Below are positions 1-64,000 of a stretch of 64,000 nt of DNA, piece by piece; the stretch's first letter is position 1, and each line of letters opens with the position of its first letter. The position numbers and the translations under genes were made by a program. Source of the DNA: Nitrosopumilaceae archaeon (GTDB taxonomy: Archaea; Thermoproteota; Nitrososphaeria; Nitrososphaerales; Nitrosopumilaceae). Below the pieces are notes generated by a model, which was not told where the DNA came from, ran no database searches, and saw nothing but the letters and a program-made list of their open reading frames with translations. The DNA is taken from NCBI GenBank assembly GCA_035631875.1, contig DASQHX010000013.1, positions 62,001-126,000 of the forward strand, read 5' to 3'.

Positions 1-785
1 TAGAACCCACATCTGGCAATACTGGAATTGCACTAACTGGCATAGCTAATCTGTTAGGCTACAAAGTCGAGATAGTAATTCCTGAGAAAGCAAGTGAAGA
101 AACAAAGAAAATAATTGAATCACTAGGTGCAAAGTTATTCCAAACAAGTGACGATTTATGTCCAAAGGTTGGTGCTGGCACAGATCAAAGCATAGCACTT
201 GCAAGAGCGATATCCTCTGCAAGACCAGATATCTATTACATGCCTAATCAATATGAAAATGAAGCAAATTTCATGGGTCATTACAAAGGAACTGGACCTG
301 AAATTTGGAAGCAGACAGAAAGAGAGGTAACTCACTTTTTGACAGGTGTCGGTACTGGAGGTACCATAACTGGAATTTCGGCTTATCTAAAAGAACAAAA
401 TCCAGAAATTAAGACAATTGCGGTTCAGCCTCAGCAAAATCACTTGATTCAAGGGCTACGTAACTTTGTAGAATCAGACAAACCGGTTTTATTCAAAAAA
501 CGTGAAAACCTAGTGGATGACTGGATGACAATAACTAATGAAGAAGCTTTTGCAGCAGTAGTAAAATTATTTGAAAAAGAAAAACTTGTAGTGGGCCCAT
601 CTTCAGGTGCGGTTTATGCTGCAATGGAAAAACTTTCATTAGATAAAGGATGTGTAGTTGGAATATTTGCAGATGATGGTCGCAAATTCAAAAGCTTGTA
701 TATTCAACAAAGAGTGTTTACAGAGGAACAATTTGACAAGGCACTAAAAGAAGCAGTGCATTTGTCTGCTGCATCTTACATGTAA
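1..785 (+). CDS. cysK: Cysteine synthase family PLP enzyme (5' truncated by window edge)
   Basis: Makes cysteine from an activated serine (O-acetyl- or O-phosphoserine) and sulfide, or acts as a related beta-replacing PLP enzyme. The reading frame is open from base 3 and enters from outside the window, so about 40 N-terminal residues including the PLP lysine are missing. Visible family motifs are PTSGNTGIAL at the start (substrate loop), GTGGTITG (PLP phosphate loop), NQYENEAN and, near the C-terminus, GPSSGA. The remaining 260 residues fit a roughly 300-residue CysK/CysM protein. It converges on the thioredoxin reductase gene with no intergenic base. Family assignment is strong; which serine derivative it uses cannot be read from the fragment. 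Confidence 0.9.
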   Translation, partial: EPTSGNTGIALTGIANLLGYKVEIVIPEKASEETKKIIESLGAKLFQTSDDLCPKVGAGTDQSIALARAISSARPDIYYMPNQYENEANFMGHYKGTGPEIWKQTEREVTHFLTGVGTGGTITGISAYLKEQNPEIKTIAVQPQQNHLIQGLRNFVESDKPVLFKKRENLVDDWMTITNEEAFAAVVKLFEKEKLVVGPSSGAVYAAMEKLSLDKGCVVGIFADDGRKFKSLYIQQRVFTEEQFDKALKEAVHLSAASYM

Positions 786-1751
786 TTATTTTTTATTTTC
801 AGAAAGATACTTGTCTACATCAATTGCAGCCATGCAACCAAATCCTGCTGCAGTAACTGCTTGTCTATATCTGTGATCATGCACATCTCCAGCTGCAAAG
901 ACTCCAATTACACTAGTCTTGGTATTATCCTTTAGAACAATGTATCCCTGTTCATCAAGCTCAATTTGACCTTTGAATAACTTAGTATTTGGTTCATGCC
1001 CTATTGCAACAAAGAGTGCGCCAACACTTAATGTCTGTTTTTCATTAGTCACTACATCCTTGATGATTATCTGATTTACTTTATCATTCCCGGAAATCTC
1101 TTCTATGACTTTGTTCCAGTAGAACTTTATTTTCTGATTGTTAAATGCCCTCTCCTGCATGATCTTGCTTGCTCTGAGACTATCTTTTCTATGAACTAGA
1201 TGAACCAATTTGCCAAATTTAGTTAAAAATGTAGCCTCTTCCACCGCTGAATCTCCTCCGCCAACAACTACAATGTCTTGATTTTTAAAGAATGGTCCAT
1301 CACAAGTGGCACAGTATGAAACGCCTTTTGCACTAAATTCTTGCTCCCCTTTTACACCAATTTTTCTTGGACTTGCACCTGTGCAGATTATTACCGCATC
1401 TGCTTCATATTCTTCTGAATAAGTGAGAACCTTGAATGGTTTGTGTCTAAAATCCACATTGACTACTTCGTCATCTATAATGGTAGTTCCCATTCTTTCA
1501 GCTTGTTTTTTCATCTCTATCATAAGCTCTGGACCAAATATTCCGTCTGAAAATCCTGGATAATTCTCAACTTCTGTTGTAAGCATTAACTGACCTCCTG
1601 GCAATACTCCTGATATTATCAGCGTATCACGTTTTGCACGTGATGTGTATATTGAAGCAGTGTATCCCGCTGGACCTGCACCAATTATGATCACATCATA
1701 TTTTCTCCTTGTTTCAGGTTTTTTGGACTCTGCCTTGATTTCAGCTTGCAC
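786..1751 (-). CDS. trxB: Thioredoxin reductase
   Basis: A 321-residue FAD-dependent NADPH:disulfide oxidoreductase that would keep thioredoxins reduced in the cytoplasm. It has the FAD-binding GAGPAG (residues 24-29), the redox-active CATC pair (147-150) followed by DGPFF, an NADPH-binding GGGDSA (164-169), and a C-terminal FAD motif containing AAGDV. The length is normal for the low-molecular-weight family. The first 17 residues are a charged extension before the Rossmann strand, so a slightly later start is possible. It lies next to cysteine and sulfite metabolism genes, which fits a sulfur/redox neighbourhood. The cofactor specificity, NADPH versus another donor, is inferred from the family. 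Confidence 0.95.
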   Translation of the reverse strand: MQAEIKAESKKPETRRKYDVIIIGAGPAGYTASIYTSRAKRDTLIISGVLPGGQLMLTTEVENYPGFSDGIFGPELMIEMKKQAERMGTTIIDDEVVNVDFRHKPFKVLTYSEEYEADAVIICTGASPRKIGVKGEQEFSAKGVSYCATCDGPFFKNQDIVVVGGGDSAVEEATFLTKFGKLVHLVHRKDSLRASKIMQERAFNNQKIKFYWNKVIEEISGNDKVNQIIIKDVVTNEKQTLSVGALFVAIGHEPNTKLFKGQIELDEQGYIVLKDNTKTSVIGVFAAGDVHDHRYRQAVTAAGFGCMAAIDVDKYLSENKK

Positions 1752-1953
1752 TGATCAAATTGATTTGAGATTCATATTTAAATTAAATCCTGCAAAGTGT
1801 GAATAATCATTATGATGTATTTCAATAAACTAGTATATCTTCAATTTCGATGGATAAACAATTTATCATGTCAGATATATCGTAATGAAGACCATAGAAC
1901 TCCAACGGGATGATGTTAATTATGGCAATCCTTTGACCTTTGGAGACGCTTGG

Positions 1954-2751
1954 TCACTGTTTTAAATAATTGATAATGCCGTCTAGAATTTTTTGATGTT
2001 TGCTGCAAAGCTTGTTAGATATTGTCTGTGAATGTAACAGGTCCTCTTGCCAATGTGCATTGTACAGTTTACAGTCTTTTGATTCACAAAATGGATGACC
2101 AGTTAAATAATAAAATAATGCTTGCATTGCATATCCCTTGATTATCTCGCTTAATTTTACATCGTGATACTCTAGATATTTTCCTTTGAATTGATCTTTC
2201 AAAACATCCAAGTTAAGTCCCTGTGAGATGTTTTCAAACATTTTTAGATAATATTCACGAGGTTTTGCAGGAGCTTCAATCATTCCTGTAGTGGATATGA
2301 TTGCTGGATTTGAACAAATTACTGCTCTTCCATGGTATCTGTAATCGTCATAGTCATATGTGCAGGTAAGCTTGTCTGTACAAATCAGATGAAACATGTC
2401 TGACTGTGATTCTGATTGAGGTATTGCGTTGGCTATGATTTGCTTGAATTCAAATCCGTCATACATTACAATATTACTTACGTTTGTAAAATTCATAAAT
2501 GAATTCTCTTCAAAGGTAATTTCCTCCTGTGTTGGAACATGTTTCTCAAAAGGAATTAATGGATTAAAAATTCTTGATGCAGATAGATCATGTGCAATTT
2601 TTCTAGTTGGATCTTTGAAGAACTCAAAAAACCTATCTCTTATTTCTACTCTAACACAAAATTTCTCTTTGATAAATTCTCCTAGCTCATCTATCTTAAT
2701 TTCTGGTACCGAAGGTTCATCGTATAAGAAAACTTTGGAGAGTTTCAACAA
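1954..2751 (-). CDS. Conserved archaeal protein with C-terminal Cys/His metal site, possibly metallopeptidase-related
   Basis: A 265-residue protein of unproven function. The C-terminus carries a clear metal-site pattern, C222-x4-C227, an NAHWQEDLL stretch, then C249-x2-H252. The arrangement GHPFC-x4-C ... LC resembles the end of archaemetzincin-type metallopeptidases, but the positions where those enzymes carry HExxH histidines read as hydrophobic residues here. If related, it may therefore be a non-catalytic relative; I recall similar archaeal proteins annotated as putative metallopeptidases. The gene is the last of a minus-strand set, 27 nt downstream of thi4, which is itself 37 nt downstream of an inositol-phosphate synthase gene, so co-transcription is likely. 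The metal site is seen; enzymatic activity is not established. Confidence 0.75.
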   Translation of the reverse strand: MLKLSKVFLYDEPSVPEIKIDELGEFIKEKFCVRVEIRDRFFEFFKDPTRKIAHDLSASRIFNPLIPFEKHVPTQEEITFEENSFMNFTNVSNIVMYDGFEFKQIIANAIPQSESQSDMFHLICTDKLTCTYDYDDYRYHGRAVICSNPAIISTTGMIEAPAKPREYYLKMFENISQGLNLDVLKDQFKGKYLEYHDVKLSEIIKGYAMQALFYYLTGHPFCESKDCKLYNAHWQEDLLHSQTISNKLCSKHQKILDGIINYLKQ

Positions 2752-2778
2752 ACCAATTAAGAATTACTTGAATATAGT

Positions 2779-3597
2779 TTATCTTCTTAATTCTTTCATT
2801 TTTGCAGCTGTTACTTCAGCTGCTTTCTTGCCTGAAAGTAACATAGAGCCATAGGTTGGTCCCATTCTTGGTATGCCATAAGTTTCAGTTACTGACATGC
2901 CTGCAACAACAAGACCAGGAAAAACCTCGCCTGTCTTGTGAACTACTCTATTTTCACCGTCATCAACCCACATAGGATCCATACCTTTCCATTCCACAAG
3001 CTTTCTATCAACTAGTCTTTTTACAGCTACAGAATCATGACCAGAAGCATCGATTACCATTTTTGATTCTAATGCAATTGGATCTACACATGTAATATTT
3101 CTTGGAAGTGCAGATACAGGCATCCAATTAACTACTACTCCTCCGACTCTACCATTCTTTAAAACTAGATCATCGAATTTTGTTAAATTTAAGAATTTGA
3201 CTCCTGCATCACATGCAGCTGCAATAAGTTTTGAAACAGCATGAGGACCAGGCGTGAGATATAGTCCTTCTGATACCTTTTTGTAAGGAATGCCAAGTTC
3301 GTCCCATATCTTTTGGGCAGGAGCTCTAACCGTAACTGGGTTCATCATATATCCACCAAGCCAGTATCCTCCTCCTAGGTAGTTGTTTTGTTCAATGACC
3401 AATACTCTGAATCCCATGGTTGCAAGCTCTTTGCTTGCTGTGAGACCTGCAGGCCCTGCACCGATTATTATTACATCAGAATCTGCTCTGTCAATTAATA
3501 CTGAATGAAATTCATTTGCGATTGCCCTAGTAATTTCCAATTCTTTAACATCGGCAAAAATTTTTGGTGCTTCATCAGAATGAGTAACCTGTTGCAT
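2779..3597 (-). CDS. thi4: Thi4-type thiazole synthase
   Basis: Makes the thiazole half of thiamine (ADP-thiazole) from NAD, glycine and a sulfur source. The 272-residue protein has the dinucleotide-binding IIGAGPAG (residues 44-51), the GGGYWLGG loop, VVNWMPVS, DASGHD (183-188) and the C-terminal GPTYGSMLLSG, all typical of Thi4. Residue 170, just before VDP, is cysteine. In yeast Thi4 the equivalent cysteine donates its own sulfur and the enzyme works once, whereas the Methanocaldococcus enzyme has histidine there and uses sulfide. Family assignment is firm; single-turnover chemistry is inferred from that residue. The gene sits in an operon-like order after ino1 and before the metal-site protein. 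Confidence 0.95.
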   Translation of the reverse strand: MQQVTHSDEAPKIFADVKELEITRAIANEFHSVLIDRADSDVIIIGAGPAGLTASKELATMGFRVLVIEQNNYLGGGYWLGGYMMNPVTVRAPAQKIWDELGIPYKKVSEGLYLTPGPHAVSKLIAAACDAGVKFLNLTKFDDLVLKNGRVGGVVVNWMPVSALPRNITCVDPIALESKMVIDASGHDSVAVKRLVDRKLVEWKGMDPMWVDDGENRVVHKTGEVFPGLVVAGMSVTETYGIPRMGPTYGSMLLSGKKAAEVTAAKMKELRR

Positions 3598-3634
3598 AGA
3601 AAATTATCCCTTACCAAGTACATTAATAGTTTGC

Positions 3635-4651
3635 TCAGTTGGTAAATGCATCTTCAAATGCTTTTATTGATTCCCTGATTTTGACTTTTTTTAATGGATT
3701 CTTAAATGCATATGCAGAAATTATTTCTGATTTGCCTAGATCTTTTTTAGAAATGGATATTTTTGCAGCCCTAATTGAATCAAGTATGACATTACATCCA
3801 TTTGTACTATCGTTAGTTTTAAGAGACAAATCCATCTCAATTGTTGAACCCAAAAAACCCTTTGCCTCCATCCAATAGTAGCTTACTCGAGAGTTCCCCA
3901 ACTGTTCAGCATATTCAGTGGTTCCTGCTGTGGATCTGAATGGATATGGAACTTCAATTGATATTGAATCTGTTTTTATTTTTCTTTTTTTCTCTCTTAA
4001 TTCTTCAGCCATGGTATTTTGTGTATCCTTATTTCCTCCTACATCAAGTTGATATGCCTTTTCTATTTTGATTCCACGATGTGTAATGAATTCCATCATG
4101 CCTCGATGAAATGCAGTACCGCCAAATTGACTCATCAAATCATCACCAAGTATCATTAATCCCTTTGATGTAAATGCAGAGCGCATCTGTTCAGTTACAG
4201 TTTTTGAAGCAGTAGCGTTAAAAAAGGAGCACCCTGCATCCAAGGCTGCCTTTGCATATTTTTCTCCACTTTTATCCATGCCTGAAGAAATTAAATTGAT
4301 CAAGAAATCTGGATTTGTTTTCTTTAAGGAATTAACTATATCTTCATATCTTGCAGATTTTGGTCCGCCCATTTGAGCAAAATTATGTGACATGGCATCT
4401 TCTGAAATTCCTGGTTGTATTATTAAATCTGAATCAACTTTGTAATCTGATACAACACTATTAACTTTTTTTCCTACCTTGGATGGATCAATATCGTAAA
4501 TGCCTGTAACTACCACATCAGTTATGCCAAAACCTGCAAGCTTTGGATGCCAAAGACCTTCAGTTGAACTTTTGTAAAATTGTAATCCTTTGATTAGAGT
4601 TGAGGCAACACTCCCAAATCCTGCTATTGCTATTTTGATTTGGTCAGACAC
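3635..4651 (-). CDS. ino1: Myo-inositol-1-phosphate synthase
   Basis: Converts glucose 6-phosphate to inositol 3-phosphate, the precursor of archaeal inositol phospholipid headgroups. The 338-residue protein starts with a Rossmann motif, GFGSVASTL, and contains the family signatures GDDLMSQFGGTAFHRG, LDVGGNKDTQN and, towards the end, a CNVILDSIRAAKI stretch. Length matches the short prokaryotic form of the enzyme. Upstream lies a 199-bp gap shared with the divergent sulfite reductase gene, so its promoter is probably there. It is followed at 37 nt by thi4 on the same strand. Confidence in the family is high; the product's final use in lipids is inferred from archaeal biology. Confidence 0.93.
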   Translation of the reverse strand: MSDQIKIAIAGFGSVASTLIKGLQFYKSSTEGLWHPKLAGFGITDVVVTGIYDIDPSKVGKKVNSVVSDYKVDSDLIIQPGISEDAMSHNFAQMGGPKSARYEDIVNSLKKTNPDFLINLISSGMDKSGEKYAKAALDAGCSFFNATASKTVTEQMRSAFTSKGLMILGDDLMSQFGGTAFHRGMMEFITHRGIKIEKAYQLDVGGNKDTQNTMAEELREKKRKIKTDSISIEVPYPFRSTAGTTEYAEQLGNSRVSYYWMEAKGFLGSTIEMDLSLKTNDSTNGCNVILDSIRAAKISISKKDLGKSEIISAYAFKNPLKKVKIRESIKAFEDAFTN

Positions 4652-4807
4652 GTGACTTTTTCTTGTCGGTGAACATTTAACTCTTTTCTAGACATTTGAT
4701 CTATCTTTGAATGAATGATTTTTTTTGAATTCAAATAAACTCAAAAACCCATGTCTGAAATGTGCAATTTTGTGTCACAAAATTACAATGTCAGGCTAAA
4801 ATTCCCA

Positions 4808-4822
4808 TATTATAAAATTTAT
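4808..4822 (+). promoter_or_regulatory. TATA-box promoter of the sulfite reductase gene
   Basis: An AT-only run, TTATAAAATTTATA, lies about 30-40 nt upstream of the TTG start at 4851 in the divergent ino1/sulfite-reductase gap. Its position suits an archaeal TATA box giving a short leader. No ribosome-binding site is obvious. Confidence 0.5.
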
Positions 4823-4850
4823 ATTCAATCCACCGCGAAATTATGTATAC

Positions 4851-6656
4851 TTGAGTAAGACCAGCCTGAGCCAATCTAGAGGAGATAATTTGCCCAAACC
4901 AAAGATAAACTGGGGTAAGCTAGAGGAGGCTGAAAAATTTGCAGAAATGGTAAAGCTCTTCAGACGTGGAAAAATTAACCGTGATGATTTTAGACGTTTT
5001 AGATTACAACATGGTGCATATGGCAGCCGAATGACTGATGATTACAGCATGGTGAGAGTTAAAGTACCTGCAGGAGAAATTTATCCTGAACAATTAGAAA
5101 GACTTGCTCTGCTAAGTGAGGGATTTTCAATAGGCAGTGCGCATGTTTCTACAAGACAAAACTTTCAACTTCACTGGATTGCATTAGAAGATGTATCAGA
5201 AGTAATGCGTGGTCTTGCTGAAATTGGAATGACATCAAGGGAGGCATGTGGAAATTCGGTAAGAAATGTAATGTGCAGTCCTCTTGCTGGTGTTTGCACA
5301 CAAGAAGTTTTTGATCCTACTCCTTACGCACTTGCTACTGCAAGATTTCTTTTGCGAAATCCAATGAATCAATCTCTTCCACGAAAATTTAAGCTTAATT
5401 TTACATGTTGTGAAAAACACGGAATGGCAAGGATAGTGGATATTGGTTTGATTCCTCAAAAAATTGATGCTGACGGCAAAACGCATAATGGATTTAAAAT
5501 ATTTCTTGGCGGAGGACTGGGAGCACAATCATTTGTAGGTCATCAACTTGAGGAATTTACTTCCGAGGAAGATTTGTTGTATACAATTATCTCAGTTATC
5601 AGAGTTTATGACAGGATGGGAAATCGAGAAAATATGGCAAGAAACAGAATGAGATATCTTGTTAATGAATTGGGCTGGGAAAAATTCCAAAACATTGTAC
5701 TAAAAGAAAGGGCGATGGTAAGGGTAACCCAATCAGTTGTGGTAAAACTTGACCTAGACAAGATCCCAGAGGTTCTTGGTAAAATGAGCATAAGTTCAGA
5801 TACTCCAGCTAAACCTGAAGGATTTTCAAGATGGGTTAAAAGTAATGTGATAAGTCAAAAACAAAATGGCTACAGTTCAGTATTTCTAACTTTAGAATCT
5901 GGCGACGTAACTTCTAATCAATTAAGAGCAATGGCAGAAATTGCAAGAGAATTTTCTGCAGAAGGACGAGCACGAACTGGATTCTTACAAGATATGGTGT
6001 TTAGATGGGTAAAAGACGAGGATCTTCCAAAACTTTATTCAAAATTATTAGAAGTTGGTCTTGCAAATCCAGGTGCATTAACTATGGCATCTGTAATTGG
6101 ATGCTCTGGAACCACATCATGTAATCTGGCATTAACAAATTCACACAGAATTGCAAAAGAAATTCAAAGAAAATTCCTTGAACTAAAATTAGATGTTGAT
6201 GATGATTTACGTGATGCTACAATCAAGATAAGTGGCTGCCCTAACTCTTGTGGACAACATGAGATTGCTACAATTGGGTTTTATGGTGGAGGTGGAAGGA
6301 TGGGTAAAGAGATGTATCCACTGTATACCATGTCTCTTGGCGGTAGATCCGATGAACAAGCAATGTTAGGTTTGATATGCATGAAAATTCCTGCAAAAAG
6401 AGTAATTCCAGTAATTCTAAAAATAATTGAGATTTTTAAATCAGATAAAAAAAATGGTGAAACACTAGACTCTTGGATACATAGAGTCATAGACAATAAC
6501 GGCGATAATGGCGTGAAATCTTTTAATGATATCAAGGAAATTTTAAAACCTGTTGTGGCTGCCCCGACCATTGAAGAGGAAAAGGATTTTTACGTCGATT
6601 ATGGAAACGACGTAAGTTATCATGCAAGAACTGGAAAGGGCGAATGTGCTGCTTGA
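4851..6656 (+). CDS. Siroheme/[4Fe-4S] sulfite or nitrite reductase, ferredoxin-type
   Basis: Six-electron reduction of sulfite to sulfide or nitrite to ammonia with siroheme coupled to a 4Fe-4S cluster. The cluster ligands are visible as C418-x5-C424 and C463-x3-C467 (GCSGTTSC and SGCPNSCGQ). Two ferrite-like repeats surround them, with STRQNFQLHW near residue 100 typical of siroheme binding. The start is TTG at 4851, reading MSK; no better ATG exists upstream. At 601 residues it is a full-length single-polypeptide NirA/Sir-type enzyme. The rhodanese gene overlaps its stop, and cysteine synthase is nearby, which favours assimilatory sulfite reduction, but nitrite as substrate cannot be excluded from the sequence. 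Confidence 0.92.
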   Translation: MSKTSLSQSRGDNLPKPKINWGKLEEAEKFAEMVKLFRRGKINRDDFRRFRLQHGAYGSRMTDDYSMVRVKVPAGEIYPEQLERLALLSEGFSIGSAHVSTRQNFQLHWIALEDVSEVMRGLAEIGMTSREACGNSVRNVMCSPLAGVCTQEVFDPTPYALATARFLLRNPMNQSLPRKFKLNFTCCEKHGMARIVDIGLIPQKIDADGKTHNGFKIFLGGGLGAQSFVGHQLEEFTSEEDLLYTIISVIRVYDRMGNRENMARNRMRYLVNELGWEKFQNIVLKERAMVRVTQSVVVKLDLDKIPEVLGKMSISSDTPAKPEGFSRWVKSNVISQKQNGYSSVFLTLESGDVTSNQLRAMAEIAREFSAEGRARTGFLQDMVFRWVKDEDLPKLYSKLLEVGLANPGALTMASVIGCSGTTSCNLALTNSHRIAKEIQRKFLELKLDVDDDLRDATIKISGCPNSCGQHEIATIGFYGGGGRMGKEMYPLYTMSLGGRSDEQAMLGLICMKIPAKRVIPVILKIIEIFKSDKKNGETLDSWIHRVIDNNGDNGVKSFNDIKEILKPVVAAPTIEEEKDFYVDYGNDVSYHARTGKGECAA

Positions 6657-7453
6657 GTAAAGAAAAGATCATGCGCCCAACAATTGATGCAGATGCACTA
6701 CGATCTGAAATTAGGGACAAGAGTGTACGAGTCCTTGATATTAGAAAAGAAGAGGATTACAAACAAAGTCACATCCCTGATGCGGTAAATCTTCCTTTGG
6801 CAAATCTACTTGCAGATGACAGTCCTGAAAAGGTCTTGCAATACGTGCAATCTTTTGGAATCTCTGATGAAACACCAGTTGTCGTTTATGATGATACTTT
6901 TGGGGCACTCGCATCAAGAGTTGCCTGGACTTTGCAGTACATTGGTCATGAAGATGTCTCACTTTTGGATATCACTTTTGGTACTTGGAAGAAGATGGGT
7001 CTTGAGACAAACACAGAAAAAATATCATTTGACAAAAAAAATCATTCATTAAAACTTAGACCTGAAATTCTTGCAACAGTAGATTATTTGGCACCTGCCA
7101 AGGAAAAAGGCGCAGTACTAATTGATAACCGCGAAAGATTGAACTTTCTTGAAAACCATATTCCTGGAGCAATGAACATACCATACCGAATGTTAGCTTC
7201 ACCTGATAACATACTAAGACCAAAAGAAGAATTAAAACGTCTAATTCAAAATAGGAATATTGCACCTGATGCCGAAGTAATCACATATTGTGGAAGTGTA
7301 GGAACTCTTTCCGGACTAGGGTATTATGCACTCAAATCAATAGGGATGGAAAATGTAAAGCTCTATGTTCGTTCATTTAAGGAGTGGAAATCTCTTGAAA
7401 AGCCAATAGAACGACAAAATGATGCAAATTACTGGGATCTTTCCGCTGAATAA
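6653..7453 (+). CDS. Two-domain rhodanese (thiosulfate/3-mercaptopyruvate sulfurtransferase)
   Basis: Transfers sulfane sulfur between thiosulfate or mercaptopyruvate and a thiophilic acceptor. Two rhodanese domains are visible: the first begins with VRVLDIRKEEDYKQSHIPDA and lacks a catalytic cysteine; the second has IDNRERLNFLENHIPGA and the active-site loop TYCGSVGTLSG with Cys213. I chose the TTG at 6653, which overlaps the preceding TGA stop as TTGA and starts with MSK. ATG codons at 6644 and 6671 are alternatives. The stop/start overlap shows translational coupling with the sulfite/nitrite reductase. The domain call is strong; the physiological sulfur donor is unknown. Confidence 0.92.
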   Translation: MSKEKIMRPTIDADALRSEIRDKSVRVLDIRKEEDYKQSHIPDAVNLPLANLLADDSPEKVLQYVQSFGISDETPVVVYDDTFGALASRVAWTLQYIGHEDVSLLDITFGTWKKMGLETNTEKISFDKKNHSLKLRPEILATVDYLAPAKEKGAVLIDNRERLNFLENHIPGAMNIPYRMLASPDNILRPKEELKRLIQNRNIAPDAEVITYCGSVGTLSGLGYYALKSIGMENVKLYVRSFKEWKSLEKPIERQNDANYWDLSAE

Positions 7454-7457
7454 TTAT

Positions 7458-8600
7458 CTAATTTTGTGCAACTTCACTTCGAAGTTTTTTTGTAACAGCT
7501 GTCTCGATACTGTCAAAAAGATCTAGCATCTTCTTTTTGTTTGCTTCAAGAAATTCATAACCCTTATCGCTTAATCTTATTTTGTATAATCGTATCTCTC
7601 TGTGTTCCTCAAAAAAATGTTCAATCATCTGAGGACCTTTCTTTGCAGGATCAATGAACACTTCGAGATTTGCAATTAATTCTTTTACATCGCCTTTTTC
7701 TATTGATATTTTTACAGCTTGTATTGCTTCGCTCATCTCTTTGAGTTGTTGAATTAGTATGGGGCTCTTTTTCTTTGTATTGAGTAGTCCTTTCTTTTCC
7801 ACTCCTATTTTTTCTGCCAACTCGGGTACAATTTCATACTCATCTATTTTTTGGAATCCCATGTTTTTTTCACTTTTTACAATCAATCCTTTTTCCATTA
7901 ATTTTCTTGCAGCATCTTCTACCTCTGATTTTCCCATCATTGTAGTCCAGACAATTTGGCCTACTTTGTGATAACCTTGTCTTATAGATTCTAAAACAAC
8001 AACCTCCACTATTCGTCTAAATCCTTCATCTGCGTTGACATTCTCAAAGTCTTTATCCCTGACAGCCTTCTTTGCATTTTTTACATCGATTTCAACAGAA
8101 CGCTTGAGTGCATCAAGTGATTCAGGTATGTGATTTAAAAGAGATTGATAACATCCCTTGTTATACCATGCCATCCCATCTGTGGGATCTGAGTCAATTG
8201 CCTTTTCAACACATTCCAAAGCCTTTTCATAGTTTTTTTGTTTGTAAAAAATCAATCCCTTTAGGTTCCAAGCATCTGCATTTGTGACGTCAATCTGATG
8301 TACCTTGTTGTATGCTTCCATTGCTCTGGAATAATCATCCATATGAAAACGTGCATATCCTAATTTTAGTAGGGAATCTACATGCCCTGGATCAATTCTA
8401 AGTGCATCTTCAAAAGCAAGTACAGCATCCTCCATTCTTTCATCAGCCATAAGGGAGACTCCTTTTTTGAAGAGCTTGTTTCTAGAATAATCCGGATCAG
8501 TTAACTTGGATTCTTTAGAGTTCTCACTAGGTTCAATATTATATTCTTCCGTAGAATCTGTCTTTGGTTCCTTCGGCTTGTCTTTGAATAACTTCCTCAA
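7458..8600 (-). CDS. TPR-repeat protein with C-terminal winged-helix-like region
   Basis: A 380-residue cytoplasmic protein of unknown role. After a charged, low-complexity start, residues about 45-185 form four or five tetratricopeptide repeats (for example the DALRIDPGHVDSLLKLGYA and NADAWNLKGLIFYKQKNYE units). The middle (about 200-275) reads like a winged-helix segment (VGQIVWTTMMGKSEVEDAARKL), and the end is helical. It converges on the rhodanese gene with a 4-nt gap and is divergent from the collagen-like gene. TPRs usually mediate protein-protein contact, so an adaptor or regulatory role is an inference. No signal peptide or membrane segment. Confidence 0.85.
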   Translation of the reverse strand: MRKLFKDKPKEPKTDSTEEYNIEPSENSKESKLTDPDYSRNKLFKKGVSLMADERMEDAVLAFEDALRIDPGHVDSLLKLGYARFHMDDYSRAMEAYNKVHQIDVTNADAWNLKGLIFYKQKNYEKALECVEKAIDSDPTDGMAWYNKGCYQSLLNHIPESLDALKRSVEIDVKNAKKAVRDKDFENVNADEGFRRIVEVVVLESIRQGYHKVGQIVWTTMMGKSEVEDAARKLMEKGLIVKSEKNMGFQKIDEYEIVPELAEKIGVEKKGLLNTKKKSPILIQQLKEMSEAIQAVKISIEKGDVKELIANLEVFIDPAKKGPQMIEHFFEEHREIRLYKIRLSDKGYEFLEANKKKMLDLFDSIETAVTKKLRSEVAQN

Positions 8601-8688
8601 GGATAATGTAAATAGGCGTTTTTGCCAGATAAATACTATTCCGGGGTATCTTGCTGTTGATTTTTCTTGATTTCATTCGTAAACGGTC

Positions 8689-8696
8689 TTTATATC
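8689..8696 (+). promoter_or_regulatory. TATA box of the collagen-like gene
   Basis: TTTATATC sits about 45 nt upstream of the ATG at 8738, in the divergent gap between the TPR gene and the collagen-like gene. This would give a leader of roughly 20 nt. Prediction from motif and spacing only. Confidence 0.4.
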
Positions 8697-8737
8697 GCAT
8701 GGAAAATACAAAAATACTCAATGATTACACCTAGGAT

Positions 8738-10189
8738 ATGTCAGACGCAGGAAGAACGCTAGAGATCACAGGGATCTCTCCATTTAGACTTTCATCTGGT
8801 GTCTTTGAAGTTCAAATTGCAATTTGTGACAGTCCACCACAAGCTGATGATATTGCAAAAAAAAGTTTTTCTTCACTGTGGAAAGACAGCTTTCATCTTA
8901 GAGTAAAAGATAGAAAATTTGACCAAGTTTTAGGAAGTGAAAGAAATCCATTACCCGAATCTGTTTTTCAACGAGGTTCTGTATGGATTGTAGTTAGTGA
9001 TCAATTCTCTTCAATTCATACTGTTTTTGAAACTGAAATTTCATCTGGCTTTACAAAAAAAGATCCTGAAACTATAGAACATGAAAAACCAGAAACTAGA
9101 GAACATGTAAAACCTATAACAAGTGAACCAGCTTCACGCCCACAAGTAAGAATAGAATCTGAGCGAGTAGGGGAACGTGGTTTTCGAGGACCTACTGGTT
9201 TGCCAGGTCCACAAGGTGACAAAGGTCCACCAGGTCCGCCTGGCACTAAAGGTGATGATGGTCCTATGGGTCAAACAGGTGACAAAGGTCCACCAGGTCC
9301 GCCTGGAGACAAAGGCGAACAAGGCCCAAGAGGTCTTCCAGGAGACAAAGGTGACAAGGGTGACAAAGGCGAACAAGGACCACGTGGAGATAAAGGATTA
9401 ACTGGTGACAAAGGTCCATCTGGCGACAAAGGTCTTAGAGGTGAGACTGGTCCAACTGGCGATAAAGGTGATAAAGGCGATAAAGGTGATAAAGGCGATA
9501 AAGGTCTTACCGGAGATATTGGGCCAATTGGAGAAAAAGGACCAACTGGTAATCAGGGTCCAATAGGAGATAAAGGAATTATTGGTCCACCTGGAGAACA
9601 TGGTCCTAAAGGTCCGCCAGGTCCACTTGGTGACAAGGGACCTATTGGTCCGCAAGGTCCACAAGGCGACAAGGGTATAACAGGTCCACAAGGTACACTA
9701 GGTGACAAGGGTCCGCAAGGTCCGCAAGGTCCATCTGGAGAAAAAGGACTGACAGGAGTTCCTGGTCAACAAGGTGATAGAGGGCCACGCGGTTTGCCAG
9801 GTCCACCAGGCGAACAAGGTTCTAGAGGTCTTCAAGGTGCTCCAGGTGACAAGGGTCCAAAAGGTCCACAAGGTCCGCAAGGCGATAAAGGTGCACAAGG
9901 AGCACAAGGTCCTCAAGGTGAAAAAGGCCCGCAAGGGATTCAAGGATTACAAGGTGATCAAGGTCCTAGAGGACCTGAGGGTATACCAGGCGAACAAGGT
10001 CCAAGGGGTCCACAAGGTGCTCCAGGCGAACAAGGTCCAAGGGGTCCACCAGGTCCACCAGGTGATAAGGGTCCAACAGGATTTTCAGAACAAGAAAGAG
10101 CAATGCTAACAAACTTGCTTGAAATTCTTACGTCAAAGAACATGATCACAACAGAACAGCAGATAAAATTACTAAGCTACTTGTATTAG
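8738..10189 (+). CDS. Collagen-like protein with 101 Gly-X-Y triplets
   Basis: A 483-residue protein with three parts. Residues 1-144 form a non-repetitive N-terminal region without signal peptide or membrane segment, ending in a charged linker with [17 protein letters not shown]. Residues 145-448 are 101 consecutive Gly-X-Y triplets without interruption, rich in GDK (21 copies), GPQ, GPP and GEQ. The last 35 residues are a predicted helix ([18 protein letters not shown]) suited to trimer registration. The repeat should form a collagen triple helix; KGD/KGE pairs, which stabilise bacterial collagens without hydroxyproline, are common in it. Function is unknown. The repeats also create long overlapping spurious frames on both strands. 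Confidence 0.92.
9170..10081 (+). repeat. Collagen triplet repeat tract
   Basis: Coding tandem repeat of nine-base units (GGN-NNN-NNN), 101 perfect Gly-X-Y triplets plus a final Gly. Glycine codons are mostly GGT and GGA. A stretch near 9464-9500 repeats the GATAAAGGC/T unit five times in a row, the sort of array that can slip during replication and change repeat number. Confidence 0.9.
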
Positions 10190-10351
10190 AGACTTTTAGA
10201 AATTGGAAAGATCAAAACATTTGAAAAAGAAGTAAATCTTAATGCTGATAGAAAACGATTTTGGTTAGGAGAGATTGAAAGTATAGATTCTAGAATGATG
10301 AATGAATTTATGTCTATTTCTATGACTTTTTTCACAAAATTAGGCAAATAA
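10190..10351 (+). other. In-frame 53-codon extension beyond the collagen gene stop
   Basis: Immediately after the TAG stop at 10187-10189 the same frame stays open for 53 codons to a TAA at 10349-10351. The translation has protein-like composition (for example NADRKRFWLGEIESIDS and MMNEFMSISMTFF). The simplest reading is that TAG is a nonsense mutation, which has cut a once longer C-terminal domain, or that the tail is made by readthrough. Chance is possible at this AT content, but 53 codons is long. Confidence 0.4.
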
Positions 10352-10382
10352 TAATAATGTCTTTTATGTACAAATTTTAGTC

Positions 10383-10850
10383 ATGCCTCAAAGACGCAAA
10401 GCAGATGATGAGTTAACAGCCAGTGGGAAATATTCTCGTGAGTATAACAAAAGATTTCCTGAAAAATATGAACTGCAAAAAAAGAATATGAAAGACAGAT
10501 ACAATAAAAATAGATTAAAAATTCAATTAGAAAAAAGAGAGAGAACCAAGAAAAAAAGACTTGAATATATTGAACTATTGGGGGGAATGTGTGCGGGTTG
10601 CGGAGAGAGGTTTAACAAACATGCCAGAATTTCAAATCTTCAATTTGATCACAAACAATATTTTACAGGTAAAACTATGCCTAAAAGCGTTCTCTATCAG
10701 ATGGATGATTTAAGGAAAAATGGAGTGGACTTGAATCCATACTTCATATTACTTTGCATAGATTGTCATAGGATTATGACTGCAGTAAGAAAGCATAGGG
10801 ACAAGACCATGAAAATGTTTGATTACATTTCCAAAAATAATATGTTTTAA
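10383..10850 (+). CDS. Lysine-rich HNH-type zinc-site protein
   Basis: A 155-residue protein with a highly basic first half (KKRLEY, KRERTKKKR) followed by a treble-clef pattern: CAGC, then FDHK, then CIDCHR. The order CxxC ... DH ... CxxCH is that of HNH-family nucleases, in which the DH histidine is catalytic. It is probably a DNA-binding or DNA-cleaving protein, but no partner (methylase, intein, phage gene) lies beside it, so the biological role is open. It follows the collagen-like gene on the same strand after a gap that holds that gene's broken or readthrough tail. Confidence 0.75.
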   Translation: MPQRRKADDELTASGKYSREYNKRFPEKYELQKKNMKDRYNKNRLKIQLEKRERTKKKRLEYIELLGGMCAGCGERFNKHARISNLQFDHKQYFTGKTMPKSVLYQMDDLRKNGVDLNPYFILLCIDCHRIMTAVRKHRDKTMKMFDYISKNNMF

Positions 10851-10910
10851 CTACTTTCCAACAAATCATAACGTACCATATTTACGTAGTTAGCTTCAGT
10901 TTTTACTCAC

Positions 10911-10930
10911 AAGGGGGGCGTACCCTTTTT
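10911..10930 (+). terminator. Possible terminator after the HNH-type gene
   Basis: A short inverted repeat AAGGG/CCCTT with a 7-nt loop is followed by a T run, about 60 nt after the stop of the HNH-type gene. The stem is short, so this is a weak call. Confidence 0.3.
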
Positions 10931-11052
10931 ACTGATTAACGATGAACTCATCTGCTTTTTCCCTATGTACATGAAAAAGATCTGAATGTAATTATTTTTA
11001 TTCACTGTTATTATGCAGTATCTTCAAATAACTGCAAGAGGATTTCTGTTTA

Positions 11053-11337
11053 ATGAGTCAACCAAAAGAAAAGATTGATTTCAAACTCTTAGACCATGAG
11101 AGAACAGGAACTGAATATGTCTCATTTAAACTAGAAGATGGAACTATTGTCAAAGTCAAAGTGGATTTAGACAGGGTAGGAATTGCAACAAATTACAAAA
11201 ATCCAGATGGTACACCGCACTATGCAATTAACACATCGGTAAAAATCACTGTGATTCCAAACGAAAGAAAATTTTCAATGGAGCCTGATTCAATAAAAGG
11301 AAAATCATCTGCCCCGCCTGGTCAGATGTTTAGTTGA
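11053..11337 (+). CDS. Small conserved protein, unknown function
   Basis: A 94-residue soluble protein with no domain I recognise. The sequence alternates hydrophobic and polar residues (YVSFKLEDGTIVKVKVDLDR and ALNTS-like strands), suggesting a small beta-barrel or beta-sandwich, and ends in a flexible SSAPPGQ tail. It has no signal peptide or cysteines. It converges on the basic repeat-protein gene across a perfect hairpin that can terminate both. Confidence 0.7.
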   Translation: MSQPKEKIDFKLLDHERTGTEYVSFKLEDGTIVKVKVDLDRVGIATNYKNPDGTPHYAINTSVKITVIPNERKFSMEPDSIKGKSSAPPGQMFS

Positions 11338-11356
11338 GAATTATTCTAAAAATAAG

Positions 11357-11385
11357 CAAATTATCGCTTATGCAGCGATAATTTG
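11357..11385. terminator. Bidirectional hairpin terminator
   Basis: A perfect 12-bp inverted repeat (CAAATTATCGCT, loop TATGC, then its complement) lies between two convergent stops at 11337 and 11399. T-rich sequence follows on the plus strand (TTTTA) and on the minus strand (TTATTTTTAG). Stem and placement fit a shared terminator. Confidence 0.6.
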
Positions 11386-11398
11386 TTTTAGATCAGAA

Positions 11399-11563
11399 CT
11401 ATCTTCGTCGTTTTGCTGCTTTTCTTTTGCCTGATCTTGATCGCTTTGGAGCTGATCTTCGCCTTGAGGCTGATCGCTTTGGAGCTGATCTTCTTTTAGC
11501 AGCAGATCTTTTTGGAGCTGATCTTCGCTTTGCAGCTTTTCTAGCTCGCTTTTTTGTTGCCAT
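11399..11563 (-). CDS. 54-residue Lys/Arg-rich repeat protein (histone-H1-tail-like)
   Basis: A very small, extremely basic protein: nearly half of the 54 residues are Lys or Arg and most of the rest are Ala, Ser and Pro. The octapeptide RRSAPKRS occurs three times at an exact 11-residue period (13-20, 24-31, 35-42). It starts MATKKRARKAAKRR and has no acidic residue. Composition matches the tails of eukaryotic linker histones and small bacterial H1-like proteins, so nucleic-acid compaction or binding is the likely role. A longer frame, 11368-11589, covers the same DNA but gives a Gln/Asp-rich sequence and is a shadow. The A-T-K-K start, repeats and terminator position support this frame. Confidence 0.8.
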   Translation of the reverse strand: MATKKRARKAAKRRSAPKRSAAKRRSAPKRSASRRRSAPKRSRSGKRKAAKRRR

Positions 11564-11680
11564 TGAAAAAATGTATAATTTACTTGCATTTCTATAGTTA
11601 AACTAAAATAATTTACACTAACTGATGTAATTCAACACATACATTTTTTTGTAAAATAATATTTCTGATCGCAACTTTGA

Positions 11681-11857
11681 TCAATAAACTGATTCTGCAG
11701 ATGGTCTTCTACCTTGCAACCATGATTTTTTTCCACACTGTGTACATTTGTATTGTCGTCTTCGCTTGTATGTTGGAATTTCTGGCATGAAAATAATTTC
11801 TTGTTTTGTTTTTATCATACAATATTTGCACCAACGCTCTTCATATTCTGCATCCAT
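11681..11857 (-). CDS. 58-residue zinc-ribbon protein
   Basis: A short reading frame with two cysteine knuckles, WCKYC at residues 9-13 and CTQC at 38-41, separated by 24 residues and followed by a basic end (KKSWLQGRRPS). This is a classic zinc-ribbon of the kind found in small transcription or ribosome-associated proteins. It starts at ATG 11857 and lies just upstream, on the same strand, of the basic repeat protein (11399-11563). It is downstream of the DRG GTPase, with 37 nt between. No function can be assigned beyond probable zinc binding. Confidence 0.7.
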   Translation of the reverse strand: MDAEYEERWCKYCMIKTKQEIIFMPEIPTYKRRRQYKCTQCGKKSWLQGRRPSAESVY

Positions 11858-11894
11858 GTCTTAGAAAACTTGTTCACAGAATAAAGTATTTGTT

Positions 11895-13001
11895 TTATGT
11901 GCCTCTGTTCTTTACTATTGTTAAAACATCTTCATCTTGTAATATGTGAGTCAGACCTACTCTTTGTCCACCAAACTTGACACTTTTGCCCCATACAAGA
12001 GCATGTTTGAAATCTCTTCTCATATCTCGATGTAGTTTATTACAAATCTCTAATACAGTAGAGCCATTTCTTGTAATAAGAGGTTCTTTGAAATCTGTTT
12101 CGCCTCCCTTGGGCCTCATGTAAATTCTGATAAAATCTAATTTCTCATAAATTGCATCTTTTAGCGCAGTTATGTTGATATCGGAATCTGCAGAAATTGG
12201 TATAATTTTTGCTTTTATGTTAGATTGTAGTTCGTTTAAAAATCCTTGATTTACAAGATCTATTTTGTTCATCACTGTAAGGGACTGGACATATGTCTTG
12301 TTAGCTGAAATAAAATCTACAAGCTGTTCTGAATCAATATCTTCTCTTATCAATACCCTTCCATTGTTCATTCCATAAACTCGTAAAATATCTTTTAGTA
12401 GACTAATTGACATTTTAGTTAAAGGCACTTGTTGATTAACTGATAATCCTCCATCTGAGGTTTTTTCTACTACAATGTTTGGTGGTTTTTGATCTAGTCG
12501 TATGCCAATATTTTGAAGCTCTGTCCGAATTACTCCATCATGATATGGCTGAAAAACATCAAGAATAATTAAAACAAGGTCTGCACTTTTTGCAACTGCA
12601 AGTACTCTTTTTCCTAATCCTTTTCCAGTTGATGCACCTTTGATAATTCCAGGCAAATCCAACACCTGAATTTTTGCACCTCGAAGTTCCATCATCCCTG
12701 GAACTACGGTAGTAGTAGTAAATTGAAATGCGGCTACAGCAGATTTTGCACCAGTAAGTCTATTTAACAAAGTAGATTTTCCAACACTTGGTAATCCAAT
12801 AAAAACAACAGTGGCATCACCAGTTCGTTTGATATCAAAACCAACTGAACTTCCAGATGATTTAGATTTTGATTCTTCTTGTTCACGTTTTAGCTTTGCA
12901 AGCTTTGCTTTGAGTAGTCCAACATGATGTTCAGTTGCCTTGTTAACCTGAGTCTTTGCCATCTCATCTTTTATGGCTTGAATTTTTTCTGGAACTCCCA
13001 T
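11895..13001 (-). CDS. DRG-family (Obg-like) GTPase with TGS domain
   Basis: A 368-residue GTPase of the DRG branch of the Obg family, conserved in archaea and eukaryotes and linked to translation. An N-terminal helical hairpin (residues about 1-50) precedes the P-loop GLPSVGKS (69-76), the DLPG switch II motif, and NKID near 245; the last 75 residues form a TGS domain (HRDMRRDFKHALVWGKSVKFGGQRVG). Length and domain order are normal for the family. It acts in the cytoplasm, probably with ribosomes. Downstream on the same strand are the small zinc-ribbon and basic repeat genes. Confidence 0.95.
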   Translation of the reverse strand: MGVPEKIQAIKDEMAKTQVNKATEHHVGLLKAKLAKLKREQEESKSKSSGSSVGFDIKRTGDATVVFIGLPSVGKSTLLNRLTGAKSAVAAFQFTTTTVVPGMMELRGAKIQVLDLPGIIKGASTGKGLGKRVLAVAKSADLVLIILDVFQPYHDGVIRTELQNIGIRLDQKPPNIVVEKTSDGGLSVNQQVPLTKMSISLLKDILRVYGMNNGRVLIREDIDSEQLVDFISANKTYVQSLTVMNKIDLVNQGFLNELQSNIKAKIIPISADSDINITALKDAIYEKLDFIRIYMRPKGGETDFKEPLITRNGSTVLEICNKLHRDMRRDFKHALVWGKSVKFGGQRVGLTHILQDEDVLTIVKNRGT

Positions 13002-13080
13002 TCTGATTCACAGTATGTTTGGGTTTACTGCATAAAATCCTTCTAATTTGCTATCAAGTTACATTATGTTGTGTTTGTGG

Positions 13081-13578
13081 CTAAAATTTGAGGTTATTAA
13101 AATAATGGAGAAACATGCTTCCAAAATAAACAGAGGCAAATGAGCTAAGTGTTCTTGCTATACACATAGAAATTGCAAATTTTCTAAAATCATATTTCTT
13201 TACTCCTGCAATAATTGTCACAATCTCAGTCAGTATGGGTACCAAACTTAATGCAAAAATTATGATCCAGCCATATCTGTTCAACCAGTCAAAGCTCTTG
13301 TCATAATCCTTTGTTCTTTGTGTTTTACGGAGGAGTCTGTAAATTTTTTTACCATCATACCCCACAAGATATGTCAGAATTCCGCCTCCTACAGAGCCTG
13401 TTGCCATTACTGTGAATACCATTACTGGATTTTGACCATCTAGAAGAAGTGCAGTTGATGTTATTGCAATCGGAAATGGAATAAATGAAGCAAAGACAGA
13501 ATTAAGAAAAAGACCTAGTAGCCCATATTTTACAAAGAAAGGATTCTCAAGTATGGGTTTTAAAAAATCAATTAACAC
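13081..13578 (-). CDS. DedA/VTT-family membrane protein
   Basis: A 165-residue integral membrane protein of the DedA/SNARE-associated (VTT) type, related to YqaA. Four or five hydrophobic segments are visible, with the family's re-entrant motif FxxFIPFPIAI near residues 29-40, a GxxxGGxLTYLVG segment near 60-73 and a second re-entrant region with SLVPILTEIV near 115-125. Members move or distribute lipids across membranes. There is no obvious operon partner. The family call is good; the substrate is unknown. Confidence 0.85.
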   Translation of the reverse strand: MLIDFLKPILENPFFVKYGLLGLFLNSVFASFIPFPIAITSTALLLDGQNPVMVFTVMATGSVGGGILTYLVGYDGKKIYRLLRKTQRTKDYDKSFDWLNRYGWIIIFALSLVPILTEIVTIIAGVKKYDFRKFAISMCIARTLSSFASVYFGSMFLHYFNNLKF

Positions 13579-13631
13579 TGTTTGGGTATTTTTTTAGGTA
13601 TATTTAGAGGTCTTTAAATGATAAAAAACGA

Positions 13632-13871
13632 TCAGGCAATATCAGAATCTTTTTTATTAACTATTTTAGAGTACAAAGTCTTGCCTCCCTTATTGATGTG
13701 ATGAATTCTTGTTATTGGAATAGTTTCAAAATTATCTGATATTTTTATGAACTCTGGTAATGTGGTTTCTTTTATTGTGTCATAGTCCAGATATCCAACC
13801 ATGTATGAATTAGGATTGTCTGCATACCTTGCTTTACTGAGAATCTCGGCAAGTTTACCTTTTCGTGGCAT
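13632..13871 (-). CDS. DUF504/UPF0248-like small protein
   Basis: A 79-residue protein beginning MPRKGKLAEILSKARYAD and containing the IPITRIHHINKGGKTLYSK pattern characteristic of the archaeal DUF504 (UPF0248) family. Its function is not known; related domains occur with RNA-repair or 2'-5' ligase-like proteins. The gene lies between the DedA-type gene and the divergent phosphoglycolate phosphatase, with 41 bp in between for promoters. The assignment rests on the motif and size. Confidence 0.75.
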   Translation of the reverse strand: MPRKGKLAEILSKARYADNPNSYMVGYLDYDTIKETTLPEFIKISDNFETIPITRIHHINKGGKTLYSKIVNKKDSDIA

Positions 13872-13912
13872 GTTGTGTTTATTACAAAATAGTATTTTAG
13901 ATAGGAGTTATT

Positions 13913-14632
13913 ATGCCCAATATTATATCTGACTTGGTGCGCCCAAAAATCTTTGCCATAGATATTGATGGAACAATTACAGACACAAAGGGCGGTAGAG
14001 TTGACCTTGATGCACTTGCAGCACTGCGATACATGGAAAAGCTAGGACACAAGGTAATTTTCGTTACTGGTAGATCATCTGTTGAAGCATACGTGTTATC
14101 GGTGTTTGGGGGCACAACTAGGATTGCAGTAGGTGAAAATGGTGGAGCAGTAATGTATGGTCCATCTGAACACAAGCTATTGGGAAAAAAAGAGGATTGC
14201 ATAAAAGCATTTGAATTTTTAAAGACAAAAATTCCTCAAGTAGAAATAAAAAATGTATTTCCAAGGCTAACCGAGGTTGTTCTTGAAAGAAATTTTGATA
14301 TAGATTTAGCAAAAAAAATTGTTTCTGAAAATAATTTACCAGTAAATCTTTCTGATAGCCAGTATGCATTTCATATTAACTCAAAGGGCATAAACAAAGC
14401 TAGGGGACTCGAAGAGGTAATGAACATGTTTTCTGCTACAAAAGATGATATCATATCAATAGGTGATAGTGAAACTGATATTCCGTTATTCAAGGCAACA
14501 GGATTGAGTATCGCAATAGGTAATGCACCAGAAGATGTAAAATCACAGGCATCCATGACTGTAACAGGAAATGAGGGTGATGGAGTTATTGAGGCATTGG
14601 AGTATGTTGAGCTTAAACTATCACGGGAGTAA
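13913..14632 (+). CDS. Phosphoglycolate phosphatase, archaeal HAD type
   Basis: Dephosphorylates 2-phosphoglycolate or a similar small phosphate ester. The 239-residue HAD protein has motif I IDIDGTITD near residue 20, motif II FVTGRSS, a Cof-type cap domain, and the motif IV segment GDSETDIPLF. This matches the archaeal TA0175-like phosphoglycolate phosphatases. The gene starts an apparent plus-strand run with argS, only 3 nt downstream. Substrate specificity is by family and unproven here; a sugar-phosphate phosphatase is the alternative. Confidence 0.88.
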   Translation: MPNIISDLVRPKIFAIDIDGTITDTKGGRVDLDALAALRYMEKLGHKVIFVTGRSSVEAYVLSVFGGTTRIAVGENGGAVMYGPSEHKLLGKKEDCIKAFEFLKTKIPQVEIKNVFPRLTEVVLERNFDIDLAKKIVSENNLPVNLSDSQYAFHINSKGINKARGLEEVMNMFSATKDDIISIGDSETDIPLFKATGLSIAIGNAPEDVKSQASMTVTGNEGDGVIEALEYVELKLSRE

Positions 14633-14635
14633 GAT

Positions 14636-16516
14636 GTGACACTTCGACTGCTCTTTGATGAAATACGATCAAGACTTGAGCAAATTTCTAATGAACTACA
14701 TTATCCTAAAGTAGAGTTTGAAGTATCTGAGGCTTCAAGACCAGAGTTTGGTGATGTGAGCTGCAATATTGCATTCTTACTTGCCAAGAGTCTCAAGAAA
14801 AGACCATTTGAAATTGCAGATATTATTTCAAAACAGTATCAAAAAAACAAAGGCAAATTCGTAAAGGAAATCACTGCACACCAATCAGGATATGTGAATT
14901 TTGTTGCAAATTTTGTTGAATTAAATAATTCTACAATAACATCTGCTATGCAAAAAAAATATGGCGACATTAATGTTGGAAAAAACTTGAAAATTGTAGT
15001 AGAACACACTAGCGTAAATCCAAACAAGGCGCTACACATTGGTCATGTGAGAAACATAATCATAGGTGACACAGTTTCAAAAATACTACACAAATCACAA
15101 TACGATGTAAGGGTGCTAAACTATGTTGATGATTCAGGATTACAAGTAGCAGATATCATTGTAGGTTTCAAATATGGTGGATATTCTGTAGAGCAACCCA
15201 AGGGTCAAAAATTTGATCATTATTGTGGAGATGTTGTTTATGTAAATATTACAGAAAAATATGAAACTGATTCAAATCTGGCAGAAAAAAGAACACTTGT
15301 GCTCAAGGAATTAGAAGAAGGCACATCTGAGACTGCAAGGTTTGCTAATGACATTACAAGAAAAGTTCTTGATGAACAACTAAAGACTTGCTGGCGTCTT
15401 GGAGTGACATATGATTGCCTGAATTTTGAGTCACAAATTGTCATGTCAAATCTCTGGAAAATTGTATTTGAAAAGATGAAATCAATGGGAATTATTGAAC
15501 TTGAGAAGGAAGGCAAGAATGAAGGATGTTGGGTTATAAAGTCCGCAGATGAGGAAGACAAGGTTCTTGTGAGAAGTAATGGAATTGCAACATACATTGC
15601 AAAAGACATTCCATATGCAGCGTGGAAGCTTGGAATGCTTGATGATCCATTTTATTATAAAAAATATGCAGAGCAAGCAAACGGGCGAGTTCTTTGGGAG
15701 ACAACACTTGAAAAGACTGGAAACAAACTCAACTTTGTCGGTGAAAAAGTGATAACTGTAATTGATTCACGACAATTTCGTTTACAAAAATTAATTACAA
15801 AAATAATGACTGACTTCAAATCTCAGAAAGGTGCATACTTTCATTTAGGATATGAATCTGTGACTCTAAGTGCAGATACTGCAAAGACTCTTGGTGTGGA
15901 TACATCTGGTAAGGAAGCACAGATGTCAGGACGAAAAGGAATCTACGTCAACGCAGATGATGTTTTAGATATACTTGGTAAAAAAACATATGAGGAAGCA
16001 AAAAAGAGAAATCCAGATCTTGATGAGCTTTCACTTGTAAAGATATCAGAGCAAGTTGCTGTGGGGGCACTACGGTATGCAATGATAAAACAAGATCTTG
16101 ATAAAATAATTACTTTTGATCTGACTGAATCACTTAGCTTAGAAGGTGATACTGGTCCATACATACAATATTCATATGCACGGGCCTCAAGGATTTTAGA
16201 AAAGGCAGAGACAGAACCAAACTTTGATGTATCATTTGATGGTCTTACTACAGAATATGAGTCAAACCTGGTTAAGGTGATTGGAAAATTTGATATCCAG
16301 ATAGAGGATGCTACAAAAAACCTATCTCCAAAAATAATTGCAAAATACTGCTATGAACTTGCAGTTACATTTAACACCTTTTATGAACATGTAAAGGTCC
16401 TTACTGCTGAGACCAAGTCTCTGATAAATGCACGACTTTGTATCGTGTATTGTTTTAAAGAAACACTTGTCAAGGCACTTGATTTGCTTGGAATTAGTTC
16501 ACCATCAAGGATGTAA
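14636..16516 (+). CDS. argS: Arginyl-tRNA synthetase
   Basis: Charges tRNA-Arg. The 626-residue class I enzyme begins at GTG 14636, three bases after the previous stop. It has an N-terminal additional domain, the HIGH motif at residues 134-137 (HIGHVRN), a KMSKS-equivalent reading MSGRKG after GKEAQ, and the C-terminal anticodon-binding helices (LEGDTGPYIQYSYARASRIL). Length is normal. It appears translationally linked to the phosphatase upstream; the tRNA methyltransferase gene follows after 39 nt, and the three may share a transcript. Confidence 0.96.
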   Translation: MTLRLLFDEIRSRLEQISNELHYPKVEFEVSEASRPEFGDVSCNIAFLLAKSLKKRPFEIADIISKQYQKNKGKFVKEITAHQSGYVNFVANFVELNNSTITSAMQKKYGDINVGKNLKIVVEHTSVNPNKALHIGHVRNIIIGDTVSKILHKSQYDVRVLNYVDDSGLQVADIIVGFKYGGYSVEQPKGQKFDHYCGDVVYVNITEKYETDSNLAEKRTLVLKELEEGTSETARFANDITRKVLDEQLKTCWRLGVTYDCLNFESQIVMSNLWKIVFEKMKSMGIIELEKEGKNEGCWVIKSADEEDKVLVRSNGIATYIAKDIPYAAWKLGMLDDPFYYKKYAEQANGRVLWETTLEKTGNKLNFVGEKVITVIDSRQFRLQKLITKIMTDFKSQKGAYFHLGYESVTLSADTAKTLGVDTSGKEAQMSGRKGIYVNADDVLDILGKKTYEEAKKRNPDLDELSLVKISEQVAVGALRYAMIKQDLDKIITFDLTESLSLEGDTGPYIQYSYARASRILEKAETEPNFDVSFDGLTTEYESNLVKVIGKFDIQIEDATKNLSPKIIAKYCYELAVTFNTFYEHVKVLTAETKSLINARLCIVYCFKETLVKALDLLGISSPSRM

Positions 16517-16555
16517 CAGGTAAATTCTTATCCGTATGATATTGGCTTTATTTCT

Positions 16556-17392
16556 GTGAAGAAAATAAAACAAAATTCTTTTGTCCTGTTTTTTTATAAT
16601 GATTCAAAAAAATGGCTGATGAAGGTATCAAAAAAACAACAATTTCACACACATGTTGGTGTAATTAATCACAAAGATGTTGTAGGAAAAGAATATGGCT
16701 CTACAATTAAAACAAACAAAGGAAAATACATCTATCTGCTAGAGCCCACAATTCATGATTATATCATGAAGAGTCAGCGTAGTACACAGATAGTGTATCC
16801 AAAAGATCTTGGGTATATTGCTGCAAGAACTGGACTTCAGAGTGGACAAAAAGTTGTAGAAATTGGAACTGGAAGCGGTTCTCTTACTACATTTCTTGCA
16901 AGCATTGTAAACCCACGTGGACATGTATACACATTTGACGTTGATCCAAATTTTATGGAGATTGCTAGAAAAAATATAGAAAAAGCAGGAGTTGCAAAAT
17001 ATGTAACAATGGAAAAGCTTGACATAAAATCTGTCAAGAAAGTTCCAATTACTGATGTAGATATTGTAGTAGTTGATCTTGGTGATCCTTGGACGGTAGT
17101 GCCTCAAGCAAGAAAGATGCTAAAAGGAAGTGGGGCATTTGTTGCGATATGTCCTACAATGAATCAGCTTGAAAAACTTGCAATTGCACTTAACGAAAAT
17201 GACTTTTATGATATAGAATGTACAGAACAAATTGTCAGAACTATTGAGGCACGCGAGGGAAAAACAAGACATTCATTTCGTAGCATTGGTCATACCACTT
17301 ATGTTGCCTTTGCAAGAAAAGTCTCAAGTCCACGGGCATTTAAGAATAGATTGCCAAAAGAAGAGATTGAAGTAGTAGAGTCTACAGAATAG
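16556..17392 (+). CDS. trmI: tRNA (adenine-N1)-methyltransferase, TrmI type
   Basis: Methylates adenine N1 at position 57/58 of archaeal tRNAs. The 278-residue protein begins at GTG 16556. It has a small N-terminal beta domain, then the SAM-binding motif VVEIGTGSGSLTTFLA near residue 100, VDLGDPW (the catalytic-region motif equivalent to DLPxP) and the C-terminal FAR strand. It would act as a homotetramer. It follows argS and is upstream of the NAD(P)HX dehydratase gene. Confidence 0.93.
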   Translation: MKKIKQNSFVLFFYNDSKKWLMKVSKKQQFHTHVGVINHKDVVGKEYGSTIKTNKGKYIYLLEPTIHDYIMKSQRSTQIVYPKDLGYIAARTGLQSGQKVVEIGTGSGSLTTFLASIVNPRGHVYTFDVDPNFMEIARKNIEKAGVAKYVTMEKLDIKSVKKVPITDVDIVVVDLGDPWTVVPQARKMLKGSGAFVAICPTMNQLEKLAIALNENDFYDIECTEQIVRTIEAREGKTRHSFRSIGHTTYVAFARKVSSPRAFKNRLPKEEIEVVESTE

Positions 17393-17465
17393 ATTACACC
17401 TCAAAGGAAAGAATAATGGTTTCTAACAAGGAAAGTTTATTCACCCAAAAAGAAGATTATCGGTA

Positions 17466-18329
17466 TTGACAAGTAAGATTTTACAAGCTACTACAGTGAA
17501 AAGTTTTATTCCTTCAAGAAAATTTTCATCAAGAAAGGGTGATAATGGTACGGTTCTGGTTCTTGGTGGTAGTTATTTTTATCACGGTGCACCAATACTT
17601 TCATCTCTTGCTGCATTACGATGTGGAACCGATTTGGTGTACACTTGTGTGCCAAAAATAAATGTGCAAGCAACAAGAGCAATCTCGCCAAATCTTATCG
17701 TACTACCTTTGGTTGATGCCAAGCTTACAAGAGGTGCTGTACACAAACTACTTGGTATTATACCAAAAGAACTAGATTCAGCAACAATAGGGATGGGGTT
17801 GGCAATACAAGATGTTGAAGCATTAAAGTTGCTTGTAACATCGCTTTTGAATAAAGATGTAAGGCTCTCTCTTGATGCAAGTGCGTTGGTATCAGATATG
17901 CTACCTATAATTAAAAATAAAAAAGTTATAGTCACTCCACATGCAGGCGAATTCAAAAGATTGTTTGGAGAACTACCATCTGATTCTAAAAAGGAACGGA
18001 TTTCAATTGTAGAAAAATATGCAAAAGAAAACTCTCTTACCATATTACTAAAAGGACCCACTGACATTGTCAGCGATGGGCAAAAGACATATCTGAATGT
18101 GAAAAATACGCCTGCAATGACTGTTGGTGGAACAGGAGATGTACTTTCAGGTATGGTGGCAGGAATGTTGTCAAAAAATCGTAATCCTGTAGAGGCTGCA
18201 GCGGCTGCTGTTTTTATAAATGGAAAGGCAGGGATGCTTGCCCAAAAAAAGCACGGGTTACACATTGTTGCAACCGATCTCTTAGAATTTATTTCTGATG
18301 CAATGAAACCATTTGACAGGGTAAAGTGA
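17466..18329 (+). CDS. nnrD: ADP-dependent NAD(P)HX dehydratase
   Basis: Repairs hydrated NADH and NADPH using ADP. The 287-residue ribokinase-fold protein starts at TTG 17466 and has VLVLGGS, the TPHAGEFKRLF motif and the anion-hole signature GGTGDVLSGMVAG near the C-terminus, all typical of the YjeF C-terminal/CARKD family. The N-terminal epimerase domain found fused in many organisms is absent here. Its stop overlaps the start of the next gene (GTGA), indicating coupling with the M20 peptidase. Confidence 0.93.
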   Translation: MTSKILQATTVKSFIPSRKFSSRKGDNGTVLVLGGSYFYHGAPILSSLAALRCGTDLVYTCVPKINVQATRAISPNLIVLPLVDAKLTRGAVHKLLGIIPKELDSATIGMGLAIQDVEALKLLVTSLLNKDVRLSLDASALVSDMLPIIKNKKVIVTPHAGEFKRLFGELPSDSKKERISIVEKYAKENSLTILLKGPTDIVSDGQKTYLNVKNTPAMTVGGTGDVLSGMVAGMLSKNRNPVEAAAAAVFINGKAGMLAQKKHGLHIVATDLLEFISDAMKPFDRVK

Positions 18330-19681
18330 TTCTGATGCAAGTACTTCGATACATAGATAACAACATGAAAGGTCTCATTTCTGATCTTCAAACTTTGATA
18401 AGACAACCTAGTGTTTCTGCAAAAAATGAAGGTCTTGAAGAGTGTGCAAGACTTGTGGCAAAAATAATGAGAAATTCTGGAATCCATTCTGAAATACTTT
18501 ATCTTAGAAAAGGAATTCCTCCAGTAGTATATGGTGAAGTAAAATCTAAACAAAACCCAAAGAAAACTTTGCTATTTTACAATCATTATGATGTACAGCC
18601 TGCAGAACCATTTGATCTTTGGAAAGACAAACCATTTAGTGGAAAAATTAAAGGTAACAAAATCTTTGGACGCGGTTCTGCTGATGACAAGGGCGAATTA
18701 ATAACTCGAATTAAAGCTGTTGAATCTTATCTAAAAATAGAAGGCGATGTACCATGCAATGTAAAATTTCTAGTTGAAGGAGAAGAAGAAATTGGAAGTA
18801 TGCATATTGAAAAATATCTAAAAAAATACAAGAAAAAATTTTCATGTGATGGAGTAATTTGGGAATTTGGATATGTTGATGCCAAAGATAGGCCAATAAT
18901 CAGCCTTGGAATGAAAGGCTTGCTGTATGTTGAACTTTCAGTAACAGAATCAATACGCGACGCACATTCTAGTCTAGCTGTTTTAATTGAAAATCCAGCA
19001 TGGAGACTTTTGGAGGCATTAAAAACACTTCGTGATGTTAATGGAAAAATACTCATCAAAGGCTGGTATGATGAAGTAGATGTATTCACAAAAGAAGAGC
19101 TTAAACTAATTCAAACTGAACCGTTTGATGAAAAAGAATTCAAAAAAGAATATGGAATTAAACGGTTTGTTGCAAACAAGACAGGAATTGCAGCAAGAAA
19201 AGCACTGGTAGGAGAACCAACATGTAACATTGCAGGCTTTGTTTCTGGTTATACTGGTCCTGGTGCAAAGACTGTTCTTCCTGCACAAGCACTAGTAAAG
19301 ATTGACTTTAGACTTGTACCAAAAATGGATCCATTAAAACAACTTGCAAGACTAAAACAGCATCTTAAATCAAAGGGTTTTGGGGACATCAAAATAAACA
19401 TGATTCATGGTGAAGCTGCATCTAAAACCAAGATTCTAGATCCATTTGTATCTAAAGTAAAAGAAGCTGCAAACGAATCATTTGGGAGATCCATAGTAAG
19501 TGTGTCCTCTGCTGGCACTGGGCCAATGTACTCTTTTGCCAAAGTTCTTTCTGCTCCATGTATCTCAATTGGAAGCACATACATTTTTTCTAGAATTCAT
19601 TCTCCTAACGAATTTGCGAGAATAGATCTGTTAAACAAAACAACAAAATGCATTTGTAGAATAATGAGTAAATTCGATTAA
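18326..19681 (+). CDS. M20-family metallopeptidase
   Basis: A 451-residue dizinc hydrolase of the M20 family (dipeptidase or amino-acid deacylase type). The metal-site motifs are visible: HYDVQPAEPFDLW near residue 90, GRGSADDKGEL near 117, EGEEEIGS near 152 and a C-terminal SIGSTYIFSRIHSPNEF with the last metal histidine. The lid domain lies between about residues 200 and 320. The start GTG 18326 overlaps the previous stop; ATG 18335 is an alternative. Substrate is not determined; cytosolic peptide turnover is likely because there is no signal peptide. Confidence 0.92.
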   Translation: MILMQVLRYIDNNMKGLISDLQTLIRQPSVSAKNEGLEECARLVAKIMRNSGIHSEILYLRKGIPPVVYGEVKSKQNPKKTLLFYNHYDVQPAEPFDLWKDKPFSGKIKGNKIFGRGSADDKGELITRIKAVESYLKIEGDVPCNVKFLVEGEEEIGSMHIEKYLKKYKKKFSCDGVIWEFGYVDAKDRPIISLGMKGLLYVELSVTESIRDAHSSLAVLIENPAWRLLEALKTLRDVNGKILIKGWYDEVDVFTKEELKLIQTEPFDEKEFKKEYGIKRFVANKTGIAARKALVGEPTCNIAGFVSGYTGPGAKTVLPAQALVKIDFRLVPKMDPLKQLARLKQHLKSKGFGDIKINMIHGEAASKTKILDPFVSKVKEAANESFGRSIVSVSSAGTGPMYSFAKVLSAPCISIGSTYIFSRIHSPNEFARIDLLNKTTKCICRIMSKFD

Positions 19682-19756
19682 ATCTATACATGCTAGTTTC
19701 TTGAATTCCTAACTTTAGATATGATTCATTTTTGCGCATCATCGATCATATTAGTG

Positions 19757-19775
19757 CCTTTCATTTAGAGAAAGG
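19757..19775 (+). promoter_or_regulatory. Small inverted repeat before the proteasome beta gene
   Basis: CCTTTC and GAAAGG pair across a 7-nt spacer, ending 6 nt before the TTG start at 19782. It could be a small leader hairpin or protein site; function unknown. Confidence 0.25.
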
Positions 19776-19781
19776 GCTTTA

Positions 19782-20399
19782 TTGTCCTCGTTTTGCACAG
19801 GATTTATGGCTTATGTGTATATGCCGGGTGCCACAGCTGTCGGAATAACTTATGATGGTGGCGTAGTCTTGGCAAGTGAAAGAAGAGTTGCTTATGGTAA
19901 TTTTCTTGTTAGCAAGAACACAAAAAAGACATTTAGAATAACTGATTATGTTGGAGCTTGCTGTGCAGGATTAGTTGCTGATATGCAGGTTTTAGCAATG
20001 CAGATGCGTGCTCTTACAAAGATTAGAAAAATGGAATTAAAACGAGAGATTCCTCCAAACTCTGTTGCAAAAATGATGTCATCATTAATGTATGAGCGAA
20101 GATACTATCCTTTACTTACACAAGTTATTGTAGGCGGAGTTGATGGTGCACCAGCAATTTACACTCTGGATCCATTAGGTTCTGTGTTGCCAGATGATTA
20201 TGCTGCTGTAGGAACTGGTGCAGAAATGGCACTTGGAGTTCTCGATCAGGAATTCAAGCAAGGCATGAAGGAAAAAGATGCAGTAACACTAGCAGTAAAA
20301 TCTATCCGTTCTGCAATCATGAGAGATGCAGCAAGTGGAGATGGAATAGATGTGCTAGTAGTTGACAAAACTGGTTCTCGAGAATTCACTGAAAATTAA
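19782..20399 (+). CDS. psmB: Proteasome beta subunit lacking the catalytic Thr1
   Basis: A 205-residue Ntn-fold subunit of the archaeal 20S core. The start is TTG 19782, giving a 16-residue leader ending in MPG. In active subunits the Gly is followed by the catalytic Thr1 (TTTVG or similar), but here the sequence is ATAVG, with Ala17 at that position, encoded by GCC. The other active-site positions align (Glu17, as in the Thermoplasma subunit, in ASERR; Lys33 in KNTKK). It should assemble but not cleave peptides, as described for the non-catalytic beta paralogue in some archaea. The active beta gene is expected elsewhere in the genome. Confidence 0.92.
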   Translation: MSSFCTGFMAYVYMPGATAVGITYDGGVVLASERRVAYGNFLVSKNTKKTFRITDYVGACCAGLVADMQVLAMQMRALTKIRKMELKREIPPNSVAKMMSSLMYERRYYPLLTQVIVGGVDGAPAIYTLDPLGSVLPDDYAAVGTGAEMALGVLDQEFKQGMKEKDAVTLAVKSIRSAIMRDAASGDGIDVLVVDKTGSREFTEN

Positions 20400-20876
20400 T
20401 TATTTTTTAATCCCTTTTGCAGTTTCCCAAAACTCATCTGATATATAGTGCAAATTTTTCACTACCTCGCCTTTTGTCATAGTTTCTAGTTCTTTACTTG
20501 ATACTAACGCTCTTCCTACTGCCAAAAACTTGTTGCGCGATTCTTCCACAATGCATACTATCTGATCTTTCTCAAAATCTGAATAATTTTTTATGCCTGG
20601 TCTCATAACTGTTGCCCCGTTGCATACAAATTTCACAGCTCCCATGTCTACCACAACTTTTGGAAACTTTTCAAGCATTGAGGTTTCAGAAAGAAAGGGA
20701 ATGAAAATTTTATCTATCTTGATTGCAGCAAAATTATCTGCAGTGATTAATCTTGCACTATCTGAAATTTCATGAGTAGTAAGATTTTTTGTTTTAGGAA
20801 CTTCTATCTTCCATTGTGTTGCAATACTTTCTAGTGTCTCGGCAGTTTCAGATTTTGATAATAAGTTTGATTTCAA
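20400..20876 (-). CDS. PUA-domain RNA-binding protein (MCT-1/Tma20-like)
   Basis: A 158-residue protein with a C-terminal PUA domain (residues about 77-150: GAVKFVCNGATVMRPGIK, then QIVCIVEE and AVGRALVSS). The N-terminal part resembles the pre-PUA region of MCT-1/Tma20-like proteins, which bind the ribosome and assist initiation or recycling. Its start ATG overlaps the stop of the homoserine dehydrogenase gene by 4 nt, so the two are co-translated. It converges directly on psmB with no gap. Family strong; exact role inferred. Confidence 0.88.
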   Translation of the reverse strand: MKSNLLSKSETAETLESIATQWKIEVPKTKNLTTHEISDSARLITADNFAAIKIDKIFIPFLSETSMLEKFPKVVVDMGAVKFVCNGATVMRPGIKNYSDFEKDQIVCIVEESRNKFLAVGRALVSSKELETMTKGEVVKNLHYISDEFWETAKGIKK

Positions 20877-21883
20877 CGCCTTGACATTTCCTGTTTTATA
20901 TCTAACAAATCTCTCAGTATGGAGCTGGCAGTTTCCATTCCTCCAGCACCACGACCAATTATTGTTTGTTGGCCAGAGTGTTCAGAATTAAACGTTATTG
21001 CATTTAGAGTGCCGTTTACACATAATGGATCCTCTAGAGAAATTTGTTGAGGTGAGACTAGTAATTCTTTATTACATGATGCAATTAGTTTTACAGCAGA
21101 ATTGTTGGTAGCAGCTTTTTTGATATCCGAAGTCGTAACATCTCGAATCCCTATGCGCTTGATGTCTTTTATGGTAACTTTCATGTCCATTATCCAATTA
21201 GCTAGTATGACAAGTTTAGCAGCAGCGTCAAAACCATCAATATCTAATGATTCATCTGCTTCTACATATCCTCTTTTTTTTGCATCTGCTAGCGCTGTCT
21301 TGAAAGTCATTCCGTTAGCCATGTTAGTTAGTATGTAATTTGTTGTACCATTTAGAATTCCTTGAAAGGAAACAATTCTTTCACCTCTTAGGCTATTTTT
21401 TGCATAATCTAAAATTGGTGTACCTCCGCCAACCGTACCACTAAATTTTAACAGGACTTGATTATATGTTGCAAGTTCAATTAATGAAGGAAATGCAAGA
21501 GCAAGCGGTCCTTTGTTTACAGTAATTACATGTAAACCGTTTTTCATGGCATTTACAATATGTGACATTCCTGGTTCTGCATCTTTGTAATTACTTGGAG
21601 TTGTTTCTATCAATACTTCGGCATCCATTCCCTTGATCATTTCAAGCCCATTTGCATTTTTTTCTTTATTGTGATATTTTCTTATATTACCATATTTTTT
21701 CTTGACTTCTAAAAGTCTGTTAAGATCAAGGCCTGCAGAGGATGCCGCAGATCCTTTACTATCAAAAACGCCCACTATTCTGGGCTTTAGACCATGAAGT
21801 GCATACAAATCTTCTGATCTCGAAAGTAAGAGTTTTGCAAAGTTCTGACCAACAACTCCAAAACCACATAATATTATGCGCAA
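20873..21883 (-). CDS. hom: Homoserine dehydrogenase
   Basis: Reduces aspartate semialdehyde to homoserine in threonine and methionine synthesis. The 336-residue monofunctional enzyme has the NAD(P) Rossmann motif GFGVVGQNF at the start, the VNKGPLAL substrate segment and the signature NGTTNYILT near residue 180, followed by DIDGFDAAAKL. There is no fused aspartokinase or ACT domain, typical for archaeal forms. The gene is the first of a two-gene set with the PUA protein. Confidence 0.95.
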   Translation of the reverse strand: MRIILCGFGVVGQNFAKLLLSRSEDLYALHGLKPRIVGVFDSKGSAASSAGLDLNRLLEVKKKYGNIRKYHNKEKNANGLEMIKGMDAEVLIETTPSNYKDAEPGMSHIVNAMKNGLHVITVNKGPLALAFPSLIELATYNQVLLKFSGTVGGGTPILDYAKNSLRGERIVSFQGILNGTTNYILTNMANGMTFKTALADAKKRGYVEADESLDIDGFDAAAKLVILANWIMDMKVTIKDIKRIGIRDVTTSDIKKAATNNSAVKLIASCNKELLVSPQQISLEDPLCVNGTLNAITFNSEHSGQQTIIGRGAGGMETASSILRDLLDIKQEMSRR

Positions 21884-22045
21884 TATTCAACAAACATATT
21901 CGGTATTAATTAGTATATTTCCTTCATTGACGAATAAAATGAAAGAACTCTTCATGCATGAAAATTTTTCACAACCATGTAGTAGCATATGTGACTTATA
22001 GTGAGATTTAAGCAGATTTATTAAACAGCAAACTGGCGTTTGATT

Positions 22046-22189
22046 ATGTCGACAAAATTAATAGTTGGCGCAATTGTTATTGCAGCAATTGGTGTCATTG
22101 CAGTTTACATAAAAAGTAAAAGAAGCAAATCTCCAACCAAACTCGATGCAACAAAGGCTACTGATAAACCAGACACGACTAGTCTTTAA
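22046..22189 (+). CDS. 47-residue single-pass membrane microprotein
   Basis: A short frame starting MSTKLIVGAIVIAAIGVIAV, with one transmembrane helix (about residues 4-21), a positive cluster KSKRSK right after it and a polar tail of 25 residues rich in Thr, Lys and Asp. By the positive-inside rule the tail should lie in the cytoplasm. A TATA-like TTTATTAA lies about 25-30 nt upstream, as expected for a leaderless gene. No function known; similar one-helix proteins are common in thaumarchaea. Confidence 0.6.
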   Translation: MSTKLIVGAIVIAAIGVIAVYIKSKRSKSPTKLDATKATDKPDTTSL

Positions 22190-22293
22190 CTACTTTTTTT
22201 ACAAATATGTGATTGTATTTAGTATTAATTAAATTCATAAAATTCCATGAACTGTGAGATTGCTTTATTAAAGCATACAAAATTCAAGATTTC

Positions 22294-22962
22294 ATGAGGC
22301 AAAAGAAACTTCTCTATGCAGGTATAGGTGGAGCTGCCGTTATTGTTGCAATAATATCTGTTATTGCAATATTGCCAAACATATCTAACCAATCAACTGA
22401 TAATACTGACCAATCACAAATTTCTCCACTTGATCTTGATTTTTCATATGATGAAGCAAACTCAAACCTGAAAACAAGTTTACTTTCTGATGATATTAAC
22501 ATGTCAAAACCATTACAGTTTTTCAGTCAAACCGACATCAATCAATACTGTAACTTTTTCTCAAATCAAACAAAGCAGTCGCTTGTAAAATTTTGCACAT
22601 CAACTGAGATTAAAGATAAAAATGGAAATTTTCTTGGAAATATTAACATGGTGGGTTCTACTCGAGCACCAGGTCTAGTTATTGTTGCCATACAATCAGA
22701 TCCAACAATGAGTAATCTAAATGATGTAAAGACAGTTTTTGGGGCCGTAATTAATGAGACTACATGTGGATGTTGGAATAAAGAAAAACCAAGAGGCTAT
22801 GCAACCCTTTCTGATATGATTGATGCCTTTCGAGATTTTCATATTGCTGGTAAAAAACCCAACAGCACTTCACAAGCAGTTCCATTAGGTTCTGAACATT
22901 TTGAAATGGAACTTACAACTAACCAAAGTGGATATGTATGGAAGTTGCTTGTTGCTAGATGA
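22294..22962 (+). CDS. Membrane-anchored extracytoplasmic protein, unknown function
   Basis: A 222-residue protein with an N-terminal membrane anchor or signal sequence (MRQKKLLYAGIGGAAVIVAI, extending to about residue 27), then an extracytoplasmic domain. The outside region contains four cysteines including CGCW, several N-x-S/T sequons (N-glycosylation possible in archaea) and the stretch NMVGSTRAPGLVIVAIQSD. No family recognised. A TATA-like TTTATTAAAG lies about 25 nt before the ATG. Location outside the membrane is inferred from the N-terminus. Confidence 0.8.
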   Translation: MRQKKLLYAGIGGAAVIVAIISVIAILPNISNQSTDNTDQSQISPLDLDFSYDEANSNLKTSLLSDDINMSKPLQFFSQTDINQYCNFFSNQTKQSLVKFCTSTEIKDKNGNFLGNINMVGSTRAPGLVIVAIQSDPTMSNLNDVKTVFGAVINETTCGCWNKEKPRGYATLSDMIDAFRDFHIAGKKPNSTSQAVPLGSEHFEMELTTNQSGYVWKLLVAR

Positions 22963-23035
22963 GATGCCTAGAGCTTCTGCTATATTTCTTAGTTCATTAA
23001 GGTTGACGTACTAACTTAATCCATAATGGTATCTG

Positions 23036-23806
23036 TTGGTGTTTGTATTGTTTGAATATCTAGGATTGATATTACTTGGATTTGCTGCAGGAATTATTGG
23101 CTCAATGATTGGGTTAGGAGGTGGATTTGTTGTTGTGCCGATTTTGACATTTTTTGGATTTTCACCTCAACTTGCAGCAAGTGATAGTCTTTTTGCTGCA
23201 TTCAGTAATGCTGTAGCATCAACAATTTCCTATGCAAAACAAAAACGCATAGTATATTCACTTGGTTTGAAGCTAGGATTGCTTTCAATCCCAGGTACAA
23301 TACTTGGGGCATACATTTCAGACGGAATTACTCCGGCATCATTTAAGATATTGTTTGGTATAGTACTTTTAGCATCAAGCATATACATTTTTTTAAAACG
23401 GAAGATGGAGTCCAAGGAACACAATATTTCAAAACAAATAATGGTATTGGCAGTTGGTGCAAGTTTTTTTGCAGGAATAATTTCAAGCCTGTTTGGTATA
23501 GGAGGTGGTGTGATTTTTGTTCCTTTAATGGTAATAGCAATTGGTCTCTCAATGAAAATGGCAGCGCCTACTTCGCAGTTTGTTTTGTTATTTGCATCTG
23601 CTTCTGGTATGATTACACACTCCCTTTTAGGCCATCCTGATTTTTACCAGGCGCTTTTTCTCTCAATAGGTGCATTTGCAGGAGGACTAGTTGGTAGCAG
23701 ACTTTCACTACAGGTAGAAGAGAAAAGACTGAGAATTCTTGTTACGGTGGTACTTGTGATTACTGCCATCAAGCTTTTTGCTGATTCTCTGAGGGTTCCT
23801 TTTTGA
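23036..23806 (+). CDS. TauE/SafE-family anion permease
   Basis: A 256-residue integral membrane protein of the TauE/SafE (DUF81) family with about eight transmembrane segments in two repeats. The repeats share the glycine-rich signature: GSMIGLGGGFVVVPIL near residue 22 and SSLFGIGGGVIFVPLM near 145. Members export or take up sulfite, sulfonates or other organic anions. Sulfite is plausible because a siroheme reductase is present in the window, but nothing local proves it. The start is TTG 23036 or GTG 23039. Its 3' end overlaps the MaoC-like gene on the other strand by 38 bp. Confidence 0.9.
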   Translation: MVFVLFEYLGLILLGFAAGIIGSMIGLGGGFVVVPILTFFGFSPQLAASDSLFAAFSNAVASTISYAKQKRIVYSLGLKLGLLSIPGTILGAYISDGITPASFKILFGIVLLASSIYIFLKRKMESKEHNISKQIMVLAVGASFFAGIISSLFGIGGGVIFVPLMVIAIGLSMKMAAPTSQFVLLFASASGMITHSLLGHPDFYQALFLSIGAFAGGLVGSRLSLQVEEKRLRILVTVVLVITAIKLFADSLRVPF

Positions 23807-24245
23807 TCTGGTACAAGTTGCGTTTTGACACTACAACAAGTTCGCCATTATCTTTTGAGCCCTCAAAATCTATTGCTAAAAGCCCATAACTTTCGTTAAG
23901 GTCAGTTTTCTCAGATATTTTAAATTTGATCTTTAGATTTTCATTGGTATAAAGAGGTTTTAGAAACCTGGTGTGTCTGTTTTTCCATTCTGGATCGCCA
24001 TCCATGCCATAAAAAATCAACATATTTCCATACATTTCTTTTAGTCTTGTAAACTCTCCTTCCATTCTTCCTAGAATAGCTCTGCCAGAAATCATTGTAC
24101 TTGATTCTTTTTTCATATTTTCATTATTCTCATATATTACATTTTTTATCTTAGAAAAATTAAGATAACTTTCAAGCTCAGGCAATGATATTTTACATTC
24201 TGAAAAAAATTCGTCACCTACTTTGAGCTCAGAAAACTTCTTCAT
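23769..24245 (-). CDS. MaoC-like hotdog-fold protein
   Basis: A 158-residue protein with a MaoC-type hotdog pattern: FSELKVGDEFF at the start, RHTRFLKPLYTNENL in the middle and LLAIDFEGSKDNGELVVV towards the end. MaoC proteins hydrate or dehydrate acyl-CoA thioesters. Its ATG overlaps the stop of the tandem-SDR gene (TGATG), so the two products are made together and probably act in one pathway. The catalytic Asp/His pair of (R)-hydratases is not clearly recognisable, so activity is uncertain. Confidence 0.82.
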   Translation of the reverse strand: MKKFSELKVGDEFFSECKISLPELESYLNFSKIKNVIYENNENMKKESSTMISGRAILGRMEGEFTRLKEMYGNMLIFYGMDGDPEWKNRHTRFLKPLYTNENLKIKFKISEKTDLNESYGLLAIDFEGSKDNGELVVVSKRNLYQIKKEPSENQQKA

Positions 24246-26029
24246 CAGGATCTTGTTTCATCAGGACAGTAAATAACCTCAGAGCTCTGTGTGGCTTTTC
24301 CAGAACTGAAATATTTGATTGCGCTAAAAATTCTTTCATTACTTGGTTCTATTCCATCTATACTTCCTGGCAAAACTAGGAATGCTCTTAGATTTGATTT
24401 GAGCACATCACTTAGCTCTTGATTGACAGTTGTAGCAAATGGTCGTAGCGCTCCTCGAAATACCTCTACTCTTGCTCTGTCTGAGCCAGATACTTTTGAG
24501 CCTGATGGCAAGTCAGGACCTATGATTATTATGGTGCCTGATTTTCCCTTGTAAAGTGGTGGATTCTTGGAACCTCCAGGTACGAAAATATTGAGAGCTT
24601 CCTGCCCAACTATTGCTGGAGTGTTTATGAATTTGTCAACCAACCCATCCCATTGTGATCTGGTTGTTTCTATTAGTTTTGCAAAAGATGGAACTTTGCC
24701 TGTTACATGAATTATAGTTGAAATTACTCCTATTTTTTCTGAGGCAGTTTTGAAAAATCTTTTTACTTGTTCTGGATTTGACAAGTCAATTGGATGTGAA
24801 TGAAATTTAGATAGCTGTTCTTGTGCTTGCTGGGGACTGTTTTTTGATAAGAGGATAACTACTTTGCCCCCATTTTTTTCAATATTTTGGGCAAGAAATT
24901 CTACACGTGATGTATCAGAGCTCTCTGTAATATCAGCAGTAAGCACGATAACCTTACCATTAAAGTCAAATTGTGATTCAGGAATAGATGATGAAACATG
25001 TGGCTTGACTGGGTAAAATACTCTATCTCCTGGTATGACTTTACCATTGAGAATTTTTGATATTTCATCATCACACAAAGACAGTACTGTTTCTGCCACT
25101 TGAGACTGGGACAAAAATTGCTCATCAGCAATCATCTTACTTGTGTTGTTTTGAATTTTTTCTGCAATCTGCTGAATCTTTGCAAGCAAGGAAGAAATTG
25201 TTTTGTCAAGTTTTTCTATTTCAGATTCTGATGTAATGTTTTTTAGTTTTGCTAATTTTGTAGTTGCATTTTTAATTCCTTCTTTTACTGCTTGTTCTGA
25301 TTCTCCCATCAAGGGCAATATGTCATTATTGACTTCTTCTACTTCCTGTGGAGTCAAAGTTTCAAAACCACTGACTCTCATAAACTCAGCAGCTGCTTTT
25401 GGATATACTGTTTTGTAAATTCTGTCAGAATGCACAGGGCCTGGATTTGTTGCTATGGAAATAATTCCTTTTTCAGTTAGTTCCCATGACATTGCCTCTG
25501 CTAGTCTATTTTTTGCTCCCTGTGAAGCGGTGTATGGACTCCTAAACCTGTATGGTCTTTGCTCTAGAGGGCGCTCTTCTGTAAAAAATGTTGAAATTGT
25601 AATAATTTTGCAACCTTTCTTCATCGCTTTTAGTGCTTGAACTGATGTCCAAAAAGTTCCTGTAAGGTGAATGGCAACTGTGCTTTTAAATTCTGTAATT
25701 GGTGAGTTTGCAAAACATGTTACTGGTCCAGAAACGCCTGCATTGTTAACTAGAATGTCTACATTACCTGATGATTTTAGTTCATCAAACATGCGTGATA
25801 CGCCCTCTTCATCGCTGACATCAACTCCTGCAAAAATTTTAACAAACGCGTTACTCTTTACTCTACCAATAATTTCTTTTAATCCCTTTGCAGTTTCTTC
25901 AAGGGGCTCTTTTCTTCTGCCAAGTATGACAATGCTTGCACCATTTTCAGCAAATTTTACTGCTATGGCCTTTCCAATTCCAGTGCCGCTACCAGTGATA
26001 ACTGCAACTTTTCCCTGAAATTTTAACAT
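24245..26029 (-). CDS. Tandem short-chain dehydrogenase protein, architecture like one half of Chloroflexus malonyl-CoA reductase
   Basis: A 594-residue protein of two SDR-like halves. The first (1-215) has TGSGTGIG (12-19), NNAG (95-98), Ser146 and Tyr166, but the catalytic YxxxK reads Y166-T-A-S-Q170, so the Lys is Gln. A helical insert (about 255-305) precedes the usual SDR end with ETVLSLCDDEISKILNG. The second half (about 350-590) is a degenerate Rossmann unit without a glycine-rich loop but with IIIIGPDLPSGSKVSG. This order, including the ISTFF segment before the Tyr, resembles one half of the bifunctional malonyl-CoA reductase of Chloroflexus. It is coupled to the MaoC-like gene. The substrate is unknown; an acyl-CoA or semialdehyde role is inference. 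Confidence 0.85.
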   Translation of the reverse strand: MLKFQGKVAVITGSGTGIGKAIAVKFAENGASIVILGRRKEPLEETAKGLKEIIGRVKSNAFVKIFAGVDVSDEEGVSRMFDELKSSGNVDILVNNAGVSGPVTCFANSPITEFKSTVAIHLTGTFWTSVQALKAMKKGCKIITISTFFTEERPLEQRPYRFRSPYTASQGAKNRLAEAMSWELTEKGIISIATNPGPVHSDRIYKTVYPKAAAEFMRVSGFETLTPQEVEEVNNDILPLMGESEQAVKEGIKNATTKLAKLKNITSESEIEKLDKTISSLLAKIQQIAEKIQNNTSKMIADEQFLSQSQVAETVLSLCDDEISKILNGKVIPGDRVFYPVKPHVSSSIPESQFDFNGKVIVLTADITESSDTSRVEFLAQNIEKNGGKVVILLSKNSPQQAQEQLSKFHSHPIDLSNPEQVKRFFKTASEKIGVISTIIHVTGKVPSFAKLIETTRSQWDGLVDKFINTPAIVGQEALNIFVPGGSKNPPLYKGKSGTIIIIGPDLPSGSKVSGSDRARVEVFRGALRPFATTVNQELSDVLKSNLRAFLVLPGSIDGIEPSNERIFSAIKYFSSGKATQSSEVIYCPDETRS

Positions 26030-26138
26030 TAACAGAAGTTGGCTATATTTTTCTATTATTTATTCCGATTGCTCTGTCTTGTGCTAATATGTCGTTCCAA
26101 GACTAATATTTATTTGAGGGTGAAATTTACCTTGACGC

Positions 26139-26375
26139 ATGCACGATTCTGAACAAGAGACTGTTGTACAAAAAAACAAAAATGAAGAATTCTGCGACCT
26201 TTTAAATCATATAGGAATAGAAGCTGAAACAAAAGAAATTGGCACTGATGATGTTGAAAAAGGCGATTATTATAGCGGAAGTTTTACCCATTCTCCAATC
26301 ATGACTACAAACCATGGCTGCATTAAAATAAAAAATTCCAACATTGATATCGTGCAGGTAATTCAGAAAGGTTAG
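26139..26375 (+). CDS. Small protein of unknown function
   Basis: A 78-residue acidic soluble protein. It starts MHDSEQETVVQKNKNEEFCDLL and ends with a possible strand (NIDIVQVIQKG). I recognise no family. Its TAG stop is immediately followed by the ATG of the next gene (26376), so the two are likely co-translated. A TATA-like TAATATTTATT lies about 30 nt upstream of the start. Confidence 0.55.
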   Translation: MHDSEQETVVQKNKNEEFCDLLNHIGIEAETKEIGTDDVEKGDYYSGSFTHSPIMTTNHGCIKIKNSNIDIVQVIQKG

Positions 26376-26765
26376 ATGGATTTGATGCAAAACATAAATC
26401 CTTTACCTTGGGGCGCACAAGACCGTTTTCAGGCTCATTTTATAGTTAAAGCAAATGTAAACCAAAGTGATGATAGTTTTCTTGCTGAATCAAAACCAAA
26501 AACACAGGGTCACTTTGGCTCTAAAAAAGTGGTAGGTGTACAATGGATTGGAGGAAGAATATCTGATATTCTAAATGCTGATAACGAACTTGTCGATATG
26601 ATTACTAAATTACCTTACCATGATGCATTCATTTGGATAGATCCAACAAAAAATGGTGTTAGAATACATGGCAAATGGAAAAGTAGCCACGAGCTTGGAA
26701 TTTCAAAAGAACAGTTTGCTGTTTATGATAAAATAGCATCACACATTAAAAATAATCTGCGCTAA
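26376..26765 (+). CDS. Small conserved protein of unknown function
   Basis: A 129-residue soluble protein directly abutting the previous gene. It holds a mix of strands and helices, with VVGVQWIGGRISDIL and FIWIDPTKNGVRIHGKW as the most distinctive stretches. No catalytic motif, signal peptide or cysteine is visible. Its 3' end overlaps that of the convergent tRNA endonuclease gene by 4 bp. Function unknown. Confidence 0.65.
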   Translation: MDLMQNINPLPWGAQDRFQAHFIVKANVNQSDDSFLAESKPKTQGHFGSKKVVGVQWIGGRISDILNADNELVDMITKLPYHDAFIWIDPTKNGVRIHGKWKSSHELGISKEQFAVYDKIASHIKNNLR

Positions 26766-27298
26766 GCTCTCCACCAATCTAACGCTAGACAATCTACTTT
26801 CTTCTCACCTCGTGGAATTGCCAAGATGAATTGTTTTTTTACTGTTGTTGCCAGTCTTCCTGCTAAAACTACACTTGTAGCAGAGACAGTATCACCAGTA
26901 TTGTACACCTGAACTAGATATGGAGCATGGTCAATACCTGGGCCTTTTTGATATACTGCAAAATCACAACCAAATTTAATTCCGGGATTTACAATGTAGC
27001 CCTTGTCTCTGAAATCTTTGTAGACTAGATATTTTTTGTCAAAGTTGTGGTATTCACCTCTGCAAATTTCAAGTAGATTGTTTTCTGTTAGAAGTTTTTT
27101 TGCCTTGAATACTTTTATCTTTGATTTTTGTACTAGGTACAATCCTTCTATAAGATCTAAAATTAATGGTACTGTGATTTCTTCTGGTTTTGGTTTGGCA
27201 ATGCCCACTGGCTTGCCATAATATCCATTCACAAATAGAGTGCGTGAATCTTGGATGTTCCATACTACAATTCTGTTTTCTATTAATTCGCCTTTCAA
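26762..27298 (-). CDS. endA: tRNA-splicing endonuclease
   Basis: Removes introns at bulge-helix-bulge sites in precursor tRNA and rRNA. The 178-residue protein is the size of a single-domain archaeal subunit. The catalytic domain has KFGCDFAVYQ with Tyr116, the catalytic His in IDHAPYLVQ (His124) and the catalytic Lys in TTVKKQF (Lys154/155). It could work as a homotetramer or pair with a second subunit encoded elsewhere; the window cannot decide. Confidence 0.94.
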   Translation of the reverse strand: MKGELIENRIVVWNIQDSRTLFVNGYYGKPVGIAKPKPEEITVPLILDLIEGLYLVQKSKIKVFKAKKLLTENNLLEICRGEYHNFDKKYLVYKDFRDKGYIVNPGIKFGCDFAVYQKGPGIDHAPYLVQVYNTGDTVSATSVVLAGRLATTVKKQFILAIPRGEKKVDCLALDWWRA

Positions 27299-27486
27299 GT
27301 TAGATTGTTGTCATTTAGACTAGTATTAATCTTATAGAGATAAAGAGAAAGTAATAAGAGGAAATCAAAACCGTATACAGTTTGTTATTGTGATTACAAA
27401 CACGTAGCAAACTAGATTCTACATACGTCTCATTGATACTATAATTCTATATTGAATACTTTTATCATTTTTAAATTAAATCAGAA

Positions 27487-27672
27487 TTGGTGGAGTTGAT
27501 GAAAGTAACAATGCCTGATGAATCTTGTAGGGGCTGTGGTGGCTTATTGATGAAATATTCCGTATGTGCTGGGTGTAGGGGAACGATGCAAAAAATATGT
27601 AACAATTGTACGTCAAAGACAGAGCCTCAAATCCATGACCATTGCTTCAATAAAATAGAATTAATTCACTAG
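27487..27672 (+). CDS. 61-residue cysteine-rich zinc-binding protein
   Basis: A small protein with three CxxC knuckles (CRGC, CAGC, CNNC) and a C-terminal HDHC, enough ligands for two zinc ions. The start is TTG 27487 or ATG 27499. The arrangement suggests a rubredoxin-like or double zinc-ribbon fold. It may act in transcription or as a redox or metal-handling protein, but no partner is evident. It lies upstream of the Lrp/RAM-type gene on the same strand, 97 nt apart. Confidence 0.6.
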   Translation: MVELMKVTMPDESCRGCGGLLMKYSVCAGCRGTMQKICNNCTSKTEPQIHDHCFNKIELIH

Positions 27673-27769
27673 AGAAAATCAAAATAAAATCATAATCTAT
27701 GAACTCTATGGAACAGTTGTAAAAACCATAGACAACTCTTAGATAGTAAATATCAAAAACATCATCATC

Positions 27770-28060
27770 ATGGACAATACTTATGAAATACAAACTCCTC
27801 ATGAAATGGCTACTGCTCACATAATTCTAAGATGTAAACCAGGTTTTGAAAAACACGTTATTGAAAACCTTGAGAAAATTAATGGTGTTACGAATATTCA
27901 TAGAACTGTAGGTCAATTTGATATATTGGCTAAAGTAGAAGCAACAGACCATGAATCTTTAAGGAAAATAATTCGTTGGAAGATCTTCAAAAGTGATTAC
28001 ATTGAATCTATTACAACATTGATGTGTGTAAGGAAGTCGTTATGTGTAGTTGTGAGCTAA
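27770..28060 (+). CDS. Stand-alone Lrp/AsnC ligand-binding (RAM) domain protein
   Basis: A 96-residue protein consisting only of the Lrp/AsnC effector-binding fold: ATAHIILRCKPGFEKHV, then GVTNIHRTVGQFDILAKVEA and the helix HESLRKIIRWKI. The HTH DNA-binding domain is absent, so it is a ligand sensor or a partner that oligomerises with full-length Lrp proteins, as described for stand-alone RAM proteins. A short possible frame follows one base after its stop. Confidence 0.85.
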   Translation: MDNTYEIQTPHEMATAHIILRCKPGFEKHVIENLEKINGVTNIHRTVGQFDILAKVEATDHESLRKIIRWKIFKSDYIESITTLMCVRKSLCVVVS

Positions 28061-28061
28061 T

Positions 28062-28193
28062 ATGGATGAGAAACAATCTAATGAAAATAAAACTAAAAGA
28101 AACAACTATCACAGACCATTTCTTGGACTGTCAACTGCAATATGGATGAGTAGCGATCTCCACATAATATTTGTAAATCCCGCCAAACCATAA
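28062..28193 (+). CDS. Possible 43-residue peptide after the RAM gene
   Basis: An ATG one base after the RAM-domain stop opens a 43-codon frame (MDEKQSNENKTKRNNYHRPF, then a hydrophobic LGLSTAIWMSSDLHIIF). The close spacing suggests coupling, but the sequence shows no motif and the frame could be accidental. Confidence 0.3.
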   Translation: MDEKQSNENKTKRNNYHRPFLGLSTAIWMSSDLHIIFVNPAKP

Positions 28194-28274
28194 TAACAGA
28201 ACATAAAGACCATTTTCATATCTTATAGAAAAATCATAGTAAATCCTTAGATAATGTAAAAGACGCCATAATCA

Positions 28275-28338
28275 TGCGGTCTACAATTTTTGATTGTGGT
28301 TGCGAATCCTACGAGTCTCTTTAGTCACGTAGACCGCA
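28275..28338. repeat. Inverted-repeat element, left of the DUF gene
   Basis: A perfect 10-bp inverted repeat, TGCGGTCTAC and GTAGACCGCA, encloses 44 bp. The arms recall a tRNA acceptor stem, but no T-arm, D-arm or anticodon arm fits, so it is not called a tRNA. A related pair lies at 28807-28856. Confidence 0.5.
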
Positions 28339-28342
28339 CTAG

Positions 28343-28732
28343 TTATTTTTGAATCTCAACAATGATCTTGCTTATTAACTCGGCAACTTTGGTTGCAAAG
28401 GAGATTGGACTAATTTTCTTTGTACACGTAACAATAATGACATTCTTGTGAAAAGGGAAACTAAACATTATGAAATTATCTTTTTCTGAATGATGGTATC
28501 TAATAATGCCATAAAGTTCATCAACCTTTTCTCCAACAGAAATTTCAAACGTACATTCCATGAAATGAGTGTCATTCCACCGCTCTAAATTTGGCTCGGG
28601 GAACCTTTGATGTGTTATCTTATGTAGAGTGTTTCCCTTTTTATCTATGACTACAACTGAACGTATATTTCGATCTATATTCATAATAGATTTTGATAAT
28701 TCATCTAATTCAACTGTCTTTGTTATAGCCAC
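28343..28732 (-). CDS. Thaumarchaeal small protein, paralogue of the 35.6-kb protein
   Basis: A 129-residue soluble protein. It begins with a helix (DELSKSIMNIDRNIRSV), followed by VVVIDKKGN, a central HFMECTFEIS strand and IIVTCTKK with a C-terminal helix. The same layout is present in the protein at 35636-36067 (AIIDQKGRV, LFMESAL, AIIVLSEPG), so the two are paralogues; the fold looks like a roadblock/longin-type sensor. Function is unknown. The gene is bracketed by two inverted-repeat elements with similar arms. Confidence 0.7.
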   Translation of the reverse strand: MAITKTVELDELSKSIMNIDRNIRSVVVIDKKGNTLHKITHQRFPEPNLERWNDTHFMECTFEISVGEKVDELYGIIRYHHSEKDNFIMFSFPFHKNVIIVTCTKKISPISFATKVAELISKIIVEIQK

Positions 28733-29042
28733 GACGATCTAACATTTATAGGCATAAAAAAGATTATCGATTATTTGTGTGTATGATACAGTGTAACTGT
28801 GGGGAACGGTCTACTAGATCTGAGGAAAGACAATACTTAAAGACCTTCATAGACCGCAGTTTCACGATCGTTTTATTTTATCTAAGTATTTACTATATCT
28901 TTTTGTGATCATATGTACCTGAAAAATTGATCGAGTAATCAACATAAAAAATAAATTTTTATGATCTGACAATATTTGATAAATAGTGTAACGTGATCTA
29001 TTTGCAGAATCAAGAAATGCATGAACCCATGATATCGTCTCA
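28733..29042. other. 310-bp gene-free stretch upstream of the phosphoesterase
   Basis: Holds the second inverted-repeat pair (28807-28856) and AT-rich sequence that must contain the promoters of the minus-strand DUF gene and the plus-strand phosphoesterase gene. I see no convincing small gene, RNA gene or copy of the Pho-type box found upstream of the other phosphate genes. Confidence 0.5.
28807..28856. repeat. Inverted-repeat element, right of the DUF gene
   Basis: CGGTCTA and TAGACCG, 7 bp each with 36 bp between. The arms match the core of the repeat at 28275-28338 (CGGTCTAC, TAGACCGCA), so the DUF gene is flanked on both sides by similar structures. Confidence 0.45.
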
Positions 29043-30539
29043 ATGACAAAAATTCTAACAACAACTATCGCAGCACTAATGATGGCATCTCTATTCCTCA
29101 GCAGTACAAGCTGGGCAATTGATCCATCAACAACAACACCAATCAAGCATGTAGTGGTCATATTCCAAGAAAACGTTTCATATGATCATTATTTTGCCAC
29201 ATATCCAAATGCAGCAAATCCAGCTGGTGAACCTAAATTCAAGGCATCAGAAAATACACCATCTGCAAACGGTTTGACACAGGCACTCATTGACAACAAT
29301 CCCAATTCCAAAAAACCATTCAGATTAGACAACACATTATCGCAACTAATAACATGTGATGAGAATCATGACTACAAACCAGAGCAATTAGCCTTTGATG
29401 GCGGATTGATGGACAAATTCGTAGAAACAGTTTCTAATACTGGTCCTGGCTGTAATCCCGATGGTAGCACTGTAATGGGATACTACGATGGAAACACCGT
29501 CACAGCAATGTGGAATTATGCACAACACTTTGCTATGAGCGACAATTCATTTGGTACTACATTTGGTCCATCTACTCCAGGAATGTTGAACTTGGTTTCA
29601 GGTGAAACTGGTAATGTCACAACATCTGATGTTGTAGACACCGTTACACATCATACTGTAATTGGAGATCCAGATGGAGCATTTGATGATTGTTCAAGCT
29701 TTGCACCAACAGCTATGGGTGGAAAGAACGTGGGTGATCTTCTAAATGCTAAAGGAGTTACTTGGGGATGGTTCCAAGGTGGCTTTAAACCAAGTACACC
29801 ATGGGATGGTAATCCAGCACACAAGGCAAAATGCAAATCATCGCACTTGAATATCGGTGGTGCTAATGTAACTGATTACAGCGCACACCACGAACCATTT
29901 GAGTATTATGCCTCAACTGCAAATCAACATCACCTTCCTCCAGCATCAGTTAATGAGATAGGTCACAATGGCCAAGCAAACCACCAGTATGATATTACTG
30001 ACTTTTGGACAGCAGTAGACGCTGGAAAGATGCCAGCAGTAAGCTTCCTTAAAGCAGCAAAGTATCAAGATGGACATGCAGGTTACTCTGATCCTATAGA
30101 TGAGCAGCACTTTATTGTTGATACAATCAACAAGCTCCAAAAAACGGATGAGTGGAAGAATACTGCAGTAATCATCTCATATGATGACTCAGATGGGTGG
30201 TATGATCACGTGATGTCTACAATTCTCAACCAGTCAAATGATCCTGCACAGGATGTTGCCTGCGGAACTACAAAACTAGGTGCTTATCAGGATAGATGTG
30301 GTTATGGCCCAAGATTGCCATTGATGGTGATATCTCCATATGCAAAGGAGAACTTTGTCGACCATTCAGTGACTGACCAATCCTCAATACTCAAATTCAT
30401 TGAGGATAACTGGAATATTGGACAGATACCAGATCCACAATCGTTTGATAGAAAAGCAGGTTCGTTGAATAACATGTTCAACTTTGAACAAGGTGATACG
30501 GATAAGCTTATCCTAGATCCAAAAACTGGAAACAAATAA
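29043..30539 (+). CDS. Secreted phosphoesterase (phospholipase C / acid phosphatase family)
   Basis: A 498-residue exported hydrolase of the alkaline-phosphatase-like phosphoesterase family. Residues 1-25 form a signal peptide (ending SSTSWA). The domain starts with IKHVVVIFQENVSYDHYF, the metal-site motif of the family, and later has VSFLKAAKYQDGHAGYSDP and SYDDSDGWYDHV. Members cleave phosphate from phospholipids or other phosphoesters outside the cell. Located at the edge of the phosphate-uptake region, it would supply phosphate for the Pst system; that link is inference. Substrate is not determined. Confidence 0.9.
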   Translation: MTKILTTTIAALMMASLFLSSTSWAIDPSTTTPIKHVVVIFQENVSYDHYFATYPNAANPAGEPKFKASENTPSANGLTQALIDNNPNSKKPFRLDNTLSQLITCDENHDYKPEQLAFDGGLMDKFVETVSNTGPGCNPDGSTVMGYYDGNTVTAMWNYAQHFAMSDNSFGTTFGPSTPGMLNLVSGETGNVTTSDVVDTVTHHTVIGDPDGAFDDCSSFAPTAMGGKNVGDLLNAKGVTWGWFQGGFKPSTPWDGNPAHKAKCKSSHLNIGGANVTDYSAHHEPFEYYASTANQHHLPPASVNEIGHNGQANHQYDITDFWTAVDAGKMPAVSFLKAAKYQDGHAGYSDPIDEQHFIVDTINKLQKTDEWKNTAVIISYDDSDGWYDHVMSTILNQSNDPAQDVACGTTKLGAYQDRCGYGPRLPLMVISPYAKENFVDHSVTDQSSILKFIEDNWNIGQIPDPQSFDRKAGSLNNMFNFEQGDTDKLILDPKTGNK

Positions 30540-30676
30540 GAAGAAATAACTCTTCTCCCTTTTATTTTTCATATTTAATAGATTAATGATAAATTTTCTA
30601 TGAATTGCACATAAGATATGTTTTTCATGTGGCATACGCTTATCAAATATTTTACAGCACATATGGTGAATAGAAA

Positions 30677-30829
30677 ATGTGGATATGTTATCTTTGTGAA
30701 CACAAAATTATGGTAGAGCATGGTCAAAAAGATGACTTGAGTGCTGAAGATGATCCAAGACTTGAGGATGACAATGAGTTGGAATGCATCTGCACCTGTC
30801 ACTCAACTCCCAATCTTATTTCTATGTGA
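30677..30829 (+). CDS. 50-residue cysteine-rich microprotein
   Basis: A short frame MWICYLCEHKIMVEHG with CYLC at residues 4-7, a very acidic middle (SAEDDPRLEDDNELE) and CICTCH near the end. The CxxC plus CxCxCH layout suggests a zinc site that ties the two ends together. It starts 137 nt after the phosphoesterase stop on the same strand. No function assigned. Confidence 0.55.
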   Translation: MWICYLCEHKIMVEHGQKDDLSAEDDPRLEDDNELECICTCHSTPNLISM

Positions 30830-30867
30830 TATACTGGTTACAGAAAATTGTTTTGTCTAGAAAAAAA

Positions 30868-31593
30868 TTATAGATTTTTTTCAAGAAACAGGTTTATTCT
30901 TTTTTGTAGATCAGCATTAATTTCAGATACTGGTCTGTTTCCATTTATTGGTATAAGCCCGTATCTTTTTTGCATCATGTGAAATTCCTTGGAAATCATT
31001 CTTTGATATATTAAAAATGATTCAAACATGTCATCTGAAAGTCCTAGATCTGCACCTGATTCATAATGGTCAAGCGAGGAATTCTTTTGAAATACTCGAT
31101 GTATTAGTATATTGGGATCTACATCCAAATAAAAAACAAGGTCTGGTTTTATAGCAAAACCATACAGATTATGGGACCATTTTCGATTTAATCCTCTTAC
31201 TACGTTTCTAGCTATGAGTGTGTAGATGTATCTGTCTGCAAGTACAATGTAGCCAGCTTGTAAAGCCGGTATTATTTTATATTCAAATTGGTCAGCAAAA
31301 TCTGCAGCATAAAACAGTGCTAGTGTTTTCCTTCCTAGGTTGTAATCTCTCTTTGCCTCTAATATTCCTCTACTTACTAATTCTGAGCGCTTCAAGCCGG
31401 TATTCAAAACTGCATGACCATCTGCCTCCAATTTTGCTGTGATCAGCTCAATTTCTGTACTTCTTCCAGAAGCATCAGGTCCTTCAATAACGATTAATCT
31501 GCCTTTGATCTCAACATCTTCCAAGTTTTTTATGCCATGACCGTAAAATTCTACGGTTCTTTTTTCAAATTGTTTTTTTGTATTTTGTTTCAT
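30868..31593 (-). CDS. Thymidylate-kinase-like protein with altered P-loop
   Basis: A 241-residue P-loop protein closely similar to its upstream neighbour (shared features include LALFYAADFADQFE, the ADRYIYT motif and the DLxLSDDMFESF segment). The Walker A motif reads GPDASGRST (38-46), with Arg44 in place of the Lys needed to bind phosphate. It also has a 30-residue N-terminal extension. Kinase activity is therefore doubtful; it may be regulatory or form a heterodimer with the canonical copy. Its start lies 29 nt inside that gene, so the two are translationally coupled. Confidence 0.88.
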   Translation of the reverse strand: MKQNTKKQFEKRTVEFYGHGIKNLEDVEIKGRLIVIEGPDASGRSTEIELITAKLEADGHAVLNTGLKRSELVSRGILEAKRDYNLGRKTLALFYAADFADQFEYKIIPALQAGYIVLADRYIYTLIARNVVRGLNRKWSHNLYGFAIKPDLVFYLDVDPNILIHRVFQKNSSLDHYESGADLGLSDDMFESFLIYQRMISKEFHMMQKRYGLIPINGNRPVSEINADLQKRINLFLEKNL

Positions 31594-32269
31594 TTTTAAT
31601 CAAAGCTCTGGCAGGTGTTTTGGGAAGTGTTTTTGGTAAAATAGCAGAAATTTTCTCTCTAACTAATTTCTGCTGTTCTTCAATATTTAATGTACCATCT
31701 ATAACAGTAAATCCTTCTGAATCTGCCATTGAATCATATTGTTCAATTATTCTTCCTTGAAAAATTCTATAACTTTCATACGGATCATTGCTTAAATTCA
31801 AATCCATTCCAGCTTCATAATATTTTAGTTTAGGTCTACCAACAAGAATTCTGTCAACTGCAATGTCAACTGGTACTCTGAAATAAAATGCGATATGTGG
31901 TTTGATTGCAAAATCGTAAACACTTCTTACCCATTTTGGATTACAACCTCTTACAACATCTCTCACAAATGCAGTATAGATGTATCTATCTGCTAGAACA
32001 AAATAACCAGCACGTAACAACGGAAAAATGTTTCTTTCATACCTGTCTGCAAAATCAGTAGCATGTAGCAGACTAAAGGTAGTTGGTGTAAGCTGACCTT
32101 TTTTCTTTCCTTTAGACGTGATTTCTTTTACCATCTCAGAAGAATTCCATTCAGTTTTAAAAACACTAATTCCTTTGTAAGCCAGCCATTTTTCTAGAAG
32201 ATGGACTTGAGTTGATTTACCTGAACCATCTATACCTTCAACTACAATTAATCTACCGTTATTTTCCAT
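31565..32269 (-). CDS. tmk: Thymidylate kinase-like NMP kinase
   Basis: Phosphorylates dTMP to dTDP, or a related nucleotide. The 234-residue protein has a normal Walker A GIDGSGKST (12-20), the ADRYIYTAFVRD motif containing the family DR(Y/F) signature, and a LID-like region near residue 140. It is the first of a tandem pair; the second copy has a defective P-loop. The 277-bp gap upstream is shared with the divergent SixA gene and holds one copy of the Pho-type box, on the plus strand. Confidence 0.9.
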   Translation of the reverse strand: MENNGRLIVVEGIDGSGKSTQVHLLEKWLAYKGISVFKTEWNSSEMVKEITSKGKKKGQLTPTTFSLLHATDFADRYERNIFPLLRAGYFVLADRYIYTAFVRDVVRGCNPKWVRSVYDFAIKPHIAFYFRVPVDIAVDRILVGRPKLKYYEAGMDLNLSNDPYESYRIFQGRIIEQYDSMADSEGFTVIDGTLNIEEQQKLVREKISAILPKTLPKTPARALIKNETKYKKTI

Positions 32270-32400
32270 TTAATTTAAATCTCTAGGGACACTGGACGTA
32301 AATAGACATTTAATTCTTCTATATTGTAAGCATTTTTTTCACATTTTATTATACTCATTTATGGATGGTTTTCTATCATTGTCTAAAGCAATGATGATAG

Positions 32401-32447
32401 TGTTCTATATAGAACTATATTTTGATATGAAGAATAAGAAATCATAG
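32401..32447 (+). promoter_or_regulatory. Phosphate-region promoter box, copy A (upstream of SixA)
   Basis: CTATATAGAA at 32405-32414, then 22 nt, then AGAAATCATAG. The 70 bp from 32401 align without gaps to 37211-37280 upstream of pstC with about 51 identities by my count. The box probably includes the TATA element. Confidence 0.5.
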
Positions 32448-32546
32448 TCGAATCATAGATATTTGTATTAAAATGACTTATGTTGATGATAATGCTAAAT
32501 CATGATGTATCTTACCTTGTGGCAGAAAATTTTGTTGGATTTTGAA

Positions 32547-33041
32547 ATGGATTTGTACATTTTGCGACACGGTGAAGCTGGCAAACGCTCATCTACAAGA
32601 AATGACTCCCAAAGGTCGCTTTCTATTACAGGAAGACAAGAAATGGAAGAGATTGCAAAGGCACTTGTCAAATTAGGATTAGAGTTTGATTATGTATTTA
32701 CTAGTCCATTAGTAAGATGTAAACAGACTACAGAGATTGTAATGAAGTACATAAAAAGCAGGAATAGTGTAGTGGAATTAAATGAATTAAGACCGGAAGG
32801 CAATAAACTAGAACTCTACAATAAACTTTCAAAATTAAAGCCGGGGTCACTAACACTTCTTGTTGGACATGAGCCGTATCTGAGTGATTTAGTAGGAGAA
32901 GCTATTGGAGAATCAAACTGTAGAATCGATCTTAAAAAAGGTGGATTAGTAAGAATTAGAACAATCTCACTTCAACCAAAAATACGAGGAGAACTGAGGT
33001 GGTTACTAACACCAAAACATATGAAAAAAATATCAAAATGA
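32547..33041 (+). CDS. sixA: SixA-type phosphohistidine phosphatase
   Basis: A 164-residue member of the histidine-phosphatase superfamily. The catalytic LRHGEAG motif is at residues 6-12, the second His is in VGHEPYLS, and SPLVRCKQTTEI matches the SixA subgroup. I chose ATG 32547 because the fold begins directly with MDLYILRHG; an in-frame ATG at 32502 would add 15 residues before it. It is followed by Ppx/GppA and CHAD proteins. That combination is often linked with polyphosphate and phosphate signalling. Confidence 0.9.
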   Translation: MDLYILRHGEAGKRSSTRNDSQRSLSITGRQEMEEIAKALVKLGLEFDYVFTSPLVRCKQTTEIVMKYIKSRNSVVELNELRPEGNKLELYNKLSKLKPGSLTLLVGHEPYLSDLVGEAIGESNCRIDLKKGGLVRIRTISLQPKIRGELRWLLTPKHMKKISK

Positions 33042-33136
33042 TCAGAGTTTCTTATGTTTTTCATTTAGTAAAAAAATATGAATCTAGTCTAGATTAATAG
33101 TAATGTGTTTTTATCAAAAAGGGGTAAATAATCAAA

Positions 33137-34648
33137 ATGAAAATGTCAGTAATTGATTTAGGATTCAATTCTGTTAAATTGGTAAATTACAATGTAAAAG
33201 ATGATGATTCTTTTGAGATATATGAACAAGAGGGGATGAAAGCAAAGCTTGGTGAAGGATTGGACGAAAAAGGCAAGCTTAGTAAAAAACCAATTATGAG
33301 AGCAATTGAAGTTTTAAAGTTATTTAGAGATGTTATTCAACTCCAGCCAATTAAGTCTGTCCTACCTATAGCAACTAGCGCAGTAAGAGAAGCAAGTAAT
33401 AAAGACGAATTTCTAAATGAAGTATATCGTGAAACAGGATTCAGATTCAAGGTTTTGTCTGAACGAGAAGAGGCCCTTTATTCATATGTAGGCGCAATAA
33501 AGTCACTTCAATTACCAAACACGCTATTTTTTGATTTAGGCGGAGGAAGCCTAGAAATTGTACACGCTGAAAAATTCAGAATCAAAAAGGTTATTTCATT
33601 ACCACTTGGTGCATTAAGATTAACACAACAATTTGCTAATAAGAATTCTACATTTGCTACAAAAGATTATAAAAATATGAGGCGACATATATGGAATCTT
33701 CTTCCAAGTAAAAAAGAATTTGATCTAGATAAAAATACAGTTCTGGTAGGAGTTGGTGGTGCATTAAGAGCTTTGGCAAGATATGATCAAAAGGTTACAA
33801 AATATCCATTTGACAAAATTCATAATTATGAAATGGATTTTAAATCAGTTAATACAATTAACAAAAAACTATCTGATATGAAACCTGGTGAGATTTCCAA
33901 AATCTCTGTAATTGGTTCTAGCAGAGCTGAAACAATTGTTGCTGGTTCGTGTGTTATAGATACATTAATGGACAAATTTAGATTTCAAAATCTTCATGTA
34001 AGCAACCATGGACTTCGTGAAGGTGCGCTCTCAATATTTCTTGAAAATCAAAAAACATATCATTCTAATAGTATCACATCTGAACAGATACGACAATCTC
34101 TTAGTATTACTAAAGAGAGATCAATCAATCAAAATGCTGAAGGGTTTTTAAAAGGACTTATTGTTTTCAAATTAATTGGCGAGCGTGAATATGTGCTTCT
34201 TTCATATGCACTAAAATTGATGATGGAAAAATCGTCATATAATAATCCTCAGAGTTGGTTTTATGCAATAGCTGATGAAGACATGTCTCTTAATCATACT
34301 GATCAATTAATTTTGGGATTATCTCTTGTACATACTAGACATGAAAAAACTGCAGATTGGTTATTTTCACGATACAAGTCTATTCTAACACCTCAAGATA
34401 AGACGGCAGTAAGAAAAATATCCTCTTTGCTTAACCTTTTGAGATTTTTAGAAAAAACTAAGGCAAAAATTGAAATAAAAAAATCCGAACCTGGAAAAAT
34501 TGAATTAAATGTCATTCCAGCTAGAGGAGTTCCTAAAACTCTACTGCAACACATATTGAGAAATTTTGAAAATGTATTTGGCGTTAATGTGATCTGTTCA
34601 ATACGTTCTGAAATGGGAAGCGCACAAAATTCTATACTTGAATTATAG
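33137..34648 (+). CDS. ppx: Ppx/GppA-family exopolyphosphatase
   Basis: Hydrolyses terminal phosphate from polyphosphate, or pppGpp in bacterial homologues. The 503-residue protein has an ASKHA fold: the N-terminal phosphate-binding DLGFNSVKL motif, the SAVREASN segment, then FFDLGGGSLEIV near residue 135 and GVGGALRALARY near 200. The C-terminal part (about 315-500) is helical, as in long Ppx forms. It sits between SixA and CHAD genes and near the Pst operon. Polyphosphate is the more likely substrate because ppGpp signalling is rare in archaea. Confidence 0.92.
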   Translation: MKMSVIDLGFNSVKLVNYNVKDDDSFEIYEQEGMKAKLGEGLDEKGKLSKKPIMRAIEVLKLFRDVIQLQPIKSVLPIATSAVREASNKDEFLNEVYRETGFRFKVLSEREEALYSYVGAIKSLQLPNTLFFDLGGGSLEIVHAEKFRIKKVISLPLGALRLTQQFANKNSTFATKDYKNMRRHIWNLLPSKKEFDLDKNTVLVGVGGALRALARYDQKVTKYPFDKIHNYEMDFKSVNTINKKLSDMKPGEISKISVIGSSRAETIVAGSCVIDTLMDKFRFQNLHVSNHGLREGALSIFLENQKTYHSNSITSEQIRQSLSITKERSINQNAEGFLKGLIVFKLIGEREYVLLSYALKLMMEKSSYNNPQSWFYAIADEDMSLNHTDQLILGLSLVHTRHEKTADWLFSRYKSILTPQDKTAVRKISSLLNLLRFLEKTKAKIEIKKSEPGKIELNVIPARGVPKTLLQHILRNFENVFGVNVICSIRSEMGSAQNSILEL

Positions 34649-34709
34649 AAAGAAGAACTTACTCATGATTTTTGTAATTCCAAAAGTGATGTAATACTAT
34701 GAAAATAAA

Positions 34710-35531
34710 TTAAATCTTACAAATTAACTTTTCAAAACCAATTCTTTGCTCTGAAAATGTTTTTACAAATAACTTATATTTTAGATTTCTTTCCAAACTC
34801 TCTTGTTTAATCATGTCTGTAATTTCGTTTGTTAATTTTTGATTCTTGAGGTAATCTAATATAATGTCACTATCATGAATTTCTCCTAATCTGTCCTGTA
34901 TCTTTTTCAAGTTTTCAATATGTAATGGTATTTTCTTGTTACTAAGAGATAATTCTATGGTGTAACGTAACTTCTTAAAATCTTTCCTCATTTTATGAAG
35001 TTCATCAATTTTTTTATCGTCAATTATCACAATAGGAATATTCTGTTTTATTCTAGAATTTAATTTGTTTACAGTCTTATGAAATCTGTTTTTTAATTTT
35101 GATTCAGATAACTGTTTTTCAGTGATTTTAGGCATTGAAAATGATCTTAGTTTTGTTGCAACGAAATGCGCATCTCTAATCTTTGATTTTCGTTTAATTA
35201 TTAATGATGATATTAGTTTAGAAGAAGATGGATTGGCAAAATATTGTTGATCTAACTTGATAGTTATGATATCAAAATCTCTGATTTCTGTGTTTATCTT
35301 AAAGAGCAGATTTGACTTATCTATGTAATTTTGAAAATTTGGTTGTTTTCGAATCTTTTTTGGTAGTATTTTGTAAGCAGCCTGCAGCCTTCTTATCGTA
35401 ATTCTGATGTCGTGAATATTTTCCTCACTTGGATCATCCATATACTCATCTAATTTATTGATACTTTTTTCAACAATTTTATGGAAATTTTTTATGAATA
35501 TTTTCTTTGTTAAAATTTGGAACTCTGTCAT
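34710..35531 (-). CDS. CHAD-domain protein
   Basis: A 273-residue all-helical protein. The conserved CHAD pattern is present: VHDIRITIRRLQAAYKIL near residue 38, KLRYTIEL and the second half HDSDIILDYL, with the regularly spaced His, Arg and Lys residues that bind polyanions. CHAD proteins associate with polyphosphate granules. It converges on the Ppx gene. Together with Ppx and SixA it supports a polyphosphate function for the locus; no CYTH domain is attached. Confidence 0.9.
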   Translation of the reverse strand: MTEFQILTKKIFIKNFHKIVEKSINKLDEYMDDPSEENIHDIRITIRRLQAAYKILPKKIRKQPNFQNYIDKSNLLFKINTEIRDFDIITIKLDQQYFANPSSSKLISSLIIKRKSKIRDAHFVATKLRSFSMPKITEKQLSESKLKNRFHKTVNKLNSRIKQNIPIVIIDDKKIDELHKMRKDFKKLRYTIELSLSNKKIPLHIENLKKIQDRLGEIHDSDIILDYLKNQKLTNEITDMIKQESLERNLKYKLFVKTFSEQRIGFEKLICKI

Positions 35532-35635
35532 ACCACTTTGTAATTATGACGTTCTAATATTTCAAACCATGTTTCATAGGTCTACATAATCTCAATAGTG
35601 GCTCACACTCTATACGCTCCAAACTTATCATCCTC

Positions 35636-36067
35636 TTGATACCATGTACTCTTGTGACGGCCCTCCTTACCCTTGAGCGAAATACGCAGTTAGATAGATT
35701 ATGTGACTTGATTCTAAATAATAGTGAAAGAATCAATCTTGTAGCCATTATAGACCAAAAAGGTAGAGTCATAGAAAATAAAATGCGTGATGATAGGGTA
35801 ATAAAAGATCTTACAGATCAAAAAAGAGAGATGTTGTTCATGGAAAGTGCTTTACAGTTATCCATGATCCGAGATTTTGATGATGAATTTGGAGCAATGA
35901 AATATACTTATTCAACAAGAGAAAAGATCTCATTTTTCACATTTTTATTAAATGATTATGCCATAATTGTGCTAAGTGAACCTGGAGAAAATCCGTTATT
36001 ACTTGCATCAAAAGTCGTTAAAATAATAAATTCGCCTATTGAATCAAACAACCAAATAGTAGATTGA
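35636..36067 (+). CDS. Thaumarchaeal small protein, paralogue of the 28.3-kb protein
   Basis: A 143-residue soluble protein starting at TTG 35636. It has a helix (LDRLCDLILNNSERINLV), then AIIDQKGRV, LFMESALQLS and AIIVLSEPGENP with a final helix, the same order as in the protein at 28343-28732. A roadblock/longin-like sensor fold is likely but unproven. It lies between the CHAD gene and the AbrB-PhoU regulator, convergent with the latter. Confidence 0.65.
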   Translation: MIPCTLVTALLTLERNTQLDRLCDLILNNSERINLVAIIDQKGRVIENKMRDDRVIKDLTDQKREMLFMESALQLSMIRDFDDEFGAMKYTYSTREKISFFTFLLNDYAIIVLSEPGENPLLLASKVVKIINSPIESNNQIVD

Positions 36068-36101
36068 ACTGAAAATTTTACAAATCATATAGCATTTTTA
36101 G

Positions 36102-37157
36102 TTAATCTTTAACATTGTTTTCAGAAATTACATCCTGAACGGTCTCATTTATTACTGCTTCTGCAATATCACTTGAATATTCAGCAGTTCTGCGAATGTC
36201 TTCCAAAACAAATTTTATGACGCTTGAATATTTTTTTGATTCCTCTAAACTATCAGTAAATTCTTTTTCTTTTTCTGCTATTCTGCATGCGTTTGTAGCA
36301 ACAGAGTCTGCAAGAAGATAATCACGTTTATTTAATGCTGTAATGGAATCTTCAAACACTTTTAATGACTCCTCACTTAATTTTGTAATCTTTTGTAACA
36401 ATGATGGTTCTAATGTAGATTTAAGAAATTTCACCCTGCTTGCTATTGAAACAGCATGATCTGCAATTCTTTCAACAGATTTAACTACGATTCTATAACT
36501 GATGCAATCAGATGGCTTTTGCAGTCCTATGTCACGTAAAATTCGTTCATGTTGAACTGCAAGTGTAAGGTTTCTTAATATGTATAAACTAAAACGATCA
36601 ACTTCATCATCTGAATGAATTATTTCTTCACCAAGCTCAGAATCCATCTCCTTTAATGCGTCAATGGCTTGTCTGTGCATAGTAGATGTGAGCAAGAACA
36701 TTCGCTTTAATGCATCAGCGATTGAAAGCTCAGGTAAGCTAGTTAAAATCTGGATAGTTATGGATTCTGGTGTTGATTCTACTATCTCAGTTCCAATCAT
36801 ATTTGTTCTTACCAAATCTCGTATGGCTTGTTTTTGATTGAGCTGAATTCTTCCCCCCTTGCTTTTTATCTCGATTAACTGGTATCCTGCAAGATACATC
36901 GCAATGACTTTTCTCTTGATGGATTCTACAGAGTCTTTCTGAGCGATTGTCGTATTTGATTTCATTGTCTGTGTGGATTGTGAATTTCTTGAGGGTAACA
37001 ATGATAATGAATTATTTGCAGTTCTGACTATTGAAACAGGGTCTCCTGTCTTCAAATGCATGTCATCAACCCATCTTTTTGGTAATGATAATACATAGGT
37101 TGAACCTCCTACCAACTGTAGCTTTCTTACTTCTTTTTCATCCAATAATTCTGCCAA
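36102..37157 (-). CDS. Phosphate regulator with AbrB-like N-terminus and two PhoU domains
   Basis: A 351-residue DNA-binding protein. Residues 1-55 form a SpoVT/AbrB-type DNA-binding domain (VRKLQLVGGSTYVLSLPKRW); the rest holds two PhoU-like three-helix units. This architecture is the archaeal phosphate-uptake regulator, thought to take over the role that PhoB plays in bacteria. It is divergent from pstC across a 115-bp gap with the Pho-type box, so it may bind that box and also regulate itself. The binding site is inferred. Confidence 0.9.
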   Translation of the reverse strand: MAELLDEKEVRKLQLVGGSTYVLSLPKRWVDDMHLKTGDPVSIVRTANNSLSLLPSRNSQSTQTMKSNTTIAQKDSVESIKRKVIAMYLAGYQLIEIKSKGGRIQLNQKQAIRDLVRTNMIGTEIVESTPESITIQILTSLPELSIADALKRMFLLTSTMHRQAIDALKEMDSELGEEIIHSDDEVDRFSLYILRNLTLAVQHERILRDIGLQKPSDCISYRIVVKSVERIADHAVSIASRVKFLKSTLEPSLLQKITKLSEESLKVFEDSITALNKRDYLLADSVATNACRIAEKEKEFTDSLEESKKYSSVIKFVLEDIRRTAEYSSDIAEAVINETVQDVISENNVKD

Positions 37158-37210
37158 GTGTCTTAAACTGTAATCATATAGATTAAAGAACTTCTGACAA
37201 TGTTCTATGG

Positions 37211-37257
37211 TATTCTATATAGATCTATATTCAACTATGAAAACTAAGAGATTATGG
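37211..37257 (+). promoter_or_regulatory. Phosphate-region promoter box, copy B (upstream of pstC)
   Basis: CTATATAGAT at 37215-37224, then 22 nt, then AGAGATTATGG. It lies in the short divergent gap between the AbrB-PhoU regulator and pstC, 49 nt ahead of the TTG start. Upstream a partial copy, TGTTCTATGG, adds to the array. Confidence 0.55.
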
Positions 37258-37272
37258 TCGAACGTCTGATAT

Positions 37273-38268
37273 TTGTCTCTAGATGCAAAAATTGTATCTA
37301 TGATGAGAATTCCATTAAAATCTGGTTCACGTTTTGTAGATAAATTTTTCAAAATAGGCGCTGCTATGGCTGCTACATATGTACTGGCAATCATTCTATT
37401 GATTGTAGTTAATCTGGTATCAGGATCTGCTCCAGTATGGCAAAAAGAAGGTCTTGGCTTTCTGACAGGCTCTGATTGGAACTCTGAAGAAGGAAGAGAA
37501 AGTTATGGTGCTGCTCCATACATACTTGGTACATTTGTTACTGCTGGAATAGCAATGGCGATCGGAGTGCCCATAAGCATAGGCATTGCAATGTTTTTGT
37601 CAGAACTTGCTCCTAAAATTATGCGGACTCCACTTTCATTAATAATAGAATTACTTGCTGCAGTTCCAAGTGTGATATACGGCTTGTGGGGGCTTTTTGT
37701 TTTTAGATTATATCTGAAAGACTGGGTTGAGACTCCACTTCATAATTTATTTGGAGATAACTCTGTAGTTTTCTCAGGGGCCCCTTTTGGTTTGGATATT
37801 TTCACAGCAAGTGTAGTTCTAGCTATTATGATAATTCCTACAATTTCTACGATTTCAAGAGAAATAATGCTTGCAGTTCCAAACAGTCAACGTGAAGCTG
37901 CTTACATGCTTGGTGCTACAAAATGGGAAGTATTCAGATTAGCTGTTATACCATATTCTAAATCTGGTCTTATTGGTGCTGCCATACTTGGTCTTGGTAG
38001 AGCAGTTGGTGAAACAATGGCTGTTACAATGCTAATAGGAAATTCTACTGGTGCAGCAGCGTTTCCAACTTCACTTTTCCAGCCAGGACAAACAATGTCA
38101 AGTATAATGGCAAATGAATTTGCTGAAGCGTCACAAGCAGGATTACACATGTCTGCTTTAATTGGAATAGGACTGATTCTATTTATCGTAGCACTTGGGA
38201 TTAATATGGTGGCACATCTTCTTGTTGCCCGAGTAATAAAATCACATGAAGGAGCTGTGCAGGCATGA
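37273..38268 (+). CDS. pstC: Phosphate ABC transporter permease PstC
   Basis: One of two membrane subunits of the high-affinity phosphate importer. The 331-residue protein has about six transmembrane segments and the cytoplasmic EAA loop (SQREAAYMLGATKWEVF near residue 215) that contacts PstB. The start is TTG 37273; an ATG at 37300 is possible. It opens the pstC-pstA-pstB-phoU operon, and pstA overlaps its stop (ATGA). Confidence 0.95.
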   Translation: MSLDAKIVSMMRIPLKSGSRFVDKFFKIGAAMAATYVLAIILLIVVNLVSGSAPVWQKEGLGFLTGSDWNSEEGRESYGAAPYILGTFVTAGIAMAIGVPISIGIAMFLSELAPKIMRTPLSLIIELLAAVPSVIYGLWGLFVFRLYLKDWVETPLHNLFGDNSVVFSGAPFGLDIFTASVVLAIMIIPTISTISREIMLAVPNSQREAAYMLGATKWEVFRLAVIPYSKSGLIGAAILGLGRAVGETMAVTMLIGNSTGAAAFPTSLFQPGQTMSSIMANEFAEASQAGLHMSALIGIGLILFIVALGINMVAHLLVARVIKSHEGAVQA

Positions 38269-39182
38269 TTACAGTTGAACAAAGGGCAGAATTTAGAAAA
38301 CATTTCAGATATAACGTAGGTAGAAGATTAGTAATAGACAAGATTGTAAAAGGAGTTGTTTTTGGTTGTGTTGTTTTAGCTATTGTACCGCTAGGAAGTA
38401 TTTTGATTGAAGTTTTCACAAATGGCTCTGCTGCTCTAAGTATAGAATTTCTTACACAGATCCCAGGAGCTGTAGGAAGTGCAGACGCTGGTGGAATAGG
38501 ACCCGCAATTCAAGGAACTATTGTATTAATTGGCATGTCTAGTCTGATTGGTGTTCCGGTAGGAGTAATGGGAGGAATTTTCCTTTCAGAATATGGTGAC
38601 AACAGATATGGAAGAACAATTCGATTCTTTAATGATGTATTGGCAGAATTTCCAACTATTGTAATTGGCATCTTTGCATTTGTTATGATCGTTCTTACTC
38701 TAGGAAATTTTTCAGTTTGGGCTGGCACTTTTGCACTTTCAATTATAATGCTGCCTATTATTACAAGAACCACTGAGGAATCACTTAAACTAGTTCCAAT
38801 TACATACAGGGAAGCAGCATTTGCACTTGGGATAAAAAGATGGGCTGTAATTACAAAAATAATTCTTTCTCAAGCAAAAAATGGCTTGGTGACAGGAATT
38901 TTACTTGCTGTTGCAAGAATTGCAGGTGAAACAGCACCTTTGATTTTTACAATTCTTGGTAGTAGTCAGTTTATGGCTGGTTTTGACGGTCCAATTGATG
39001 CACTGCCACTTAGAATTTGGAGACTTTCATCACTTCCATATGATAACGCAGTGGCACAAGGTTGGGGAGCAGCATTAGTTTTAATATTAATGGTACTTTC
39101 AATAAATATCGGAGTTCGATATATCGTGTTGAGAAAGAAAGGAAGAGGACTCAAACTTAGGATGCTAGGAGGTGCTCTATAA
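38265..39182 (+). CDS. pstA: Phosphate ABC transporter permease PstA
   Basis: The second permease subunit, 305 residues, about six transmembrane segments. It has the EAA-type loop [17 protein letters not shown] near residue 185 and [16 protein letters not shown]. Its ATG overlaps the pstC stop by 4 nt, and its own TAA stop shares one base with the pstB start, so all three are made as a coupled set. Confidence 0.95.
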
Positions 39183-39988
39183 TGGAAACAATAGAAAAAT
39201 TACCAACTAAAATTATTACTACAGAAAATCCAAAATACAAACTCATAGCAGAAAATATTGTTGCAAGCTACGATGGTGTTGTAGCAGTAAAAAATATCAC
39301 GATGAAATTCCGAGACAAAGCAGTCACAGCTTTGATTGGTCCGTCTGGATGTGGTAAAACGACATTCTTAAGATGTTTGAACAGAATGCATGAATTAACA
39401 AAAAATGCCAAAATTGAAGGCAGAGTTTTACTTGATGGCGAGGATCTCTATACTAACAAACAGGATCCAATTATTAATAGAAGAAAGATTGGCATGGTTT
39501 TTCAAAAACCAAATCCTTTCCCCACAATGTCAATTTATGATAACGTTGCAGCTGGTTTGAAATTAAACGGTCTTAGAAATAAATCCGTGATTGATGATAT
39601 AGTTGAAGGGTGCCTTAAAATGGTCTACTTGTGGGATGAAGTGAAAAGCGACTTGAAAAAACCAGGAATGAGTCTTTCAGGCGGTCAACAACAGCGTCTC
39701 TGTATTGCAAGAGCACTTGCTATACAGCCCGAAGTACTCTTAATGGACGAGCCTGCTTCAGCACTTGATCCAATAGCGACTCAAAAAATTGAAGAAATGA
39801 TAAACGAATTAAAAAAAGAATATACCATAATTATAGTGACACATAATATGCAACAGGCAACTAGGGTTTCAGATTATACTGGCTTTATGTATCTAGGGGA
39901 TTTGATAGAATTTGGGGAAACAAAACAAATATTTGAGAACCCTAGGAATGAAACTACGGCAAGATATGTACAAGGCCAGTTTGGATAA
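39182..39988 (+). CDS. pstB: Phosphate ABC transporter ATPase PstB
   Basis: The energising subunit. The 268-residue ATPase has Walker [10 protein letters not shown] near residue 52, the Q-loop [10 protein letters not shown], the ABC signature LSGGQQQR, Walker [14 protein letters not shown] and the switch histidine in IVTHNMQQA. The FQKPNPFP segment is typical of PstB specifically. It follows pstA directly and is followed by phoU after 3 nt. Confidence 0.97.
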
Positions 39989-39991
39989 ATA

Positions 39992-40618
39992 ATGACGCGT
40001 CTTATAGATCCGCATCTTACGCACTTGTCTGAATTGATGCAACAAATGTGTGATTTATCTATCAAAAGCATAAACTTGGCCATCGATTCATATCTTGGTG
40101 GGCAAAATGCACGAAACGAGGTTCACGAAATTTCTAACCAAATATTGAATTTGTATGATCAAGTGGGAGATTTGACATTTGATATGATCTTAAGGTATCA
40201 ACCAGTAGCAAGCGATTTTAGATTGATTAGATCATCAATTGAAATTTCATATGGATTTACTCGATTTGGAAGATATGCATATGATATTACTGTAGTGAGG
40301 GATACGTTTGGAGATCTTTCAGAATGTAAAAATGAAGTAATATACACACTTTCTGGTGAAATAAAACATATGATTAATCTAGCAGTACAAAGTTTTGCTA
40401 GACTTGATTTAGACACAGTAAAGCAGCTTTTAACAGATGAAGATCTTGTTGATAAATACTATAACAAACACCTTCCAACACTGATTAACTCAAAGAATAC
40501 AAAATGTGCCCTTGCTGATGCGCTTGTTCTTAGATATCTAGAAAGAATAGCTGATCATGCTGCTTTCATAGGTGAATCTGTCACTTATATCGTGACAGGA
40601 AAGCGTAAAACTCACTAG
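39992..40618 (+). CDS. phoU: PhoU phosphate-signalling protein
   Basis: A 208-residue all-helical protein with two PhoU repeats, each a three-helix bundle carrying the E/DxxxD metal-binding pattern. The second repeat ends in ADALVLRYLERIADHAAFIGE, the classic PhoU signature. It restrains Pst uptake when phosphate is plentiful. It is the last gene of the pstCAB-phoU operon. Note the window also encodes an AbrB-PhoU regulator and a DUF47-type relative. Confidence 0.93.
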   Translation: MTRLIDPHLTHLSELMQQMCDLSIKSINLAIDSYLGGQNARNEVHEISNQILNLYDQVGDLTFDMILRYQPVASDFRLIRSSIEISYGFTRFGRYAYDITVVRDTFGDLSECKNEVIYTLSGEIKHMINLAVQSFARLDLDTVKQLLTDEDLVDKYYNKHLPTLINSKNTKCALADALVLRYLERIADHAAFIGESVTYIVTGKRKTH

Positions 40619-40667
40619 TTAAATTTTCAAACGATATAGAAAAATTATTCGTTTCTGCCAATCCTAA

Positions 40668-40711
40668 CTATATAGATTACTATAATTCTGGATTACTATG
40701 TAATCTATGGA
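40668..40711 (+). promoter_or_regulatory. Phosphate-region promoter box, copy C (first pstS)
   Basis: CTATATAGAT at 40668-40677, 22 nt, then GTAATCTATGGA at 40700-40711. The second block overlaps a perfect palindrome GATTAC-TAT-GTAATC (40691-40705). If the first block is the TATA box, the palindrome straddles the expected transcription start, a good site for a repressor. Confidence 0.55.
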
Positions 40712-40727
40712 GTTTAAATTAAATAAC

Positions 40728-41927
40728 ATGAGGTATCTCATAAAATTAGTGATAAAAAAAATTATTTTAGGTGTGGTTTTAATGCTTATCTTAGTCATAC
40801 CGGCAACATCCCTTAACATAATAGCACAATCTGCATTGAGTCTAAATGCAGCAGGTGCAACATTCCCGTTTCCTCTAATTGATAAGTGGAGAGTTGAATA
40901 TAACAAGATTCATCCAGACGTCACATTAAATTATCAATCAATTGGTAGTGGTGCAGGAATTAAACTACATACAACCAAAGCAGTTGATTTTGCTGCATCT
41001 GATGCACCATTACAACCATCTGAATCTTCTGCAGCACCTGGAACATTACATATTCCAGAAACGATTGGCGCAGTCACTATCACATATGACATTCCAGGAA
41101 TTGCTAAAGGTCTAAAATTAACTGGTCCTGTTATTGCGAATATTTTTAGCGGTAACATAACTCACTGGAATGACAAAATGATATCAACATTAAACCCAGA
41201 TCTAACCTTACCAAATCAACAAATTGTTGTAGCCCATCGTTCTGATGGGTCTGGTACAACTTTTGTATTTACAAGCTATCTTTCTAAAGTTAGTCCTGAT
41301 TGGCAAACCAAAATTGGACAAGGAAAGAGTGTTCCATGGCCATTAGGAGTTGGAGGCTCAGGAAATGCAGGAGTTGCAGGAATAGTTAAGAGTACTCCGT
41401 ATAGCATTGGGTATGTAGAACTAGCTTATGTGATGCAAAATAACATGACATATGCATTTGTTCAAAATGCAGATGGAACGGCATTTGTAGAACCAACTCT
41501 TGACACTATAGCAGCTGATGCAGCATCTGCGGCAACAAATCTACCTTCTGCAGATGGTGATTGGAGCAAAATATCTATAGTTAACGAACCAGGAAATAAC
41601 TCGTATCCTATTTCATCATTTACTTATCTTTTGGTATACAAGGATTTATCACAAATAAAGGGAATGACCCAGGACAAAGCAAAAGCAATAGTTGACTTTC
41701 TCAATTGGGCAATTCATGACGGACAACAATTTTCATCATCATTGCTTTATGTACCATTGCCAGACGCAGTGGTAAAATTAGACGAACAAGGAATTTCACA
41801 AATACAATACAATGGTGGACCTGTTCCAGAATTTGGTACAATAACAGCTCTAGTACTTGCAATTGCAATTATATCTATAATCGCTGTTTCTGCAAAGACT
41901 GGACTAAGATTCGTACCAAAATACTAG
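40728..41927 (+). CDS. pstS: Phosphate-binding protein PstS with PEFG-type C-terminal anchor
   Basis: Captures phosphate outside the cell for the Pst permease. The mature part carries the PstS signatures GAGATFPFPLIDKWRVEY-like start (AAGATFPFP), the SDAPLQPSE loop, HRSDGSGTTFVFTSYL and SGNAGVAG. The N-terminus is a signal peptide ending near SLNIIAQS. The last 35 residues, PEFGTITALVLAIAIISI then positive residues, form a thaumarchaeal PEFG-CTERM sorting tail. I chose ATG 40728 because it matches the start of the paralogue and because ATG 40707 falls inside the shared promoter block; 40707 would add seven residues. Confidence 0.93.
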   Translation: MRYLIKLVIKKIILGVVLMLILVIPATSLNIIAQSALSLNAAGATFPFPLIDKWRVEYNKIHPDVTLNYQSIGSGAGIKLHTTKAVDFAASDAPLQPSESSAAPGTLHIPETIGAVTITYDIPGIAKGLKLTGPVIANIFSGNITHWNDKMISTLNPDLTLPNQQIVVAHRSDGSGTTFVFTSYLSKVSPDWQTKIGQGKSVPWPLGVGGSGNAGVAGIVKSTPYSIGYVELAYVMQNNMTYAFVQNADGTAFVEPTLDTIAADAASAATNLPSADGDWSKISIVNEPGNNSYPISSFTYLLVYKDLSQIKGMTQDKAKAIVDFLNWAIHDGQQFSSSLLYVPLPDAVVKLDEQGISQIQYNGGPVPEFGTITALVLAIAIISIIAVSAKTGLRFVPKY

Positions 41928-42121
41928 AACAAACAACTTTTTCATTTTTTAGTTACAATTTTCAAATAATATTCAATAATAAAAATTCTATATGCAAATG
42001 ATTTTTTCTAAAATATGTTTGATCATCTTGTTACTTTTTGATTTTATCGATCATTTTCATATTTTTTCATTAATCAAAATTTTTATAGAGAATTTTTTCT
42101 ATCTAAATGTAATTTTGATTT

Positions 42122-42165
42122 CTATATAGATGTGATGTGTTATAGCTGTTTACGTAATCTATGGA
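42122..42165 (+). promoter_or_regulatory. Phosphate-region promoter box, copy D (second pstS)
   Basis: CTATATAGAT at 42122-42131, 22 nt, then GTAATCTATGGA at 42154-42165, identical in block sequence and spacing to copy C. The ATG inside the block opens only six codons here, so the block is not a conserved start codon. Confidence 0.55.
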
Positions 42166-42203
42166 AGTCATATGTAAATAACTAACATCGTCTCATAAGC
42201 TCA

Positions 42204-43352
42204 ATGACGAAAAAAATCATTTTAGGTGTAGCATTAATGCTTATCCTAATAGTACCGACAACATCACTTAGTGCACATGCAGACACCGTACCACCTGCAC
42301 CACTTGATAGTGACAAGTACACGATAAAAGCAGCAGGTGCAACTTTTCCATTTCCGCTAATTGATAAGTGGAGAGTTGACTACAATGCTCAATATCCTGG
42401 AATTAATCTAAACTATCAAGCAGTTGGAAGTGGAGCTGGCGTAAATCTCTACACTAAAAAGGTGGTTGATTTTGGCGCATCTGATGCACCATTGCAACCA
42501 AGTGAAGCAGTAAAAGCACCAAACACACTACACATTCCTGAGACAATGGGTGCAATTGTAATGACCTATAATCTTCCAGAATTCCAAAAAACTGGATTAA
42601 AGCTAACAGGTCCGGTCATAGCTGATATATTTTTGGGAAAGATATCAACATGGAACAACCCTGCAATTGCAAAGCTAAACCCAGGTGTTACACTTTCTGC
42701 AAACAAAATTGTTCTTGTACATCGTTCTGATGGTTCAGGTACAACATTTGCTTTTACGGACTATCTTTCTAAAGTAAGTCCGGCGTTCAAAGGAAGAATT
42801 GGACAAGGCAAATCAGTACCATGGATTACAGGAGTAGGTGGTTCAGGAAATGCAGGAGTAGCAGCAATTGTAAAGAAAGTGCCTTGGTCTATGGGTTATG
42901 TAGAACTGGCATATGCAAAAACAAACAAGTTTGCTGGATCCAACATACCTATGACATATGCATACATACAAAACCATGACAAGACTGCATTTTTGGATGC
43001 TACTGTGGATACTACATTAGCTGCAGGCCAAGGAGCTGTGACATCAATGCCACAATCTGATGGTGACTGGAGCCATGTATCTATAAACAATGCGCCAGGA
43101 GCTAACGCATATCCAATTGCAACCTACACGTATCTATTGGTCAATGAAAACATTGACAAGATAAAGGGAATGGATGCACAAAAAGCAAGTGATCTAGTTC
43201 ACATGTTGTACTGGTTTGTAACAGACGGACAACAAAGATCAACAAAGCTATTGTATGTGCCATTGCCTAGCAGTGTAGTACAAATTGATGAAAGCGGTCT
43301 TCATAAAATAATGTTCAATGGCAAGCCAGTGTGGCCTTCCAGTGGATATTAG
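42204..43352 (+). CDS. pstS: Phosphate-binding protein PstS, second copy without C-terminal anchor
   Basis: A 382-residue paralogue of the preceding PstS, with signal peptide (MTKKIILGVALMLILIVP, cleavage near AHADT) and the same phosphate-site motifs AAGATFPFPL, SDAPLQPSE and HRSDGSGTTFAF. It ends at KPVWPSSGY with no PEFG tail or membrane segment, so it should be released or held by other means. The two genes also share promoter blocks, pointing to a duplication including upstream DNA. Confidence 0.93.
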   Translation: MTKKIILGVALMLILIVPTTSLSAHADTVPPAPLDSDKYTIKAAGATFPFPLIDKWRVDYNAQYPGINLNYQAVGSGAGVNLYTKKVVDFGASDAPLQPSEAVKAPNTLHIPETMGAIVMTYNLPEFQKTGLKLTGPVIADIFLGKISTWNNPAIAKLNPGVTLSANKIVLVHRSDGSGTTFAFTDYLSKVSPAFKGRIGQGKSVPWITGVGGSGNAGVAAIVKKVPWSMGYVELAYAKTNKFAGSNIPMTYAYIQNHDKTAFLDATVDTTLAAGQGAVTSMPQSDGDWSHVSINNAPGANAYPIATYTYLLVNENIDKIKGMDAQKASDLVHMLYWFVTDGQQRSTKLLYVPLPSSVVQIDESGLHKIMFNGKPVWPSSGY

Positions 43353-43452
43353 AAACAACTAATCCTTTTTTCTTTTTTAAAAATCTCTAACGAACGTTAT
43401 AAAATGATAAAAATTTAAATTGAAAATGATTCTACTTGATTTGTCTTTTAAT

Positions 43453-44106
43453 CTACAAACTCAAAGCTAACACAATGCAAGAATCAGAAACTTCAAGACA
43501 TTTGTCAGACATCTCTTCAATTGCCTCGACAACATCTTTGAGTAATAACAACTCTCTTGTATTTGCAATTTCGTCTAAAACTTTGATGGTAAGTTCACGG
43601 TATTTTTCATCAACACTTCGTTCTATTTTTTGTGATTCATGAGCAAGATCAATTGCCACTATGGAATTTCCACTTAATGCCCGCACAATTTCATTTAGCT
43701 TGTATATTTGGTCTACAGCAAGCGCAATTAAATCCGAAATGTCTTTGTCAAGTTTTTCTTTTTTTAGAGTGACAGCTTTGATGTTTGATAGTTTGAAAGC
43801 AATTCCTGTGATAAATCCAGCAATTTCATCTGTGACATAAGCTGTGTGTAAAAGATTCTCTCTGTTCATCATAAGACCACCAACGTCTGCAATCTCCCTT
43901 GTTATCTTTCGACGTAACGATTCCACCTCGTCTTCTGTATTTTTTATTCTTTCAAGGACTTGCTTGATTTCTGCCTTGTCTGGTTTTATTATGAGTCCTG
44001 GTAATGTGGCAAGATCTCTTACTGCATTTAAGATTCGGTTTATTTCATCTTGCAAAACGGCAAGCGCCTTTCGCTTCGCTTGAACCTCTAATTCCCCACT
44101 ATACAT
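43453..44106 (-). CDS. DUF47/PhoU-like protein
   Basis: A 217-residue all-helical protein of the DUF47 (PhoU-like) family. It starts MYSGELEVQAKRKALAVLQ and has TEDEVESLRRKITREIADVG near residue 55, and DVVEAIEEMSDKCLEVSDS at the C-terminus, which corresponds to the last helix of PhoU. Such proteins often regulate Pit-type transporters; no Pit gene is in the window. It closes the phosphate region, convergent with the second pstS. Confidence 0.88.
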   Translation of the reverse strand: MYSGELEVQAKRKALAVLQDEINRILNAVRDLATLPGLIIKPDKAEIKQVLERIKNTEDEVESLRRKITREIADVGGLMMNRENLLHTAYVTDEIAGFITGIAFKLSNIKAVTLKKEKLDKDISDLIALAVDQIYKLNEIVRALSGNSIVAIDLAHESQKIERSVDEKYRELTIKVLDEIANTRELLLLKDVVEAIEEMSDKCLEVSDSCIVLALSL

Positions 44107-44160
44107 CCAGACGTTGTTTGTGATGGTAGCAGCTAATAATCGTTACGTAGATTCCTAATG

Positions 44161-45933
44161 TTAAAGGTAGTTTTGCTTCTCTTCCTGAACCACTCTTTTT
44201 TGTCCATTATACAATGAAATTATCTCTTGATCAGTTGTGGCATTTTCAGGAGTTTTCTCTAATCGTATCCTTCCAGTGAACTTTGGAAAACGAAGTGCCA
44301 GACCACTTCCCTTTCTAATTGCATCCATTGCTGTTTTGTGTATCGGACTAAGTGTGATTTCTGAAGCTACCACTTCAATTACAACTTCGGGCTCAAACCA
44401 AACATCTGCTTCAAGGCCGCTTTCAATTCTCAGATTTTTCTTTATAGTTATCTTGTCAGAAAGAATCTGATAAAACTGATCTAAACTTTCGTCAGTAAAT
44501 CCAGTTCCTACTTTACATATGCTGGAAAACGTATCAGTTTCATTGTTATAAGTTGCAAGCAACAATGCTCCATATTTACCGGTCCTCCTACCTCTTCCAT
44601 AAAATGCTCCAATGACAACAAGATCCAAACTGTCGCCTAACTCATTTCTATATTCGCGTTTGAGCTTGAGCCAGTTACTTCCTCTGGCACCAGCTTTGTA
44701 AGTGCCATCGAGTTGTTTTAACATCAGTCCTTCACACCCAACATTAATTGCGTTTTCTAGGAAATCTTCCACATCGTTATCGTTTTTTACAATTGTCATA
44801 GGTACGAGTTTTGCAAAGGTGTCTTCTTTTACTAGTTTCTCTAGTATTTTTCGTCGCTCTTTATATTGTATATCAAGACAGCTTTTACCGTCTACAAACA
44901 TGATGTCAAAAAAATTCACAGTAATAGGATACTGTGATACTGCTTTTGCTACCCCGTATTTTCGTCTGCGGTGCATAAGTTCCTGAAATGCAAGAAATTC
45001 TCCAGAATCTTCATTGATTGCAACAGCTTCGGCCTCTAAGATCACTTCATTTGCCTTAATTGCACTACCAATTTTTTCAACAATATCAGGATAATAGTTT
45101 GTAATGTTTTCAAGACTTCGAGAATAAAGAATTATTTTTTCACCTTGGAGATGTACTTGTACACGTTCCCCATCTAGTTTGTATTCTGCAGCAAATTCAT
45201 CGCCCATTTTCTCATGTGCCTCTTGTGGACTCTTGACCCTTTCTGCAAGCATTGGCCTCACAGGACTAAATACAGCAACTTTGAAATTTTTTATCGCATC
45301 TATTCCATCTTTTGCAACAGCTGCTGCTACCTTGCCCAAATCACTTGATACATTGTATGCATGTTCTAGCATCCCGCGGTTTTCTTTTGTTCCTGTAAAT
45401 GCAATTGCAAGAGCGTCTAGAATAGTAAAATCAGCAATACCTAATCGTAAAGAGTTTGTAATTATCTTAAGGATAAACCCTGCTTCGATCGGGGTTGCAT
45501 CATTTAAGAGACTAGAAATGTATTTCATTTTCATATCCTGAGAACGTGCTCCTTTTAATTCTGCAATCTTGTACAATGTATCATAAACTCTTTCAACCGT
45601 AATGTCTTGCGTAAGAAATGTTGTTTGTGTTTTTTGCTCCAATATTTTTGAAGCAGCTTGACCAAAATCTCCCACCTTGTTATATTCTTGCTGGATTTTT
45701 TTTGCTGGTATGCCAGCAGATTTTGATATTGCTTTTATTGCGATTTTTTCAGCAATGCCCATTTCTATTCCTTCATGATCAGGTCTTAACTTGCCCTGCA
45801 AAAGATAAACTACCTGTGAAATAATTTCTGGAGGAGTGATCTTAAATAAATCAACCAGATATTTTGTTAATTCTAGTCGTTTTGTTGTACCCTCCATGAA
45901 TTTTAATGTCTCTGCTACTAGTGAAAATTTCAT
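44161..45933 (-). CDS. lig: ATP-dependent DNA ligase
   Basis: Seals nicks in replication and repair. The 590-residue protein has the N-terminal DNA-binding domain (1-220), then the nucleotidyltransferase motif I EYKLDGERVQ with adenylated Lys252, motif III and IV (EAEAVAINED, SLDLVVIGAFYGRG) and the C-terminal OB domain. Domain order and size are those of archaeal LigI. Two-nucleotide cofactor preference (ATP or ADP) cannot be read from the sequence. Confidence 0.96.
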   Translation of the reverse strand: MKFSLVAETLKFMEGTTKRLELTKYLVDLFKITPPEIISQVVYLLQGKLRPDHEGIEMGIAEKIAIKAISKSAGIPAKKIQQEYNKVGDFGQAASKILEQKTQTTFLTQDITVERVYDTLYKIAELKGARSQDMKMKYISSLLNDATPIEAGFILKIITNSLRLGIADFTILDALAIAFTGTKENRGMLEHAYNVSSDLGKVAAAVAKDGIDAIKNFKVAVFSPVRPMLAERVKSPQEAHEKMGDEFAAEYKLDGERVQVHLQGEKIILYSRSLENITNYYPDIVEKIGSAIKANEVILEAEAVAINEDSGEFLAFQELMHRRRKYGVAKAVSQYPITVNFFDIMFVDGKSCLDIQYKERRKILEKLVKEDTFAKLVPMTIVKNDNDVEDFLENAINVGCEGLMLKQLDGTYKAGARGSNWLKLKREYRNELGDSLDLVVIGAFYGRGRRTGKYGALLLATYNNETDTFSSICKVGTGFTDESLDQFYQILSDKITIKKNLRIESGLEADVWFEPEVVIEVVASEITLSPIHKTAMDAIRKGSGLALRFPKFTGRIRLEKTPENATTDQEIISLYNGQKRVVQEEKQNYL

Positions 45934-45970
45934 CTGCGGATTTTTACCAATTGTGGAATAAAAGGTTGAG

Positions 45971-46264
45971 TTATTTTAAATGAAGATGTGCTTTTATCTT
46001 AAGCCTAATTTCAGGTGACCTTTTAACAAGAATGGCGTGAAAATCTGATAATTCTTCAGACTCTAGATATCTTTTGTTTCTTGTCAAAAATCCATCAAAG
46101 AAAACTCCTGAGATGTATCCAATATACAGGCCAAATGCAAAGTCTACTAAAGTTGTTATTTCTGTAGCAAACCCTTTGGATTCAGCTAAAACCACCTTGG
46201 GATAATCAAGCGCATACACTATGACATCGTTAAGATTTTTTTCCTCAATTACATCTAATCCCAT
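45971..46264 (-). CDS. Small protein of unknown function
   Basis: A 97-residue protein upstream of the ligase gene on the same strand, 37 nt apart. It has a central hydrophobic stretch (VDFAFGLYIGYISGVFF) that may be a buried helix or a single membrane segment, and a basic C-terminus (SPEIRLKIKAHLHLK). No family recognised. It is divergent from the eS25 gene. Confidence 0.65.
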   Translation of the reverse strand: MGLDVIEEKNLNDVIVYALDYPKVVLAESKGFATEITTLVDFAFGLYIGYISGVFFDGFLTRNKRYLESEELSDFHAILVKRSPEIRLKIKAHLHLK

Positions 46265-46313
46265 ACCAAGACCGAGACTAGCAAATATTTAGGATTTCTG
46301 CACGCTTTGTTCG

Positions 46314-46323
46314 TTTATAAATA
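46314..46323 (+). promoter_or_regulatory. TATA box of the eS25 gene
   Basis: TTTATAAATA ends 22 nt before the ATG at 46345, the spacing expected for a leaderless archaeal transcript. Confidence 0.6.
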
Positions 46324-46344
46324 GGTCCTTACAAAAAAATCCAC

Positions 46345-46656
46345 ATGGGTGGAGCAAAGAAAAAATCTCCGGCACAAGCTGAAAAATCACAAACAGCTGA
46401 AGCTGCAAAGAAGGAAGGGCCAAAGAAAGGAGAGAAGAAAGATCAAAAGTCAAAAACTAACATCTCTGTAATAATTGATGAGAATCAAGCAATGAATTTC
46501 ATTAAAAGTGCCAAAGTTTTCACTGTACAAGAAGTATCAAGACAAACAGGAGTAAAGATTTCTACTGCAAACGCCTTTTTACTGAATCTGTTACAAAAAG
46601 GATCAGTTAAAAGAATAAGTGGACATAGCGGACATCATATCTATCAGCCTGCCTGA
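46345..46656 (+). CDS. rps25e: Ribosomal protein eS25
   Basis: A 103-residue small-subunit ribosomal protein shared by archaea and eukaryotes. The first 40 residues are a lysine-rich unstructured tail (GGAKKKSPAQAEKS); the rest is the eS25 winged helix (KSAKVFTVQEVSRQTGVKIS, then LLNLLQKGSVKRISGH). The gene has a strong TATA box and appears leaderless. Its 3' end overlaps the convergent cyclophilin-like gene by 13 bp. Confidence 0.94.
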   Translation: MGGAKKKSPAQAEKSQTAEAAKKEGPKKGEKKDQKSKTNISVIIDENQAMNFIKSAKVFTVQEVSRQTGVKISTANAFLLNLLQKGSVKRISGHSGHHIYQPA

Positions 46657-47027
46657 GTTATCAAAAATACATCTCCGGGTTTTACTTCGTTGAGTGCATC
46701 AATGTTTGATGTTACCTTCCCTATGAGTGTCATTGATTTTGTAGATTCAAAATCATTTACAAAAAAACAGATGGATCCGTTTGCAGCCATAAAAGCAACA
46801 TCACCCTTTTTGAATTGGGTTCGCAGTTTTTCTCCACCAGTGTTTACCCGAGTTTCCATATATGCAAAGCTGTTTCCCATCATGTGTGCATTTCCTTCCA
46901 ATGGTACAGATCTAGTAAGATTACCGACTGTTTTTGGTGCCAAGTGACGTTTTAACTCAAATTTCAATTCTGATTTGCCTTTTATCTTCAAAATAGCCTC
47001 TATTTTTGAAACTGATCCTGTGCTCAT
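46644..47027 (-). CDS. Cyclophilin-like fold protein
   Basis: A 127-residue protein similar to the small archaeal cyclophilin-like family: LKFELKRHLAPKTVGNLTRS, then GNAHMMGNSFAYMET, FKKGDVAFMAANGSICFF and a final GDVFLITQAG. These keep the beta-barrel of cyclophilins but lack the usual prolyl-isomerase active-site arginine and phenylalanine pattern. Biochemical role is unknown. It converges on eS25 and is divergent from Rpo6. Confidence 0.8.
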   Translation of the reverse strand: MSTGSVSKIEAILKIKGKSELKFELKRHLAPKTVGNLTRSVPLEGNAHMMGNSFAYMETRVNTGGEKLRTQFKKGDVAFMAANGSICFFVNDFESTKSMTLIGKVTSNIDALNEVKPGDVFLITQAG

Positions 47028-47049
47028 TTTTCAAGAGGAGGATTATGAA

Positions 47050-47057
47050 TTATATAA
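47050..47057 (+). promoter_or_regulatory. TATA box of the Rpo6 gene
   Basis: TTATATAA lies 22 nt before the ATG at 47080, giving a leaderless transcript by the usual archaeal spacing. Confidence 0.55.
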
Positions 47058-47079
47058 CGTTTGTTTAGACAGTTGATTA

Positions 47080-47598
47080 ATGTCCGATGAACCTGAGGAG
47101 ATTATTCCAGATACTGAAGAAGTTCCAGCAGAGCCAGAAGAAGTAGAACCAGTAGTAGAAGTTGTAGAGACTGTTGAGGCTGAGGTTACTGAGGAAGATG
47201 GAGAGAAGGTAGTAGCAAAGAAAGAAAAAAGAGCAAAAAAGGGTGATCTTTCTCCAGAAGAACTAGCAGAGCAAGAAAGACTGCAAAAAATTATTGATGC
47301 GAGAGAGATAATTGAGATAGACCCAACTCATACACCTGTAGAATATGAAACTACTACCAAAGGCAAGATAATGATAGGTCCGCCCACATTAACTCGTTTT
47401 GAAAAAGCCAGAATTTTGGGCGCAAGAGCTTTACAATTATCGCTTGGAGCACCACCATTCATAACAATTCCAAAAGAAGTTGCGACTTCACTTGATCTAG
47501 CTTATACCGAACTTGAAAGGCGTGTTATCCCAATTACTATTAGGCGAGTATTACCAAACGGGGATTTCCAGAACATATCGATAGATCTTTTTAACTAA
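47080..47598 (+). CDS. rpoK: RNA polymerase subunit Rpo6 (RpoK) with acidic N-terminal extension
   Basis: The omega/RPB6 counterpart of archaeal RNA polymerase. The conserved core is the C-terminal 75 residues (GPPTLTRFEKARILGARALQ, then DLAYTELERRVIPITIRR). Ahead of it lies about 95 residues of extension: a very acidic stretch (residues 1-42, many Glu, Val and Pro), a short basic patch (KKEKRAKKG) and a helix. Many archaeal RpoK proteins are only about 60-90 residues, so this one resembles eukaryotic RPB6, which has an acidic tail. The role of the extension is unknown. Confidence 0.93.
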   Translation: MSDEPEEIIPDTEEVPAEPEEVEPVVEVVETVEAEVTEEDGEKVVAKKEKRAKKGDLSPEELAEQERLQKIIDAREIIEIDPTHTPVEYETTTKGKIMIGPPTLTRFEKARILGARALQLSLGAPPFITIPKEVATSLDLAYTELERRVIPITIRRVLPNGDFQNISIDLFN

Positions 47599-47650
47599 TG
47601 AATGAATTATCGATAAGACTTAAATGAAATGCATAATTTTGGTGATGTGA

Positions 47651-47986
47651 TTGAGCTTATTGAGTGAAATAAAAGAAGAGGAAACTCAACTTATTGGCAA
47701 ACCTTCCTTTTCAAACGAAGGAAAGGTATTTGTAATAAGAGAAGAGCCTGTGATGGAATGTGCACTTGACGTATTAATGGATCTTGGAAATTCTGGTCAA
47801 GTCACACTGGTAGCCAAAGGTAATGCAATTCCTACTGCAGTTGCAGTAGCTAATGTTGTAACAGAAAACATGATGAAAGGAAATTCCAAAATTGTTGACA
47901 TTTCAGTGGATAGTGAAAATGGATCAGGTAAATACGGGATGACCTTGATTTCTACTATAAAAATAATAATTGCTAAAACAAACTAA
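47651..47986 (+). CDS. albA: Alba-family nucleic-acid-binding protein
   Basis: A 111-residue Alba-fold protein that coats DNA or RNA. It starts at TTG 47651. Motifs: FVIREEPVMECALDVLMDL, then GQVTLVAKGNAIPTAVAVANV, which holds the nucleic-acid-binding Lys (KG-N-AI). The N-terminus is longer by about 20 residues than in compact Alba proteins. Its 3' end overlaps the convergent HTH regulator gene by 4 bp. Confidence 0.9.
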   Translation: MSLLSEIKEEETQLIGKPSFSNEGKVFVIREEPVMECALDVLMDLGNSGQVTLVAKGNAIPTAVAVANVVTENMMKGNSKIVDISVDSENGSGKYGMTLISTIKIIIAKTN

Positions 47987-48399
47987 AACGAAGTTCCAGG
48001 TCCCTTTAACAACATATTTTCACATTCTTTGCATATTGCTTCATCAATGTTTGTCTCCAAATTGTGGTGAATGTCGCATATTAGCAAACTAGATTTTATG
48101 TAATTGCAAAGACCAATGAATTTTGAAAGACTTGCTGGTGTATATGCCATGTTTGATGAAAGATTGTTACAAATATCATTTATCATCTCTGATACTTCTT
48201 TTACTTCAAGTAGCTTGTTTATGAGAATTGGATCTCCTCTAGTTCCTCTCACGTAGTTGCTTATTGCTGCTTGTGTTACGCCAAGGAGCTTAGACACCTC
48301 TTCCTCACGTATGCTGTGCTCTTCAATGAGTTTTTTTGCAAGTATGGCACGTATGGCAGGTATCAGTGTTTTTGTTTCAATTTCTGCCGGAAGTAGCAT
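47983..48399 (-). CDS. HTH-type transcriptional regulator
   Basis: A 138-residue DNA-binding protein. The Xre/Cro-like helix-turn-helix is at about residues 33-55 (EEEVSKLLGVTQAAISNYVRG). The C-terminal half carries a few cysteines and histidines (CDIHHNLETNIDEAICKEC) that could bind a metal or sense redox state. It is convergent with Alba and divergent from the asparagine-synthetase-like gene, which may be a target. Confidence 0.88.
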   Translation of the reverse strand: MLLPAEIETKTLIPAIRAILAKKLIEEHSIREEEVSKLLGVTQAAISNYVRGTRGDPILINKLLEVKEVSEMINDICNNLSSNMAYTPASLSKFIGLCNYIKSSLLICDIHHNLETNIDEAICKECENMLLKGPGTSF

Positions 48400-48480
48400 A
48401 ACAAAATTGCTTCTGTAAAATATTTAAAGCTAATCTTATTTGCCAAGATACCTTATTTTAGTGAGAAATTCAAATCTTAA

Positions 48481-49434
48481 ATGTTGCAAGAAATTTGTTC
48501 AAATCTTCACAAACTGCTCTCTACAGTAGTAAATAATTGTAGATCAGAAAGCATTGCGTTATCGGGAGGGTTGGATAGTTCAATTTTGGCTTTTTGTCTA
48601 AATGATAAAAAAGTTAACACATTTACTACTATATCCAAGGACTTTATTTCTACAGATTTGGTATATTCGCAGTTAGTGGCAAAACAAATTGGATTGCCAT
48701 TAGAGGTACAAACCGCATCAATAGAACAATTGTTATATGCTATAGATAAAACAATAAAAATTCTCAAAGTCTTTAATCCTATAGAAATTCGTAATGCAAT
48801 TGTCATGTTTTTGACAATTAATATGGTAAAGGAAAAAGGCTATTCTAGTATAATTACAGGTGATGGAGCAGATGAACTTTTTGCAGGTTATCATTTCTTT
48901 CAAAAACTGACACCTGTAGAACTGCAAAAGGATTTGGAAAGAATATGGCAGGTAATGCACTTTCCTACTAAAGTAATTGGTGAATCTATTGGAGTTGACG
49001 TTGAAATGCCATTTCTTAATGATTCTATTGTTGAATATGCAAAGTCAATACCTGCAGATCTCAAAGTACGTGAAGAAAATGGTAAAAAATTTGGAAAGTG
49101 GATTCTAAGAAAATCTTTCGAAGGAATAATTCCTAAGGAAATAGTTTGGAGAGAAAAATCAGCTATGCAGGACGGTTCTGGAACTGCAGGACTGACATCA
49201 TTTTTTGGTAATAATATTTCTGATTCTGTGTTTAAAGACAAACTTTTACTTTATCTTGAAACTGAGAAAGTGAGATTAGGAACAAAAGAATCTCTTTATT
49301 ATTATGAGATATATCGCAAATATTACGACCCTCCTGCCTTTTTAGGAGTATCAAAACCCAGATGTCCAGAATGTAATGGTGCCATCCCAACAGGTTCGCA
49401 CTTTTGTCGTATGTGTGGAAGTTTTCCTATCTAG
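48481..49434 (+). CDS. Asparagine-synthetase-like amidotransferase domain with C-terminal zinc ribbon
   Basis: A 317-residue ATP-pyrophosphatase-type protein. The PP-loop SGGLDSS is at residues 28-34 and the synthetase motif ITGDGADELFAGY lies near residue 125, as in the synthetase domain of AsnB. The N-terminal glutaminase domain (with Cys2) is missing, so ammonia or a separate amidotransferase must supply nitrogen. The C-terminus adds a zinc ribbon: CPEC then CRMC, which is not part of AsnB. The substrate could be aspartate or another carboxylate. The overall family is sure; the reaction is not. Confidence 0.85.
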   Translation: MLQEICSNLHKLLSTVVNNCRSESIALSGGLDSSILAFCLNDKKVNTFTTISKDFISTDLVYSQLVAKQIGLPLEVQTASIEQLLYAIDKTIKILKVFNPIEIRNAIVMFLTINMVKEKGYSSIITGDGADELFAGYHFFQKLTPVELQKDLERIWQVMHFPTKVIGESIGVDVEMPFLNDSIVEYAKSIPADLKVREENGKKFGKWILRKSFEGIIPKEIVWREKSAMQDGSGTAGLTSFFGNNISDSVFKDKLLLYLETEKVRLGTKESLYYYEIYRKYYDPPAFLGVSKPRCPECNGAIPTGSHFCRMCGSFPI

Positions 49435-49574
49435 TCTTTTTTCCACTTGTTTGGCTTTTTAACAAAAATACGTTTACATCCATGGCAACAAAAATAATAC
49501 TTTTTTCCCTTGTATTCGTGTACTAACGCCAGGCTCTCATCAAGTTCAATTCCACAAACAGGGTCTACTGGCAT
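49431..49574 (-). CDS. 47-residue YHS-domain protein
   Basis: A short frame consisting of just a YHS domain: MPVDPVCGIELDESLA, then KGKKYYFCCHGCKRIF and a basic tail. The DPVCG and the FCCxxC cysteines form the metal site seen in YHS domains of copper-handling proteins. Copper homeostasis matters in ammonia oxidisers, which are rich in copper enzymes, but this link is inference. It overlaps the end of the asparagine-synthetase-like gene by 4 bp on the opposite strand. Confidence 0.75.
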   Translation of the reverse strand: MPVDPVCGIELDESLALVHEYKGKKYYFCCHGCKRIFVKKPNKWKKD

Positions 49575-49643
49575 ACGTCACCTCGATTATCTTTTCTATT
49601 TAAAACTTCAGTTGATAATCATGATGTGAACCTAGCTGTATGA

Positions 49644-50750
49644 TTATGAAGATAGCTTCTTGATCATATCTGTAAACTCTGTATTTGATAATGGTTCGAT
49701 TTTAATTAATTCGAGATTCTCATTAACATGATCTGCAGTTTTCTGTCCTACAAGTGGAGCTATTATTCCAGGTGTAGATCTTACAAATTGTAATGCACGA
49801 TGTGATGGTTTCTGTAGATTTCCAAATTCTGGTATTGTATTTGGTTTGAGAAGTTTTGCTTGCATAAGAGGAACGCTTGCAAAAACTCCTATTCCTAAAT
49901 TTATTGCTGTTTCTAATATTGATGCTTTAGAATCATTTACAATCTGATTTTTCAAAATTAAAGCTTGATCAAGATACATGTTGTAAGGAAGTTGAATAAA
50001 TCTAAAACCGTGTTCGTTTCCTCCTACCTCTTTTGCAAGTCTAATTACATCTGAAAGTAGGATATGTTGCGGATGTTCATTTGGTACTCTGAAACAATCC
50101 CAAGTTGCCATGCCGTAATATCTGATAGTGCCACTTTTTCTTTGCTTTTCATAAAATTCGAAAACATTTTTTAATTTCTTCATAAATTCTTCTTTTGGAA
50201 TGTCTTGTAGTTGACCTTCTGCTGCATTGTGAAGATAAATCAGATCAACACACCCAAGTCCTAAATTCTTCAAACTTTGATTAAGTTGCTGCTCTAGATA
50301 TGGTATTGTCATACAATGATACCCTGAAGAAATATCATTTGATTTGATTACACCTGGTTTGACTAGTATGTTGTGAATGTATTGCCAAAATTCTTCATTG
50401 ACATCACCATCATTTGTCACATAGCCATTTTTTGTGCTAATGAACAACTCTTCTCGTTTGGCTTTGCCTTCTTCTAATAATTCTGATACTGCTCTGCCTA
50501 CCGATCTTTCTGCTTTTTGAGAGCGATAATTTATTGCAGTATCAATTACGTTTATTGCAGAAAGAACTGATTTTTTGATAGCTTCCTTTACTAGATTATC
50601 CGTGATATTGTCAACATTTCCAAGATATGTTCCAATACCTATTGATGATAGAGTCAGTCCACTGAATAGTCTAAAATGGTTCTTTGCAGCAGACTGATTC
50701 CTTTTTGCAAAATTCAAAGTACCTTCGGGTGTAGCATAGCCTGTAATCAT
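49644..50750 (-). CDS. Aldo/keto reductase
   Basis: A 368-residue NAD(P)H-dependent oxidoreductase with a TIM-barrel. The catalytic tetrad is visible: Asp and Tyr in DTAINYRSQKAE, Lys in ISTKNGY and His in LIYLHNAAE. It has an insertion around residues 130-170 and a C-terminal lid with the family's LVGQKTADHV. Substrate unknown. It is the last gene of a minus-strand run starting at the agmatinase gene. Confidence 0.92.
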   Translation of the reverse strand: MITGYATPEGTLNFAKRNQSAAKNHFRLFSGLTLSSIGIGTYLGNVDNITDNLVKEAIKKSVLSAINVIDTAINYRSQKAERSVGRAVSELLEEGKAKREELFISTKNGYVTNDGDVNEEFWQYIHNILVKPGVIKSNDISSGYHCMTIPYLEQQLNQSLKNLGLGCVDLIYLHNAAEGQLQDIPKEEFMKKLKNVFEFYEKQRKSGTIRYYGMATWDCFRVPNEHPQHILLSDVIRLAKEVGGNEHGFRFIQLPYNMYLDQALILKNQIVNDSKASILETAINLGIGVFASVPLMQAKLLKPNTIPEFGNLQKPSHRALQFVRSTPGIIAPLVGQKTADHVNENLELIKIEPLSNTEFTDMIKKLSS

Positions 50751-50790
50751 AACATGTCTTTTCTCATGGTTGATTTAATTGTAATGTGGT

Positions 50791-51678
50791 TTATTTTGGC
50801 AAAAAAAGAAAACTTAGGACAAGTAACAATCCTGTAATCCTGCTATATGATACAAACAAACCCATTGCTGGAACGATTTTATCAAGATCATCAAAATTTT
50901 GTTTCAACCTCAATCCTGATTTCATTAATAGTGGAATTGTAAGCAAGGTTATCAGTGAAAGAATTGGAAACACATGCGTAGCTGTTCCTAATATTATGAC
51001 ACCATATGCAATAATTGGGAAAACCCATACTGCATTAGATGCCTTTTTTTTACCTAGCATTATGACTAGAGTTTTTCTACCGCCTGCTTTGTCAGCATCA
51101 AAATCAGGAAACGAATTGACAAATAATACTAGTGAGGATAACACCCCGACAACAATTCCACCAAGTATGGGTTCAACTGTAATGTGAGAAGTTTGTACAA
51201 AAAATGTACCAAGTACAATCATGGCACCCTTTATGGCTACAAAAATTTCGCCTAATCCAGAATCAACAATTCTTGTGGAATAAAAGTAAATGGAAATTAT
51301 GGCAAATACAAGTATGATTGCAATGGTTATTCCTTTTTCAAAAATAAAATAGCCTCCTACTGCAGAACCTATGATTAGGAAAATTATTCCAGCTCGGTAA
51401 ACATCATTTGGTTTTAGTAACCCTTCTGGTAATACACCAGTACCGCCACTGAACTTGGTTCTTTGTGTTTTTGTATCTATGTTACGCTTGAAATCCCAAT
51501 AATCATTAAGCAAATCTACGCTTGCATGCAACGCCATAACTCCGACAAATGTTAAGATGCCATATAGGATGTCGATGGTTTGGTGTTGCCACCAATTTAT
51601 GGCAAGACCAAGACAAACTGCAATCACTGAGGCAAGAAGAAACTTTACTCTGATTACTCTAAACCAACTAGATAGCAT
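50791..51678 (-). CDS. menA: UbiA/MenA-type prenyltransferase
   Basis: A 295-residue membrane enzyme with about eight transmembrane segments. The first Asp-rich motif is NDYWDFKRNID (58-68) and the second NSFPDFDADKAGGRKT near 188-203. Both bind the prenyl diphosphate through Mg. The NDYWD form with the GGTGVLPEG segment matches 1,4-dihydroxy-2-naphthoate prenyltransferases, in line with menaquinones found in thaumarchaea. Other UbiA reactions (lipid or heme prenylation) are possible. A DUF2203 gene lies directly upstream. Confidence 0.88.
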   Translation of the reverse strand: MLSSWFRVIRVKFLLASVIAVCLGLAINWWQHQTIDILYGILTFVGVMALHASVDLLNDYWDFKRNIDTKTQRTKFSGGTGVLPEGLLKPNDVYRAGIIFLIIGSAVGGYFIFEKGITIAIILVFAIISIYFYSTRIVDSGLGEIFVAIKGAMIVLGTFFVQTSHITVEPILGGIVVGVLSSLVLFVNSFPDFDADKAGGRKTLVIMLGKKKASNAVWVFPIIAYGVIILGTATHVFPILSLITLLTIPLLMKSGLRLKQNFDDLDKIVPAMGLFVSYSRITGLLLVLSFLFLPK

Positions 51679-52080
51679 TTACACTAAAGACTCGTCACTT
51701 ATACTAAGTGGTTTTCTTCCCATAAATCCTTCGTCCTTTCCATGCCAGAATTTGATTTCGGTCTCCCCTTCTTTCCAACAAAGCCACACTTCTTCTTCAA
51801 ACCTTTGTGATGGAAAATCTAGCAGACCTTCATCTATGCTTTTAATCATCACACCCATTTTCTCTAAATCTTCAATGGATTTATAAAAATCGGATAATGC
51901 TAAATTAAGTTCTTGTTTTTTTATTACATAATCTTTGAAGCTTGACATGTACTTTGGGTTGTTTTCCATTTCGCTTTGAATTTTGAAAACCTCATTTTTC
52001 ATATTGAGAATATTTTTAAACTTTTTAATAACAACTGGAAGAATCTCATTTGCATCTTTTATACTAAAATATGAAAACAT
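51679..52080 (-). CDS. DUF2203 protein
   Basis: A 133-residue helical protein with the DUF2203 pattern: FSYFSIKDANEILPVV at the start and EEEVWLCWKEGETEIKFWHG near the end. I took ATG 52080 as start because the family begins with this YF-x-x-x-x-AN-x-x-LP motif; a longer frame to 52167 would overlap the agmatinase gene and add an unrelated tail. The stop abuts the prenyltransferase start. Function unknown. Confidence 0.85.
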   Translation of the reverse strand: MFSYFSIKDANEILPVVIKKFKNILNMKNEVFKIQSEMENNPKYMSSFKDYVIKKQELNLALSDFYKSIEDLEKMGVMIKSIDEGLLDFPSQRFEEEVWLCWKEGETEIKFWHGKDEGFMGRKPLSISDESLV

Positions 52081-52141
52081 TAGTAAATTACGAAATGACC
52101 CAGTTAAAAGTATATATGCTGTTTTGCAATTATTTTTCTGA

Positions 52142-52975
52142 TTAAATTGATGATATGATTTCTGCAATCATTCTTGATGCCAAGTGTGACGTTCTATCCT
52201 TAACATCATAATTTGGACAAACCTCCATTATATCTATACCAATTGCTCTTTTTGCAAGTGATTTGAGCAAATATATGGCTTCAGTATTACGCAGACCCAT
52301 TGGAACTGGAACTGATACTCCAGGTGCATAAGCTGGATCTATTGCATCCATGTCAAAAGATACATACACATTTTTTCCAATCTTATTCGCTATGGTTTTT
52401 TCTGTTTCCACTATTCCATTTTTTATTATATCTAGAGGAGTAATTACAGTGACATCGTATTTTTTTAGATTTTCAATTTCTTCTTGTTCTGGGGTTCTAA
52501 TACCAATCTGTAGGCTTGATTTTAGATCAATGTAAGATAATGAATCATAAAAGACCGAACCATAATAATTTTGAGTAGAGCCAATAAAATCAGGATGGGC
52601 ATCAAAATAAACCAAAGAAATTGGGCCTAATTTTTTTGAAATTGATTTTATTATTTCTAAAGAAATAGAATGATCACCACCTATTGATATTGGAATTTTA
52701 GATTTTGAAATTATGTTATCTATTACGTTTCCTATTTCGGGTTTTTTCACATTCCCGTAATCATAAATTTTCTTTTTTATTCCTAAAATAGGCAATCCTA
52801 GTGATGTCTTGTCACCTCTGGTGTATGTGTCCCTGATGCAAGAAATTTCGCGAATCTTGTCTGGCGCCTCAGACGATCCTTTTCTTAGTGCATGTGATTT
52901 TGATTCGTCTGGGATTCCTATTATGACAATATCTGAATCATCAAAATTATTCGTGTTTGCCCAACAAATCTTCAT
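52142..52975 (-). CDS. speB: Agmatinase/arginase-family ureohydrolase
   Basis: A 277-residue manganese hydrolase that cleaves a guanidino group to release urea. The metal-ligand motifs GGDHSIS, FDAHPDF and SFDMDAIDPAYAPG are intact, and GIDIMEVCP follows. In archaea these enzymes usually act on agmatine to give putrescine, but arginine and other guanidino compounds are possible. It leads a minus-strand run with the DUF2203, prenyltransferase and aldo/keto reductase genes. Confidence 0.92.
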   Translation of the reverse strand: MKICWANTNNFDDSDIVIIGIPDESKSHALRKGSSEAPDKIREISCIRDTYTRGDKTSLGLPILGIKKKIYDYGNVKKPEIGNVIDNIISKSKIPISIGGDHSISLEIIKSISKKLGPISLVYFDAHPDFIGSTQNYYGSVFYDSLSYIDLKSSLQIGIRTPEQEEIENLKKYDVTVITPLDIIKNGIVETEKTIANKIGKNVYVSFDMDAIDPAYAPGVSVPVPMGLRNTEAIYLLKSLAKRAIGIDIMEVCPNYDVKDRTSHLASRMIAEIISSI

Positions 52976-53043
52976 CTGTATACTCTGAACTAGTAATTAT
53001 AAAAAATTTTGAAATATTGTATCTATGAATAAAATGCATCTCT

Positions 53044-54036
53044 TTAAGTTATATCGCCTACAATAACTCTACGTATTTTATCTTTGCTTGATATGACAAG
53101 TGCACCATCATCATCTATTCTAAGTGCTTTTCCACTCAACTTTTCATCTGGCAATTTTATAGAAATTGATTTTCCAATTGTTGAAGATCGTTTTGTCCAT
53201 TCTTGCATGATGTTCTTTAGATCATTTTTTAATGAAATTTGATAGAGTTTTTCAAGTTCTACAAGAAATCTTTGAACTAATTTTATAGGATTCATGTTTT
53301 CATTTTTCTTAAGAAGAGTCGTAACACCATAATAATTGGCTGTGTGCTTGATCATTTTTTCAATCTCAGTAGGATTAATTTTGAAATTAATTCCAATACC
53401 AAGTACCAAATAATCAATTTTACCAGATTCTATAGAGGCATCAATCAATATGCCTGCAACTTTTTTATTGCCAACTGTTACATCGTTTGGCCATTTCAAT
53501 TTTGGTTTAATTTTTAAAATTTTTTCAATTGCAATGGCAAGAGCAAGTGAAGTAATGAGAGGAAATAGCGTAGACACTGAAATCTCAAACTCTGGATGTA
53601 AAATCAATGATAGCCAAATACCACCACTTGGAGAAACCCATTTCCTATCCAGTCTTCCTCTCCCATGTGTCTGTTTTTCTGAAATCACTATTGTTCCACT
53701 CTCAATTTTTTTTGAAGCAAGTTCAATTGCAAAATTTTGTGTAGAGTCAAGTGTATCAAAATAGTAAATTCTTTTACCAATGAATTTTGTTTGAAGACCA
53801 TCACTTATTTCCCAAGGCAGAAGCAAATCTGTTGTTTTGATTAATTTGTATCCTGATTTTGGTTTTGAGTCTATCTTGTATCCTAATGATTGCAGTTTTT
53901 TGACATGTTTCCAAACTGCAGCACGACTTAGCTTTAGAGAATCGCTCAAGTCTTGACCTGATAGGTATTCTGATTTATGAGATTTGAGTAGAGTAACTAT
54001 CTTGACAAGGGATGTATTATCAAATGAGGTATACAC
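53044..54036 (-). CDS. birA: Biotin protein ligase with N-terminal HTH
   Basis: Attaches biotin to carboxylase carrier proteins such as acetyl-CoA/propionyl-CoA carboxylase of the 3-hydroxypropionate/4-hydroxybutyrate cycle in thaumarchaea. The 330-residue protein has an N-terminal winged helix (SGQDLSDSLKLSRAAVWKHV), then the catalytic domain with GRGRLDRKW (biotin-adenylate loop), LKWPNDV and KVAGILIDAS, and a small C-terminal domain. The HTH suggests it also represses biotin genes. Confidence 0.94.
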   Translation of the reverse strand: MYTSFDNTSLVKIVTLLKSHKSEYLSGQDLSDSLKLSRAAVWKHVKKLQSLGYKIDSKPKSGYKLIKTTDLLLPWEISDGLQTKFIGKRIYYFDTLDSTQNFAIELASKKIESGTIVISEKQTHGRGRLDRKWVSPSGGIWLSLILHPEFEISVSTLFPLITSLALAIAIEKILKIKPKLKWPNDVTVGNKKVAGILIDASIESGKIDYLVLGIGINFKINPTEIEKMIKHTANYYGVTTLLKKNENMNPIKLVQRFLVELEKLYQISLKNDLKNIMQEWTKRSSTIGKSISIKLPDEKLSGKALRIDDDGALVISSKDKIRRVIVGDIT

Positions 54037-54079
54037 ACAAAACCAAAGGCAGGTAGGGTAATTATTGTTATATTCTTGT

Positions 54080-54742
54080 TTACTCTTTTAATAAATTCTG
54101 GATTTTTTCTTCCAGAAATTCATTCTGGCCAAAGCTCACATCTCGTAGTATTCCCTTTTTATCAATGAGGATGGAAGATGGGGTTCCCCTTAATGCATAT
54201 TCTTCAAAAGTTTCAGCTGAGTATTCTTTACTTTTTAGATATTGTTTGATTTTTTCAATTATCTCTGCTTTGGAATGTTCATCATATGCATTAAAATCCG
54301 GAACATTTGCATCAATGAAACCAGATATTCTTTCTTGATTTATTGTTCCTGTTTCTTTTATTAGGGAATCCATTCCTACTGGAAACGGAATTTTATAAGG
54401 TAATTTGTTCTCAAGCACCAAATGACCATATTGCCCAAGTGCTTTGAGAGTTTCTCCAATCACTTCTCCTTTAGAAAGCAAAAGCTCCAAGTTTTGTAAT
54501 GTGTTTTTATCATAATCCTCAAAGGCAGTTGCCATTCCAAGTACAATCAATCCTTTTTTACGGTACTTACTGTAAATGTCAATAGATTGAGGAATTCCAT
54601 ACAGAAAACAACCTGGACAATTGACCTGAAAAACTTCTACAAGTATTACGTTATCTTTCTCCTTTTCGATGTTTGTTGGCAACCCTTGTACCCAATTTGA
54701 AATTTTAAGATTCGGGGCTTTTGCACCTATTTTTGCAACCAT
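54080..54742 (-). CDS. Thioredoxin-fold redox protein with CPGC motif
   Basis: A 220-residue TlpA/AhpC-like thioredoxin-fold protein. The redox pair is C42-P-G-C45, following VILVEVFQVN. A long insertion (about 95-170) separates the CxxC from the cis-Pro segment GTPSSILIDKKG. No signal peptide or membrane anchor is present, so it is cytoplasmic by sequence. The CPGC dipeptide is less common than CGPC. Partner unknown; a TrxB is encoded at the window start. Confidence 0.88.
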   Translation of the reverse strand: MVAKIGAKAPNLKISNWVQGLPTNIEKEKDNVILVEVFQVNCPGCFLYGIPQSIDIYSKYRKKGLIVLGMATAFEDYDKNTLQNLELLLSKGEVIGETLKALGQYGHLVLENKLPYKIPFPVGMDSLIKETGTINQERISGFIDANVPDFNAYDEHSKAEIIEKIKQYLKSKEYSAETFEEYALRGTPSSILIDKKGILRDVSFGQNEFLEEKIQNLLKE

Positions 54743-54841
54743 AAAGTAATTCTTAGATCTAATATCATTTTAAAAAGTATCTATTTGTTTTGAAAATGAC
54801 TATTTATCAAGTACGAAAAGTTACGCAATTCTTTTATATGG

Positions 54842-54857
54842 CCTGACAATAGTCAGG
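54842..54857. promoter_or_regulatory. Perfect palindrome between TATA and start of the secreted Thr/Pro-rich gene
   Basis: CCTGAC-AATA-GTCAGG, 6-bp arms with a 4-nt spacer, just downstream of a TATA-like CTTTTATATGG (about 54831-54841) and 3 nt before the ATG at 54861. Placed between TATA box and translation start, it is well sited for a repressor; it could also form a hairpin. Confidence 0.5.
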
Positions 54858-54860
54858 TTA

Positions 54861-55277
54861 ATGTCGTCTAAGTTAATGTTAGCACTGTTTGTTACAGCAG
54901 TACTTATGACATCAATTGCAGCAGTTACAATTCCTGCCGCAAGTGCTCTTACAAGCCGAAGTAGCTTCAATGATAACCACTATACGGCACTCTATCCTGG
55001 AGGTCCAAGAATTTGTGGCGATCATATTTGCGCACCAGGCGAGTATGACAAAATGCAACAGGCTCTTGCTGAAGCACAGATGAAAGGTAAGACTGGTTCT
55101 ACAACACCTAGCACACCAACAACACCAACTACGCCAACAACCATGCCTCCAATGAACGGCACTTCAACAACAATGCCAGCAATGTCTGTTTGTGATAGTG
55201 TAAAAGCAACTCTTACTACTGCAGGGATTTCATCCACTGTAATAGCAAAAGTAATGGCTGATCTTAGCTGTAGTTAA
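54861..55277 (+). CDS. Secreted Thr/Pro-rich protein
   Basis: A 138-residue exported protein with a signal peptide (MSSKLMLALFVTAVLMTS, cleavage near ASALT). After it, RICGDHICAPGEYDKMQQAL resembles a small calcium- or cysteine-stabilised unit that recurs in thaumarchaeal exported proteins (ICGDHxCxPGE). Next comes a repeat-like TPTTPTTP linker, then a C-terminal domain with two cysteines (VCDSVKATLTTAGISS). Thr-rich linkers are often O-glycosylated. Function unknown; expression is likely controlled by the palindrome in front. Confidence 0.82.
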   Translation: MSSKLMLALFVTAVLMTSIAAVTIPAASALTSRSSFNDNHYTALYPGGPRICGDHICAPGEYDKMQQALAEAQMKGKTGSTTPSTPTTPTTPTTMPPMNGTSTTMPAMSVCDSVKATLTTAGISSTVIAKVMADLSCS

Positions 55278-55400
55278 AGAAACCTCTTTTATTTTTATTC
55301 ATGAGATTCGTATAAGGTAACTTTTCATATTCTCTAGTTGATATTTGCTTGTCAAGTAATTCTTCGACAAGATATTAAACCAATTAATTGTAAGTTTGGT

Positions 55401-55811
55401 GTGGAAAAAGACGCTCATACTGATGAACAGATAAAAAAATTCTATGAACTAAAAAATATAGCTGTGGTTGGAATGTCGAAAAATCCTGAAAAAGCTGCGC
55501 ATTATGTACCAAAATATCTTGCTGAAAAAGGATACAACATAATTCCAGTAAATCCCACTGCGGATGAAATTTTGGGTAAAAAGTGTTACCATGAACTTTC
55601 TGACATACCTGAACGTGTTGACATTGTTGATGTGTTTAGACCATCAGAACAAGTTATGCCAGTAATTAATGAGGCAATAAAACTAAAGCCAAAAGTAATA
55701 TGGTTGCAAGAAGGAATACACAACATTGAAGCTGAATCTCTAGCACAAAAAGCTGACATTGAAGTAATTTTTAATAGATGCATGTTAGCAGAACATCAGC
55801 GACTCTTTTAA
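55401..55811 (+). CDS. CoA-binding domain protein
   Basis: A small Rossmann-fold CoA-binding protein of the YccU type. The core starts KNIAVVGMSKNPEKAAHYVPK and includes NPTADEILGKKCY, VDIVDVFRP and VIWLQEGI, then FNRCMLAEH. I prefer the GTG start at 55401 (136 residues), because a TATA-like TATTAAA sits about 27 nt upstream and the family normally starts here; a TTG at 55338 would add 21 residues. Function of the family is not settled. The next gene begins 3 nt after its stop. Confidence 0.85.
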   Translation: MEKDAHTDEQIKKFYELKNIAVVGMSKNPEKAAHYVPKYLAEKGYNIIPVNPTADEILGKKCYHELSDIPERVDIVDVFRPSEQVMPVINEAIKLKPKVIWLQEGIHNIEAESLAQKADIEVIFNRCMLAEHQRLF

Positions 55812-55814
55812 GAC

Positions 55815-56171
55815 ATGTCTGAAATTCCTTTTACTGAATTTTATGAATCTCTTGTTAAATTGGCAAAATCATTTGAAGAAAAAGATTTACTATTAAAGAT
55901 TCAACCAGACTTGGAAGCAAACATAATAAGAATATATGGTGAAAAAACTGATTCTCTAGTACTTGCCAAGACAGGATTGGAAGGAATTTCTGAACTTGCT
56001 TATACTACTGCAGAACATCATCCGTATTGGAGTTTGATATTCAATTCATCACAGATTTTGAAAATTGTGCTTGAAAAATGGAATGATAATTTAACAAAGG
56101 AAGAACTTGATGAAATTTCATGGAATACAGATGAAATTAAGAATACTGCTAGAAAACTTGAAGAAAAATAA
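55815..56171 (+). CDS. Small protein, possibly distantly PCD-like
   Basis: A 118-residue protein coupled to the CoA-binding gene. The segment TTAEHHPYWSLIFNSSQILKIV followed by NLTKEELDE resembles the HHPxW region of pterin-4a-carbinolamine dehydratases. However, the second catalytic His (normally in a TH pair) is missing, so relationship or activity is uncertain. No signal peptide. The strand-helix order fits an alpha/beta domain. Confidence 0.6.
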   Translation: MSEIPFTEFYESLVKLAKSFEEKDLLLKIQPDLEANIIRIYGEKTDSLVLAKTGLEGISELAYTTAEHHPYWSLIFNSSQILKIVLEKWNDNLTKEELDEISWNTDEIKNTARKLEEK

Positions 56172-56221
56172 ATATTTTCTAACTTGGGGTTTCTTCGGCA
56201 GAGATAAATATTCAAATTTCT

Positions 56222-57451
56222 GTGATCAAATCAATGCCAATTCGAATTGGCCTTATTGGTAAAACCAATACCGGTAAGACTACATTTTTTAACGCTGCAA
56301 CTCTTTCCCATTCTGAAATCTCTACCTATCCTTTCACAACAAAAAAACCAGAAAGAGCCATGGGTAATGCAATAACTCCATGTGTTCATACTGAATTTAA
56401 TGTTCAAGACCAACCACAAAATTCAAAATGTATGGATGGTTGGCGCTTTATTCCTATTGAATTAATCGATCTTCCAGGCTTGATAAAAGATGCTTGGGCT
56501 GGAAAAGGATTAGGTAATCAATTCCTCTCAGTCGCAACTCAATCTGACGCATTATTGCATGTTGTTGATGTCTCAGGAAGTGTGGATGCATCTGGAAAGA
56601 TCACTGATGTAGGAAATGGTGATCCTATTGCAGATGTTTCAGACATTGAAGAAGAATTGATAATGTGGTACCTTAAACTTCTTGAAGGTAACAGAGATAA
56701 AATCTCAAAACTAATTCATTCAGAAACAGAACCATTGACTGCTTTGGCAGATGTATTTCGAGGAATTGGAGTAAAAGAAAATCATGTAAAAGAGGCATTA
56801 AAGATAACTGGTCTAGAAAACAAAGATTTTGATAATTTTGATATGCATGATAGTAAAAAATTTTCTGCGCGCTTGCGTCATATCTCTAAACCAACTTTGA
56901 TAGTTGCAAACAAGATTGATTTGCCAGGTGCAGACAAAAACTTTGATAGATTACGAGAAAAATATGTTGACACGATAATTATTCCTGCAAGTGCAGATAG
57001 CGAGCTTTCTTTACGAAGGGCAGAACAGAAAGGCCTCATAAAATATGTGCCAGGCTCAGAGCAGTTTGAAATTCTGCACAAAAATGAATTAAATGAAAAA
57101 CAGCTAGAAGCATTGAATTTCATAACGCAAGGTATACTAGGTGAATACATGCGAACAGGTGTTCAGTTTGCAATTAACGTGACTGTCTTCAAGTTGTTAA
57201 AAATGAATTCAATATACCCTGTGGCAAATGCTGAAAAACTATCCGACAAAAAGGGAAGAGTGCTACCAGATCTTATCTTAATGAAAGATGGATCCACAGT
57301 GGAGGATTTGGCAAAGGAGATACATTCTGACTTAACAAAGGGACTGTTGTATGCAAAAGATGTAAGATATGGAGTGAGATTGCCTACTGGTTATCAGTTG
57401 CGTGACAGGGATGTAGTATCTCTTGTTAGTGCAATGACAAAAAAATCCTAA
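56222..57451 (+). CDS. YchF/Obg-like GTPase, archaeal type
   Basis: A 409-residue P-loop NTPase of the Obg/YchF family. P-loop GKTNTGKTT is at residues 13-21, the switch II region reads DLPGLIKDAWAGKGLG and NKIDLPG is the base-recognition motif; a helical insert and a C-terminal TGS domain (GYQLRDRDVVSLVS) follow. The start is GTG 56222; ATG 56234 is an alternative. YchF members bind the ribosome and prefer ATP in some species. It converges on cysS with a 4-bp overlap. Confidence 0.93.
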   Translation: MIKSMPIRIGLIGKTNTGKTTFFNAATLSHSEISTYPFTTKKPERAMGNAITPCVHTEFNVQDQPQNSKCMDGWRFIPIELIDLPGLIKDAWAGKGLGNQFLSVATQSDALLHVVDVSGSVDASGKITDVGNGDPIADVSDIEEELIMWYLKLLEGNRDKISKLIHSETEPLTALADVFRGIGVKENHVKEALKITGLENKDFDNFDMHDSKKFSARLRHISKPTLIVANKIDLPGADKNFDRLREKYVDTIIIPASADSELSLRRAEQKGLIKYVPGSEQFEILHKNELNEKQLEALNFITQGILGEYMRTGVQFAINVTVFKLLKMNSIYPVANAEKLSDKKGRVLPDLILMKDGSTVEDLAKEIHSDLTKGLLYAKDVRYGVRLPTGYQLRDRDVVSLVSAMTKKS

Positions 57452-58872
57452 CTTTCTACACCTATTTTTTCTTGTTTTAACAAAAGAGTTCTGGTCTTAT
57501 GATCAATTAACACTATGCCCATATCAGATATTTGCTTTCTGATCTCGTCAGCTTTTTGGTATTGTTTTTCATCTCTGTATTTATTACGTTTTACGATAAG
57601 TTCATTTATGATATTTTTTTCTTCATCTGAAATTTTTGATATTTTTAACCCCAGGATTTCTAGCATTTTCTCAAATTCTGGTATGATAATATTTGAAAAT
57701 GATTGAGGTATATTTTTTTCTGATGCAACAAAGTTGTTTACATCCTTTACAAATCTAAAAAATACATTAAGGGCTAGAGACGTATTGAAATCAGAATTTA
57801 ATGCTGTTTTAAACTCTTTTTTATAACTATCAGCAACCATTACCCATTGTTTATTTAAATCATCAAACGGTCTAACCAATTCGTCTTTCTCTGGTGAATT
57901 CAATTCGGCATAGCAGTTTTCAACCTGACGCCATTTTATTATGGTCTCTTTAAGGGCATCTTCTGAATAATCGATTGGTTTGGAATAATGTCCTGAAAGA
58001 CAAAATAACCTAATTATGTTTGGCCCCCAGTTTTTCAAGACATGTTCAATTGATTTAGTATTGCCTAGTGATTTTGACATTTTTTCACTGTTTATTGTTA
58101 CCATGCCAGCATGCATCCAGATTTTAGCAAAATTTTTTCCAGTATACGATTCAGACTGTGCAATCTCATTTTCATGATGAGGGAAAATGAGATCTCTTCC
58201 TCCACCATGGATTTCAAAATTCTCGCCCAGATATTTGAGACTCATCGCAGAGCATTCTATGTGCCAGCCAGGTCTTCCATCTCCCCATGGACTTTGCCAG
58301 TTTGGCTGATCACTTGCAAACTTCCACAACGCAAAATCTAGAGGGTCATTTTTTGTTTCATCAACTTCAATTCTTGCTCCTGACACCAGATCTTCTATCT
58401 TCTTTTTTGAAAGCTTTCCGTATTCTTTGAACTTTGATACGGAAAAATATACTCCGTTCTTTGATACATATGCAAAATTTTTCTCTATGAGACTCTTGAT
58501 TAAATCTATCATTTCTTGTATGTGGTCTGTCGCTTTTGGATAATTGTCTGCCCTTTTGATATTTAGTCTATCAAAATCCTCAAAATAACGTGTAATGAAC
58601 TTTGAACTAAGTTCTAATGGTGGAATGTTTTCTTGTTTTGCACGATTTATTATTTTATCATCCACATCAGTAAAATTTTGTATGAATTTGACTTTGAATC
58701 CATCTGATTCTAGGAATCTTCTTAGTGTGTCAAACACTATGATGGTTCTTGCATGACCTATATGACTTTCATCATACACGGTCACACCACAAACATAAAT
58801 TCTAACAATTCCTGATGTGTCAAGATCTTCTTCTTTTGCTGTCAGGGTATCAAAAATTTTCAAATTAATCAC
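57448..58872 (-). CDS. cysS: Cysteinyl-tRNA synthetase
   Basis: Charges tRNA-Cys. The 474-residue class I enzyme has the first zinc ligand Cys in [21 protein letters not shown] at about residues 38-41, the WHIECSAMS zinc segment and the KMSKS motif ([10 protein letters not shown]). Length and order are typical. It lies upstream-adjacent to NadE on the same strand (6-nt gap), so the two may share a transcript. Confidence 0.96.
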
Positions 58873-58878
58873 TTTATT

Positions 58879-59667
58879 TTATATCTGACAAATCTTTGGT
58901 GTTATTCTCTTGTGTTCGTTATTTTTGTACATTTTGTAGATTTTATCAACAGCTAAATTATCAATGCCAGTAAGGTTAACTGTCTCTTGAATTGAAAATT
59001 TTTTATCAAATAAACAATAAAGAATTGCATCTATCTCATCATAATTTAGACCGATTTCAGCTTCTGCAACATGTCCCTCCCAAAGGCCAGGGCTGCTTTT
59101 CTTTGATATTATGGAATCAGAAATTCCAAGAAATTTTGCAAATTGTCTGATCTGAGTTTTGTAAAGTGATGCAATAGGTAACAAATCAGACGCACCATCA
59201 CCAAATTTTGTAAAATATCCTATGAGAAACTCACTTTTATCACTAGACCCTAGTACAAGATATTTTCTAGCATTTGCATAATAATACAAAATGTTTGCTC
59301 TAATTCTAGCACTGAGATTTCCAAACGAGAATGGATTTGGTTCTAGGTACTTTGAATATTCTTTATTGATAAAACCAATATCAATTAACTTGTACTCTAT
59401 ACCTAACTTGTCTACAAGTTTTATTGCGTCCTCTGTATCGATTTTAGGTGTGGCCTTTGAATCTGGCATTATTAGTGCAAGTGATTTGTCTTTGAGAAAT
59501 TTTGAACACAATACTGCTATAACAGCTGAATCTATTCCGCCGCTTAATCCAAAAACTAGTCCAAATGCTTGCCTTTGGGATACTTCTTCTACAAGAAATT
59601 TCCCAATTTTATTTTGTATGGAATCATAGGATTGTTTTGTAATTTCTTCTAAGATGCTCTGATTCAA
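58879..59667 (-). CDS. nadE: NH3-dependent NAD+ synthetase
   Basis: Final step of NAD synthesis: amidates deaminated NAD using ammonia and ATP. The 262-residue protein has the PP-loop GLSGGIDSAV near residue 40, the LVLGSSDKSEFLIGY segment and PSPGLWEGHVAEAEIG-like KKSSPGLWEG. No glutaminase domain is fused, so free ammonia is used, as in other short NadE. It precedes cysS on the same strand. Confidence 0.95.
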   Translation of the reverse strand: MNQSILEEITKQSYDSIQNKIGKFLVEEVSQRQAFGLVFGLSGGIDSAVIAVLCSKFLKDKSLALIMPDSKATPKIDTEDAIKLVDKLGIEYKLIDIGFINKEYSKYLEPNPFSFGNLSARIRANILYYYANARKYLVLGSSDKSEFLIGYFTKFGDGASDLLPIASLYKTQIRQFAKFLGISDSIISKKSSPGLWEGHVAEAEIGLNYDEIDAILYCLFDKKFSIQETVNLTGIDNLAVDKIYKMYKNNEHKRITPKICQI

Positions 59668-59701
59668 TAATTTTTAAACTGAGATTGCGGAATTAAACTT
59701 A

Positions 59702-60004
59702 TCATACATCAATGTAAATGCCATCGTTTTTTGCTTCTACATTGTAAGTTTTTAGTTTGATTCCTTTGATGTAATCCTGTAATTCTCCGGTTTTAATGTT
59801 ATAATGCCAAAAATGTAATGGGCATTCAACAATATCTCCTTCTAACTTTCCAGGTGCAAGTGAACCATCTTGATGAACACATACGGAATCTAGTGCATGA
59901 AATCCATCTTGGTTAAAGATCGCTATTCGTTTTCCATCTACCAAGAATTCCTTGCCTTTTCCTAGTGAAATGTCATTTTTTTCTGCAACTTTTTTCCATA
60001 CCAT
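59702..60004 (-). CDS. Rieske-type [2Fe-2S] ferredoxin
   Basis: A 100-residue electron carrier. The cluster ligands are C42-V-H44 and C61-P-L-H64, the CxH/CxxH arrangement of Rieske domains, within SVCVHQDG and VECPLHFWHYN. There is no membrane anchor or signal peptide, so it is a soluble ferredoxin of the NirD/BphF type rather than a respiratory Rieske subunit. Its redox partner is not evident from neighbours. Confidence 0.93.
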   Translation of the reverse strand: MVWKKVAEKNDISLGKGKEFLVDGKRIAIFNQDGFHALDSVCVHQDGSLAPGKLEGDIVECPLHFWHYNIKTGELQDYIKGIKLKTYNVEAKNDGIYIDV

Positions 60005-60084
60005 TAATTTAAAACAAAATTTTGATCAATATTTAGATTGTTATTATGATACCATTTTATAGTCCTAATATTTGACTTCTTGAT

Positions 60085-61326
60085 ATGGGTAAAGTAAAGG
60101 ATCCAAGCCTTGCAGAACAAGGTAAGACGTCATACGAATGGGCTAAAAACCACATGAAGATTCTTACAAATACAATTGGTCGTCTGAAGCGATCACAACC
60201 ATTACGAGGTATTAGACTTGGTATTTGCTTACATATTACAAAAGAGACCTCTGTTTTAATTATGGGTGCAAAAGAACTTGGAGCTGAAGTAAGTGTATGT
60301 GGTGCAAATCCACTTTCTACACAAGATGATATTGCAGCTTTTCTTGATGAGAACGGAATTAACATTTATGCTTGGGAAGGCCAAACCACCGAAGAATATG
60401 ATTGGTGTATTGAACAAATGCTCAGTCACAAACCTCAAATTCTAACTGATGATGGTTCTGACTGCCACAGCAAAGTACATGGGAAATCCAAGTTTTCATC
60501 TCTACAAATAATGGGCGGAACTGAAGAAACTACAACTGGTGTTATTAGATTAAAAGCATTGGCAAATCAGAAAAAACTCAGATATCCAGTTATTGCAGTA
60601 AATGACGCTTACACAAAACACATGTTTGATAATAGATATGGAACTGGTCAAAGCACAATTGATGGCTATCTTAGATCTATGAATTTACTTTTTGCAGGAA
60701 AACGTGTTGTTGTAGCTGGATACGGATGGGTTGGAAGGGGTGTAGCATCAAGAGCAAATGGAATGGGCTCCAAAGTTTTTGTTACAGAAGTAGACCCAAT
60801 TAGAGCCTTGGAAGCTCACATGGATGGTTATGAAGTGCTTCCAATGGCAGAAGCCGCAAAGATTGGTGATATTTTTATCACTGCAACAGGGCAAACTGGA
60901 GTGATAAGAAAAGAACACATTTTAAAAATGAAGGAGGGTGCAGTGCTTGGAAATGTTGGTCACTTTGATGTTGAAGTGGATGCACACTTTTTACTTCATG
61001 GATCAAAATCAGTTAAACAAGTTAGACCCAATCTTGATGAATGTCTTTTGAAAAATGGAAAACGTGTTTATCTTATAGGAAAAGGCAGGATTGCAAATCT
61101 AGTTGCAGCAGAAGGACATCCTCCAGAGGTAATGGCACAATCATTTTCAAATCAACTTCTTTCTATGATACACATAGCAAAAAATCATAAAAAAATTGGA
61201 AAGAGAGTGATAACTGTTCCACAGGAGATAGATACGCAAATTGCAATCGATGCTCTAAATGCAATGGATGTCAAAACTGACAAGCCAACACCAGCTCAGA
61301 TAAAATATGCCAAGAGTTGGGGATAG
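60085..61326 (+). CDS. ahcY: Adenosylhomocysteinase
   Basis: Hydrolyses S-adenosylhomocysteine to adenosine and homocysteine, relieving methyltransferase inhibition. The 413-residue protein has the substrate-site stretch ICLHITKETSVLI and TDDGSD, the NAD-binding GYGWVGRGVA and NVGHFDVEV. Length matches archaeal SAHH. It sits before metG, 30 nt apart, so methionine-cycle genes are grouped. Confidence 0.96.
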   Translation: MGKVKDPSLAEQGKTSYEWAKNHMKILTNTIGRLKRSQPLRGIRLGICLHITKETSVLIMGAKELGAEVSVCGANPLSTQDDIAAFLDENGINIYAWEGQTTEEYDWCIEQMLSHKPQILTDDGSDCHSKVHGKSKFSSLQIMGGTEETTTGVIRLKALANQKKLRYPVIAVNDAYTKHMFDNRYGTGQSTIDGYLRSMNLLFAGKRVVVAGYGWVGRGVASRANGMGSKVFVTEVDPIRALEAHMDGYEVLPMAEAAKIGDIFITATGQTGVIRKEHILKMKEGAVLGNVGHFDVEVDAHFLLHGSKSVKQVRPNLDECLLKNGKRVYLIGKGRIANLVAAEGHPPEVMAQSFSNQLLSMIHIAKNHKKIGKRVITVPQEIDTQIAIDALNAMDVKTDKPTPAQIKYAKSWG

Positions 61327-61356
61327 CTTAAATTCGCCTCACACTTTACACACCTA

Positions 61357-63006
61357 ATGAACAATAGGGCAATCATTACTAGTGCACTCCCATATGCAAA
61401 TGGAGAGATTCATCTTGGGCATGTTGCCTCTACGTATCTACCTGCCGATATTACAACACGATTTCTAAAACTCAAGGGAGTTGAAGCTTACTATATCTGT
61501 GCATCAGATGATTATGGTACTCCAATTCTAATTCAGTCAGAAAAAGAACAAAAAGATCCTCAGGAATATGTCAAGTTCTGGAACAAGCGTGATTATGAAG
61601 ATTTCACTTCACTTGGAATAAATTTTGATTTTTTTTACAGGACAAGCTCACCTGAGAATGTAGTGTTTGTTCAGGATGTCTTTAAAAAACTACTTGCAAA
61701 TGGGCACATCTATGAAAAAGAAATCATCCAGTTTTATTGTAAATTCGATAAAAAATTCCTGCCAGATAGATATGTGATTGGAACATGTCCATATTGTAAA
61801 GCGGATGATCAATATTCTGATCTTTGCGAAAAATGTGGTAGAGTTCCAGAAGAGATAGAAAATCCACGTTGTTCAATATGTAAAAACCAGCCAACCAAAG
61901 AAAAAACAAAGCATTATTTTTTCAAGCTGACAAATTTTGTAAAAGAACTAAATCAATGGCTAGAAGAAGATTCCTATCTTCAAAAAGACGTCAAAAAATA
62001 CGTTCAAAATTGGATTAAAGATGGACTTGCAGACTGGGACATTACACGTGACATACACTGGGGGGTACCAATTCCGCTTCCTGAGGCAGAAGGTAAGGTG
62101 TTTTATGGCTGGTTTGATAATCATCTTGCATACATTTCTTCTACAATGAAATTTCTTACTGATAAGGGAATAGACGGAAAACAATTTTGGAACTCGGCAG
62201 ACATTTATCATTTTATTGGTAAAGATATTGTGTATCATCATTACCTGTTTTTGCCTGCAATGAGAATTGGTATAAAAAAAGAATACAAGTTACCAGACTA
62301 TATCCCCACGAGAGGCCATCTGATGTTACAGGCAAAAAAGATATCAAAGAGCAGAAATTGGTACATCGGTCTTAAAGATTTTCTTAGTCTTTATCCTGCT
62401 GATTATTTGAGATTTTATTTGACGTTGATTACGCCGCATAGTCAAGATGATCTTAATTTTGATTGGGAGGAATTTTCTGCAAGAATAAATTCTGAGCTAA
62501 TTGGGAACCTTGGTAATTTTGTTAACCGTGCATTGGGTTTTACTCAAAAAAGTGTCAATGGCATAGTACCACAAACAGAAGAATTTGATTCTGCTGATAC
62601 TGATGCACAAAACAAAATCAAAAACCTAGTAAATGATATGACCATATTGATGGAACAAAACAATCTAGATAAGGCACTCAAAAGGATATTGGAGTTTTCT
62701 GCCCACTTTAACCAATATTTTCAACAAAAAGAGCCGTGGAAAGGTGCAAGGGGGACAAACAACTGCATTTACCTTTCAGTAAACGCAGTTCGCAGCATTG
62801 CAATCGCACTTTTTCCATTCCTTCCAGAATCATCGGAGAAAATATGGATGCAACTTAATCTTACTGGTAAGGTCTTCGAACAAAAATGGAATTCCATCTC
62901 AGACTTGGCAGTATCCACTAATCATAAAATTGGAGTCTCATATCCTATTTTCAAAAAAGTGGAGATGTCTGATATTGAAAAATATAAAGCTAAACTTGGT
63001 GCATAA
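61357..63006 (+). CDS. metG: Methionyl-tRNA synthetase
   Basis: Charges tRNA-Met. The 549-residue class I enzyme has HLGH in the first motif (GEIHLGHVAS), a double zinc-knuckle insert (CPYC, CEKC, CSIC) and the KMSKS-like KKISKSRN. The C-terminal anticodon-binding helices are complete; no tRNA-binding tail is fused. Its stop overlaps the start of the MFS gene. Confidence 0.96.
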   Translation: MNNRAIITSALPYANGEIHLGHVASTYLPADITTRFLKLKGVEAYYICASDDYGTPILIQSEKEQKDPQEYVKFWNKRDYEDFTSLGINFDFFYRTSSPENVVFVQDVFKKLLANGHIYEKEIIQFYCKFDKKFLPDRYVIGTCPYCKADDQYSDLCEKCGRVPEEIENPRCSICKNQPTKEKTKHYFFKLTNFVKELNQWLEEDSYLQKDVKKYVQNWIKDGLADWDITRDIHWGVPIPLPEAEGKVFYGWFDNHLAYISSTMKFLTDKGIDGKQFWNSADIYHFIGKDIVYHHYLFLPAMRIGIKKEYKLPDYIPTRGHLMLQAKKISKSRNWYIGLKDFLSLYPADYLRFYLTLITPHSQDDLNFDWEEFSARINSELIGNLGNFVNRALGFTQKSVNGIVPQTEEFDSADTDAQNKIKNLVNDMTILMEQNNLDKALKRILEFSAHFNQYFQQKEPWKGARGTNNCIYLSVNAVRSIAIALFPFLPESSEKIWMQLNLTGKVFEQKWNSISDLAVSTNHKIGVSYPIFKKVEMSDIEKYKAKLGA

Positions 63007-64000
63007 TGGAATTTCTTGATTGGGTCTCACAAGATGGCAAGTTACTCCTAACTGCAAGAATAGTAAGAGCTTTTTCCTATGGGTTTCTTAGTATAATTCT
63101 TGCAATTTACCTGAAATTAATGGGATTTAATGAAATCTTCATTGGAATAGTTTTAACTGCAACACTAGTAAATAGTGTGATCTTTAACCTATTTGCAAGT
63201 TTTTACGCTGACAAGATTGGCAGAAAAAAAATTCTAATTATTTATGCAGTTTTGATGGCTATCTCTGGCGTAATCTTTCTTGTAACAAATAATTACGTTG
63301 CATTAATTGCATCTGCCCTTATTGGAACAATTAACGTAACTGGAACTGAAGTTGGTGCATTTTTGTCCATAGAGCAAGCAATACTGCCACAAACAGTTAA
63401 TGATAATAGAAAAAGAAACTCAATTTTTGCCATTTATAATATGGTTGGCACGTTTGCAATGTCTGCAGGAGTTTTGCTTTCAGGATTACCTCAATATATC
63501 CAAAAACTGTATGGATTAAATCAAGTAGAATCAATTAGAATACTTTTTCTTTTTTACAGTATATGCGCTATTATTGTAATAGGCATCTACCTTTTCCTAT
63601 CCAAGAAAATTGAGCTTGATCCAAGTATTGCTAAAACCGCATCAGTTCGCACCATCTCTCCAAAATCCAAGGGCATTGTAGCTAAACTGTCATCGCTTTT
63701 TGCAGTGGATTCCTTTGCAGGAGGCTTTGTAATTCAAAGCATAGTGTCATTTTGGTTCTTTACAAAATTTGGTGCAGACTTGACTACACTGTCTTACATC
63801 TTCTCTATTGCTGGTGCACTGACAGCCTTTTCATTTCTGTTTGCAACAAAAATTGCATCTAGGATTGGTTTGATAAATACGATGGTCTTTACCCATATTC
63901 CATCTAATATTTTGTTGATATTGCTAGCGTTTGCTCCTACATTTCCATTAGCAATTGGATTATACTTGGCAAGAATGAGTTTGTCTCAGATGGACGTTCC
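63006..64000 (+). CDS. MFS transporter (3' truncated by window edge)
   Basis: The frame starts at ATG 63006, sharing the last base of the metG stop, and runs off the window after 331 codons. Ten or so hydrophobic segments are present, with the MFS motif A as ADKIGRKK between the second and third segments. Substrate is not indicated by sequence. Coupling to metG suggests co-expression but not necessarily a shared function. Confidence 0.85.
   Translation, partial: MEFLDWVSQDGKLLLTARIVRAFSYGFLSIILAIYLKLMGFNEIFIGIVLTATLVNSVIFNLFASFYADKIGRKKILIIYAVLMAISGVIFLVTNNYVALIASALIGTINVTGTEVGAFLSIEQAILPQTVNDNRKRNSIFAIYNMVGTFAMSAGVLLSGLPQYIQKLYGLNQVESIRILFLFYSICAIIVIGIYLFLSKKIELDPSIAKTASVRTISPKSKGIVAKLSSLFAVDSFAGGFVIQSIVSFWFFTKFGADLTTLSYIFSIAGALTAFSFLFATKIASRIGLINTMVFTHIPSNILLILLAFAPTFPLAIGLYLARMSLSQMDV

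Follow-up and report, generated by a model that had tools for sequence, protein, structure and literature searches.

The window, a 64,000-nucleotide stretch of DNA from a Nitrosopumilaceae archaeon, carries at positions 8738-10189 of the + strand a gene for a genuine, conserved and lineage-specific collagen-like protein with new domains at both ends. The gene starts with ATG, encodes 483 amino acids, has orthologues in relatives and contains 102 uninterrupted Gly-X-Y triplets (residues 145-450; 9170-10087, + strand). An earlier note on this DNA had described 101 unbroken triplets spanning residues 145-448; the run is indeed unbroken, the count being short by one triplet, and our recount of GDK triplets within the repeat gives the same 21.

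The coding frame and its Gly-X-Y repeat

The repeat region of the product matches the Pfam Collagen model PF01391 with 174 bits against a cut-off of 27.2 (4e-52). What the protein has in common with that class is the Gly-X-Y run, as the model covers the repeat only and the flanking domains lie outside it. The start codon is well placed because there is an in-frame TAG directly 5' of the ATG, and because an element further upstream, described below, keeps a near-constant spacing from it.

Comparison with four relatives provides insight into how the repeat is maintained. In every comparison the glycine codons are unchanged at positions one and two (144-204 positions), whereas 25-51% of their third positions differ and the X and Y codons also change. 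This combination of unchanged glycine positions and varying neighbours excludes a chance origin of the run; the repeat is under selection and is more than a spacer. The approximately 46 C-terminal triplets align without insertions or deletions in most of 45 sequences, including the segments GLTGVPGPQG[ED]KG and GPQGPQGIQGPQGER, and a conserved C-terminal cap (10037-10069, + strand) reads GPPGPPG[DE] in 40 of the 45 homologues, ahead of the C-terminal hairpin.

The charged residues of the repeat are also ordered. Triplets with an acidic X and a basic Y residue recur every four triplets (12 residues), with a lag-4 count of 661 against 289 expected when the family is pooled (z 30.7) and a further recurrence at lag 8 (z 24.7). 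These pooled scores are inflated by the relatedness of the sequences, although the test on the product of 8738-10189 alone, which is not so affected, gives p=0.001. There is no peak at lag 4 in 21 bacterial collagen runs. Past duplications of 36 bp could account for part of the 12-residue period. The earlier note had pointed instead to frequent KGD/KGE pairs as a stabilising salt-bridge pattern, but these pairs number 9 where triplet order predicts 9.3, and over the family they are depleted (276 against 367 expected); because they are not enriched we have dropped the salt-bridge argument.

End domains and occurrence in the Nitrosopumilaceae

The N-terminal domain (residues 1-104; 8738-9049, + strand) is family-specific and predicted to be a beta-sandwich, which AlphaFold2 places at approximately residues 8-100 with pLDDT >90. 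It is followed by a charged and variable linker (residues 105-144; 9050-9169, + strand) that is predicted to be disordered (pLDDT <60). Beyond the repeat, the C-terminal 33 amino acids (10088-10186, + strand) are predicted to form a helical hairpin (pLDDT 92), a candidate trimerisation or docking domain and the most conserved part of the protein, with a mean column identity of 74% as against 43% for the N-terminal alignment. Neither the sandwich nor the hairpin has a significant match in Pfam, NCBIfam, PHROGs, PDB sequences or BFVD, there is likewise no significant Pfam match for residues 1-144 or for the final 33 residues taken whole, and Foldseek returns nothing for either predicted fold at E <0.001. 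The SHOCT domain was considered for the hairpin and does not appear among the Pfam matches when 38 members are searched with E-values of up to 10; the likeness is presumably only a general one, in helical layout.

All of the 41 homologues that we parsed have the N-domain, the charged linker and a single perfect Gly-X-Y run of 51-163 triplets, and apart from a few that are cut off by contig ends all finish in the C-terminal 33 amino acids. The proposal that the N-terminal region and the helical C-terminus are separate domains is thus borne out, both being distinct and conserved across the homologues. Run lengths cluster family-wide near 101-104, 117-125, 142 and 163 triplets, a spacing of roughly 20 triplets (60 residues, or five 12-residue periods), which hints that the run has grown in units of fixed size or is constrained in length.

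The earlier note had also suggested searching archaeal genomes separately with the two ends. Of 82 Nitrosopumilaceae genomes sampled, 78 contain exactly one match each to an N-domain profile and the remaining four are drafts of 30-220 contigs; 168 other genomes of the order contain none. With a C-terminal domain profile, 41 of 44 Nitrosopumilaceae genomes give matches, whereas 256 genomes from the rest of the phylum give none. Relatives in named records come from Nitrosopumilus, Nitrosarchaeum, Nitrosotalea and Cenarchaeum, and the gene is retained in two reduced genomes of 0.8 Mb. Since per-match E-values of PF01391 are too weak for a census threshold, the rarity of long repeats was assessed by a glycine-spacing pattern of 31 glycines in exact register, which hits 58 of 63 Nitrosopumilaceae genomes and 6 of the 335 genomes taken from elsewhere in the phylum. 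The view that long collagen repeats are uncommon in archaea therefore holds for Thermoproteota outside the family but not within the Nitrosopumilaceae, where the protein is near universal. Draft assemblies may collapse repeats. A search of CC-licensed PMC papers found no description of this Nitrosopumilaceae collagen family.

Five other long collagens of the phylum were inspected, and a hydrophobic, signal-like N-terminus is present in four (L153, L154, L155 and L175) but not in the fifth (L156). The latter, from another Thermoproteota family (f20; L156:1105-2394), carries a zinc-ribbon-like CxxC...CxxC segment at its N-terminus, lacks a signal peptide and is possibly a second signal-less type of archaeal collagen. 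L175 (L175:2202-9755; G191:C1, - strand) is a giant second collagen of another Nitrosopumilaceae genome, a g17 genome. Its open frame of 2518 aa holds 559 unbroken triplets, together with DDAAQK repeats that resemble a coiled coil and FG-GAP-like repeats at the C-terminus.

Genomic neighbourhood and upstream elements

A divergently transcribed gene for a TPR protein (7458-8600, - strand) is the immediate neighbour of the collagen gene in all 20 loci compared, with sulfite reductase-like and rhodanese genes nearby in 19 of 20 and a GTPase gene beyond them in 17 of 20. The TPR gene is present in other families of the order and is therefore older than the collagen gene. Downstream there is a small conserved gene, c10 (94 aa; 11053-11337, + strand). 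At locus L147 of family f3 the TPR gene and c10 are directly adjacent with no collagen gene between them, which is the arrangement expected before a gain in the Nitrosopumilaceae ancestor, or after a loss. Between the collagen gene and c10 the window has an HNH/endonuclease VII-like ORF (10383-10850; sub-threshold in Pfam). It is missing at the same place in four other loci (L027-L030) and a fifth (L026) has a different minus-strand ORF there, and so this spot takes insertions. Elsewhere in the window we note two tandem thymidylate-kinase-like genes that are alike by eye (30868-32269, minus strand; 241 and 234 aa) and a tandem pair of PstS-like phosphate-binding proteins (40707-43352) on the downstream side of a pst transport cluster.

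The region between the divergent genes contains two boxes that are strongly conserved. One, AAATACAAAAATACT (also given as AAATACARAAATACT; 8704-8718, + strand), lies -34 to -20 from the collagen start codon, at a near-constant distance in nearly all orthologues, and occurs only once in exact form in the genome; it is a candidate core promoter for what would be a near-leaderless transcript. This collagen-side box, AAATAC-AR-AAATACT, is apparently conserved more strictly than we would expect of an ordinary TATA box. The other box (8626-8642, - strand; AGATAAATACTATTCC as read on the + strand) is a candidate promoter of the TPR gene.

Cellular location and a proposed rod

The claim of the earlier note that the protein has neither a signal peptide nor a membrane anchor extends to all 41 homologues. 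The best 19-residue hydropathy within their first 45 amino acids is at most 1.14, no long hydrophobic or transmembrane segment is found (at most 1.65 anywhere), and the LPxTG motif is absent from every one. In this respect the protein differs from four further collagen proteins encoded in its genome (L002-L005), which are short and secreted; they share Gly-X-Y repeats with it but have only 8-15 triplets, unrelated domains, and hydrophobic export signals with an N-terminal hydropathy of 2.0-2.4. The simplest reading of these sequences is that the protein stays in the cytoplasm, and an intracellular life is probable.

To account for this location together with the architecture, we propose a model, which we would put at even chances when taken as a whole, in which the single-copy, family-wide collagen is a C-terminally nucleated homotrimeric rod of the cytoplasm that acts as a scaffold or tether. 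Collagen rods generally require a registration domain, and as the hairpin adjoins the GPPGPP cap it is the natural candidate, with folding from the C- to the N-terminus. Three chains would associate through the C-terminal helical hairpin, the invariant GPPGPP segment beside it would nucleate the triple helix, and zippering would run towards the N-terminus to yield a stiff rod. The glycine constraint and the GPPGPP cap are indirect pointers to such a helix. The rise of a triple helix is 0.286 nm per residue. The 102 triplets would then give a rod of about 87 nm, and the parsed runs as a set 44-140 nm, with three beta-sandwich heads at the end opposite the hairpin. The rod would remain in the cytoplasm as a structural scaffold or tether, its heads and the conserved C-terminal part of its length would bind partners, and the 12-residue charge period would permit side-by-side packing or repeated docking. 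It is the combination of hairpin and cap, rod, and a charge period fitting packing or docking sites that leads us to favour an internal scaffold or tether. The more specific notion is that a cytoplasmic triple-helical rod of defined length and lateral charge periodicity belongs to the core structure of Nitrosopumilaceae cells, the collagen fold being put to internal use as a cytoskeleton or tether; we hold it tentatively and with somewhat less than even expectation. As regards partners, the TPR neighbour comes to mind, although being the older gene it may be a bystander.

A difficulty for a cytoplasmic rod is that the genome's other collagen proteins, all four of them, carry export signals, as do four of the five others inspected in the phylum, and known bacterial collagens carry them too. 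The protein might accordingly be an extracellular or surface collagen, either an adhesin or an S-layer-associated fibre, leaving the cell by a non-classical export route not yet recognised in these archaea; we consider this doubtful, but it is the strongest of the alternatives. In 'Ca. N. chungbukensis' MY2, a member of the Nitrosopumilaceae, an 'LPXTG-anchored collagen-like adhesin' for which a surface role was inferred is reported to be present in the proteome and raised at low salinity (PMC13037477, the only paper found in our literature search that ties collagen to a Nitrosopumilaceae gene product), and the best, or one of the best, sub-cutoff NCBIfam matches of the present family has the same name. 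However, the MY2 protein may be another collagen and the report is not assignable to the gene studied here, because a g17 genome has a separate, giant collagen with an apparent signal peptide. The best NCBIfam scores of the family are to SclA/SclB of Streptococcus and Lcl of Legionella, with which it has in common a long Gly-X-Y run that has no interruptions and many charged triplets, yet they fall below the cut-offs (NF038330, 161 bits against 400; NF038329, 169 against 325; NF046116 for Lcl, 172 against 500), as do those of ten further homologues, so that all homologues scanned score beneath them (161-281 bits against 325-500). Unlike those proteins, the Nitrosopumilaceae protein lacks a signal peptide and LPxTG, has other N- and C-terminal domains and is an archaeal family-wide core gene. 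A weak resemblance to bacterial fibres is also seen in the N-domain, as five bacterial proteins (L057, L066, L069, L073 and L082) have a fibre beta-domain with a similar LW...F.V.xG.FsxxLG..xPlp motif ahead of their collagen run, although these apparently have signal peptides; the profile match (31% probability over 45 columns) and motif are suggestive, and we do not claim homology. The absence of signal peptide, transmembrane segment and LPxTG from every homologue weighs against a surface location.

Two further explanations would also keep the protein in the cytoplasm. The lack of enrichment of interchain KGD/KGE pairs is consistent with the Gly-X-Y run being a flexible, unfolded spacer or entropic bristle, but such a disordered linker leaves unexplained the exceptionless glycine at every third position, the GPPGPP cap, the in-register conservation and the 12-residue charge period, and we regard it as improbable. 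Phage tail fibres, which are made without signal peptides, commonly contain collagen repeats, and the collagen part of the protein matches tail fibre families of PHROGs (phrog_6320, 3e-73; phrog_5073, 2e-66), so that a domesticated viral tail-fibre protein assembled in the cytoplasm comes into consideration. The likeness goes no further than the collagen run and cytoplasmic synthesis without a signal peptide, the matches being confined to the repeat, and no relative of the N-domain turns up in viral contigs, phage records or PHROGs. The gene is moreover chromosomal, syntenic and single copy, shares no head or tail domain with the phage proteins, has no phage genes nearby and sits in a metabolic synteny fixed family-wide, all of which makes this the least credible of the alternatives. 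Of 22 candidates for viral relatives in viral contigs none was confirmed, and there were none in phage records.

Little is known of the cell architecture of the Nitrosopumilaceae, which are among the most abundant archaea of the ocean. They have a near-universal, single-copy gene whose product, a long collagen-like rod, has no export signal and has two domains without a match in the libraries searched; the gene survives genome reduction to 0.8 Mb. This cautions against reading such archaeal genes as LPXTG surface adhesins, and it provides a concrete gene for testing in cultured strains. An animal-style triple helix may be at work inside Nitrosopumilaceae cells and, if so, the collagen fold would be extended to an intracellular role, one that marks the origin of a single lineage.
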